A stretch of 37,708 bases of DNA. It comes from a bacterium. GTDB taxonomy: Bacteria; Bacteroidota; Rhodothermia; Balneolales; M1805. Location: positions 1 to 37,708 of the forward strand of contig SBGQ01000052.1 in NCBI GenBank assembly GCA_006226965.1, read 5' to 3'. This document shows, piece by piece, positions 1-37,708 of the stretch. The notes beneath the pieces are model-generated. The model was not told the origin of the DNA. It made no database searches and worked only from the letters and a program-made list of their open reading frames with translations. Both the position numbers and the translations under genes were made by a program. How positions within the stretch are numbered: the stretch's first letter is position 1; each line of letters begins with the position of its first letter.

Positions 1-671
1 TTCAATTAGAAAATTTTTGGAGAAATTTGAATGTTTTTAGACCAAATTACTACTTATATACTGGTATCCCATTTTCAAAACCAAGAGCAATACTTAGAAA
101 TGACTCGATTGACTTTGTAAATATTCCAACGATTCCAGTTGATTCTTTAATTCACTATATAACTGGTAATAATTTTCAATCTATTAAAGATTATGAATAC
201 TTCCACCACAATAAGATTATTTTGGATTCAGACAAAACGAGTTGGCTTTTTATAATAAAGTTGGTGAAAGGTTTGTATGATTTTTCTCAGTTTGGATATC
301 ACCATGAATCCTATGAAGAATCTGAAATTGGAATACAAATTGTTGATGAACTATTGTTGAGTTTTAAACATGAAACTGAACGTATAGGAGCGAAATTTTG
401 CATTGTTCAACTGCCTGTAAAAGAAGAAGTTGAGTATTATAAACAGCATCATAAGACTTCATATAATTCATTAACAGAGCATTTTTTTGAAAAATACACT
501 GTATTAAAACTAGACTCTATCTTATCCAATTATTCACTTGATGAGATTTATAAGGGGCATTATTCGCCAAAAGGAAATAAAATAATTGCTCATGAAATTT
601 ATAATTGGTTAATAACAACAGACGATTTAAACACTATCATTACCGATAGTAGATATTCAATATCAAACTAG
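1..671 (+). CDS. 3' part of a possible SGNH/GDSL-hydrolase-like protein (5' end outside window)
   Basis: The reading frame is open from the left edge (first full codon at base 3) to the TAG at 669-671, so the gene begins upstream of the window. The TTG at 27 is not a convincing start because the frame continues through it. About 222 residues are visible. The C-terminus, GHYSPKGNKIIAHEIY, resembles the last conserved block of SGNH hydrolases, where the catalytic His sits in D-x-H followed by a helix that ends the domain. Here the residue two before the His is Lys rather than Asp. Other visible parts (PNYYLYTG, a central KFCIVQLP strand) are compatible with the fold but not diagnostic. Base composition is clearly more AT-rich than the next gene, as is common in polysaccharide or surface-modification loci. 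The fold is an inference from the C-terminal block only. Confidence 0.45.
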   Translation, partial: QLENFWRNLNVFRPNYYLYTGIPFSKPRAILRNDSIDFVNIPTIPVDSLIHYITGNNFQSIKDYEYFHHNKIILDSDKTSWLFIIKLVKGLYDFSQFGYHHESYEESEIGIQIVDELLLSFKHETERIGAKFCIVQLPVKEEVEYYKQHHKTSYNSLTEHFFEKYTVLKLDSILSNYSLDEIYKGHYSPKGNKIIAHEIYNWLITTDDLNTIITDSRYSISN

Positions 672-735
672 TATTGAATTTTCTAAGAAGAATGGGTCTT
701 ATTTTTATTTGATTGATTGGTTTCATCTCCTAATC

Positions 736-758
736 TACTCCGTTCGGAGTATGTTTTT
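736..758 (+). terminator. Intrinsic terminator after the first gene
   Basis: The arms TACTCCG (736-742) and CGGAGTA (745-751) form a perfect short hairpin, followed by TG and a run of six T. It lies 65 bases after the stop at 671 and before the gene starting at 813, so it probably ends the upstream transcript. Confidence 0.7.
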
Positions 759-812
759 TATAGCTTGAAATCGTGAGTTTTAGTATAACCCTTCAACTAA
801 TTCCACTCCTTC

Positions 813-3800
813 ATGAGAGCTTTGTGTATCAGTTTAGTAATTGTAATTTGTAGTACAGTAGCCGGTTTCGGGCAATCGGAATGGGAAAATATCAGCGGGA
901 ATAACCCGACAAATGATAATACTGTATCGAAATTGTTGTTTTATAAAGGCAAAGTAATTGCCTTGCACGAATATTTAGGATATAGCACGAGTGACGATCT
1001 CGGCGATACATGGATTTCCGGAGACGGTGAAATTCCTAATCAGTATAAAATTTCTGATATCCAGTTTATTGACACGACCTTATATGTAACTACCGGAACC
1101 AATCGTATCTATGTCTCTGCGGATTCTGGGGCTACTTTTTCTGAAATAATTGCGCCTGCTGCACCTTTTAACCTTATTCGTGCTTGGGATCGACTTATCA
1201 TCACAAAAACCTTTGGTTCGGCTTCGTGGAAATCGGATACATCTTCTACATGGACCGATTATCAACCCGTATTCGGGCATTTTGTGAAGCAGGGAATTTT
1301 TTGGAACGATACGCTTTTCACTTCGGGCTCGAATTCCGGCGCTGCCGTTTTCTTCTATTCGGTTGATACCATGAAAACCTTTGTGGAACAACGAAATGTT
1401 GGTTTTCCAAACGCACTGGCCATAACCGGAAAGTTCATCAACTATAAAGGGAGACTTTTACTCACTTCAGCCACAGATTATATCTCTATCGTTTATGAGC
1501 GAATCGGTGGGAAATGGGTTACAGCTTATACAAATACTGAGTTTGAAAACAACCCGGTTCGTTTATATCAACAAGAAGATGAATTGTTTGCCGTTGCTGC
1601 AAACGGTTTATTTAAGTTGGATGATGAAACCCAAACGTGGAATCGTTTAGCAAGCTGGCAGGTTAGCAGTCCGCGTCAGGTTTTTAGTTCGATGTATGTG
1701 GATGGAACAACTTTGATAAGTACAGCCATTCCGGGGTATCAGTATGAGCCGAAAATGCCGCAGGTTCTAAAAAGTGCCGATGGGGTGACTTTTACGCCGG
1801 TTATTTCACCTTTAGGATTTCGAAATAACAAGTACAACATGATGTATAATGATACACTTTGGGTGTTTACGGCATCAGACGGGCATCATTTTAGCGCTGA
1901 TGGCGGTAAACAATGGATTCCGGCGCGATTTAATCGTCAGGGCGGAAACATGACTCCTTATGATGTAACTCCATCTGATACAGGATTTTATGCGGTTTTA
2001 CGTGATGCCATTTCCACCACAAGTAATACCACGCAATTGGTTGAATATTCACGTGATTTTCAACAAAGACGTACAATTCAGAATTCAACATATCATAGAA
2101 CCATCAGCCAAATTAACGGTACCTATTACGTAACTAAAACTGCGGAATTACTGAAATCAACAGATACATTAAAAACGTTCACCTCTATAAAACCGGCCGG
2201 AACCTTACCAAACAAAGCGATAAGCAGAGGTGATACCATTTTAGCCGGAAATCTGGTTTCGTATAACAATGGAACCTCGTTTTCAGTCTTATTTACGGGA
2301 AGTGCATTTTCTACAACATTGGGTAAACCGATATTCACAACAATTGTTGATACTTCTTTTGTTGCAGCAACAGAAAGCTCTCAAGAAGGCGGAGCAGGTG
2401 TTTTTGTAGTGAAAAATAACAGCAATTACATCAAAATTATGTCGAAAGAAGATTTAGGCGGAGTGTTGGCAAACCAGCTCATCGCTGACGGAACCCGATT
2501 GTTTGTGGTAACTGAAAGAGCAATATTTTTCACAGGTAATTTGGGTCAGTTGGTTGAAAAAGTTGCAGAAATTCCTACCCAAGACCTGAATTCGGGTGCA
2601 CGTATTCAATATGTAAACTTCCATGAAAACACACTTTATATTTCCAGAACGGACGGACTTTTTTCGTTGGATGTAAGTGCGTATCAGGATAAACCATTTG
2701 TTCAGTTGATGGGAATCGAAAACGTTGATGCCTATGATACTAGCCGAACCGGTTCTTTTATTGATGTGCGCGGCAGAGTATTAACTCGCGGAAATACAGC
2801 AATCGCGTATGCTGAAGTAATTGACGGTTCTGCAAAATCCGAAAAAATTACGATTAACGAACTCGATGCATATCCTGTTTTCAGAATCAAAGGTTTGGGT
2901 CAGTTAAGCTTTTATTCCATTCGTGTGAATGCGATTATCGGAAATGACACGATCAAAAGCGAACCAATTTATACTCGAACAGCTCAATATCGTTTTTGGG
3001 AGCGAGCAACATCTGATACTTTGCAAATCAGTTTTAGCGATGCAGCACAATTAAGCGATGGCCGATTAGTAGCCGTTGGTTCCCATAAAGTTGCTGTTTC
3101 TGATGATTTGGGTAAAAGCTGGACAGGAATTCCGGAATCACCTTCACATTTGTCCAGAATTGTGGCTATGAACGGTGATACTTTATTAGCAGGAAGTACA
3201 TCCGGCGGATTTGTGCATTCATTTGATCGCGGAGAAACGTGGAAACAGGTTTCCAATCCGCGATATGTTACCGGCGGGAATTTCCTGATTTACAAAATGG
3301 CGTATTCGGCTGAACATCATGTAGTTACAGCAGTTTACGGAGAGCGTGAGCAAGCTACTAATAATGCCAGTTATATCATTATCAGTAAAGACGGCGGACG
3401 CACTTGGGATAATATCACGGCACAAAGAGGATTGCCGCACAATCGGTTAGTACGTTCTATGGCTTCCGACCCTGACGGAAATTTATATTTCGGTATCGAG
3501 GGGGAAGAGAAAGACACCGTTTTATATCGCTCAATAGACGGAGCAGAAACCTTTAAAGGCGTTTTTGTGGATAGCGTGTTTGATTCAGGCGTGAACGATA
3601 TCAAATGGCATGACAATAAGATGCATATCATCACGGAAATTGGCATCTATAACAGCGAAAACGGAATGGATTTTAGGTATTGGGGAACGTTTAGCAATTC
3701 AAAAGTTTTGGTTCCGCTTTCTGATGAAGAATACATCACAGCTTTTGCTAAAGACAGAAGATATAATCCCTTATCTCGCCAAGTGACGTATTTAGAACGA

Positions 3801-4262
3801 AAAAATCAGGAAAGGTTGAATATCGTTTACGGATTTAATCAAAATACATCCATTTATTTTAACGACTTGAAGCGCTTTGAACGAAATGATTCCATGATGG
3901 TGATTGCTTTTACGGGTGACGGAATTTGGACATATCGAACCACGCAAAATCTGAATGTTTCCATCGATGATGATGCGGAGTTTGCAAATAAACCGGAAGA
4001 CTTCATCCTTTTGAAAAACTATCCGAATCCGTTTAACCCAAGTACGACTATTCATTACCAATTGCCGGCTAATGCGCGTGTGCAGTTAACGGTTTATGAT
4101 GTGCTCGGAAGGCAAGTGGCGGTTTTGGTTAATGGTCAGTTACAATCCGCCGGAAGATACGATGTTCGTTTTGATGCATCACGTTTGGCGAGCGGTGTGT
4201 ATGTATATCAATTGCGCGCTGGAGAACACGTAAAAACAGGCAAGATGATGTTGATTAAATAA
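813..4262 (+). CDS. Large secreted beta-propeller (BNR/Asp-box, sialidase-like) protein with C-terminal T9SS-type sorting domain
   Basis: A protein of 1149 residues. Residues 1-20 form a signal peptide (hydrophobic LCISLVIVICS core, cleavage near GFGQ). The body contains repeated Asp-box-like turns of the S-x-D-x-G-x-T-W type, for example SDDLGDTW, SADGGKQW, SDDLGKSW, SFDRGETW and SKDGGRTW, as in photosystem-assembly/VPS10/sialidase-like propellers. They fall in an N-terminal group (to about residue 380) and a second group (about 760-930), suggesting two propellers separated by a fibronectin-like linker near 650-730. The last 85 residues, from NYPNPFNPSTT through YDVLGRQVAVL to the end, are the FlgD-like/type A sorting domain used for type IX secretion or surface attachment. 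No enzymatic residues can be assigned. It is flanked by terminators on both sides, so it is probably monocistronic. No Shine-Dalgarno sequence precedes the ATG. Confidence 0.85.
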   Translation: MRALCISLVIVICSTVAGFGQSEWENISGNNPTNDNTVSKLLFYKGKVIALHEYLGYSTSDDLGDTWISGDGEIPNQYKISDIQFIDTTLYVTTGTNRIYVSADSGATFSEIIAPAAPFNLIRAWDRLIITKTFGSASWKSDTSSTWTDYQPVFGHFVKQGIFWNDTLFTSGSNSGAAVFFYSVDTMKTFVEQRNVGFPNALAITGKFINYKGRLLLTSATDYISIVYERIGGKWVTAYTNTEFENNPVRLYQQEDELFAVAANGLFKLDDETQTWNRLASWQVSSPRQVFSSMYVDGTTLISTAIPGYQYEPKMPQVLKSADGVTFTPVISPLGFRNNKYNMMYNDTLWVFTASDGHHFSADGGKQWIPARFNRQGGNMTPYDVTPSDTGFYAVLRDAISTTSNTTQLVEYSRDFQQRRTIQNSTYHRTISQINGTYYVTKTAELLKSTDTLKTFTSIKPAGTLPNKAISRGDTILAGNLVSYNNGTSFSVLFTGSAFSTTLGKPIFTTIVDTSFVAATESSQEGGAGVFVVKNNSNYIKIMSKEDLGGVLANQLIADGTRLFVVTERAIFFTGNLGQLVEKVAEIPTQDLNSGARIQYVNFHENTLYISRTDGLFSLDVSAYQDKPFVQLMGIENVDAYDTSRTGSFIDVRGRVLTRGNTAIAYAEVIDGSAKSEKITINELDAYPVFRIKGLGQLSFYSIRVNAIIGNDTIKSEPIYTRTAQYRFWERATSDTLQISFSDAAQLSDGRLVAVGSHKVAVSDDLGKSWTGIPESPSHLSRIVAMNGDTLLAGSTSGGFVHSFDRGETWKQVSNPRYVTGGNFLIYKMAYSAEHHVVTAVYGEREQATNNASYIIISKDGGRTWDNITAQRGLPHNRLVRSMASDPDGNLYFGIEGEEKDTVLYRSIDGAETFKGVFVDSVFDSGVNDIKWHDNKMHIITEIGIYNSENGMDFRYWGTFSNSKVLVPLSDEEYITAFAKDRRYNPLSRQVTYLERKNQERLNIVYGFNQNTSIYFNDLKRFERNDSMMVIAFTGDGIWTYRTTQNLNVSIDDDAEFANKPEDFILLKNYPNPFNPSTTIHYQLPANARVQLTVYDVLGRQVAVLVNGQLQSAGRYDVRFDASRLASGVYVYQLRAGEHVKTGKMMLIK

Positions 4263-4289
4263 AGAGCTGAGTGTAGCTATTTGGGGGAA

Positions 4290-4320
4290 AGTCCGGCGTG
4301 AAAGCGCCGGACTTTTTTTT
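4290..4320 (+). terminator. Strong intrinsic terminator of the propeller gene
   Basis: AGTCCGGCG (4290-4298) and CGCCGGACT (4305-4313) form a perfect 9-bp stem with loop TGAAAG, followed by eight T (4313-4320). It separates the plus-strand propeller gene from the convergent dehydrogenase gene ending at 4331. On the minus strand only three T follow the stem, so it works mainly on the plus strand. Confidence 0.93.
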
Positions 4321-4330
4321 GTTGAGTGGT

Positions 4331-5086
4331 TTAAAGCAACATTCCGCCGGAAGCTTCCACACGTTGTGCGTTTACCCATTTTGCATCATCGCTGCACAAA
4401 AAGGCAACCACACTGCCAATATCATCGGAGCGGCCAACGCGTCCTAAAGCGGTTTGGGAAGCAATCATGGCATTCAATTGTTTATTATCTCGAACTGCAC
4501 CGCCGCCAAAATCTGTTTCGATTGCGCCCGGTGCAATTACATTAACTCGGATTCCTCTGCTGCCTAATTCTTTTGCCTGATATTTAGTAAGTGTTTCAAT
4601 TCCGCCTTTCATGGCAGAATAGGCGCTGTAACCGGGAAAGGTAAAACGTGCTAACCCGGAAGAAACGTTAACGATTCCGCCGCCGTCATTCATCACAGCT
4701 AAGCCTTTTTGACTCAGAAAGAAAGTGCTTTTTAAGTGGATATTCACTAAGGAGTCGAATTGTTCTTCAGTTGTTTCCATGTATGGAACATGAATACCGA
4801 TTCCGGCATTATTCACAAGAAAATCAAATTTCTCAGCTTTAAACGTATCTTTCAATACTGTTTTGATTGTTGTAAAAAAGGAGTCATAGGTTTGGGTTTC
4901 AGCCACATTAAGTTGAATAGCGGCAGCTTTTTGTCCCATTTCCTGAATCTCAGCAACAACATGTTCCGCTTCTTCTTTTTTGCTGAGGTAAGTTATAATT
5001 AGGTCGTTTCCACGTTTGGCAAGAGCTAATGCCATGTCTTTTCCAAGGCCTCTGCTTCCGCCGGTAACAAGTGCAATTTTATTCAT
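4331..5086 (-). CDS. Short-chain dehydrogenase/reductase (SDR), FabG-like
   Basis: A classical SDR of 251 residues from the preferred ATG at 5086. The frame can be extended to 5125, but the extra 13 residues precede the usual start of the Rossmann fold. Seen: cofactor motif TGGSRGLG (residues 8-15), NNAG (92-95), catalytic Ser143 in NVSSG, and Tyr156/Lys160 in YSAMK. Members reduce carbonyls or oxidise alcohols with NAD(P)H. The substrate cannot be told from sequence; FabG-like length and motifs do not prove a role in fatty-acid synthesis. It follows the AraC-family regulator on the same strand with a 112-base gap, which suggests the regulator may control it. Confidence 0.92.
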   Translation of the reverse strand: MNKIALVTGGSRGLGKDMALALAKRGNDLIITYLSKKEEAEHVVAEIQEMGQKAAAIQLNVAETQTYDSFFTTIKTVLKDTFKAEKFDFLVNNAGIGIHVPYMETTEEQFDSLVNIHLKSTFFLSQKGLAVMNDGGGIVNVSSGLARFTFPGYSAYSAMKGGIETLTKYQAKELGSRGIRVNVIAPGAIETDFGGGAVRDNKQLNAMIASQTALGRVGRSDDIGSVVAFLCSDDAKWVNAQRVEASGGMLL

Positions 5087-5198
5087 TGGTCGTACAAGTT
5101 TGATTTGCGATTTAGGATTTCTCAAAGTTCAGAAATCCCTAAAGCATTGCTCTTGTCCGTTTTTTAGGAAGTCTTGTCGTTTTTTCAGTTTCTACTGA

Positions 5199-6119
5199 TT
5201 AAGATTGCAAACCTGTTCTAAATTCAGTGGGTGATTGACCGGATTGTTTTTTAAAAAACTTGCTGAAATGGGCGGTATCAGCATAACCAAGGCGATAGCC
5301 TATTTCTTTAACAGATTCGTTGGTATGAGCTAATAATGCCTGAGCTTGTGCCAACGCTTTTTCATTTATCCACGAAGTAATCGATTTTCCGGTTTTACTT
5401 TTGATGACGGTTGTTAAGTACGAAGCATTAAGATGTTGAAGTTCGGCAAAGTCTTTTGCTTGGAATTGATGAGTAATCTGCCCGTCGGATAAATCTCGAA
5501 AATGGTGTTCAAGGTGCTCTTTAAACGTGCGCACAATTTGTGAACCGCGATTTTCATCTCCTAAAGGTTCATAATCAGCCCAAAAACCTTCTTTTAATTT
5601 TAATAAGATGATGACAAACAAATTCCCGATAATTTTAAACTTGAATTCTGAATCGCTGTTATAAGCATCTAAAACCTGTTTGTATAAAAGTTCAAACTCA
5701 GCAAATTTTTCATCGGAAAGAAATTGCGGACGTACCGTTTCTGCCAAAAGGAAAGGGAATTCATCAAAAATATCTTTATGAACGTTTTGTTTTAAAAATC
5801 GCTCGTTCATTGTAACCAGATACACTTCGTTCATTTCAGTAAATGCAAAGGCTTTAATGTGACCCGGATTGGTGAAATAAATCGTTTTTGAAATGTAGTT
5901 AAAGGTTTGTTCGTCAGTGGTGTAACTGCCGGTTCCGCTTTTAATAAAGACAAAGGAATAATAATTGGCTCTGAAAACAGGAGATTTGTACGGAACTTTG
6001 GTATGAATCTTATGCAATTCGTGTAAAGAAAAGTCAGCCTGTTGGGTGATAGGTAATCCTAAGTCTTTATATAAGTCGGAAACTTTGTCGTATCCGATAA
6101 TCTCATTTTTCTGTGTCAT
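5199..6119 (-). CDS. AraC-family transcriptional regulator
   Basis: A protein of 306 residues. The C-terminal third carries the double helix-turn-helix of the AraC/XylS family: a first helical unit around LNASYLTTVIKSKTGKS and the signature region KEIGYRLGYADTAHFSKFFKKQSGQSPTEFR near the end (F-S-x-F-F-K, G-x-S-P-x-E-F-R). The N-terminal 110 residues look like a cupin-type sensor domain (FIKSGTGSY, PGHIKAF), whose ligand cannot be predicted. It lies between the ABC exporter permease (52 bases upstream on this strand) and the SDR gene, so it may be co-transcribed with the exporter or act on the SDR. Confidence 0.93.
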   Translation of the reverse strand: MTQKNEIIGYDKVSDLYKDLGLPITQQADFSLHELHKIHTKVPYKSPVFRANYYSFVFIKSGTGSYTTDEQTFNYISKTIYFTNPGHIKAFAFTEMNEVYLVTMNERFLKQNVHKDIFDEFPFLLAETVRPQFLSDEKFAEFELLYKQVLDAYNSDSEFKFKIIGNLFVIILLKLKEGFWADYEPLGDENRGSQIVRTFKEHLEHHFRDLSDGQITHQFQAKDFAELQHLNASYLTTVIKSKTGKSITSWINEKALAQAQALLAHTNESVKEIGYRLGYADTAHFSKFFKKQSGQSPTEFRTGLQS

Positions 6120-6171
6120 CGTGTTCTAACTTGTCTGCAAAGAAGATAAATGAAAAGAAGAATCTGAGTAC

Positions 6172-6945
6172 TTAAAACTGATCGGCGTTTTTCCAATACT
6201 GAACGGTAAGAAAGTAGCCTAACAGCGATGTTCCAGCCAAAATCATATAGCTGAATACATTGAGCAACGCTTTGTAATCGCTGCTTGTGCCAGAGAAAAT
6301 ACCCGGAATGGCCCAAGGGAAATACGTTCCTAGACCTGTTGCGGCAATAATTTGAGCAAGAACCAATGTGAGTACAACGAATCCGAGCGGTGCAAGATAC
6401 CCTTTGCCTTTAAGCGCGAAATACGCAATCGGTGTTCCTAAAAGTAATACTAAAAATGTGGTTGTGAAGTATATCTGAGCCCAATCAAAAACAGAAAAAC
6501 CGGAAGTCGAATCTAAGTTTAATAAGCTGCCCAAAAGTAAAGCAATCAAAATATTGAAAAGTGATAAGGCGAAACTCCACACTGTATAAACGGATAGTTT
6601 AGCATGGATAAGTTGTGTACGGCTTGTTGGTAAAGCCATCATATCTTTAGCCGTGCCGTCTGAATATTCACGCCCAAACAGCCAGCTCATGATAAAACCG
6701 AAAATTAAAACGCCTCCGACTCCCATAGCTTGGGTAAGAATCATAAAATAGGACGACCAATTGGCAGTTATTCGCATGGATTCTATTTTAACAGCAAAGG
6801 CTCCACTTTTTGCTAGTAACTCGGGGTCGCTGATGATGAACATGAAAACGGCGCCCATCACAGGAGCTAATCCAAAAGCCACAAAACTGATGGGTACAAT
6901 CGGTGCACGTTTCAGTTTTAAAAATTCTGCCAAAATGATACTCAT
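6172..6945 (-). CDS. ABC-2 type transporter permease
   Basis: An integral membrane protein of 257 residues with about six hydrophobic segments (for example VPISFVAFGLAPVMGAVF, VGGVLIFGFIMSWLFG, LVLLLGTPIAYFAL and VLTLVLAQIIAATGLG). The amphipathic GREYSDGTAKDMMALPTSR stretch after the second segment is typical of BcrB/NatB-like permeases of small ABC exporters. Its ATG overlaps the stop of the ATPase gene (ATGA, 6942-6945), indicating translational coupling. With the ATPase it would form an exporter, plausibly for an antibiotic, peptide or toxic lipid-like compound under control of the adjacent TetR-family protein. The substrate is unknown. Confidence 0.88.
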   Translation of the reverse strand: MSIILAEFLKLKRAPIVPISFVAFGLAPVMGAVFMFIISDPELLAKSGAFAVKIESMRITANWSSYFMILTQAMGVGGVLIFGFIMSWLFGREYSDGTAKDMMALPTSRTQLIHAKLSVYTVWSFALSLFNILIALLLGSLLNLDSTSGFSVFDWAQIYFTTTFLVLLLGTPIAYFALKGKGYLAPLGFVVLTLVLAQIIAATGLGTYFPWAIPGIFSGTSSDYKALLNVFSYMILAGTSLLGYFLTVQYWKNADQF

Positions 6946-7850
6946 ACAGTTGCTTTCGTTTCAATAGTTCGCAAGAAAAAGTGTTCTAAATCTTCTGTAA
7001 AAACACGGATTTGCCTGAGTGGTATTCCTTGTTTTACCAAGTCGGAATTTATGATTTCCGGATGTGCAACGGCACGAGCATCTTGTATGTGAATTTCACC
7101 TGAATCATATATCGAAATGTCGGAAAACTCAGCGCTTAAGTGTTTTAAACTGGCTTGAGCTTCGCTTGTATCGATAATTACCGATTGATGTAATTGATGG
7201 TGCAGATCAGATTGAGTAAGCTCATGAATAAGTTTGCCTTGATGTATTATTCCGATGCGATTCGCGAGTTTGGCAATTTCGGAAAGAATATGGCTTGATA
7301 AAAAAATAGTAGAACCTTGTTGCGCTAATTCTTGCAATAAAGTCCGGATTTCAACGATTCCAGCCGGGTCAAGTCCGTTAATAGGCTCATCCAAAATTAA
7401 TAGTTTCGGTTTGTGAATCATGGCTTTAGCAAGTCCCAGCCGTTGTTGATTTCCTAGAGATAGTACTTCAGCCTTTGAGTGTGTATAAGACGATAGGTGT
7501 AAGCGTTCAATTACTTCGTCAATTTGTTTAGAGGCAATTTTTCGAAGTTTAGCTATGACTTGTAGATTTTCTTTTACTGTGAGGTTTGGGTAATTATGCG
7601 GAGTTTCAATCAGGTAACCAATTTCATTCCATCCGTCGAAAGATGCATTCAGTGGTCTTCCGAATAACTGTACTAAACCTGAACTTGGTTTAATCATCCC
7701 AAGAAGCATTCGTATTAATGTGGTTTTTCCGGCACCGTTCAAGCCGAGAAAACCGTAAATCTCACCTTCACGAATGTGTACGGAAAGTGAATCTACAGCG
7801 GTAAAAGTTCCAAAATTTTTACTTAATTCATGTGTTGTGATAATGCTCAT
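6942..7850 (-). CDS. ABC transporter ATP-binding protein (BcrA/NatA-like)
   Basis: A protein of 302 residues with a complete nucleotide-binding domain: Walker A GLNGAGKTT (36-44), a signature variant LSLGNQQRLGLA, Walker B LLILDEP followed by INGLDP, and the switch His in SSHILSE. The C-terminal 80 residues are the extra domain common in multidrug and bacitracin-type exporters. A purine-rich AAGGAG precedes the ATG by a few bases, an unusually clear Shine-Dalgarno site for this window. It starts eight bases after the TetR-family gene and overlaps the permease by four, so the three genes form one operon. Confidence 0.95.
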   Translation of the reverse strand: MSIITTHELSKNFGTFTAVDSLSVHIREGEIYGFLGLNGAGKTTLIRMLLGMIKPSSGLVQLFGRPLNASFDGWNEIGYLIETPHNYPNLTVKENLQVIAKLRKIASKQIDEVIERLHLSSYTHSKAEVLSLGNQQRLGLAKAMIHKPKLLILDEPINGLDPAGIVEIRTLLQELAQQGSTIFLSSHILSEIAKLANRIGIIHQGKLIHELTQSDLHHQLHQSVIIDTSEAQASLKHLSAEFSDISIYDSGEIHIQDARAVAHPEIINSDLVKQGIPLRQIRVFTEDLEHFFLRTIETKATV

Positions 7851-7858
7851 AAATCTCC

Positions 7859-8518
7859 TTAAACGGCAATTCCATGTTTGAATACGGCCAAAAATGGCTG
7901 AGCAATTCGGGTGATTTCTTCATCAGAAATAGTAAGCGGCGCTTTGTTTTCTTTTATGTGATTTCTGATGTCAATTTGAAAGCGAACTTCCACATATTCG
8001 AGGATGGAAAATTGAGTTTTGAATATGCTGAACGCGATAAAATCAGTATCAAATCCGGATTTGAATATGCCTTGTTGAATACCTTTTTCTGCAAAGGGAC
8101 GAATGGCCTCAATGGTTTTAAGTTTTATTTCTAGTTGAATATTTCCAAGCTCTTCACTGTTTCGCTCACGTAAAACAGCATCCAAAAAAGCAGCGTTTAA
8201 AGGATGACTTCTGCTGAATGCAAAACGTGCTAATAAATGTTGGAGCATCAATTCGAAAAAATCAGTTGAAGGATTACTGATATAGTTTTTATCAAAATCC
8301 TGTCGCAGTTTTATGCAATAATTCAACAAATAGTGATATAGGCTGAGTTTACTTTCGAAATAGCGATAGAAACTGCCTTTTGCCAATCCTAATTTTTGAA
8401 CAATGTTTGATAATGAGGCGGATTGGTATTCATTTAATGCGAACTCTCGTAAGCTTATTTGAAGGATTTCTACTTGCCGTTCTTCCGGTAAATTTTGAAA
8501 AGTTTTTAAAGCGACCAT
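7859..8518 (-). CDS. TetR/AcrR-family transcriptional regulator
   Basis: A protein of 219 residues. The N-terminus has the TetR DNA-binding domain: EILQISLREFALNEY, then SLSNIVQKLGLAKGSFYRYFESK, the turn-recognition helix with G-x-x-Y-x-Y/H-F. The helical C-terminal ligand domain (about residues 70-200) is divergent as usual. It is the first gene of an operon with the ABC exporter, and a perfect palindrome lies just upstream of its start (8525-8540). This fits an autorepressor that releases the exporter genes when it binds a compound. The inducer is unknown. Confidence 0.93.
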   Translation of the reverse strand: MVALKTFQNLPEERQVEILQISLREFALNEYQSASLSNIVQKLGLAKGSFYRYFESKLSLYHYLLNYCIKLRQDFDKNYISNPSTDFFELMLQHLLARFAFSRSHPLNAAFLDAVLRERNSEELGNIQLEIKLKTIEAIRPFAEKGIQQGIFKSGFDTDFIAFSIFKTQFSILEYVEVRFQIDIRNHIKENKAPLTISDEEITRIAQPFLAVFKHGIAV

Positions 8519-8524
8519 ATGTAT

Positions 8525-8540
8525 GCGACTAGTTAGTCGC
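8525..8540 (-). promoter_or_regulatory. Probable TetR-family operator palindrome
   Basis: GCGACTA and TAGTCGC are separated by two bases, a perfect inverted repeat centred about 15 bases upstream of the regulator's ATG (8516-8518). TetR-family repressors usually bind such palindromes at their own promoters. At this position binding would block transcription of the regulator-ABC-permease operon. Assignment to this regulator is inferred from position. Confidence 0.7.
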
Positions 8541-8782
8541 TAATGATACGAAAGAAAATGGAAAGGTTTCAGAGTGAATTTTTTTGTAGGTGAATTGCGA
8601 TAATTATGAGAAGCCCTCGAATGAGGGCATCTCATACTATCTACGAAGTGCTTAATGACAGAGATTAATCAAACTCCAAAAATTTCTGGAGTCTCCCGCA
8701 TGCACGGGAGTGACAAAAAAAAACGGAATTGTCTGAAAAATGTACGCAATTCAATACAAGTGCTTAAGTCGAGTGTCTTAAA
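8541..8782. repeat. Gene-free segment with three adjacent palindromes (REP-like)
   Basis: No credible gene is seen in this stretch. Bases 8605-8636 form a long hairpin: TATGAGA/TCTCATA outer arms, one A-A mismatch, GCCCTC/GAGGGC inner arms and loop GAAT. At 8673-8692 there is a near-perfect palindrome with ACTCCA and TGGAGT arms. Immediately next to it, 8693-8710 has CTCCCG/CGGGAG arms followed by an A tract. None has a T tail in the direction of the flanking genes, so they do not look like ordinary terminators. Such clusters often are dispersed REP-type repeats, which cannot be tested within one window. Confidence 0.5.
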
Positions 8783-9931
8783 TCAAACCAATTCGTGTGA
8801 GCTGCTTACACGTTTTCCTTTGCGTTTATTCAACCAGATAATAATGCCGGTTACAGGTAAGCTGGTCGCCACCAAACAAGCGAGGAAATAGATAATTTTT
8901 GAAAATGTACCGAATACATTTCCGACATGAAGTGCTTTAATCGACGAAGCGATTTGTTCATTAAAGGGTTTATCAGCAAAGCGTTCAACTGAAGTTACAT
9001 TACCATTATACCGATTAATCGTTACTCGATCCGGTGCATGAGATGCAAAAAAGCTGTTCGAATACTTTCGAATCGAAACTTCGTTCGATTTTGAACTCAA
9101 ATCAAGATAATAGGAACCATCAAATGGTAGGGCAGAGTCCGTAATTTGAATTAGTTCGGTAATAGTTAAAACCTGTAAGGAATCCGTTGAAATTTCCGGT
9201 TGAAGTTCACCTTTCGGCGCTTCGCGTTTTACTCCAAGCAGATTGGTTAAGCCTTCGCGATACCAATCAAAAGACCATTGCAATCCGGTTAAAGCCATAA
9301 TCAAAAGAAAAATGGATGAATAGAAACCAAGCGTATTATGTAAATCGTGGTTTATCCGTTTCCAACTCGCTTTAATATTGACTTTTAAACCGTTTCTCCA
9401 GCTTTTAACTCGAACAGGAAACCAAAGTATCATTCCGCTAAACACGATTACAGCAAAAATTACTGTTGACCAACCGACAATCGGCCTGCCGATTTTCGTA
9501 TCTAACAATAACCAACGGTGTAATCGGAACATCACCATAAAAAATTCGGAAGTTGTGCTTTTGGTATCACCCAAAATCTCTGCAGTGTAAGGGTTTACCA
9601 AATACGTTGTACCTCGTCGCTCACCTTCTTTTCTCACGCTGAATTGATACGCTTCCGTTTTGTCTTTAGAAAAACTTACTGATGCAACCGTAGCGCCGAG
9701 CTGAGCTCCAACGGAATCTTTAAGTGCCTCAATACTTAAAATTGGCACCGAATCAGCTGGAGAAACCGTGTATTTTTCACTATCCATCCAGCGGGTAATC
9801 TCAGGTTGAAACGTGTATATCGTTCCGGTTAAGCATACGATAAAAAGGATTAAACTGGCTCCGATTCCCAACCAAAGGTGAATAGTATTAAGGAAAGAGC
9901 GGATTTTTTTCCAAGAAAAAAATGACAACAT
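8783..9931 (-). CDS. PepSY-associated transmembrane protein
   Basis: A protein of 382 residues from the ATG at 9931, chosen because the following residues (SWKKIRSFLNTIHLWLGIGASLI) form the canonical start of the family. An upstream in-frame start at 9997 would add 22 residues without a plausible function. Four membrane segments are visible: LGIGASLILFIVCLTG, VGWSTVIFAVIVFSGMI, TLGFYSSIFLLIMALTG and FLACLVATSLPVTGIII. Two periplasmic PepSY-like regions lie between them. Conserved features include LHRWLL and HDLHNTLGF. Relatives often sit near TonB receptors and have been linked to siderophore or iron uptake, but no such genes are in this window, so the role here is open. Confidence 0.88.
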   Translation of the reverse strand: MLSFFSWKKIRSFLNTIHLWLGIGASLILFIVCLTGTIYTFQPEITRWMDSEKYTVSPADSVPILSIEALKDSVGAQLGATVASVSFSKDKTEAYQFSVRKEGERRGTTYLVNPYTAEILGDTKSTTSEFFMVMFRLHRWLLLDTKIGRPIVGWSTVIFAVIVFSGMILWFPVRVKSWRNGLKVNIKASWKRINHDLHNTLGFYSSIFLLIMALTGLQWSFDWYREGLTNLLGVKREAPKGELQPEISTDSLQVLTITELIQITDSALPFDGSYYLDLSSKSNEVSIRKYSNSFFASHAPDRVTINRYNGNVTSVERFADKPFNEQIASSIKALHVGNVFGTFSKIIYFLACLVATSLPVTGIIIWLNKRKGKRVSSSHELV

Positions 9932-10259
9932 GATTGAACTATATAAATAAAATGAGAGAATGTACGAACGGTTCGATAGGTGATGACGAACGCTCAAAGA
10001 TACCTTCGCTTGTGAAAGAAATCAATATTATTTAGATGTGATTTAAATAGTAGGAATTGTGATTTGTGAACTATAGATAAATATGAAATTCCACTAATGC
10101 TTCATTTATCGGTTTTAATTTGTTCATCAGACAAGAATGTGTGATTACTCGGAATTTGTACAATTTCTAAATGAGACAAACTTATTGAGTTCGTACAGTT
10201 CCCAAGTTTAAAACTCTATAATACAATCAAGTTTTGTAGTCGCTAATACTAAGTGTTCT

Positions 10260-10559
10260 TTACGCTTTTTTATTAAGATTTTGTTTGGTTTGATTTTGTT
10301 TAGAATAAAGGACAATCGAAGTAATAATTCCTGCCGGAATGGTAATAATGCCGAGTGGGATTGTAATAATCATAAACCATCCTTCTACTAACATTGAGTA
10401 AAGAATAGTTCCTAAAATGGGAATATCGGGTGGGCTTCCTTCATGTAATCTAATGTCAAGCATCGAAGCGATTGCACTAGCAATAAAAGCAGATAGGAAT
10501 GGATAGATAGGTATTAGTAACCCGATTATTGCTGGTAGGCTTATTTTGAATTTTGACAT
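10260..10559 (-). CDS. Small membrane protein of unknown function
   Basis: A protein of 99 residues from the ATG at 10559 (MSKFKISLPAIIG). A longer start at 10580 adds only seven residues. Two or three hydrophobic stretches are visible (LPAIIGLLIPIYPFLSAFIAS, GTILYSMLVEGWFMIITIPLG and IPAGIITSIVLY), followed by a Lys/Asn/Gln-rich tail. I recognise no family. It lies alone on the minus strand, divergent from the M20 hydrolase gene. Confidence 0.6.
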   Translation of the reverse strand: MSKFKISLPAIIGLLIPIYPFLSAFIASAIASMLDIRLHEGSPPDIPILGTILYSMLVEGWFMIITIPLGIITIPAGIITSIVLYSKQNQTKQNLNKKA

Positions 10560-10723
10560 ATTAGTAATTGCTTTTAGCAATTCAATAGTTCAGTGTTATG
10601 ATTGATACAAATTCAAATATCATACTAAAAAATAGATTTACAAAGATATAGTAAGTCCGAGAATTCCTGTTGGGCAATCATCAAATACACGTTAACTTAA
10701 CCACAATCTAAATACCCAACATT

Positions 10724-11890
10724 ATGTCCAACGAAATCGACTTGTTATTTCCCAAAATGGTGGCGCACCGCCGTCATTTACATCAGCATCCTGAACTTAG
10801 TTATAAAGAATTTGAAACAACGGCATATATCATAAAGGTATTAAGCACTTTGGGTTACGAAATCCATCGTCCATTAGAAACAGGAGTTGTGGCTGTTCTA
10901 AATCCGGAAGTGAAATCATCAAAAGTATTGGCATTCAGAGCTGATATTGATGCTTTGCCGATTTCAGAAGAAGGGGATGCGAAACAAGCGTTTTTGTCTA
11001 AAAATCCGGGAGTAGCTCATTGTTGCGGACACGATATGCATACGGCCAATATGCTGGGTGTCGCAGAGTTATTAAAAGCCCATCAAGCAGAAATCAAACA
11101 TAAAATAGTTCTCATTTTTCAACCTGCTGAAGAGAAATTACCCGGCGGTGGACGTCTCATTATGGAATCGGGAATTCTTCAAAAATTAGGCGTTACTGAA
11201 GTGTATGGCTTACATACATCTCCTAAACATTCGGTAGGTACAATTGCATTAAAAAGCGGTCCCTTGATGGCAAGACCCGATGAATTTATTCTAACGATAA
11301 AGGGTAGAGGTGGTCATGCCGCTGCTCCACACGATGCTGTTGACCCGATTGTGATTGCTGCACAAGTGGTTACTACAATTCAAAGTGTAGTGAGCCGAAC
11401 AGTTGACCCGACCGAATCTGCCGTGGTTACGATTGGCTCTATTCATGGAGGAACCGTACATAATGTGATACCTGAAAAAGTAGAAATGAAAGGCACCGTT
11501 CGCACATTCCGCAAAGAGTTAGCTGAAAAAATTTCGCATACTATTGAACAAACGGCTAAAGGAATTGCTCATGCTTTTGGCGGCGATGCCGAACTTCAAT
11601 TTGATCCCGGTTACCCCGCTGTAATCAACACTCCGGAAACCACAGACATCATTCGTGGGATCGTAAAAGAATTATACGGTGAGCAAGCTCTTATCGAAAT
11701 GGAAAAGCCTATTATGGCAGGAGAAGATTTCGCGTTTTATCAGGAAGAATTTCCGGGAACGTTTTTCTTTTTGGGGACATCGAGTGAAGAAACACAATCC
11801 GTTTTTCCTTGGCATCACCCTAAATACAATGCAGATGAAAACGGGATGAAAATTGCCGCTCCCATATTTTTGAGATTGGCATTGAGTTAA
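10724..11890 (+). CDS. M20-family amidohydrolase (N-acyl-amino-acid/hippurate hydrolase type)
   Basis: A cytosolic metallohydrolase of 388 residues, the usual length for the M20D group. Seen: RADIDALP (72-79), the metal-binding segment HCCGHDMHTA around 99-108 (family norm HACGHDxHTA), FQPAEE with the catalytic and metal-binding Glu pair (132-137), GLHTSP, the GRGGHAAAPH dimerisation-domain segment, and MAGEDFAFY plus a C-terminal WHHPKYN that supplies further ligands. Members remove acyl groups from amino acids or indole-amino-acid conjugates. The exact substrate is not determined by sequence. The cupin gene follows 82 bases later on the same strand and both may be transcribed together. Confidence 0.93.
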   Translation: MSNEIDLLFPKMVAHRRHLHQHPELSYKEFETTAYIIKVLSTLGYEIHRPLETGVVAVLNPEVKSSKVLAFRADIDALPISEEGDAKQAFLSKNPGVAHCCGHDMHTANMLGVAELLKAHQAEIKHKIVLIFQPAEEKLPGGGRLIMESGILQKLGVTEVYGLHTSPKHSVGTIALKSGPLMARPDEFILTIKGRGGHAAAPHDAVDPIVIAAQVVTTIQSVVSRTVDPTESAVVTIGSIHGGTVHNVIPEKVEMKGTVRTFRKELAEKISHTIEQTAKGIAHAFGGDAELQFDPGYPAVINTPETTDIIRGIVKELYGEQALIEMEKPIMAGEDFAFYQEEFPGTFFFLGTSSEETQSVFPWHHPKYNADENGMKIAAPIFLRLALS

Positions 11891-11972
11891 GAGTGTAATT
11901 CATTGAAAGTTTGAATTTACATTCAGCATCTTAAACACACGTGCCGGAAAGTATAGCGAGTACGAAAAAAAA

Positions 11973-12482
11973 ATGAGCATGAAATTAGCATTACCAAACG
12001 TAAAAGGAACTGTTTTTAAACTCACGAACGAGTTAATAGAGCAGGGTTTACAGGCATCAAGAGTAAGTGAACGCAAGCGTATGGTGTTGCCTGTACACCG
12101 ATCACAAGACGCAATTGTGCAACGTATTGTGAATTTTTTGCAACCCGGAACGTATATCCGTCCTCATAAACATCCGCGGGAACACGCTTCAGAGTCAGTG
12201 TATATCGAGCGTGGTGCCATTTCTTTATTGATTTGGGATGATGAAGGTAATTTGTTGGAATCGCACTGGATGCATTACAATTCACCCGAAAAATTAATTG
12301 ATATTGAACCGAATGTGTGGCATTCCATGTTAGTTTGGTATCCAGATACGGTACTATTGGAATTCAAACGCGGACCGTATGATACACAAGAGGATAAGTA
12401 TTTTGCGCCTTGGTCGCCCGAAGAAGGAACTGTTGAAGCAGAAGCGTTTTTACAAGACTTGATTGTAAAACTTCGAGGTTAA
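11973..12482 (+). CDS. WbuC-like cupin-fold metalloprotein
   Basis: A protein of 169 residues matching the WbuC family: an N-terminal RKRMVLPVHRSQDAIVQRIVNFL segment, then a single cupin barrel with the metal-ligand pattern RPHKHPREHASESVY and G-x-I-S-L-L-I-W-D-D-E-G, then EPNVWHSMLVW, where a further His lies. WbuC genes are often found in O-antigen clusters, but the biochemical role of the family is not settled. Here it is next to an M20 hydrolase rather than glycan genes, so a polysaccharide role is not supported by context. Confidence 0.85.
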   Translation: MSMKLALPNVKGTVFKLTNELIEQGLQASRVSERKRMVLPVHRSQDAIVQRIVNFLQPGTYIRPHKHPREHASESVYIERGAISLLIWDDEGNLLESHWMHYNSPEKLIDIEPNVWHSMLVWYPDTVLLEFKRGPYDTQEDKYFAPWSPEEGTVEAEAFLQDLIVKLRG

Positions 12483-12488
12483 GGAATA

Positions 12489-12522
12489 AAAAAAGGGCTT
12501 GAGTACACTCAAGCCCTTTTTT
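12489..12522. terminator. Bidirectional intrinsic terminator
   Basis: GGGCTTGAGT (12495-12504) and ACTCAAGCCC (12507-12516) form a perfect 10-bp stem with a two-base centre, flanked by six A on the left and six T on the right. It is therefore a terminator on both strands, placed between the convergent cupin gene (stop 12482) and propeller gene (stop 12525). Confidence 0.96.
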
Positions 12523-12524
12523 GT

Positions 12525-15500
12525 TTAATCTTTTATGAACGCTTCATACGTTTTAAGAGTAATAGCTGCGCCACCTTTTTCGGTGATGTACTTTTCCAAT
12601 TTTTTCACTTCTTTGTTTTTGAGTTTTTCAAATTCCTTAACGGCTTTTTCATACCGCTCAGTTAATAAACTCAAATTCTCCAATTCAGACGATGATGGTG
12701 CCTCAAAACCGGAAGCAATTTTGGAGTATAACTCAGAGATGTCTTCACGCAACTGATTTTTGGCCGTACCAACATAATTATCACCTGTAGTAATAACCAA
12801 CGTTTCCTTAAGCGTATTTAACTTTTTAGATACCGGTTCAGCAATTTTCTTAGCTTTTTTATCGGTGTTTATAAGTTCATCAGCTTTAGTGACATATTCA
12901 TCCAGCTCATAAACCAAATAAGCCAAATCCTGAGACATGTTGAATAACTTCATGGTAGTTTCATGCTGAGCTATTCGTTCTTTTTCAGTGATTACTGATG
13001 TAGGGTCATTCACCAATTCAATAGTGGTTTCATAAGTAGCCTTGCCTTTGGTCATCACTACTTTATAGGTACCGGCTTGAACTCGTGGAGATGTAAACCC
13101 TCCGAAAGTAAAGGTTTTGCCTTTTGCCATTTTGGGCTGTTTAGTAGAACCGTTCCATGTAACAACGTTTATACCTTTAGATTTTCCCGGAACCAATTCA
13201 ATGAGCGTATTTCCTTCCATATCCTGAATTTCCATACTCATTTTACCAAAAGTATGACGCTTCTTTAAATAGTAAATAATTCGAACATCACGAGACGGGT
13301 TAGGGCCAACAAACTGCAATTCAGTTGATGTACTCGCAAATCCGCTTTCTTCTACAATTAATGTCGGTTTACTTGCAAAGAAGTGAACATCTTTTTCAAC
13401 TACATCAGGCGTAATTTCTCGTAATGGACTTATATCATCCAATACAATTACTCCACGGCCATGAGTAGCTAATATTAAATCGTTGGTTCCTTTGTGCATT
13501 TCTAGATGTAAAACAGCCACAGAAGGGACATTGTTCGTAAACTTACTCCAGTTTTGTCCGCCATCGATGGTAACATATAATCCCATTTCAGTTCCAAGGA
13601 AAAGTAAGTTAGGATTCACATAATCTTCTTGAAGTGTGCGAGAGAATCCCTCAATATCATCTGTTGTAATGGATGTCCATGTTTTACCGAAATCAGTAGT
13701 TTTATAAACATAGGCTTTCATGTCGTTTGCTGTATGGCCGTCGAAAACAGCATAAGCAGTACCTTTTGCATGTACACTAGCTTCGATATGATATACCCAA
13801 GTGTTCGCAGGAACGCCGGTTATATTCTTAACGGTATTTGTCCAAGTTTTACCGCCGTCCAATGTTAGCTGAATATTCCCGTCATCAGTTCCAACCCAAA
13901 TCACATTTTCATCTAAAGGTGATTCAGCAATCGTGAAAATAGTACAATGCTTTTCTGCACCGGAGTTATCTTTGGATAGTCCGCCTGAATCTTCCTGATT
14001 TTGTTTTTTCTTGTCGTTTGTAGTTAAATCAGGAGAGATTTTAACCCATGTATCACCCATATCGTCCGACATGTGTAAAAACTGACTTCCAACAAAAATA
14101 CGATCGGGTTTATGGAGAGAAGTTGCAATAGGCGCATTCCAGTTAAACCGCAATTCATCTTCACCTTTAACCGCTAACGGCTGAATGGTTTTTGTTTGAT
14201 TACGATTGATATCATAACGCCAGATGTTTTCAGCGCCTTGCATTTCAGAGTAAAGAACTTCTTTTGTTGAATGCTTGTAAACACGGAATCCGTCACCTGC
14301 TCCAACACTCATCCAGTCTCGTGCTTCGATGCCACCGGGAGAACGAGAAGGTCCGTACCATGAACCGTTATCTTGTAAACCACCATAAATATTGTATGGT
14401 GTTTTGTTGTCAACCGTAACATGATAGAATTGAGAAACAGGCAGATTTTCTACAATTTCCATGGTATTGCCGCCGTCGTATGTTCTGTATAAACCACCGT
14501 CAGTTGCTACATAAATACGGTCAGAGTCATTGATGTCAAAAGCGATATCATGAATATCGGAATGCATGGCCCCGAGGTTTTTAAATGTTTTGCCGCCATC
14601 TCGTGAAATAGAACCGAATAAACCGGCTTTCACAACTACGTCAGGATTTTTTGGGTCAACAACGATACGTGAGAAATAAAACGGGCGAACAACTAAACCG
14701 AAATCACCGTTAAGTTTTTTCCAGTTTTTGCCGGCATCATCGGAACGGTACAAACCTTTATCATCGTCTTTTTCTGTTTCTAATACAGAGTAAAGAACAG
14801 AACTGTTAGATGGTGCAACCGTAATAGCAATACGTCCTAATTTGCCTTTAGGAAAACCGTTATGAATCTTATTCCATGTTTTACCGCCATCAGTTGTTTT
14901 GTACAATGCACTATTTATACCTCCTGAACTGAAAGACCAAGCCGTTCTTCGAAATTCCCACATAGCTGCATACAATGTATTTGGGTCATTCGGATCCATA
15001 ATTAAATCGGAACAACCTGTTGTATTGTTTACAAATAGGATTTTTTCCCATGTTTTACCAGCATCAGAAGATTTGTAAACTCCACGTTCATTACTATCTC
15101 CCCATAATGCCCCCATTGCGGCAACATAAATTTCGTCACTGTTTTTCGGGTTGATTTCGATGCCGGCAATTCGTTCAGTTTCTTTCAATCCCATATAATT
15201 CCAAGTTGTACCACCATCGGTTGAAAGATATATCCCAGCCCCGGCAGAAACAGAGTTCCGGACCCAAACTTCACCGGTACCAACCCAAACATTTTTATCT
15301 GGATTGGATGGGTCTAAAGCAATTGCTCCGATGGATTGCGGTTGTTCATCAAAAATGGAAGTAAAGCTCATTCCGCCGTTTCCTGATTTCCAAACACCGC
15401 CGCCTGCAGCACCAATGTAAATAATTCGGTTATTGGTTGGGTGAACTTCAATTTCTGAAATACGTCCGCTCATAATTGCGGGGCCAATTTGTCGGGCGTT

Positions 15501-15611
15501 TATATCCCCGAAGAGTTCTTTGCCTTTTAATTTGATTTCCTGTGCCTGTACATCAGTATGGATGCTCAGAAAACCTAAAGCAAGTAAACCGCTTAATATG
15601 ATAGATTTCAT
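12525..15611 (-). CDS. Secreted VPS10/sortilin-like beta-propeller protein
   Basis: A protein of 1028 residues with a signal peptide (1-23, cleavage near VQAQ). The first 730 residues are built of Asp-box blades: about ten S/T-x-D-x-G-x-T-W-like turns are visible, such as STDGGTTW, SSDAGKTW, TTDGGKTW, SRDGGKTF, MSDDMGDTW, TLDGGKTW, TTDFGKTW and TIDGGQNW, arranged as two propellers in the VPS10/BNR superfamily. A beta domain follows (about 750-860, DVRIIYYLKK, GNTLIELVPGKSKG). The protein ends in a charged helical region (about 880-1010) rich in K/E that may form a coiled coil. Database names such as 'glycosyl hydrolase' for relatives are not backed by catalytic residues here. Unlike the propeller protein at 813-4262 it lacks a sorting domain. 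Confidence 0.88.
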   Translation of the reverse strand: MKSIILSGLLALGFLSIHTDVQAQEIKLKGKELFGDINARQIGPAIMSGRISEIEVHPTNNRIIYIGAAGGGVWKSGNGGMSFTSIFDEQPQSIGAIALDPSNPDKNVWVGTGEVWVRNSVSAGAGIYLSTDGGTTWNYMGLKETERIAGIEINPKNSDEIYVAAMGALWGDSNERGVYKSSDAGKTWEKILFVNNTTGCSDLIMDPNDPNTLYAAMWEFRRTAWSFSSGGINSALYKTTDGGKTWNKIHNGFPKGKLGRIAITVAPSNSSVLYSVLETEKDDDKGLYRSDDAGKNWKKLNGDFGLVVRPFYFSRIVVDPKNPDVVVKAGLFGSISRDGGKTFKNLGAMHSDIHDIAFDINDSDRIYVATDGGLYRTYDGGNTMEIVENLPVSQFYHVTVDNKTPYNIYGGLQDNGSWYGPSRSPGGIEARDWMSVGAGDGFRVYKHSTKEVLYSEMQGAENIWRYDINRNQTKTIQPLAVKGEDELRFNWNAPIATSLHKPDRIFVGSQFLHMSDDMGDTWVKISPDLTTNDKKKQNQEDSGGLSKDNSGAEKHCTIFTIAESPLDENVIWVGTDDGNIQLTLDGGKTWTNTVKNITGVPANTWVYHIEASVHAKGTAYAVFDGHTANDMKAYVYKTTDFGKTWTSITTDDIEGFSRTLQEDYVNPNLLFLGTEMGLYVTIDGGQNWSKFTNNVPSVAVLHLEMHKGTNDLILATHGRGVIVLDDISPLREITPDVVEKDVHFFASKPTLIVEESGFASTSTELQFVGPNPSRDVRIIYYLKKRHTFGKMSMEIQDMEGNTLIELVPGKSKGINVVTWNGSTKQPKMAKGKTFTFGGFTSPRVQAGTYKVVMTKGKATYETTIELVNDPTSVITEKERIAQHETTMKLFNMSQDLAYLVYELDEYVTKADELINTDKKAKKIAEPVSKKLNTLKETLVITTGDNYVGTAKNQLREDISELYSKIASGFEAPSSSELENLSLLTERYEKAVKEFEKLKNKEVKKLEKYITEKGGAAITLKTYEAFIKD

Positions 15612-15629
15612 AGCTCAATAAATTTGTTT

Positions 15630-15669
15630 ATAAGAAAAAGGGTTAATATGCAGTAAGCACATTAACCCT
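15630..15669 (-). terminator. Intrinsic terminator between the LolA-like and propeller genes
   Basis: Arms AGGGTTAAT and ATTAACCCT, extended past one mismatch by TGC/GCA, pair around loop AGTAA (15639-15669). On the minus strand the stem is followed by TTTTTCTTAT. It ends the upstream minus-strand transcript 19 bases before the propeller coding region begins at 15611, so it could also act as an attenuator for that gene. Confidence 0.8.
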
Positions 15670-15707
15670 GAGGAAATTTTATAATAGAATAAGATGTGAA
15701 TTCATCA

Positions 15708-16454
15708 TTATTGCTGTTCCGGAAATGCAAATTCAGACGCAGGTAATTCAGGATTTAAAACAATAGCGTCAATTTTTAATGGAGCAGTTCCTACACCTTT
15801 AATTCCTTGTTCGAGAGCGAAAGGAAAGTATAAGCCGCCAACTTCTTGGTATTCACTCATTTTCGTTTGAGAAATGGCACCTTTTTGAGGTCCTTGTTTA
15901 ACTGTAGTCTCAACTAAAATCGGAACAAAATTTTCTGACTCGAAATAGTAGTAGTTGATGTTATCTACTTGCTGGCCGTCAATAGTGAGAGGTTTTTTGG
16001 TAAGTTTAACTTTAAATGTTTCAGTACCGTCAATAGTTTCTTTACCGATAAGCTCAGCAGTATAACCTCTTGCGACATAATTGACAAGAGCATCAGGGAA
16101 ATCTTGAGATTCCTGAGCCATCATAGCGGTAGCTTCTGCATCTGCTTTTTCAGCTTTCATGGTTTGAAAATTTGTATTCCAAAGTGTAGTTCCATCGAAT
16201 ACACCTTGCTTAATAGTTAAACCTTGAAATGTGATTTTTGTAAGCTGGCGACCATCAGCCATTTGATATATTTCTAGAGGAATCTCTAATCCGCCCTGAT
16301 TAACCTTTGCATTCATTTTAATGCCCTTAAGGTTTAACCAAGCTTCTTTACCGCCTGTATTTTCGAAATAGTTGTTAATGATTTCATCAGCAGTTTGTGC
16401 ATTTAAGCTGGTTACAGCGAAAATCACCAAACAAAGAGATAAGAGCTTTTTCAT
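15708..16454 (-). CDS. Periplasmic LolA/outer-membrane lipoprotein-sorting-like protein
   Basis: A protein of 248 residues with a signal peptide (MKKLLSLCLVIFAVTSLNAQ, cleavage after NA). The mature part begins TADEIINNYFENTGGKEAWLNLKG, the opening helix and first strand seen in LolA/LolB-like proteins of Bacteroidota. Alternating strands follow (YQMADGRQLTKITFQG, GTTLWNTNFQ, YTAELIGKETIDGTETFKVKLT, NYYYFESENFVPILVETTVKQG). The fold binds lipids or lipoproteins, but this subgroup is not known to be a true lipoprotein chaperone. It has its own terminator (15630-15669). Confidence 0.75.
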   Translation of the reverse strand: MKKLLSLCLVIFAVTSLNAQTADEIINNYFENTGGKEAWLNLKGIKMNAKVNQGGLEIPLEIYQMADGRQLTKITFQGLTIKQGVFDGTTLWNTNFQTMKAEKADAEATAMMAQESQDFPDALVNYVARGYTAELIGKETIDGTETFKVKLTKKPLTIDGQQVDNINYYYFESENFVPILVETTVKQGPQKGAISQTKMSEYQEVGGLYFPFALEQGIKGVGTAPLKIDAIVLNPELPASEFAFPEQQ

Positions 16455-16588
16455 AGTTACCGAGTTTTTTTTATAGTGTAGCTTTCAGACGTTTTCAAAA
16501 AGCAGTTGCAGTATCGAAACATATGTTATACTTGTTGCAACAATCCCAAAGTAATTATTTCTGCCTGAAAAACTTAGCGATCTATCTG

Positions 16589-17167
16589 TTATTTTTTTGA
16601 TTCCAAATCGGTTATACCGGCCGATACGATAAACTTCATGGCAACACCCGGATCCACATTGATAGCTTGAACATGTGTTTTAGGAACGATGAACAACTCA
16701 CCGGAAAAGTTGTAGGAGTGCGGAAAGTAGACAGCTACTTTATCAGTTTCATTTAAAATGCTTAAATCATCTTCTGTGATAAATCCCAGTTTTTCTATTC
16801 CTTGTTCTTTGTTGATACAAACGAGTACCGGTTTGTTGAATTTGCGCTCTTTTCCTACGAATGCTGAGAATAAGTCTTTTAATGCAGAATAAATGAAATC
16901 AAAAAATGGAACACGCTCTAAGGTTTGTTTAAGCAGATAATTTACCGGACGAGCAATAATCGTTTGACCTAAATATCCTGTCAAAATCAATAGAATTGCT
17001 AATGTTAGAACTCCGATTCCCGGAATGGTAATGTTGAAGACATCTTCTAGGATAATGGATAACAAATCGTCCAAAAACTGGAATGAAATCAAAAGGATAT
17101 AAATTGTTGTAGCCAATGGCGCTACGAACAAAAGTCCTTGAAGAAAATAACTGACAAGCTTTTTCAT
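16589..17167 (-). CDS. DUF502-family inner-membrane protein
   Basis: A protein of 192 residues with the family layout: two N-terminal membrane helices (YFLQGLLFVAPLATTIYILL and IGVLTLAILLILTGYLGQTII), then the conserved ERVPFFDFIYSALKDL segment, and a soluble beta domain (PVLVCINKEQGIEKLGFIT, VAVYFPHSYNFSGELFIVP). The family is widespread in bacteria and plants, with no defined bacterial function. It is divergent from the GNAT gene at 17307, with about 140 bases between them. Confidence 0.9.
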   Translation of the reverse strand: MKKLVSYFLQGLLFVAPLATTIYILLISFQFLDDLLSIILEDVFNITIPGIGVLTLAILLILTGYLGQTIIARPVNYLLKQTLERVPFFDFIYSALKDLFSAFVGKERKFNKPVLVCINKEQGIEKLGFITEDDLSILNETDKVAVYFPHSYNFSGELFIVPKTHVQAINVDPGVAMKFIVSAGITDLESKK

Positions 17168-17306
17168 TAGTGCAAACTATTAAACGGCCGTTGATTTCAC
17201 AAAAATACAGCAATAATTAAATTCCGCGAAAAAATAGAGAGTTCATTGCGGACTTGTTCAGCCCAAAAACTTTCAAGTATCTTGTAGGGAATGAAAAACA
17301 AATGAA

Positions 17307-17597
17307 ATGGCAATGAATTTTACACATCACGAATCGGAAACCAAGGGATTTTTCGAATACAAAAAAGACGAAGTATTGATGGGGGAGATTTCTTACTCAA
17401 AAGTGGGTTCTAATCTTATCATAATCGATCATACCTTTGTTGATCCTTCACTAAGAGGAACCGGAACCGGACGAGCGTTAGTTAAAGAAGTGATAGATTT
17501 TGCGAAAAAAAACGATTTAAAAGTGATTCCTTTATGCCCGTTTGCCAATTCAATTATTAAACGAGAGCCTGAATTTCAGTCTGTTTTAAGTGCATAA
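17307..17597 (+). CDS. Small GNAT-family N-acetyltransferase (YjdJ-like)
   Basis: A protein of 96 residues, the length of the minimal YjdJ-type GNAT group. The acetyl-CoA-binding signature is DPSLRGTGTGRALVKEV (R-G-x-G-x-G followed by a helix), with VIPLCPFANSII and KREPEF near the end, as usual in the group. The ATG at 17307 or the one two codons later may be used. The substrate is unknown. The FAD oxidoreductase gene starts five bases after its stop, so the two are co-transcribed. Confidence 0.9.
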   Translation: MAMNFTHHESETKGFFEYKKDEVLMGEISYSKVGSNLIIIDHTFVDPSLRGTGTGRALVKEVIDFAKKNDLKVIPLCPFANSIIKREPEFQSVLSA

Positions 17598-17602
17598 TAG
17601 GT

Positions 17603-18694
17603 ATGAAAAATGCTTCTTTTTGGGAAACAGATTCTTTTCTTTCTAAACCGTACGATTTAATCGTAATCGGTTCGGGGATTGTCGGTTTAAGCTCGGCTTA
17701 CTTCACCAAACTCAAACACCCTGAAAAGCGAATTTTAATTGTTGAACGAGGTTTTTTACCAAGTGGTGCCAGTACAAAAAATGCTGGATTTGCCTGTTTC
17801 GGAAGTCCTACCGAACTACTTTCCGACCTGAAAAATGAATCAGAAGATGAAGTGATTCAACGCATTAAATGGCGTTGGAACGGTTTGAAATTACTGCGAA
17901 AGACTTTAGGAGATTCAACGATTCAGTTTGATGCTTGCGGTTCTTATGAGTTATTTAATTCTGAACGCGAAATGCGTGATAGTATCGACAATTTGGAGTA
18001 TTTGAATGAGTTGATGGAGGAATCGACTGGAGAGAAAGAGATGTTTAGCTACAAACCCATCAACGGAAAAGAAGCCATTTATTCCAGATTGGAAGGCTCT
18101 ATTCATACCGGTGAAATGATGAAAGCTTGGATTCAAAAGAATCAGGAATTGGGAAATGAAATTCGTTTTAATACAACAGTTGAAACTATCGAATTCGGAT
18201 TTGTTGAGCTGGAAAACGGTATTGAATTACGTGCCAAACATATTCTCGTTGCTACAAACGGTTTCGCAGAAAGATTAACTTCTAAAAAAGTTCGCCCGGC
18301 TCGTGGTTTAGTGATGATTTCTGAGCCTTTTGCCAATATGCCATGGAAAGGGACATTTCATTACGATGAAGGTTTTGTGTACTTCCGAAATGTGGGAAAT
18401 CGTTTGTTACTCGGCGGCGGAAGAAATCAAGCATTTACGGCAGAAGAAACGTCCGAGTTTGGTACGAATCAACGTATAAAATCGTATTTGTTAAATCTCG
18501 CTGATGATTTTTTACAAATTGATTTACGGAACAATCTGGCTCAAACTTGGTCGGGAATAATGGGCTTTTCTGAGACAAAGTCGCCGATAATTGAAGATAA
18601 TGAAGGAATCTCAATTCGGGTTGCTCTTGGCGGAATGGGAGTGGCAATAGGCTCAGATATTGGGTTTTCTTTCGCTGAATCTATTTTCTGTTAG
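17603..18694 (+). CDS. FAD-dependent oxidoreductase (DAO family)
   Basis: A protein of 363 residues. The Rossmann FAD motif GSGIVG lies at 23-28, followed by the Glu that binds the ribose (IVERGFLPSGAS) and a KNAGFACFGSPTE segment. The substrate half includes KHILVATNGFAERL, and RPARGLVMISEP leads to the second FAD-contact region, with GNRLLLGGGRNQ and the C-terminal GGMGVAIGSDIG. Relatives oxidise amines, glycine or D-amino acids, and the exact substrate is unclear. Its last 42 bases overlap the end of the NUDIX gene on the opposite strand, with no terminator between them. Confidence 0.9.
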   Translation: MKNASFWETDSFLSKPYDLIVIGSGIVGLSSAYFTKLKHPEKRILIVERGFLPSGASTKNAGFACFGSPTELLSDLKNESEDEVIQRIKWRWNGLKLLRKTLGDSTIQFDACGSYELFNSEREMRDSIDNLEYLNELMEESTGEKEMFSYKPINGKEAIYSRLEGSIHTGEMMKAWIQKNQELGNEIRFNTTVETIEFGFVELENGIELRAKHILVATNGFAERLTSKKVRPARGLVMISEPFANMPWKGTFHYDEGFVYFRNVGNRLLLGGGRNQAFTAEETSEFGTNQRIKSYLLNLADDFLQIDLRNNLAQTWSGIMGFSETKSPIIEDNEGISIRVALGGMGVAIGSDIGFSFAESIFC

Positions 18695-19321
18695 CTTAAA
18701 CTCTTTGTACAGCACCAAAAGTTCAGAAAGCATCATTGCGGTTGCCCCCCAAAGCGGAACTTCTTTATCAACATTCCAAAAAGGAACCGTCAATTCCATA
18801 TTCCTTACTTTCCAAAGTTCGGTCTGAATGTTTGAGTCTTCGGCGAGGTCTTCTAAACGTACCCAAAAAGCATCACTTACCTCGAATTCATTTAACTCTA
18901 ATTCAACGGAGTCTAGCACGAGCTCGGCAACAATAGGTTGGATTTTCATATTGGTGTGATACATATAAAAAGAGCTCATTCTACCAATGGTACGTATCGC
19001 ATTTTCTAAGATTCCAACTTCTTCGAAAGCTTCACGAATTGCTCCTTCTTCAACACTTTCATTGGCTTCTAGTTTTCCGCCAGGAAAACTGATTTGACCT
19101 TTATGAGTACTTAATTCTTTTCCTCTAAGTGTTAACAAAACAGAAATATCATTATCCTTTTTCCACAGTAGAATTAAAACGGAACAAGGAATACAGTTAA
19201 CCGGAGATATTTCCGAATGGTTTTGAACAGTATCACTTAAAGGCATCATTAATTTTTGTGCCTCGAAACCCGGAAGTGGTTCGCGTAAACGTTCGTAAAG
19301 ATATGTAATGAAGCCACTCAT
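18653..19321 (-). CDS. NUDIX hydrolase, coenzyme A pyrophosphatase type
   Basis: A protein of 222 residues. The full NUDIX box (G-x5-E-x7-R-E-x-x-E-E-x-G) spans residues 82-104, with G82, E88, R96, E97, E100, E101 and G103 all present. Just before it, LTLRGKELSTHKGQISFPGG matches the extra CoA-pyrophosphatase signature (L-L-T-x-R-S-x(3)-H-x-G-x-I-S-F-P-G-G type). The enzyme would hydrolyse CoA or its oxidised derivatives to 4'-phosphopantetheine and adenosine 3',5'-bisphosphate. The 3' end overlaps the convergent FAD oxidoreductase gene. Confidence 0.9.
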   Translation of the reverse strand: MSGFITYLYERLREPLPGFEAQKLMMPLSDTVQNHSEISPVNCIPCSVLILLWKKDNDISVLLTLRGKELSTHKGQISFPGGKLEANESVEEGAIREAFEEVGILENAIRTIGRMSSFYMYHTNMKIQPIVAELVLDSVELELNEFEVSDAFWVRLEDLAEDSNIQTELWKVRNMELTVPFWNVDKEVPLWGATAMMLSELLVLYKEFKLTENRFSERKPNI

Positions 19322-19390
19322 TAACTTTGGAATTCGGTACTTTTTGGTGCAAAATACGTCTTTACTTCTAAAATTCTATACAGATAGGTA

Positions 19391-20029
19391 ATGAGAGTCA
19401 TTCTCAGTTTTTTTTTAGTGGTGTTTCTATACAGTAATGCGTTTTCTCAAAATGCCAATGAGCGTTTAGCCAGAGCCGCATTTCAAGGGGATATGTTCGC
19501 TGCGCAAACAGCAATTCGTGACGGTGCTGATATAAATGCGCCTGACAAAAGCGGTGCAAGCCCTTTAATGCACGCTGTTTTAAAAAACAATGCTAAAATG
19601 ATTACGTTCTTAATTTCACATCATGCTGAAGTGAATTATCAAAATAGAGAAGGAAATACGGCATTGGTTTGGGCGGCTTTAAAAGGAAATATGGAAGCCG
19701 CATTAGCATTAGTTAAAGGCGGGGCTGATGTAAATATACCAAGTAAAAACGCTTCAACAGCTTTACACGCTGCGGCTTCAAAAGGTAATGCAGATATTGT
19801 AAGTTTATTGATTGAAATGGGTGCCGATGTAAATGTTTCTGATATTTCCGGTATAACACCGTTAATGTATGCAGCGGCAAAAGGGCAAAAGAAAATTGTT
19901 GAGTTATTATTGCTTGCTGGTGCCGATCCTACCTTAAAAACGTTAAACGGTGAAAGTGCTTTAAGTTGGGCAAAAGAGCGTGGTAATGACCAAATCGCGG
20001 CTTTATTAACCGGAGTAGGTGGATTTTAG
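19391..20029 (+). CDS. Secreted ankyrin-repeat protein
   Basis: A protein of 212 residues with a signal peptide (VILSFFLVVFLYSNAFSQ, cleavage after FS). About five to six ankyrin repeats follow, recognisable by GADINAPDKSGASPLMHAV, HAEVNYQNREGNTALVWAA, GADVNIPSKNASTALHAAA, GADVNVSDISGITPLMYAA and GADPTLKTLNGESALSWA. It would be a periplasmic or secreted binding scaffold; no partner can be named. It is divergent from the NUDIX gene, with only about 70 bases between. Confidence 0.92.
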   Translation: MRVILSFFLVVFLYSNAFSQNANERLARAAFQGDMFAAQTAIRDGADINAPDKSGASPLMHAVLKNNAKMITFLISHHAEVNYQNREGNTALVWAALKGNMEAALALVKGGADVNIPSKNASTALHAAASKGNADIVSLLIEMGADVNVSDISGITPLMYAAAKGQKKIVELLLLAGADPTLKTLNGESALSWAKERGNDQIAALLTGVGGF

Positions 20030-20236
20030 GTTGTAATTCTGTTTGAGCATAGAAATACTCAATCCTTGATTAAATACCCAATAAATCTTCTTTTCGTTTG
20101 AATTGAAATGCACTAGCTAAAGCAGTTAGAGTGCTATAAAAGCGCCATTTTAAAGTACATGTTGCTAAATAAACAGGTGACTATTGCGGTGATTCTCCAC
20201 AGAAAGTTTTCGGTAGGAATAACAAAAAATCTAACC

Positions 20237-20293
20237 TACTCCATACTCCATACTCCATACTCCATACTCCATATACCTTAAACCTTAAACCTT
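20237..20293. repeat. Heptanucleotide tandem repeats
   Basis: Five perfect copies of TACTCCA occupy 20237-20271. After a four-base spacer come two copies of a second heptamer, CCTTAAA (20276-20289), and a partial third copy. The second set runs into the 3' end of the ICMT/NnrU-like gene and encodes its last residues (KRFKV) and stop codon. The upstream part of this intergenic region (20030-20236) shows no gene. Confidence 0.9.
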
Positions 20294-20898
20294 TTAAAAC
20301 TCGGAATCAATCTAGGTACTTCATTTTTATAGTTGGTATAAGCCGTTCCGAATCGTTCTTCTAATTTTTTTTCTTCCGGAAAACTTCCCCAATAAAAATA
20401 AGCTGTAAATAACACGAATAGATAAAGATTTCGGTCAGTCATATTGGGATTCATCAACACATACAAAATGGACCAGAAATACATCGGGTGACGCATAAAA
20501 CGATACACAGAACGAATTCGCAAGGTGTTATCCATCTTGGGTTCATCTAAGTGAAACGGATGCTCTTTATGCAAAAAGATTTGTTTTAAGCCAATAAAAA
20601 TAAACGGATAGGAAATGTAAACCGCGTGAGTCAAACCTATGACTGATACTATCCGAACGACATCAAAAAAATGGGAATACGGTTTTTCTACACTGTAAAA
20701 TGTCACGCTAATTGGCGGTAAATAGTAGTACCAAGCCCCTAAATATAAAACAGAAATCAAGGAATAAATGGCTCTGTAATAATGTTTCATAATAGGAAAA
20801 CGCTTCAAAAAAGCTGATTTAAAAGCATCCTGAGCCGTAATGCTATGTACTACTGCAAAGAGCAGAAATCCGATAAATGAAAGTGAGTAATGAAGCAT
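20278..20898 (-). CDS. NnrU/ICMT-like membrane protein (isoprenylcysteine-methyltransferase-like fold)
   Basis: A protein of 206 residues with five to six hydrophobic segments. The C-terminal half carries the PEMT/ICMT-type pattern: VYRFMRHPMYFWSI, then a membrane helix, then FPEEKKLEERFGTAYTNYKNEVPRLIP (E-E-x-x-L-x-x-x-F-G-x-x-Y-x-x-Y-x-x-x-V-P-x-L-I-P), which binds S-adenosylmethionine in characterised methyltransferases. NnrU and MddA-like proteins share this architecture. It may be a SAM-dependent methyltransferase of a small lipophilic or thiol substrate. The C-terminal residues are written in heptamer-repeat DNA. Confidence 0.82.
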   Translation of the reverse strand: MLHYSLSFIGFLLFAVVHSITAQDAFKSAFLKRFPIMKHYYRAIYSLISVLYLGAWYYYLPPISVTFYSVEKPYSHFFDVVRIVSVIGLTHAVYISYPFIFIGLKQIFLHKEHPFHLDEPKMDNTLRIRSVYRFMRHPMYFWSILYVLMNPNMTDRNLYLFVLFTAYFYWGSFPEEKKLEERFGTAYTNYKNEVPRLIPSFKRFKV

Positions 20899-20992
20899 AA
20901 AATGAATTATTCCAATAACGTCGGAGTATCCGTATTTTTTGTGATTAAATCTAACTGAGCTTTGAGCTCGAAAAACAAATCAACGATTTTAC

Positions 20993-21907
20993 ATGAGTAC
21001 ATTAGTTGTTGGCTCGGTAGCCTACGATAGTTTAGAAACGCCATTTGGAAAAGCGCCTCGCATCTTGGGTGGTTCAGCGTCTTACATCTCTTTAACTGCT
21101 TCTTATTTTACTTCACCTGTTCGTTTAGTAGGTGTTGTCGGAAACGATTTTAATCCGGAAGACATCGAATTATTCAAATCAAAGAATATCGATTTAGAGG
21201 GTTTACAGGTTGATAACAGTGGAAAAACCTTTTTCTGGGCAGGAAAATATCATTTTGATATGAATTCCCGCGATACCTTGGATACCCAATTAAACGTGTT
21301 CGAAAAATTTAATCCGATAATCCCAAATTCGTATAAAGAAAGCGATTTCGTTTGCTTAGGTAATATCGAACCGGGTTTACAGCGCAAAGTATTAGATCAG
21401 GTAAAACGCCCTAGATTAGTAATCTGCGATACCATGAACTTCTGGATTTCCGGTGCAAAAGATTCCTTGATGGAAACCTTGAAATTAGTTGATGTGTTGA
21501 TTATCAACGATTCAGAAGCTCGTGAGCTATCCGGTGAACATCATTTAGTGCGTGCAGCGGATAAAATCAAAACGATGGGTCCAAAAATCCTCATCATCAA
21601 AAAAGGTGAGCACGGTGCCTTGTTATTCACTGAGACAGGATTATTCTCTGTTCCGGCTTTCCCTGTGGAAGACATTTTCGACCCGACCGGTGCAGGTGAT
21701 ACGTTCTTAGGCGGTTTTGTGGGCTGGTTAGATCGTTCACAAGATATCAGCGATGCCAATTTACGCCGTGCAGTTGTGTTCGGTTCCGTAATGGCAAGTT
21801 ATTGCGTAGAAAAATTCGGTCCTGAGCGCTTGAAAAATCTCACTGACGAAGAAATCTACAAACGTTATAACGCGTTTATGGAATTGTCTAACATTCCTGC
21901 GGTTTAA
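20993..21907 (+). CDS. PfkB-family carbohydrate/nucleoside kinase
   Basis: A ribokinase-fold kinase of 304 residues. Seen: the N-terminal LGGSASYISLTAS segment (Gly-Gly substrate-loop motif), GVVGNDF, INDSEARELSG, and the C-terminal PfkB signature DPTGAGDTFLGGF with catalytic Asp236 in GAGD. The substrate could be a sugar or a nucleoside; similar proteins are usually annotated simply as sugar kinase. A strong terminator follows, so it is probably monocistronic. Confidence 0.9.
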   Translation: MSTLVVGSVAYDSLETPFGKAPRILGGSASYISLTASYFTSPVRLVGVVGNDFNPEDIELFKSKNIDLEGLQVDNSGKTFFWAGKYHFDMNSRDTLDTQLNVFEKFNPIIPNSYKESDFVCLGNIEPGLQRKVLDQVKRPRLVICDTMNFWISGAKDSLMETLKLVDVLIINDSEARELSGEHHLVRAADKIKTMGPKILIIKKGEHGALLFTETGLFSVPAFPVEDIFDPTGAGDTFLGGFVGWLDRSQDISDANLRRAVVFGSVMASYCVEKFGPERLKNLTDEEIYKRYNAFMELSNIPAV

Positions 21908-21932
21908 TTAACATAGATTTACGCTTTTTCTT

Positions 21933-21963
21933 AAAGCCCGGGTCGAATGATTCGGGCTTTTTT
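21933..21963 (+). terminator. Intrinsic terminator of the PfkB kinase gene
   Basis: AAAGCCCG (21933-21940) pairs with CGGGCTTT (21953-21960) around a 12-base loop. The run TTTTTT follows within 21958-21963. It begins 25 bases after the stop codon. Confidence 0.88.
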
Positions 21964-22018
21964 ATTACTATTCAGCCAACACACATCTGCATGAATTCCG
22001 AATTTATGGTTGAAAATC

Positions 22019-23752
22019 ATGCGTACTTTTATCGCCCTATTCCTTTTTGTGATTGCAGGATTAAGTCAATTACAATGTTCTTCTGAGCTGTTTAGAAATG
22101 GTGAACCTGCGCCGGTAGTTGCCTTAGATACGAGTTGGAAATCACTCACTCTGCGCGAAAAAATAGGTCAGACTATGATTCTGACCGCATCGCATCAACT
22201 GTATAAAAATCAGGGTTTTACTGATTGGAAGAGCTTCTTTGAGAAATATCCTGTTGGCGGCTTTTTTATGGCTCGGTGGACTATTTTGGATAATGTTACG
22301 GACTCACTAAAACGTAAAACTACAGTTTCACTTGCGGATACGTATCAACAAAATTCTAAAACTCCTCTCTTTATAGTTGAAGATTACGAAGGTGGAGTCG
22401 GTCATAATATTCCCGGTTTTACAAAGATGCCGACAGGAATGGCGTTTGGAGCGGCGAATAATCCTGAGTTAACATTTGAGGCTGGAAAAGCAATTGCCAG
22501 AGAATCTCGTTTGCTGGGATTTAATTGGGTTTTACATCCGGTAGCAGATTTGAATTTCAATGAGTTAAACCCGGTTACAAATATTCGCAGCGTTTCATCA
22601 AATCCTGAAATTACAATATCAAACTTAAAACGACAGATTTTAGAGTTACAAGAAAATGGAGTCGCTGCAACTATTAAACATTTTCCCGGCGATGGTGCTT
22701 CTGATTTAGATCAGCATTTAACAACAACGATTAATTCGAAAACAGAAGCGGAGTGGTATGCAACCTATGGAAAAACCTTCAAAGCACTAATTAACGATGG
22801 TGTTTATTCCATTATGATGGGGCACATTGCATTTCCGGCATACTCAAAACACGATAAAGAAACCAGAAATTATCCCGGAACATTATCAAAAGCCATTACA
22901 ACAACCTTGCTTAAAGGTGAAATGGGATTTCAAGGTGTGATTGTGTCCGATGCGCTGAATATGTCAGGAATTCAAGGGTATTATCCAAATCAATTAGAAA
23001 CAGAAATTGCTTGTTTTGCTGCCGGAACGGATGTAATGTTATGGCCGGGACTGGCATTTATGGATTCTCTGGAAGCTCGAATAAATCGCGGTGAGTTCCC
23101 GATGGAGCGTTTGGATGATGCCGTTCAACGTATTTGGAACCTCAAAAAAATGTTAGGTCTGCTGGATGACGATTCGAAATTTGAATTTTCTTCCGAGTAT
23201 GAGATTTCGGTTCATGAACACGCTAAAAAAATTGCTCAAGAAGTAGCAGATGAAAGTGTGACCTTAGTAAAAGGGAAAGAAAAGCTGCCGCTCAATCCCG
23301 AGAAAGACAAAAACTTGTTGGTTGTTGTAGTTTCCCCTGATAAGCACGAAAACACGGTCGGTGAATTAAAAACGGCAACAGACCGTCTAAAAGATGCGGG
23401 TTTTAACGTAGATGTTCGTCACAATTTATCGTATTACGGTAACAGTCCCGACGACCAACGAAAGTATGATAAAATCCTGTTTTTCTATGTGCGTCAACCG
23501 CATAACCCGATAGGTTCTTTACAGCTCCAAAGTGAGGAAGCTTTAACCGCATACATGGCGAATATGCTTCCGCAGGATAAGGTAATCGGTGTTTCGTTTG
23601 GTGACCCGTATGTGTTATCACGTTATAATCCGAGAATTAGTGTTCGAATCAATGCGTATCATCAGATAGAAGTTGTACAGGAAACGGTGGTTGATATTTT
23701 ACTCGGAAAAAAGCAAGCAAAAGGAGTTTCGCCTGTAAAGTTGAGCCGATAA
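22019..23752 (+). CDS. Glycoside hydrolase family 3 protein (beta-N-acetylhexosaminidase-like), exported
   Basis: A protein of 577 residues from the ATG at 22019, preferred over the TTG three codons upstream. The N-terminus is a signal peptide (TFIALFLFVIAGLSQLQCSS); a Cys follows the hydrophobic core, but Gln at -1 makes a lipoprotein signal uncertain. The GH3 TIM barrel shows VEDYEGGV, KHFPGDG with DLDQH ten residues on (NagZ-like His/Asp element, about 220-233), and VSDALNMSGI holding the catalytic Asp (about 311). A C-terminal alpha/beta domain (about 380-577) is present, as in longer GH3 enzymes. It likely cleaves beta-linked N-acetylhexosamine or glucosides, such as peptidoglycan fragments, in the periplasm. 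Confidence 0.88.
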   Translation: MRTFIALFLFVIAGLSQLQCSSELFRNGEPAPVVALDTSWKSLTLREKIGQTMILTASHQLYKNQGFTDWKSFFEKYPVGGFFMARWTILDNVTDSLKRKTTVSLADTYQQNSKTPLFIVEDYEGGVGHNIPGFTKMPTGMAFGAANNPELTFEAGKAIARESRLLGFNWVLHPVADLNFNELNPVTNIRSVSSNPEITISNLKRQILELQENGVAATIKHFPGDGASDLDQHLTTTINSKTEAEWYATYGKTFKALINDGVYSIMMGHIAFPAYSKHDKETRNYPGTLSKAITTTLLKGEMGFQGVIVSDALNMSGIQGYYPNQLETEIACFAAGTDVMLWPGLAFMDSLEARINRGEFPMERLDDAVQRIWNLKKMLGLLDDDSKFEFSSEYEISVHEHAKKIAQEVADESVTLVKGKEKLPLNPEKDKNLLVVVVSPDKHENTVGELKTATDRLKDAGFNVDVRHNLSYYGNSPDDQRKYDKILFFYVRQPHNPIGSLQLQSEEALTAYMANMLPQDKVIGVSFGDPYVLSRYNPRISVRINAYHQIEVVQETVVDILLGKKQAKGVSPVKLSR

Positions 23753-23766
23753 AAAACGGTCAGTTT

Positions 23767-23821
23767 TTCTTCCAATTTGAGTATCTTAGTCGCCCTTTTT
23801 TAATCTATTGGAAGAATTTTT
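23767..23821 (+). terminator. Long inverted repeat with T tail, between the GH3 and SemiSWEET-like genes
   Basis: TTCTTCCAAT (23767-23776) and ATTGGAAGAA (23807-23816) pair perfectly over 10 bp around a 30-base loop and are followed by TTTTT. It may be the terminator of the GH3 gene. It ends only three bases before the ATG at 23824, so it would also cover the translation start of the next gene if transcription reads through. Confidence 0.5.
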
Positions 23822-23823
23822 AT

Positions 23824-24075
23824 ATGATTGATTTTATTGGAAATGCCGGTTTGGTTTTACTTTTAGCTGCATGGGTTCCTCAAACTTGGGATACCGTAAA
23901 ACGTGGCTCTACACCGATTACGCTTGGTTTTATCTTGTTATACATGGTATCTAGTTTTTTATTGACCGTATATTCGGTTATGCGTGACGATACCGTATTT
24001 ACCATTCTTAACGGTGTACTTACATTCGGGAGTGCTATCAATTTGTTTTATAAGATATCCCCAAGAAAAAAGTAG
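23824..24075 (+). CDS. SemiSWEET-like/PQ-loop small membrane protein
   Basis: A protein of 83 residues, the length of a bacterial SemiSWEET (three membrane helices, functional as a dimer). Helix 1 ends in the PQ motif (LLLAAWVPQTWDTVKRGST), helix 2 is FILLYMVSSFLLTVYSV and helix 3 is FTILNGVLTFGSAINLFYKI with the conserved Asn. These proteins move small sugars by alternating access. The protein is divergent enough that sugar transport is a family-level inference. The methionine leader begins 85 bases downstream. Confidence 0.75.
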   Translation: MIDFIGNAGLVLLLAAWVPQTWDTVKRGSTPITLGFILLYMVSSFLLTVYSVMRDDTVFTILNGVLTFGSAINLFYKISPRKK

Positions 24076-24122
24076 CTTTGAGGACTATTTTTATAGTGAA
24101 ATAAAAAATTTCAAAAAAACTC

Positions 24123-24154
24123 TTGCATCGTATTTTTAAAAAACCATATCATTG
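24123..24154 (+). promoter_or_regulatory. Possible Bacteroidota-type promoter of the methionine leader
   Basis: TTG at 24123-24125 and TATCATTG at 24147-24154 resemble the -33 (TTTG) and -7 (TAnnTTTG) elements of Bacteroidota, with 21 bases between them and one mismatch in the -7 box. The implied start of transcription is near 24158-24161, almost on the leader ORF's ATG. That would make a leaderless or very short 5' end, so this assignment is weak. Confidence 0.25.
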
Positions 24155-24159
24155 ATGCC

Positions 24160-24225
24160 ATGAAACAAATCGCAACTCTTATTTCTTGTTGTATGTGTTG
24201 TATGCGCGAAAGCCATACAGCATAG
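24160..24225 (+). CDS. Cysteine-rich leader peptide of the methionine operon (21 residues)
   Basis: ATG at 24160 and TAG at 24223-24225 enclose 21 codons. The core reads SCCMCCMRE: TGT codons at positions 10, 11, 13 and 14 and ATG at 12 and 15. Four cysteines in five residues is far above chance and is the hallmark of a leader peptide that senses charging of one tRNA. The stop codon lies inside the 5' arm of an antiterminator (24218-24227), whose 3' arm is shared with a terminator. When Cys-tRNA is short, a ribosome stalled on the TGT codons leaves 24218-24227 free and the antiterminator can form. A ribosome that reaches the stop codon covers that arm and the terminator wins. The peptide itself probably has no other function. 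Confidence 0.8.
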   Translation: MKQIATLISCCMCCMRESHTA

Positions 24226-24262
24226 GGATTTGTTCAAACTGTTTTTTGAAAGCCCTGTGTTG
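24218..24262 (+). promoter_or_regulatory. Antiterminator of the cysteine attenuator
   Basis: CAGCATAGGG (24218-24227) pairs with CCCTGTGTTG (24253-24262) over ten continuous base pairs, two of them G-U. An upper stem TTCAAA (24233-24238) with TTTGAA (24245-24250) stacks inside it. The lower 5' arm overlaps the leader stop codon. The lower 3' arm contains the bases that form the 5' side of the following terminator, so both structures cannot exist together. Confidence 0.7.
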
Positions 24263-24284
24263 AATCTCGACTCAGGGCTTTTTT
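24249..24284 (+). terminator. Attenuator terminator after the leader peptide
   Basis: AAAGCCCTG (24249-24257) pairs with CAGGGCTTT (24273-24281). After one T-T mismatch an inner stem GTTGA/TCGAC (24259-24263/24267-24271, one U-G) closes on loop ATC. Six T follow the stem (24279-24284). It lies between the leader peptide and the SAM riboswitch and, when formed, would stop transcription before the riboswitch is made. Confidence 0.9.
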
Positions 24285-24301
24285 GTTCTTTCTCTTGATT
24301 T

Positions 24302-24421
24302 CTCATCAAGAAAGGTGGAGGGACAGGCCCTGTGATACCTTAGCAACCGCTTCGATTAACACCCGAAGGTCAGGTGCTAAATCCTGCTGCCTCGATAGAA
24401 ATATCGAGTCGGGAAGATGAG
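24302..24421 (+). ncRNA. SAM-I (S-box) riboswitch aptamer
   Basis: All conserved blocks are present in order. The P1 strand CTCATC (24302-24307) pairs with GATGAG (24416-24421). The kink-turn segment GGTGGAGGGACAGGCCC is followed by AGCAACC, AGGTGCTAAATCC, a P4 hairpin with CTCGAT/ATCGAG arms, and GGGAAGATGAG. These match the SAM-I consensus closely. Binding of S-adenosylmethionine stabilises P1 and favours the downstream terminator, lowering expression of the methionine genes when SAM is plentiful. Confidence 0.97.
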
Positions 24422-24468
24422 TAGAAGTTGGTTATCCATATTGGTCTGTATTCCAGATGATTTTATGT

Positions 24469-24508
24469 AAGCCTCTTTCGGACTCAATTCCCGGAAGAGG
24501 CTTTTTTT
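24469..24508 (+). terminator. Riboswitch-controlled intrinsic terminator
   Basis: AAGCCTCTT (24469-24477) pairs with AAGAGGCTT (24495-24503), followed by seven T (24502-24508). It is the expression platform of the SAM-I riboswitch, 26 bases before the first structural gene. GGAAGA in the aptamer's 3' side (24412-24417) can pair with TCTTTC (24474-24479), a plausible antiterminator when SAM is absent. Confidence 0.92.
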
Positions 24509-24534
24509 ATTGATTTTAACCAACGGAATACTCC

Positions 24535-26372
<1,838 letters not shown>

Positions 26373-26376
26373 GGAA

Positions 26377-26517
26377 ACTTCCAAGTGAACCTAGTACCCG
26401 CATCTTCAACTTTCCGAACCTGTCGAAATTACTTCAACGGAGATGCGGGGAATGGTCTGCTTTCGAAGAATTCCCAACGCTTAACTCACTCAATCAATAG
26501 AAAAATCACTTGGAAGT
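26377..26517 (+). ncRNA. Highly structured intercistronic element (RNA motif or REP/MITE-like repeat)
   Basis: Twelve-base arms ACTTCCAAGTGA (26377-26388) and TCACTTGGAAGT (26506-26517) pair perfectly and enclose about 117 bases. Inside, CCCGCATCT (26397-26405) pairs with AGATGCGGG (26441-26449), extendable by two more pairs. GGGAAT (26448-26453) can pair with ATTCCC (26470-26475), partly competing with the previous helix. No T tail follows. It begins five bases after the metY stop and ends 37 bases before the osmC-like ATG. It matches no riboswitch class I know. An inner segment with CCGAACCTGTCGAA resembles common REP-type sequences, so a mobile repeat is an alternative. Confidence 0.5.
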
Positions 26518-26554
26518 ACATCAACCATACCCTTAATTCTAAAGTGAACAACCT

Positions 26555-27103
26555 ATGAGTACACACTCTGTCATTCAACCAAACGCTGAACAAATCAGAC
26601 AATCTGTAAACGCTGTTATCGGAAACATTACTACGAATACAGATAAAGCGAATGCCGTTTTTACGGCTCGTTCTGAACTAAAAGACGGCTTATTGGCAAA
26701 AATAAATATTCGTGATTTTCAATTGATTATTGATGAACCCAACTCTTTAGGCGGCACCGATTTAGGCCCGAATCCGGTTGAAGTCGTATTAGGTGCTTTA
26801 GGCGCTTGCCAAGAGATTGTTGTGAAAGCGTATGCATCCGTTTTAGGTATTGAAGTTAGCTCGGTAAAAGTAGAAGCACAAGGACATTTAGACTTGCGTG
26901 GTTTCTTTAATCAGGCTGATGTTCGTCCGGGTTTTAAAGAGGTGAAGTTTAACACTATCATCGAAACAGAAGAAACCGATGCCGAAAAATTAAAAAGCTT
27001 ACAGTTCTTTGCTGAAAACCGTTGCCCTGTATTGGACATCATCCAAAATGCAGTAGCAACAAGCGGTTCCATTGCATTCAAAAAGCCGAAAGTAGCAGCA
27101 TAA
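26555..27103 (+). CDS. OsmC-family protein
   Basis: A protein of 182 residues. The OsmC fold is indicated by NSLGGTDLGPNPVEVVLGALGACQEIVV with Cys85 and by the second conserved cysteine Cys157 in ENRCPVLDII, the pair that acts in thiol-dependent peroxide reduction in OsmC/Ohr proteins. The first 30 residues are an extra N-terminal extension. Its position between metY and metX ties it to sulfur metabolism. Whether it reduces peroxides or handles sulfur species here is not shown by sequence. Confidence 0.9.
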   Translation: MSTHSVIQPNAEQIRQSVNAVIGNITTNTDKANAVFTARSELKDGLLAKINIRDFQLIIDEPNSLGGTDLGPNPVEVVLGALGACQEIVVKAYASVLGIEVSSVKVEAQGHLDLRGFFNQADVRPGFKEVKFNTIIETEETDAEKLKSLQFFAENRCPVLDIIQNAVATSGSIAFKKPKVAA

Positions 27104-27108
27104 TTAAT

Positions 27109-27159
27109 ATGCACTTTCATCAACCATCATACAACCCATACATAAGCGCTGTCGGTTAA
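27109..27159 (+). other. Short ORF before metX (16 codons)
   Basis: ATG at 27109 and TAA at 27157-27159 frame 16 codons (MHFHQPSYNPYISAVG) in the spacer before metX. The stop codon falls in the loop of the hairpin at 27146-27172. It has no run of one regulatory amino acid and no evident ribosome site, so it may be chance. Confidence 0.2.
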
Positions 27160-27172
27160 CCACCGGCGGCGC
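27146..27172 (+). promoter_or_regulatory. GC-rich hairpin before metX
   Basis: GCGCTGTCGG (27146-27155) pairs with CCGGCGGCGC (27163-27172) over ten base pairs, two of them G-U, around loop TTAACCA. It stands out from the AT-rich surroundings and ends 20 bases before the metX ATG. A short ATCATTTT follows, too weak for a clear terminator. It may be an RNA processing or translation-control element. Confidence 0.5.
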
Positions 27173-27192
27173 ATCATTTTACATACAGAATC

Positions 27193-28245
27193 ATGTCCGA
27201 AACACTCAAATTTTATTCATTAGATTCCCAGTTTGTAACCGAAAAAGGTGAAAAAATAGATCTGCCGGTAGTGGCTTATCATACATGGGGAAAACTCAAT
27301 GAAAATCGTGATAATGTTGTTTTAGTTTGCCATGCTTTAACAGGAAGCAGTGATGCTGAAGACTGGTTTTCTGGATTCTTTACAGAAGGTTTGTTCGATT
27401 TACAAAATCAGTTTGTAATCTGTACCAATGTGTTAGGCGGCTGTTACGGCACAACAGGACCTCAAAGCATTAATCCGCAAAACGGAGAACGTTTTCAAGG
27501 GAATTTTCCTGAGATTTCGATTCGTGATATGGTTCGTTTGCAGCAAAAATTGATTGATTCTCTAGGTATTACAGGCATTGAACTGGCAATTGGCGGATCA
27601 ATGGGCGGTATGCAGATTTTGGAGTGGTCTATTTTGGATTCAAGAATTCAAAAAATGATTGTAATCGGTGCAAATGCACAACATTCAGCTTGGGCTATCG
27701 GAATTTCTGAGGCTCAGCGCAGCGCTATTTATGCTGATAAAAATTGGAACAACGGATTTTATCAACCCAACAGGCAACCGGAGCAAGGTTTGGCTGCTGC
27801 ACGAATGATGGGTATGCTCACATACCGTACTTATGAAAGTTTTAATCAGAAATTTGATAGAAATCGTCAGGCAAAAACCGAGCAATTTCAGGTACAATCG
27901 TATTTGAATTATCAGGGTGAAAAGCTTGTAAAGCGTTTTGATGCATTGACTTACGTTCGTTTGACACAAGCTATGGACTCACACGATATTTCTCGTGATA
28001 GAGGTACGGTGAAAGAAGTTCTCAATCAGGTTACGATTCCGGCTCTTATCATTGGAATTGACTCCGATATTTTATATCCGCCGGTTGAACAAAAGGAATT
28101 AGCGCATCATTTGCCTCGAGGGTATTACAAAGAAATTCGCTCCATTCACGGGCATGATGCGTTTTTAATTGAATTCGACCAGATGATTTCAATTATAAGT
28201 CCGTTTTTGAATTTGCAACGTGAAAAAGTTACAACTAAACTGTAA
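27193..28245 (+). CDS. metX: Homoserine O-acetyltransferase
   Basis: An alpha/beta hydrolase of 350 residues. The catalytic triad is Ser136 in GGSMGGMQ, Asp292 in GIDSDILYP and His321 in HGHDAFL; other MetX features are CHALTGSSDA near residue 47 and NVLGGCYGTTGP near residue 79. It transfers acetyl from acetyl-CoA to homoserine, giving the substrate of the metY product encoded upstream. Acetyl rather than succinyl specificity is inferred from family membership (MetX-type) and pairing with MetY. The gene abuts the convergent GH-A gene with no spacer: its stop ends at 28245 and the neighbour's begins at 28246. Confidence 0.95.
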   Translation: MSETLKFYSLDSQFVTEKGEKIDLPVVAYHTWGKLNENRDNVVLVCHALTGSSDAEDWFSGFFTEGLFDLQNQFVICTNVLGGCYGTTGPQSINPQNGERFQGNFPEISIRDMVRLQQKLIDSLGITGIELAIGGSMGGMQILEWSILDSRIQKMIVIGANAQHSAWAIGISEAQRSAIYADKNWNNGFYQPNRQPEQGLAAARMMGMLTYRTYESFNQKFDRNRQAKTEQFQVQSYLNYQGEKLVKRFDALTYVRLTQAMDSHDISRDRGTVKEVLNQVTIPALIIGIDSDILYPPVEQKELAHHLPRGYYKEIRSIHGHDAFLIEFDQMISIISPFLNLQREKVTTKL

Positions 28246-29580
28246 TTAGTTCTGTTGAGGTTCCATGTTTTGGTTGGCGTGACTTTCAGTGTAACGCCAA
28301 CTTGTTAAAGAATTGGAGCTCGAATATACTAATAGTGTAATTGAATTTGGATCAAGAGTTGTTTCCATTTCCTGAGTTCCGGTCGAGCGTTGCAATTTCC
28401 ATTTTATTGTTGATGAATTTTCTGAACTATTCAAAAAGAGGACTTGTACTGCCTGAGTTTCAGAGTCTAAAGTGGCGTAAACTTTTGCGGAGTTAGGCTT
28501 ATTCGTGATTTCCAATACTTTGTCGCCCAATTGATTGGCTAGTAATTTAAGAACATGAAAAGTTGGTCTTGGCAGTTTTGTACCGCCATCAATAAACCCT
28601 AAAGTCCAACCTTCGCTGATACTCCAAAATGAGAGGTTCCACAGTTCTTCTTCAAGTGCGACGCCAATAACATCTGCTGCCCAAAAAGCTGCCCAAAATG
28701 TTTGCGGAGAACCGGTTTGGGTGCTAAAAGATGGATCGCCATCGTAGCTGACATGTGTTTCTGTTATGGCAATTGGCATAGCCGATTTGTTAACGGTATT
28801 CAAATATCCTTTAATCATATTGATATCTGAGCGAAAACTTTCGGCATCGTCAATAACGTTTTCTTTCGTTGCATTTTCAGGAGCAAACGGATAACGATGT
28901 ACACTTAGAATATCCATTTTGGAGTTGCTTAACGATAGAAATGGGCTAAGCCAATTATTTCCTTGATAATATTTCCACGCTAAATCCGGGCCGATAATTT
29001 TAAAACTTGAATTAATTGCTTTAACAGTATCGCTTATGACATTGAAAAAAGTCGCCGTTTCTTCTGCGGTGTGAGATTCTTTAACTCCTTGTTCCACATA
29101 AATGTCCGGTTCGTTTCCGATAGAGAAATACTCTACCTGAAAGTCAGATTTTTGGATAAACTGAACTATCTCTACAGCTGATTGTACACTTGCCGGATTG
29201 GTGTTCCAATCATTTAAAGTCGGAAGTTGTATAATGGGCTCAGCGCCAACTTCTCGTGCGTAATTTAAAGCGTCTAGAATTTTTGTAGTATCAAATGCGT
29301 GAGGATAACTACGGTCGGCTTCAGTTCCGCCAATTCTGAGGATATCTAGTTGAAGCGATTCTACTTGTGATTCAGTGCCTTTTACTTGAGCGCCCCATTC
29401 ATCAACCCATGACCAATAATTTTGTCCGAAAAAATAAGGACTTATATCCTTTGTAACGGTTGTGTTTATGGTAAGTAAGGGTGTGTTATCCGGAGTTTCT
29501 GAATCTTCTGATTCATGATTTGAATCTTTACATGAGATTAGATAAAAAAGACAGACTAGGCCAACTAGAAAACGATTCAT
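28246..29580 (-). CDS. Lipoprotein glycoside hydrolase of clan GH-A fold
   Basis: A protein of 444 residues with a lipoprotein signal (LVGLVCLFYLISC, lipidated Cys17) followed by an acidic Ser/Glu/Asp-rich linker. The TIM barrel shows the clan GH-A pair: acid/base Glu157 in SIGNEPD and nucleophile Glu274 in ITETHVSYD. FGQNYWSWVDEWG at the start of the barrel and a C-terminal beta domain (about 365-425, VYATLDSETQAVQVLFLNSS) resemble GH39/GH44/GH79-type enzymes. I cannot choose a family or substrate. It would act on a polysaccharide at the cell surface or in the periplasm. Confidence 0.75.
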   Translation of the reverse strand: MNRFLVGLVCLFYLISCKDSNHESEDSETPDNTPLLTINTTVTKDISPYFFGQNYWSWVDEWGAQVKGTESQVESLQLDILRIGGTEADRSYPHAFDTTKILDALNYAREVGAEPIIQLPTLNDWNTNPASVQSAVEIVQFIQKSDFQVEYFSIGNEPDIYVEQGVKESHTAEETATFFNVISDTVKAINSSFKIIGPDLAWKYYQGNNWLSPFLSLSNSKMDILSVHRYPFAPENATKENVIDDAESFRSDINMIKGYLNTVNKSAMPIAITETHVSYDGDPSFSTQTGSPQTFWAAFWAADVIGVALEEELWNLSFWSISEGWTLGFIDGGTKLPRPTFHVLKLLANQLGDKVLEITNKPNSAKVYATLDSETQAVQVLFLNSSENSSTIKWKLQRSTGTQEMETTLDPNSITLLVYSSSNSLTSWRYTESHANQNMEPQQN

Positions 29581-29603
29581 ACAAACAAAAGTTTAACCAA
29601 AAT

Positions 29604-29653
29604 AAAACGGCACTAAAACAAGTATAATCGAATATAAGCCTTAGCACCGTTTT
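29604..29653 (-). terminator. Probable terminator after the GIY-YIG-like gene
   Basis: AAAACGG (29604-29610) and CCGTTTT (29647-29653) pair, then a two-base internal loop on each side, then CTAA with TTAG. On the minus strand the stem is followed by ATTTTGG and further T-rich sequence. It separates the GIY-YIG-like gene from the GH-A gene. Confidence 0.5.
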
Positions 29654-29694
29654 ATAAAAATTTCGGAATCTTGAAGTGAATCGAATACAACTAA

Positions 29695-30033
29695 TTAAGC
29701 ATTATAAGCCGGTTTCAAATCTTCGATATACAATTTAGCAAGGTCGGCGACTTCCTTTTTATAATCACGAAATTCGTCATCGTTTTGTTCAATTTCAGAA
29801 ATAATCTCAAACGTAAAGGCATCTGCACCGAATTCATTCCAAGCAGATTGCAATATTTTATTTCTGTGAACCTTGTTTTTAAGCTGAAACGACTGACGAT
29901 TCCAAATGGACTCTAAATCTGTACTTCCTTCAATAAATAACTCATTGTTTTGGGTATTTCTGATTTGATACACACCCATCTTGAACTTCTTTTGTTTGTA
30001 TTCATTGATGAGTTCTTTTTTTGATTTTAACAT
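29695..30033 (-). CDS. GIY-YIG nuclease-like small protein (degenerate first motif)
   Basis: A protein of 112 residues. The central part GVYQIRNTQNNELFIEGSTDLESIWNRQSF aligns with GIY-YIG proteins of Bacteroidota: GVY replaces GIY, FIEGS replaces the usual Y-V/I-G-S, and WNRQSFQL stands for the conserved Arg-containing helix. HRNKILQSAWNEFGADAFTFEIISEIE and a C-terminal helix with NA end the domain. The changes in both GIY and YIG positions make nuclease activity doubtful. It is a stand-alone gene between two lipoprotein genes. Confidence 0.8.
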   Translation of the reverse strand: MLKSKKELINEYKQKKFKMGVYQIRNTQNNELFIEGSTDLESIWNRQSFQLKNKVHRNKILQSAWNEFGADAFTFEIISEIEQNDDEFRDYKKEVADLAKLYIEDLKPAYNA

Positions 30034-30075
30034 TTTCGATTAGATTCTTTGTGCTAGAGTTGTTGTAATAATGAA

Positions 30076-31467
30076 TTAATCAACAAAAAGATTGTAAGTA
30101 GGCCAAGAAGTACGTGCTTGAATCTCGTTTCTTATTGAATTTAATACATTATCAAGAACGACGTTTGTCGGAAGTGTTCGGGTATTCACAATAAATGAAA
30201 AACTATAGGTATCATCTAATCTGCAAATACCGCTTGATGTGCCGGGCAACGAGCCATAAAATATCCAATTTGTATAACTAAAATACATCTGATTTAAAGA
30301 AGCGACATTCAATAAGTCTGTATAATAAGAACTGCGATCAACATATCGCATAAATTTCATTAAATCAGTTGCTGTGGCAATCCAACCTCCGTGAGAATCC
30401 ATTCTGTGAACTTCCATATCATAAGCATCAAGACCTTCTTGGGAGTAATAGGTTACTTCATTTGAGAATCTGTTTTCCCATAAATCATTCCCGATTTCCA
30501 TATCCGTAATTCCCATTGGATTTAGAATATTTTCTTTCATATAGGTTTCATAATCTTTTCCGGTCACCTTTTCAATAATTCGGCCTAAGATCATGTAACC
30601 AAAATTGGAATAGTAATAGGTTGCTCCCGGAGTGTAGGTTAATGGTCTGTTATCAATTAGTTCTGAAATAAGCTCAGCATGAGTATAACCTCTGTAACTA
30701 AACATGGGGTCGTTTGGTGAGTTTATCCAACCGGAAGTATGATCAAGCAAATGTTTTACCGTTATTTGTTTGATTTCATCAGAATAGGGTTGAGTTCCAT
30801 AAGTAGTTCCTAAAACAGCACCTTCTCCAAATACAAAATCATTGATTCCGAATTCTCCGTCTTCAATTAATTTTAAAATTCCAATTGCAGTAATAGGTTT
30901 AGAAATACTGGCGATTCTTAATAGAGAGGAGTCGGTTAATGCAATATGTAACGAGTTATCAGCATCGCCATATGCTTGTGTGTAAACTAGTTTTTCGTTT
31001 TTAGTGATGGCAATTTGAACACCCGGAATTGAGTAAGTGGTCATGTAACTTCGAATTGCATTATCAAGAGAAGTGAAATTGGTGACGGGCGTAATGGTAT
31101 ATGTTTTTTGGCTTCCGTCTTCTGCAACTACTGAAATATCAACTGACCCCGATAAGTTTATACTGCTAGTTCCGCTAATTAGTGGACTACCGTTTATTTT
31201 AACACTGGCTTTGTCAGAAACTGTAAACTCTGGAATGAGTTCATCCAAAGGTGATGTTGGCGGCAAAAATAGTAGAACTTGATTGGTTTGAATTTGTCCG
31301 TCAGAATATACAAGTACATCGTTTTTGTCAGTATTAATTGAAAACGTTAATAAGTTCTTTTCGGACGATTTGGTTGATTCTGTATTATCGCTGATGCCGT
31401 CATCAGAACAGTTAAGTAAAGACATAGCAACAACAATACAAATAAGTAATTTTGAGAAAGGCTTCAT
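30076..31467 (-). CDS. Serine hydrolase lipoprotein, beta-lactamase/PBP-like fold
   Basis: A protein of 463 residues with a lipoprotein signal (IVVAMSLLNC, Cys20). Residues 38-130 form a beta-sandwich domain of the kind found in Bacteroidota surface lipoproteins (FSINTDKNDVLVYSDG, VSVVAEDGSQKTYTITP-like end). Residues 131-463 are a class C beta-lactamase/PBP4*-type domain with Ser187-x-x-Lys190 (SISK) and Tyr286-Ser-Asn288. GGWIATATDLMKFM also fits. A clear third motif (H/K-x-G near the C-terminus) is not seen. It may be an esterase or D-amino-acid peptidase rather than a lactamase. Confidence 0.85.
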   Translation of the reverse strand: MKPFSKLLICIVVAMSLLNCSDDGISDNTESTKSSEKNLLTFSINTDKNDVLVYSDGQIQTNQVLLFLPPTSPLDELIPEFTVSDKASVKINGSPLISGTSSINLSGSVDISVVAEDGSQKTYTITPVTNFTSLDNAIRSYMTTYSIPGVQIAITKNEKLVYTQAYGDADNSLHIALTDSSLLRIASISKPITAIGILKLIEDGEFGINDFVFGEGAVLGTTYGTQPYSDEIKQITVKHLLDHTSGWINSPNDPMFSYRGYTHAELISELIDNRPLTYTPGATYYYSNFGYMILGRIIEKVTGKDYETYMKENILNPMGITDMEIGNDLWENRFSNEVTYYSQEGLDAYDMEVHRMDSHGGWIATATDLMKFMRYVDRSSYYTDLLNVASLNQMYFSYTNWIFYGSLPGTSSGICRLDDTYSFSFIVNTRTLPTNVVLDNVLNSIRNEIQARTSWPTYNLFVD

Positions 31468-31661
31468 GACTTCTAATCGTTAATTAATAGGAATGCTGAG
31501 TTAGTAGGGTGCGAAGGTGCAGCAAATTGATTAACATTAAAGTAGTAATAGATAAGTACTATTAAAACAAAAAATCAATATATATGATATATCGTATTGT
31601 AATAATTGAAATTAAGCACTTAATTTAATTAAGTAATATTGTTTTGTATAGAAGTTTTTAC
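31468..31661. other. Very AT-rich intergenic segment with nested palindromes
   Basis: No gene is seen. Bases 31560-31640 are almost entirely A and T. ACTTAATT/AATTAAGT (31618-31634, one-base centre) is a perfect palindrome, and its left arm also pairs with the preceding AATTAAG. It lies between the lipoprotein gene start and the end of the DUF1801 gene, both on the minus strand, so it may hold a promoter or a weak terminator. Confidence 0.5.
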
Positions 31662-32051
31662 TTACTTAAGCCGTATTAACAAGCCTCTTCTTTTTACGAT
31701 GTTTTTATAATCCCATTGAATCTCTCGCGCCTTTTTTAACCAAGACAAGAGTTGTTTTTCATCAATTTGTTCAATAGTAGTAAAGCGAAATTCTGCAGCT
31801 TTAAAACTGCCTTCATTTTTTAACTCGGGTTCATCAAAAGATTGACCGCTCCAAAATAACAGACGAATACAAGATTTTAACTTACTGTAACCTGCAACCG
31901 GATTTCCGTCAAGAAACCAAACAGGATGGCGATGCCAGATTTTAGACTCAGCTTCTTTGAGTTCACTATCAATGATTGCAGCGAGTCGGTAGCAAATTAA
32001 CCTATCTAATTCGGTTTGATGTTGATTGTAAACACTTATGTCAGGATTCAT
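31662..32051 (-). CDS. DUF1801-domain protein
   Basis: A protein of 129 residues matching the DUF1801 (YdhG-like) family: SKIWHRHPVWFLDGNPVAGYSKLK, LLFWSGQSFDEPEL, FKAAEFRF and WLKKAREIQWDYKNIVKRRG. The fold is small and alpha/beta, and the function is unknown. It is the first gene of the minus-strand group that runs down to 28246, but AT-rich spacers suggest separate transcription. Confidence 0.88.
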   Translation of the reverse strand: MNPDISVYNQHQTELDRLICYRLAAIIDSELKEAESKIWHRHPVWFLDGNPVAGYSKLKSCIRLLFWSGQSFDEPELKNEGSFKAAEFRFTTIEQIDEKQLLSWLKKAREIQWDYKNIVKRRGLLIRLK

Positions 32052-32172
32052 ATTTGATACATCAATTAGAGTTATGGAACATAATAATCAATTCAAATTA
32101 GAAAATAGAGTAGTTGCTTCGAAGCATTTTTCCAAGTATTCTTTAATCAACTAAAAATGTAGTTGATAAATT

Positions 32173-32640
32173 ATGCGTCCTGTTTCCACATTCTTTTTGT
32201 TGATTTTACTGTCAGCTTCCTGTGCGGTTTTTAAAAGCGGTACAAAAGATCCGGAAGAAATTCAGGCAAGAGCATTATTTGCTTCATACACCAAAGCCTA
32301 CAATGAGCACAACATGAAGGACATCATCGCTCATTTTTCGGATGATTTTGCATGGATTAGTATTCAACCCAAGAAATTTGAAACCATCTTAAGAGGGAAG
32401 GCGCAACTCATTGAGTCCTATGATAAGTATTACAAAACCTATCCGAATGTGAGAACAAAAATAGTTCAATTAAAATACGATGCCGGTTATATCTGGACCG
32501 ATGAAGTGGTAACTTGGAGTATGGGAAAAGAAAAGTTCACACAGAAAATATTGGCAGTTTATTACATCAAAGAAGGTAAAATTCAGCGCTTGTATTATTT
32601 CGAAGAACCCGAAGATGCAGTGGCGTTTTTATACGAATAA
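32173..32640 (+). CDS. NTF2-like (SnoaL-type) lipoprotein
   Basis: A protein of 155 residues. The lipoprotein signal is FFLLILLSASC with Cys17. The mature domain begins with the long helix ALFASYTKAYNEHNMKDIIAHFSDDFAWIS and continues with the cone-shaped sheet of the NTF2-like fold (KAQLIESYDKYYKTYPNV, GYIWTDEVVTWSMG, KILAVYYIKEGKIQRLYYFEEP). Such proteins bind small ligands or serve as enzymes in varied pathways; the role here is not predictable. The YfcC gene starts 77 bases downstream. Confidence 0.8.
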   Translation: MRPVSTFFLLILLSASCAVFKSGTKDPEEIQARALFASYTKAYNEHNMKDIIAHFSDDFAWISIQPKKFETILRGKAQLIESYDKYYKTYPNVRTKIVQLKYDAGYIWTDEVVTWSMGKEKFTQKILAVYYIKEGKIQRLYYFEEPEDAVAFLYE

Positions 32641-32717
32641 GGAATTCGCAAAGGATTATATAGCTTGATTCATTTGATTTCTTATTTTCCTCACGAAATG
32701 AATTCAATGAGGATAGA

Positions 32718-34094
32718 ATGAGTCAAAAAAAGAAATTTAAAACCCCCAACACCATTATTCTGTTGTTACTTCTGCTCACGATTTTTGCAGGTTTAACGTG
32801 GGTAATTCCTGGCGGGACATTTGAACGGGTTGAAAAAAACGGAAAACAGGTTGTCGTTCCGGGTTCATATCATGAAATTGAATCAAATCCGACTGGAATA
32901 AGCGATTTAATTCTGGCACCGATAAACGGGTTTTTAGATCACTCCGCAATAGAAATTATTCTTTTTGTGTTGATTGTAGCCGGAGTTTTCACACTGATTG
33001 ATGAAACACAGACCATCAAAAAAATTATCCATCGGTCAGCAAGCTTTTTTAAAGAAAATCCTCGTTTCAGGCCGCTGTTCATTCCGTTTTTTATGACATT
33101 TTTCTCCGTGATGGGAGCAACATTCGGGATGTCGGAAGAAACGATTGTCTTTACTCCCTTATTTGTAACACTTTCACTTGCATTGGGTTATAATAAAATC
33201 GTTGGTGTTGCTATTCCTTTTGTAGGCGCCGGATTAGGGTTCGCAGGCGCTGTGTACAATCCGTTTACCGTGGGAATTGGTCAGGGCTTAGCGGATATTC
33301 CTATTTTTTCGGGGGCGGAATTCAGAATGCTGTTATGGCTTGCTATGACCATTACAGGGATTTTTATGGTGAAACGATATGCCGATTCTATCTATAACAG
33401 CGAAGTAATTGAACAGGCAGATTTACAGGAAACAGAAAAAGAAAATCAGCTTAGTTGGCAACAAACTACCATTTTCAGTTTGTTCATTTTTGCGATGGGA
33501 TTGTTGGTTTACGGAGTGAATGTCTGGGGTTGGTACATTATTGAATTATCGGGTTTATTCCTAACTCTTGGCGTTTTGAGTGCCTTAATTGGCGGTTTAA
33601 AAGCGAATGAAGCCGTATCCGCTTTTCAGCGAGGCATGAGCGATGTGCTGGGAGCGGTATTAGTAATTGCACTTTCCAAATCCATTCTTATCATTTTAAC
33701 AGAAGCCAATACAATTGACACCTTACTCCATTATTTATCGGGATTGATTAACGAACTAAACCCGATTGTTTCCGGTAATTTAATGTTAGTGGTTCAGGCA
33801 ATGATTAACATTTTTGTTCCGTCAGGAAGCGGGCAGGCGGCATTAACCATCCCGATTATGGCGCCATTGGGAGATTTAATCGGTTTAACGCGCCAGACTG
33901 TAGTACTAATTTATCAGTTGGGCGACGGCATTAATAATTTGATTATTCCTACTTCAGGGGTTACCATGGGCGTATTAGGAATGGCTAAAATCCAGTGGGA
34001 TGATTGGGCAAAGTGGTTATTCCCAAAACTACTGGTTCTGTATGTTGTGGGTATAATTTTCATTACTTTGGCGATTGTAATTGGGTATGCATAA
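32718..34094 (+). CDS. YfcC-family membrane transporter (C4-dicarboxylate/basic-amino-acid carrier type)
   Basis: An integral membrane protein of 458 residues with about ten to twelve hydrophobic segments. Family features: an N-terminal PNTIILLLLLLTIFAGLTWVIPGGTFER, then FLDHSAIEIILFVLIVAG, GATFGMSEETIVFTPLF, AGLGFAGAVYNPFTVGIGQ and a C-terminal VPSGSGQAALTIPIMAPLGDLIG with QLGDGINNLIIPTSG. Members of the YfcC/ArcD-like superfamily carry amino acids, peptides or dicarboxylates. Its RpiR-family neighbour starts eight bases after the stop and probably regulates it. Confidence 0.92.
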   Translation: MSQKKKFKTPNTIILLLLLLTIFAGLTWVIPGGTFERVEKNGKQVVVPGSYHEIESNPTGISDLILAPINGFLDHSAIEIILFVLIVAGVFTLIDETQTIKKIIHRSASFFKENPRFRPLFIPFFMTFFSVMGATFGMSEETIVFTPLFVTLSLALGYNKIVGVAIPFVGAGLGFAGAVYNPFTVGIGQGLADIPIFSGAEFRMLLWLAMTITGIFMVKRYADSIYNSEVIEQADLQETEKENQLSWQQTTIFSLFIFAMGLLVYGVNVWGWYIIELSGLFLTLGVLSALIGGLKANEAVSAFQRGMSDVLGAVLVIALSKSILIILTEANTIDTLLHYLSGLINELNPIVSGNLMLVVQAMINIFVPSGSGQAALTIPIMAPLGDLIGLTRQTVVLIYQLGDGINNLIIPTSGVTMGVLGMAKIQWDDWAKWLFPKLLVLYVVGIIFITLAIVIGYA

Positions 34095-34102
34095 TTCACA
34101 AA

Positions 34103-34957
34103 ATGAGCACTACAAGCATAGAACATATTGAAGCCAGAATTGCCGATCATTATAAGTCTCTGACCAGAAATCAGCGAAAAGTGGCAGACTATATTCTTAA
34201 TAATATGAATGAAGTGGCTTTTCTTTCCGTGATAGAATTAGGCGGAAAATGCGGTGCTTCAAAAGCTACTGTTGTTCGCTTAACACAGCGCTTAGGCTAC
34301 GATGGCTATGTTGAGTTTAAAGCTGAATTGCAGGATGCAATCCAATCCAAGTTTAGTTTACTTGAACAAGTTCCAGCCATTCCGACAAGTGGAAATTCAT
34401 TGGTTGATGTTGCTCAAAAAGAAGTGAAACACATTAATCAAACCATTGAGTCTATCACTCCGGAAGTGTTGGCCTCAGTTGTGAAAAGTCTGAATCAAGC
34501 AGAAACTATATTCACATTCGGGCAAGGTGGTTCTGCATTAATCAGTCAGCTTTTTGCGTATTTATTGAATCAAATTGCGATGAATGCCCGCAGTTTAGTA
34601 AGTACACATTTAAGTGTGGAGCAGCAAATTGTAAATGCATCTTCTAAAGATGTTCTTGTAGTGTTTTCATTTCCGCCGTATTCAAAATCGACTATCGAAA
34701 ATGCAAAATTAGCATCTGAAAAAGGGATAAAAGTCCTGGCTTTTACAGATTCCAGAACCTCGCCGATTTACCATCATGCGAATCAATGTTTGTTTATTAG
34801 AGGCGAAAAAACGGCGTATTCGAACTCATTTGCGGCTTTGTCTGTTACGATGAATGCTTTAGTAGTTGAGTTAATGGCAGTAAATAAAGAGAAGTCGATG
34901 AGGCATTTAAAAAATGTTCACGATTTGATGATAACCACCAAACATTATCAGGATTGA
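34103..34957 (+). CDS. MurR/RpiR-family transcriptional regulator with SIS domain
   Basis: A protein of 284 residues from the ATG at 34103. An earlier in-frame ATG at 34004 lies inside the YfcC gene and would add 33 residues with no family match. The N-terminal helix-turn-helix domain spans about 1-75 (SLTRNQRKVADYILNN, SVIELGGKCGASKATVVRLTQRLGYDGY). The SIS sugar-phosphate domain spans about 120-250 (IFTFGQGGSALISQLFAY, VLVVFSFPPYSKSTIENAKLASEKG, VLAFTDSRTSPI). It likely senses a phosphorylated sugar or related ligand and controls the YfcC operon. Confidence 0.94.
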   Translation: MSTTSIEHIEARIADHYKSLTRNQRKVADYILNNMNEVAFLSVIELGGKCGASKATVVRLTQRLGYDGYVEFKAELQDAIQSKFSLLEQVPAIPTSGNSLVDVAQKEVKHINQTIESITPEVLASVVKSLNQAETIFTFGQGGSALISQLFAYLLNQIAMNARSLVSTHLSVEQQIVNASSKDVLVVFSFPPYSKSTIENAKLASEKGIKVLAFTDSRTSPIYHHANQCLFIRGEKTAYSNSFAALSVTMNALVVELMAVNKEKSMRHLKNVHDLMITTKHYQD

Positions 34958-34967
34958 GATCATCGAC

Positions 34968-36707
34968 ATGAGTTCAGAATTGTTTCATCAAGCAAAAGAG
35001 CAACTTCGAAAATATTGGGGATTCGATGCATTTCGTCCGGGGCAAGATGAGGTGGTGAAAAGTGTCTTATCAAAAAAAGATACCTTGGTTTTATTTCCGA
35101 CAGGCGGTGGAAAATCCCTTTGTTTTCAGGTTCCTGCTTTAGTTTGGCCGGGTTTAACCTTAGTGATTTCTCCTTTAGTTGCATTGATGGAAGATCAGGT
35201 TGATGCCCTAAAAAAAAGGGGGATATCGGCTACATACATCAATAGTACGTTATCGCGATTTGAAATTGACCAGCGTTTAATCAACGCAAGAAACGGTTTG
35301 TATAAACTCATTTATGTTGCGCCGGAGCGACTTGGAAGCGAAGTTTTTCAAGGTGAATTATTGAATTTGCCGCTTTCTATGGTTGCTATTGATGAAGCAC
35401 ATTGTATTTCTGAATGGGGACATCGTTTTCGACCATCTTATAAAAAAATAAAAGAATATTTGCGTCCGATTGAGCAACAAGTGGCTTGGATTGCGCTCAC
35501 TGCAACGGCAACACCGCAAGTAAAACAAGACATCATTGAAAGTTTAGAACTCAAAGAACCAACAATTATTTCAAAAGGATATGTTCGCGATAATTTGGGA
35601 TATAGAGTTGAAAACGAGGAAAATAAACCACGTCGACTGAAAGAGTTATTGCTTCGCGCAAAAGGTAAAGGTGCCGGACTTATTTATGGTTCAACGCGAA
35701 AATCCTGTGAAACGCTTTCTGAATTAATTGAGTCGGTAGGCATTAAAAGTGAACCGTATCATGCAGGATTATCACCCGAAGATAGAACACGCATTCAGAA
35801 AGAATGGATACAAGGAAAAACGCCTTGGGTGGCTGTTACGAATGCATTTGGAATGGGGATTGATAAGCCGGATTGCCGTTTTGTATTTCACCAATCGCCG
35901 CCTTCCAGTTTAGAAGCGTATTATCAGGAAGCGGGAAGAGCAGGAAGAGACGGAGAGCAAAGTTATCCGATTTTATTGTATGCTGAGTCTGATTTTACAC
36001 GCTTACAGGATTTTTTTAATACGAGTTACCCACAGTTTGAGCAATTAAATACGGTATATCAGATTTCGGCTGATATTGCTCAACTTGGACTCGGTGAGTT
36101 TTCAGAACAATCAACCATTATTGATATTCAGCAAATTGTGAAACGAAGTGGGATTGATTCTTCAACGGTACAAAATGCATTGGATTTGTTGACTCAGTTT
36201 GATTCTGTGCACAGTGAAGCGGTATCAGATAAAGTATTGATGCTCAAGTTCAACTGGTCGTTTGCAACTATTGATGATTACATCAGGCAAACATCAAACA
36301 CAGAGAAAAAAGAGTTTTTAGAAACCTTGATGCGTTCATTTCCTTTATCAGCAGAATATCAATTTGAAGAAGCAGAATTAAGTTATATAACCGGAAGACT
36401 TCGAAAAACGGCTCAAGTTGTGAAAAAAGGATTGTATTTATTGCAGCAAGAGGGTGTTTTGGAATTCAAGAATTTTGATAAACAGCTCTTGATACGATTT
36501 TTAGATGCGCGTTCTGCAAAAGTGCCCATCAATAAGAAAGAATATGAGGCTTACAGAGATGTGCAATTCGAAAAGCTGAAACAAGTGGAAAACTATTGTA
36601 AAACAAGCGATTGCAGGAATTCATTTTTTAGCGCTTATTTTGGTGAAGTGCTGAAAAATTACCGTTGTGAGGTATGCGATAATTGTTTGAAAACGAAAAG
36701 CCATTAA
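34968..36707 (+). CDS. recQ: RecQ-family ATP-dependent DNA helicase
   Basis: A protein of 579 residues. Helicase motifs: FRPGQDEVV (Q-like motif 0), Walker A PTGGGKS (44-50), DEAHCISEWGHRFRPSY with DEAH at 142-145, TATATP, AFGMGIDKPDCRFV and QEAGRAGRDG. The RQC zinc site is intact near the end: C549, C567, C570, C573 (CRN...YFGE...C-x2-C-x2-C). The C-terminus ends soon after these cysteines; no HRDC domain is present, so this is a short form, possibly one of several RecQ paralogues. It begins ten bases after the RpiR-family gene and seems to be co-transcribed with the transporter genes. Confidence 0.93.
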   Translation: MSSELFHQAKEQLRKYWGFDAFRPGQDEVVKSVLSKKDTLVLFPTGGGKSLCFQVPALVWPGLTLVISPLVALMEDQVDALKKRGISATYINSTLSRFEIDQRLINARNGLYKLIYVAPERLGSEVFQGELLNLPLSMVAIDEAHCISEWGHRFRPSYKKIKEYLRPIEQQVAWIALTATATPQVKQDIIESLELKEPTIISKGYVRDNLGYRVENEENKPRRLKELLLRAKGKGAGLIYGSTRKSCETLSELIESVGIKSEPYHAGLSPEDRTRIQKEWIQGKTPWVAVTNAFGMGIDKPDCRFVFHQSPPSSLEAYYQEAGRAGRDGEQSYPILLYAESDFTRLQDFFNTSYPQFEQLNTVYQISADIAQLGLGEFSEQSTIIDIQQIVKRSGIDSSTVQNALDLLTQFDSVHSEAVSDKVLMLKFNWSFATIDDYIRQTSNTEKKEFLETLMRSFPLSAEYQFEEAELSYITGRLRKTAQVVKKGLYLLQQEGVLEFKNFDKQLLIRFLDARSAKVPINKKEYEAYRDVQFEKLKQVENYCKTSDCRNSFFSAYFGEVLKNYRCEVCDNCLKTKSH

Positions 36708-36807
36708 TTTTATGTGAATCTGTTAAGGATTGTTGTAAATCAGCGTGTTATTCATTATTGTTTCTGCCATTAGGTAAGTGTCTGAAAAAAAGGTTAGCAG
36801 GTAAAAA

Positions 36808-37176
36808 ATGAAAAAAATTGTCGTAGCAGACGATTCAAATCTTATCCGGATGAAGTTGAAAAAACATCTGATGGACGAATTCGAGGTGGTTGAAGCCATT
36901 AACGGCAGAGACGCTTTAGTTAAAATTAAAGTTGAACAGCCCGATATCGTTCTATCCGATTTATTGATGCCGGAAATGGACGGGTTCGAATTACTAAGAA
37001 GAATTCAATTAGATGAATTAAATGTACCTGTAGTTATTCTTACCGCAGATATTCAGGTTGAAACCAACCAAAAATGTACAGACTTAGGTGCATACAGAGT
37101 GTTAAACAAGCCGCCGAACAGAGACGAATTGTTACTAACATTAAATGAAGCCCTTTCAGCTAATACAAACGCCTGA
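36808..37176 (+). CDS. CheY-like single-domain response regulator
   Basis: A protein of 122 residues, a receiver domain without an output domain. Phosphorylation features are all present: Asp8/Asp9 (VVADDSN), acceptor Asp51 in LSDLLMPEMDGFELL, Thr79 in ILTAD and Lys101 in NKPP. It signals by protein-protein contact. Its stop codon overlaps the ATG of the CheC-like gene (TGATG), which supports a working pair in which the CheC-like protein removes its phosphate. Confidence 0.95.
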   Translation: MKKIVVADDSNLIRMKLKKHLMDEFEVVEAINGRDALVKIKVEQPDIVLSDLLMPEMDGFELLRRIQLDELNVPVVILTADIQVETNQKCTDLGAYRVLNKPPNRDELLLTLNEALSANTNA

Positions 37177-37708
37177 TGATTTTAAACGAAGAACAATTAG
37201 ATGCTCTTACAGAAATTATCAACATTGGAGTTGGTAAAGCAGCAAATACGTTAAATGAATTAACTGAATCTCATATTATTCTGCGAGTACCCAATATTGA
37301 GTTGTATGAAATCAACGAAATGGAAAAAGTACAAGCCCGATATGGTGTGAATAATGTGGCTGCAGTTATTCAAGGTTTCCATGGTAAATATGATGGTAGA
37401 GCGGCTCTGATTTTTCCGCCGGAGTCGGCACTAGATTTGGTTACCGGAGTAACCGGAGAAGAACCGGAAGATGATGATTTAGACGCAATTCAAGCCGGTA
37501 CATTATCTGAAATCGGTAATATTGTAATTAACGCGCTCATCGGGACTATTGCAAATTTATTGGATGATCACCTCGATTTCGAACTTTCTGAATACATGCT
37601 GGATTCTATTCCGAACTTATTTGTGAAAGAAAAAATCCAAAATCCGAATTCCTTAATGCTCATCTCAGAAGTGCAATTCGTTATTGAGAAAATGAATATT
37701 AACGGACA
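37176..37708 (+). CDS. CheC-family phosphatase-like protein (3' end outside window)
   Basis: Translation from the ATG at 37176 is open to the right edge (about 177 residues). The first signature reads LTEIINIGVGKAANTL with Glu13 and Asn16, and the second reads LSEIGNIVINALIGTIANLL with the matching Glu and Asn. These paired E-x2-N motifs are the catalytic sites of CheC-type phosphatases that dephosphorylate CheY. It overlaps the receiver gene by one base (TGATG) and is probably translated with it. The end of the gene lies beyond the window. Confidence 0.9.
   Translation, partial: MILNEEQLDALTEIINIGVGKAANTLNELTESHIILRVPNIELYEINEMEKVQARYGVNNVAAVIQGFHGKYDGRAALIFPPESALDLVTGVTGEEPEDDDLDAIQAGTLSEIGNIVINALIGTIANLLDDHLDFELSEYMLDSIPNLFVKEKIQNPNSLMLISEVQFVIEKMNING

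Follow-up and report, generated by a model that had tools for sequence, protein, structure and literature searches.

A cysteine- and methionine-rich leader peptide with a probable transcription attenuator in series with a SAM-I riboswitch upstream of metY and metX in Balneolales

Judged by its anatomy, the element that precedes the SAM-I riboswitch of a metY/metX operon in a 37,708-nt stretch of DNA (the window, one contig of a 3.78-Mb assembly) is a leader-peptide attenuator, real and well supported by comparison. We consider it very probable that this element is a transcription attenuator worked by the translating ribosome and placed in series with the riboswitch. This reading draws on the sequence, on the alternative structures predicted from it, and on conservation and covariation across the order; from these we infer translation, stalling, the ligand and the direction of the response. 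The element has the features of its class: pathway codons are clustered (CCMCCM ahead of metY/metX), an intrinsic terminator lies between the ORF and the first gene, and, in predicted folds, an antiterminator shares the terminator 5' arm and has its second arm positioned at the stop codon, where a protector would block it as long as no ribosome stalls. Coordinates of all features are given in Table 1.

Table 1. Features of the attenuator, the riboswitch and the operon in the window.
Feature	Start	End	Strand	Evidence
Putative promoter: TTGCAT (24123-24128), 18-nt spacer, TATCAT (24147-24152)	24123	24152	+	Pattern match only
Leader ORF MKQIATLISCCMCCMRESHTA, stop included	24160	24225	+	Sequence; Cys/Met-rich ORF at 36/38 metY/SAM-I loci of the order
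Protector hairpin: segment A (24194-24207) with B (24212-24224)	24194	24224	+	Minimum-energy fold of 24160-24290; A:B pairing of at least 6 pairs predicted in 30/30 loci
Antiterminator: B (24218-24227) with C (24253-24262), inner helix 24233-24238/24245-24250	24218	24262	+	Fold -18.5 kcal/mol; B:C p<0.05 vs shuffles in 28/30 loci
Intrinsic terminator 1: C (24248-24257) with D (24273-24282), T run 24279-24284	24248	24284	+	Fold -20.9 kcal/mol, z -5.9; compensatory changes at 6/9 pairs
boxA-like heptamer GTTCTTT, between attenuator and riboswitch	24285	24291	+	34/38 metY loci vs 0/12 control SAM-I loci
SAM-I riboswitch aptamer (RF00162)	24300	24423	+	80.6 bits, gathering score 44.4
Intrinsic terminator 2, riboswitch expression platform: 24469-24481/24491-24503 and T run	24469	24508	+	-20.8 kcal/mol, z -5.95
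First operon gene, CoA-binding domain protein	24535	25011	+	PF13380, 1.2e-38
metY, O-acetylhomoserine sulfhydrylase	25053	26372	+	TIGR01326, 687.8 bits, cut-off 495.1
OsmC-like protein	26555	27103	+	PF02566, 9.5e-18
metX, homoserine O-acetyltransferase	27193	28245	+	NF001209, 380.7 bits, cut-off 331

On inspection of the sequence, the leader ORF runs from an ATG at 24160 to a TAG at 24223-24225 and encodes 21 residues, with the regulatory codons C C M C C M at 24187-24204: TGT TGT at 24187-24192 and again at 24196-24201, and Met codons at 24193-24195 and 24202-24204. The 21-codon Cys-rich ORF described in an earlier note on this DNA was thereby recovered, its coordinates and codon positions agreeing base for base. 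The upstream gene ends at approximately 24075 and the operon begins at 24535. No Shine-Dalgarno sequence was found by inspection 5' of the window leader AUG. A -10-like hexamer ends 5-8 nt 5' of the leader AUG in approximately 17 of 36 leader loci of the order, the window among them (with a TTGCAT/TTGACA-like -35), a spacing from which transcription would be expected to start at the AUG; the window leader ORF is probably leaderless, with its transcription start at or next to 24160. The remaining leader loci, mainly from one family, have a longer 5' end of approximately 23-59 nt. A simple promoter/terminator scan missed the leader promoter and both terminators because its criteria are narrow.

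Energy-model folding returned the two mutually exclusive structures proposed in the earlier note, both conserved at 30 loci of the order, together with a third, the protector hairpin (24194-24207/24212-24224), which the note did not contain and which is predicted to sequester the antiterminator arm. The whole of 24160-24290 folds with a z of -6.7. As a partial transcript, the RNA of 24215-24266 adopts the antiterminator with its inner helix (z -4.6, matched by 0 of 200 dinucleotide shuffles), bearing out the pairing first put forward from inspection. The RNA of 24240-24290 adopts terminator 1 with an inner 5-bp helix, a fold likewise matched by 0 of 200 dinucleotide shuffles. Here the terminator originally drawn (24249-24257/24273-24281) kept its stem and its run of six T, and the stem proved to be one pair longer. 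In the window, 31 nt separate the first Cys codon (24187) from the antiterminator arm (24218), which itself contains the stop codon.

As the earlier note had suggested, regions upstream of SAM-I and metY were compared in relatives. A SAM-I search of 60 genomes of the order Balneolales was used and 50 loci were taken, the window's own included, with 38 ahead of metY and 12 ahead of metH or another gene; they span five families and share ancestry, so that counts are not numbers of independent events. By inspection, a Cys/Met-rich leader lies upstream of SAM-I at every metY locus except L006 and L009 (36 of 38) and at none of the 12 loci ahead of other genes. A crude rule (at least 3 Cys in an ORF of 8-45 residues) flags approximately 30 of those 38 metY loci together with 2 of the 12, and those 2 are unlike the rest. 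Example leaders are, in order, MIFAYAYMALCCMSCHRR, MKNKPLYMMCCCMHPNPGS, MSKQQNTSIAKRSCMMLCS, MKLTNQYIAREMMCMCCYMQTPH, MKNLTNNIDYCICIMCMCCCST and MKKVMSMSMSMMSCLGG, the last from locus L028. An intrinsic terminator follows the leader ORF on its 3' side at 30 of 36 loci, and the complete four-segment attenuator is present at 30 of the 36. Despite a leader, no intrinsic terminator was found at L013, L018, L022, L031 and L041 (part of the f4 lineage) or at L001, and the mechanism at these loci must therefore differ. L013, L022, L031 and L041, which belong to a single Balneolales lineage, have longer leaders of 31-37 residues with MRMCM-like repeats and long internal hairpins.

For the antiterminator, each locus was searched past its last Cys codon, up to the terminator, for an arm pairing with the terminator 5' arm, and the pairing was compared with that of shuffles. 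The arm was better than shuffles (p<0.05) in 28 of 30 loci, with a mean z of -2.9; at L047 it was no better (p 0.20). It sits at the leader stop codon, starting -15 to +3 from the end of the stop across the 30 loci, and at every one of them 6-12 bases of the terminator 5' arm (segment C) are common to both structures. The terminator 5' arm itself varies by lineage (GAACCC, AGTCCTTT, AGGCTCTC, GGCCCTTTC, AAAGCCCT), with compensatory change at 6 of 9 consensus terminator pairs in a terminator-only alignment of relatives. In the multiple alignment of B-C-D the C arms of L025 and L030 were out of register, and pair counts were therefore made locus by locus and on the terminator by itself. With a leader at 36 of 38 metY/SAM-I loci and three alternative structures in 30, the attenuator anatomy predicted for the window is beyond chance. 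A strong terminator between two transcription units could also be an ordinary terminator of the upstream gene, standing 3' of a non-functional short ORF and ahead of the SAM-I leader, in which case there would be no attenuation. We find this scarcely credible: antiterminator, protector and ORF are conserved together with the terminator in 30 loci, promoter-like sequence lies directly 5' of the ORF and past the upstream gene, and SAM-I loci ahead of metH carry no such unit.

In the attenuation that we favor, RNA polymerase would begin transcription at the leader AUG or next to it, with a ribosome following. Given an ample supply of charged tRNA-Cys (and probably of charged tRNA-Met), the ribosome would reach the stop codon and cover B, C:D would pair, and transcription would terminate at approximately 24284. 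When either charged tRNA is short, the ribosome would wait at the Cys/Met codons and open the A:B protector, leaving B free to pair with C, so that terminator 1 could not form and polymerase would continue to the SAM-I riboswitch, which would stop it again when SAM is high. With two switches in series, full expression of the metY/metX operon would thus require both a shortage of a sulfur amino acid and low SAM. A ribosome covers approximately 12 nt beyond its A site. Since a median of 21 nt (30 loci) separates the first core Cys codon from the antiterminator arm, a ribosome at that codon would leave the arm free; one at the stop codon would cover it, because the arm sits there. Comparison across the order thereby lends support to what had been argued from the window: attenuation by a translated leader, ribosome spacing suited to it, and control of the metY/metX operon, in which a CoA-binding protein gene comes first and metY and metX follow.

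A different use of the same ORF would be nascent-peptide arrest, in which the CCM(S/P)C peptide itself stalls the ribosome in response to a metabolite, not to uncharged tRNA. The invariance of CCM(S/P)C within one family fits such arrest, but across families the peptides share Cys/Met richness only, with no fixed motif or spacing, and many leaders are just 13-21 residues long; we regard it as highly improbable.

The leader codons suggest which tRNAs would be read under ribosome-mediated attenuation. The 36 leaders contain 126 Cys (17.7%) and 90 internal Met (12.7%) in 711 residues after the start, with at least 2 Cys in 35 of 36 leaders, internal Met in 34 of 36, and TGT used 80 times versus 46 for TGC. 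The earlier proposal of a sensor of Cys-tRNA charging agrees with Cys-rich leaders order-wide, but not in naming cysteine alone, since Met is enriched as well and its conservation is almost as wide as that of Cys; the sensor is better described as one of Cys and/or Met tRNA charging, and may read either or both. There is a high likelihood that cysteine would be sensed, and methionine would probably be sensed too. Were cysteine sensed alone, the Met codons would serve RNA pairing (e.g. TGTATG in the protector hairpin) or be present by chance. Cys is indeed the most constant feature of the leaders, the window Met codons participate in the A:B hairpin, and the leaders of L001 and L018 contain Cys and no internal Met. 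We nevertheless consider sensing of cysteine only rather unlikely, as internal Met recurs across families with differing RNA sequence, the L028 leader has a total of six Met against a single Cys, and both residues are mixed in outgroup leaders from Ignavibacteria too. In one family the core TGTTGTATG hardly varies even at the DNA level, with nothing but synonymous changes in its Cys codons; codon and RNA constraints therefore overlap in that family, and RNA pairing could account for some of the codon conservation.

Downstream of the attenuator, the aptamer scored above the gathering threshold of the RF00162 model. An antiterminator competing with riboswitch terminator 2 is weakly supported (z -1.0). 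The products of the operon, MetX and MetY, make homocysteine, the methionine precursor. Two proteins encoded in the same genome, one like cystathionine beta-synthase (509.4 bits against a cut-off of 510.25) and one like cystathionine gamma-synthase/lyase, make homocysteine a plausible source of cysteine; it probably feeds cysteine besides methionine. Sensing of cysteine, and probably of methionine, would suit an operon with these products. Synthesis of cysteine solely through homocysteine was rejected, as a cysE-like gene and cysM are also present. No second leader with CCxCC codon runs was obvious among 20 loci inspected elsewhere in the genome.

Of the 38 metY loci of the order, 34 have the heptamer GTTCTTT 15-25 nt 5' of SAM-I; none of the 12 metH-type SAM-I loci of the order has it (shuffles, 1.7%). 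GTTCTTT matches boxA (the NusB/S10 site), and the same heptamer is found in Balneolales 16S-23S spacers, a comparison made on relatives because the window's own assembly has no rRNA. Elsewhere in the phylum it lies within 60 nt 5' of SAM-I at 43 of 90 loci (L131-L220), often directly after the promoter. GTTCTTT was rejected as a part of the attenuator, since it also precedes SAM-I riboswitches that have no leader. We know of no boxA at the 5' end of SAM-I mRNAs.

Beyond the order, the leader-terminator-SAM-I-metY arrangement, with similar leader and terminator, was also found at L068 (labelled Ignavibacteria) and L093 (labelled Bacteroidetes). In a wider sample of the phylum the leader rule gave few matches at SAM-I loci, most SAM-I/metY loci having neither leader arrangement; the Balneolales arrangement is therefore not phylum-wide. 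Several Bacteroidia (Pontibacter, Thermonema, Solitalea, Splendidivirga and others) have a short ORF that ends in a Cys/Met run shortly 5' of metY (e.g. ...RMCMCCCCC stop; L084, L089, L103, L110, L113, L118, L129, L192 and L197). Where mapped (L084 and L089), this ORF lies 3' of the SAM-I aptamer, reversing the order of the two sensors, and no intrinsic terminator was evident at the Bacteroidia Cys/Met ORFs before metY. At L105, upstream of a Candidatus Eisenbacteria metY, an ORF ending ...CASMQMSMCMDMCMCTHARRLEIGE is a possible independent Met/Cys leader.

Tentatively, and with a confidence that stops a little short of calling it likely, we propose an undescribed sulfur-status gate common to the whole order. 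A leaderless Cys and Met leader would report on two tRNAs, shortage of either opening terminator 1, in series with SAM-I, where low SAM would open terminator 2, and with a Nus-factor boxA between them; the related Bacteroidia leaders past SAM-I would make this a recurrent pairing across Bacteroidota/Chlorobiota. If the attenuator reading is right, the element would be, within the literature searched, the first leader-peptide attenuator described for methionine/cysteine genes in the phylum and the first peptide attenuator and SAM riboswitch in series on one operon. On one mRNA it would form a natural logic gate that takes Cys-tRNA, Met-tRNA and SAM as three related inputs. The combination of attenuator and SAM-I would suggest how these bacteria balance cysteine versus methionine at the RNA level, and the large comparative set makes the sensed amino acid directly testable.

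In the open-access literature searched, neither a Cys/Met leader in series with SAM-I nor a cysteine or Cys/Met attenuator described for the window's phylum was found. This agrees with the earlier note, which knew of no described cysteine attenuator in this group; such attenuators are known in mycobacteria and Rhodobacterales. For Flavobacterium psychrophilum, clues for leader attenuation of amino-acid operons have been reported, the main text giving no details (PMC9723704). The classical trp, his, leu and thr attenuators share with the window a short ORF with clustered codons, a protector, an antiterminator, an intrinsic terminator and a stop codon at the antiterminator arm; unlike them, the window has Cys/Met codons, a probably leaderless ORF, a SAM-I riboswitch downstream and a phylum for which no such attenuator was found described. 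The His_leader model RF00514 aligns over the whole element because the architecture is the same, at a sub-threshold 28.6 bits versus a gathering score of 49; identity as a His leader was rejected on this score and for want of a His run.

In mycobacteria, cysteine leader peptides lie upstream of cys operons without conserved terminators, and Rho has been suggested (PMC1262725). Leaderless poly-Cys uORFs there are reported to be cysteine-responsive attenuators of sulfur genes (Canestrari et al. 2020, as cited in PMC13236596). They resemble the window in having a Cys-codon uORF ahead of sulfur genes, one that in the window is probably leaderless and probably attenuates these genes. They differ in having no conserved intrinsic terminator, Cys runs in place of a Cys/Met mix and no riboswitch in series, and in belonging to unrelated bacteria; the window has two Cys pairs split by Met, and a leaderless start that is putative, being judged from promoter spacing only. 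Upstream of cysS in Rhodobacterales, uORFC-8-2 combines two tandem Cys codons with a terminator in a predicted ribosome-mediated attenuation (PMC8632094). Like the window, it has tandem Cys codons in a uORF and a terminator stem with a U run; unlike the window, it controls cysteinyl-tRNA synthetase, has two Cys codons and no reported SAM riboswitch, and belongs to a different phylum. Identity with uORFC-8-2 was rejected, the window's downstream genes encoding a CoA-binding protein, MetY, an OsmC-like protein and MetX and not CysS. The mgtCBR operon of Salmonella carries two attenuators in one leader mRNA, sensing ATP and proline (PMC3641672), and so resembles the window in placing two sensors in one leader mRNA on the same operon; both of its sensors are peptide ORFs, whereas the window sets a peptide ORF before a metabolite-binding riboswitch.

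Follow-up and report, generated by a model that had tools for sequence, protein, structure and literature searches.

Organization of the metY locus

The window, by which we mean the whole stretch of 37,708 nt that was analysed, comes from a genome of family f1 of the salt-loving Balneolales, the sole f1 genome in our comparison set. It carries an operon in which a gene for a CoA-binding protein is followed by metY, an OsmC-like gene and metX (Table 1). Ahead of these genes lie two sensors in series on one 5' leader: a short leader ORF with a first terminator, and then a SAM-I riboswitch with a second. The SAM-I match spans the whole RF00162 model (1-108) and starts 15 nt past terminator 1, and we found no SAM-I beyond this one in the window genome. 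A previous sequence-only reading had placed a leader attenuator and a full SAM-I here, each with its own terminator; folding, the RF00162 match and a search for terminator arms confirm both elements and put the two terminators in the same positions. That account was incomplete in that it lacked the boxA-like element between the two switches, the probable leaderless start, and the link of the leader to metY together with its absence at metH, all of which are described below. A consensus terminator scan that allowed loops of 3-8 nt listed neither terminator; this is not counter-evidence, because the loop of terminator 2 is 9 nt long and the stem of terminator 1 is imperfect.

Table 1. Features of the leader and operon, with the basis of each assignment
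Feature	Position	Strand	Basis and details
Bacteroidota-type promoter	24123-24154	+	TTG 24123-24125, 21-nt spacer, TATCATTG 24147-24154
Leader peptide ORF MKQIATLISCCMCCMRESHTA, 21 codons, probably leaderless	24160-24225	+	sequence; comparable ORFs at 91 loci
Control codons Cys-Cys-Met-Cys-Cys-Met	24187-24204	+	sequence
1:2 (protector) hairpin, competes for region 2	24196-24222	+	folding; arms 24196-24204 / 24214-24222
Region 2, CAGCATAGGG, over the stop codon; partner of region 3	24218-24227	+	nascent folds; covariation
Region 3, CCCTGTGTTG, in the 5' arm of terminator 1; alternative partner of region 2 (antiterminator) and region 4 (terminator)	24253-24262	+	nascent folds; covariation
Intrinsic terminator 1 (3:4 hairpin and U-tract)	24249-24284	+	folding, arm search; arms 24249-24263 / 24267-24281, 15 nt, 87% complementary; U-tract 24279-24284
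boxA-like GTTCTTT (putative NusB-S10 site)	24285-24291	+	conservation, rRNA-leader match
SAM-I (S-box) aptamer	24300-24423	+	RF00162, 80.6 bits, gathering score 44.4
Predicted SAM-I antiterminator (P1 3' strand and flank with terminator 2 5' arm)	24416-24490	+	nascent fold to 24490
Intrinsic terminator 2 (SAM-I expression platform)	24469-24508	+	arms, conservation; arms 24469-24481 / 24491-24503, 92% complementary, 9-nt loop; U-tract 24502-24508
CoA_binding_2 protein, first operon gene	24535-25011	+	PF13380, 1.2e-38
metY, O-acetylhomoserine sulfhydrylase	25053-26372	+	TIGR01326, 687.8 bits, cut-off 495
OsmC-like protein, between metY and metX	26555-27103	+	PF02566, 9.5e-18
metX, homoserine O-acetyltransferase	27193-28245	+	NF001209, 380.7 bits, cut-off 331

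The leader ORF and its control codons

Promoters in Bacteroidota have a TTG around -33 and a TAnnTTTG around -7. From the promoter of this type in the window, transcription is predicted to start at about 24159-24160, which coincides with the AUG of the leader ORF; because the promoter lies so near this AUG, the leader mRNA is probably leaderless. Most leaders in families f1-f4 likewise have TTG at -40 to -34 and TA at -16 to -11 before the leader start, a promoter-to-AUG spacing that does not hold for the leaders of family f56.

The leader ORF of the window contains four Cys codons and two internal Met codons, all within the control cluster. When one leader is taken for each of 28 genera, Cys makes up 20.1% of the residues and internal Met 13.9%, and both are present in the leaders of all 28. 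The cluster varies in length and order among loci (MCMCC, CCMSC, MMCMMCC and CCRMDCMCM are examples), and the rest of the peptide shows little conservation from genus to genus. What stays constant is the position of the cluster, a short way ahead of the stop codon and region 2. In one locus, L077 (genome G463), the leader MKKVMSMSMSMMSCLGG, 50-150 nt upstream of the aptamer, has a single Cys and five internal Met codons.

The element had been read as a cysteine attenuator. As an attenuator it holds up, and its restriction to cysteine probably does not: because internal Met codons occur in all 28 genera, we regard the leader as a sensor of both sulfur amino acids, which would probably be triggered by a lack of charged Cys- or Met-tRNA. 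Sensing of cysteine alone, with the Met codons arising by chance or from the needs of the hairpin (UGU-AUG-UGU), would fit the higher frequency of Cys in the leaders, and leaders with cysteine codons alone have been described in Mycobacterium (PMC1262725) and ahead of cysS (PMC8632094). We nonetheless consider it unlikely given the constancy of internal Met, the Met-dominated leader of L077 and the fact that the operon makes a precursor of methionine.

A short, Cys-rich peptide could also act by means other than tRNA charging, through nascent-peptide arrest (arrest leaders occur elsewhere), through metal binding or as a gauge of translation stress. This seems very improbable, since the peptide outside the cluster is poorly conserved, and a cluster whose length and order vary while its place ahead of region 2 and the stop codon stays constant is as expected for codon sensing.

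Alternative pairing in the leader RNA

The leader RNA (24160-24292) folds with a free energy of -47.2 kcal/mol (z = -6.2), and none of 200 shuffled sequences is as stable. In nascent folds extended to 24264, a ribosome placed on Cys14 or Met15 leaves a structure of -18.5 kcal/mol that contains the 10-bp 2:3 antiterminator. With the ribosome moved to the stop codon, the fold drops to -3.5 kcal/mol and has no antiterminator. Equilibrium folding of the complete leader retains terminator 1 at all simulated stall positions but one, so the switch must be kinetic, with the 2:3 pairing forming first. Such a dependence is usual in attenuators of this kind.

The same arrangement recurs in the relatives. 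Terminator and antiterminator occur together at 86 of 91 leader loci, with a median antiterminator energy of -16 kcal/mol and p < 0.05 against shuffled region 2 sequences in 67%. Across 51 genus-and-arm representatives, the pairing between region 2 and region 3 of the same locus has a mean energy of -13.9 kcal/mol, compared with -11.05 kcal/mol for swapped partners, and none of 5000 permutations does as well, in a statistic that ignores phylogeny. In L046, GGAGAGCC / GGCTCTCT / AGAGAGCC replaces the usual AGGG / CCCT / AGGG, so that the change is kept on all three strands; three-strand compensatory changes are also seen in L087. In the window, as at the loci inspected for covariation, region 2 lies over the stop codon or directly next to it. 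At the level of sequence the leader thus has clustered control codons, a mutually exclusive and covarying terminator and antiterminator, and a region 2 that a ribosome on the stop codon would mask.

The gene upstream of the leader (23824-24075) is codirectional with the operon in the window, and for this reason terminator 1 might be taken for the 3' end of that gene, with the ORF present by chance. The sequence-only reading had itself named this as a finding that would count against it. We rejected this assignment and give it hardly any credence: the nearest long upstream frame is divergent in 26 of the 88 testable relatives, the antiterminator and terminator covary on three strands, and the leader is called at none of 22 metH loci and in only 1 of 717 shuffled regions.

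A boxA-like element between the two switches

The segment between terminator 1 and the aptamer contains GTTCTTT, which is found exactly at 101 of 108 metY-type loci, at none of 22 metH-type loci and in 12 of 655 shuffled sequences. At the metY-type loci it nearly always lies 15-25 nt ahead of the aptamer. The bin of the window genome has no 16S gene. The rRNA leaders of relatives in the order (G191, G467, G112 and G065) have GTTCTTT or GTTCTCT, in the forms GTTCTTTGAGAATATTGA, TGTTCTTTGACCGATTGAA, CGTTCTTTTTCTTAGTGAA and TGTTCTCTGACATAG, at 119-180 nt before 16S, where a boxA is expected. In the genome of the window, GTTCTTTNANA occurs 108 times against 89 for the reversed control; this excess is slight, and the case for a boxA is accordingly built on position and conservation, which suggest that NusB-S10 may load at this site. 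Among loci L001-L160, GTTCTTT is found ahead of SAM-I-metY in further families of the phylum, ones without the leader, so the boxA-like site is either older than the leader or independent of it. At eight loci (L121, L133, L136, L138 and L145 of genus g14, and L095, L041 and L037) the leader has been lost or was never present and the boxA-like site is kept; several of these have a small hairpin ahead of it. An rRNA-type boxA in the 5' leader of an mRNA has a parallel in suhB (PMC5725501), and in the literature that we searched we found no description of a boxA upstream of a riboswitch.

The presence of a conserved sequence here also bears on whether the two sensors share a transcript. A promoter between 24285 and 24301 would separate the leader from the riboswitch, as the sequence-only reading had noted. 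What is conserved at this place is GTTCTTT, which matches the rRNA boxA of the order and neither TTG nor TAnnTTTG, and the consensus promoter scan found no plus-strand promoter at 24285-24301. Furthermore, at loci that lack the leader, such as L121, a promoter-like sequence lies upstream of the GTTCTTT site. We rejected a promoter in this interval, and separate transcripts are thus most improbable.

The SAM-I riboswitch and its terminator

The aptamer and the terminator that follows it place the second element in the SAM-I class, and a response to SAM would be expected of it. A terminator follows the aptamer at 107 of 109 non-metH SAM-I loci, compared with 4 of 22 metH-type loci. The leader as a whole is not a tandem riboswitch in the sense of two ligand-binding aptamers; it contains one Rfam aptamer, and its first sensor is the leader ORF. 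An inverted repeat, TCTTGAT / ATCAAGA, at 24293-24311 of the window could sequester the 5' strand of P1.

Conservation at metY and absence at metH

RF00162 was found in 114 of the 128 genomes of the order, and we examined 131 loci. An automatic call, defined as a Cys/Met-rich ORF and a terminator upstream of SAM-I, identified the leader at 91 of 109 non-metH loci (nearly all of them metY or CoA-binding-metY), at 0 of 22 metH-type loci and in 1 of 717 shuffled upstream regions. Four more leaders (L032, L039, L075 and L077) were recognized by eye. Relatives of the window genome within the Balneolales include Fodinibius, Gracilimonas and Balneola. A second order of the phylum shows the same layout at eleven loci (L313, L323, L326, L329, L341, L380, L383 and L385-L388), with MKIQIKNTSGKLNMAMCMCCMCNIGPR as an example of its leaders. 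The search for this arrangement in relatives, which had been proposed as a check, has thus borne it out. Elsewhere, at SAM-I-metY loci from further families of the class and from other parts of the phylum, we saw no convincing leader (L021 gave one weak call). The genome-wide Cys-Met-Cys codon pattern was too unspecific to pick out further leaders.

The arrangement varies within the order. In genus f2:g2 (L048, L069, L088 and L107), the Cys/Met ORF is retained and terminator 1 is absent; there the ORF lies inside one long hairpin and stops about 22 nt before the aptamer, with the boxA-like site in between. The five g14 loci of the Balneolales have no leader altogether.

Seven genera of family f3 have a second SAM-I ahead of metH. 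At metH, SAM-I is accompanied by neither a leader nor a boxA-like site, and 18 of the 22 copies also lack a strong terminator; for these reasons their control is probably translational. The leader module is therefore tied to metY and not to SAM-I as such. The metH-type SAM-I loci include L023, L035, L036, L040, L047, L049, L052, L054, L060, L061 and L067.

Sulfur metabolism in genomes with the leader

MetY converts sulfide to homocysteine, and it had been suggested that the operon also serves cysteine needs. This suggestion receives partial support. A match to the cystathionine β-synthase (CBS) family is present in 124 of 124 genomes, although a weak match in an incomplete genome does not prove a CBS, because CysK-type paralogues match the family too. 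Of the 91 leader-carrying genomes, 42 have no strong cysE match, and 28 of these 42 are at least 95% complete; in genomes of this kind homocysteine may be the main route to cysteine. The window genome stands on the other side, since it has cysE and cysK adjacent on contig C35. Here the homocysteine route would be additional and not the sole one, and a need for cysteine is no obvious reason for the leader.

For the homocysteine route itself, the window genome has candidates for the two genes that the sequence-only reading had proposed to look for, both scoring just under cut-off: a full-length CBS-family match (C177:30562-31917; 509 bits, cut-off 510) and a cystathionine gamma-synthase/lyase-type gene (C54:31856; 510.1, with a best-model cut-off of 513). 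No leader was seen before CBS or cysE in this genome. A second sulfhydrylase-type gene at G000:C45:39477-40616 is nearest to O-succinylhomoserine sulfhydrylase models, below their cut-offs.

A model for serial attenuation

We consider it likely that the leader comprises two serial attenuators whose combined output is high when Cys- or Met-tRNA is uncharged and SAM is low. RNA polymerase would start at or beside the leader AUG, and a ribosome would load onto the 5' end of the RNA. With both Cys- and Met-tRNA charged, the ribosome would reach the stop codon and cover region 2, so that terminator 1 halts transcription. Were either charged tRNA scarce, the ribosome would stall on CCMCCM, 2:3 pairing would follow and the polymerase would pass terminator 1. 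In the absence of translation, the default would probably be off, because the 1:2 hairpin competes for region 2. The boxA-like site would be transcribed next, possibly loading NusB-S10 and shielding the untranslated riboswitch RNA from Rho. Bound SAM would hold P1 and allow terminator 2 to form; at low SAM, the 3' strand of P1 would instead pair with an arm of this terminator, permitting expression of the operon.

This logic of two sensors on one transcript agrees with that put forward in the sequence-only reading, and it is supported by the lack of a promoter between them, by the census and by the covariation; the regulation itself is what we infer from these features. Such an AND gate would be sensible physiologically, in that at high SAM the homocysteine from SAM recycling could supply cysteine.

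More tentatively, the leader may form a gate of three stages, in which the Cys/Met attenuator acts first, a Nus complex assembles at boxA on escaped polymerases only, and the resulting Rho-resistant complex reads SAM-I. If this were true, the ribosome, the Nus machinery and an aptamer would be coupled in fixed order, an arrangement kept at metY and absent at metH.

Relationship to known systems and significance

The leader resembles the trp, his, ilv and thr attenuators in having its control codons late in a short ORF, the 1:2, 2:3 and 3:4 pairings and a stop codon in region 2. It differs from them in that Cys and Met codons occur together, in that it is found in Bacteroidota with a riboswitch in series, and in that it is probably leaderless. 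A leader ORF is combined with an ion signal on one leader RNA in Salmonella mgtA, where Park et al. are said in 2010 to have described MgtL proline codons together with Mg2+ sensing; the Salmonella mgtCBR leader reportedly has tandem attenuators. In mgtA the signals are integrated in one region, whereas the present leader has two complete modules, one after the other.

The nearest known logic is that of the T-box and SAM tandems of Bacillota, such as that of ssuABC (PMC12452182), in which a sensor of tRNA charging precedes a SAM riboswitch within a single transcript. The T-box RNA binds tRNA directly, whereas here the sensor would be the ribosome. The SAM-I leader of Xanthomonas (PMC7270179) also reports both SAM and Met-tRNA charging, but it does so by binding uncharged initiator tRNA directly and its control is translational. 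Leaderless polycysteine sORFs of mycobacteria, reportedly the subject of Canestrari et al. 2020 (PMC8764745), similarly place runs of Cys codons before sulfur genes. Those sORFs are described as acting by translation attenuation or as having no conserved terminator hairpin (PMC13236596, PMC1262725), whereas the leader described here has a conserved intrinsic terminator and antiterminator, Met codons and SAM-I. The uORFC-8-2 motif of cysS in Rhodobacterales (PMC8632094) resembles it in having a Cys uORF followed by an intrinsic terminator, but it controls a tRNA synthetase, and no riboswitch or Met codons are described for it. In the open-access literature that we searched, we found no account of a SAM riboswitch preceded in series by a leader-peptide attenuator.

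Most of the known leader attenuators of amino-acid operons come from Proteobacteria and Actinobacteria, and some from Firmicutes (PMC2965389). Here a conserved attenuator in Bacteroidota, with codons for reading both cysteine and methionine, is stacked on a SAM riboswitch. The arrangement is directly testable, because its carriers include the cultured Fodinibius sediminis, F. roseus, F. salsisoli and Gracilimonas mengyeensis, and the SAM-I copies at metH, which occur in these same genomes with no leader, no boxA and mostly no terminator, provide a built-in control. The leader would constitute a natural AND gate that joins translational demand to a metabolite at MetY, an enzyme able to supply both cysteine and methionine by way of homocysteine.
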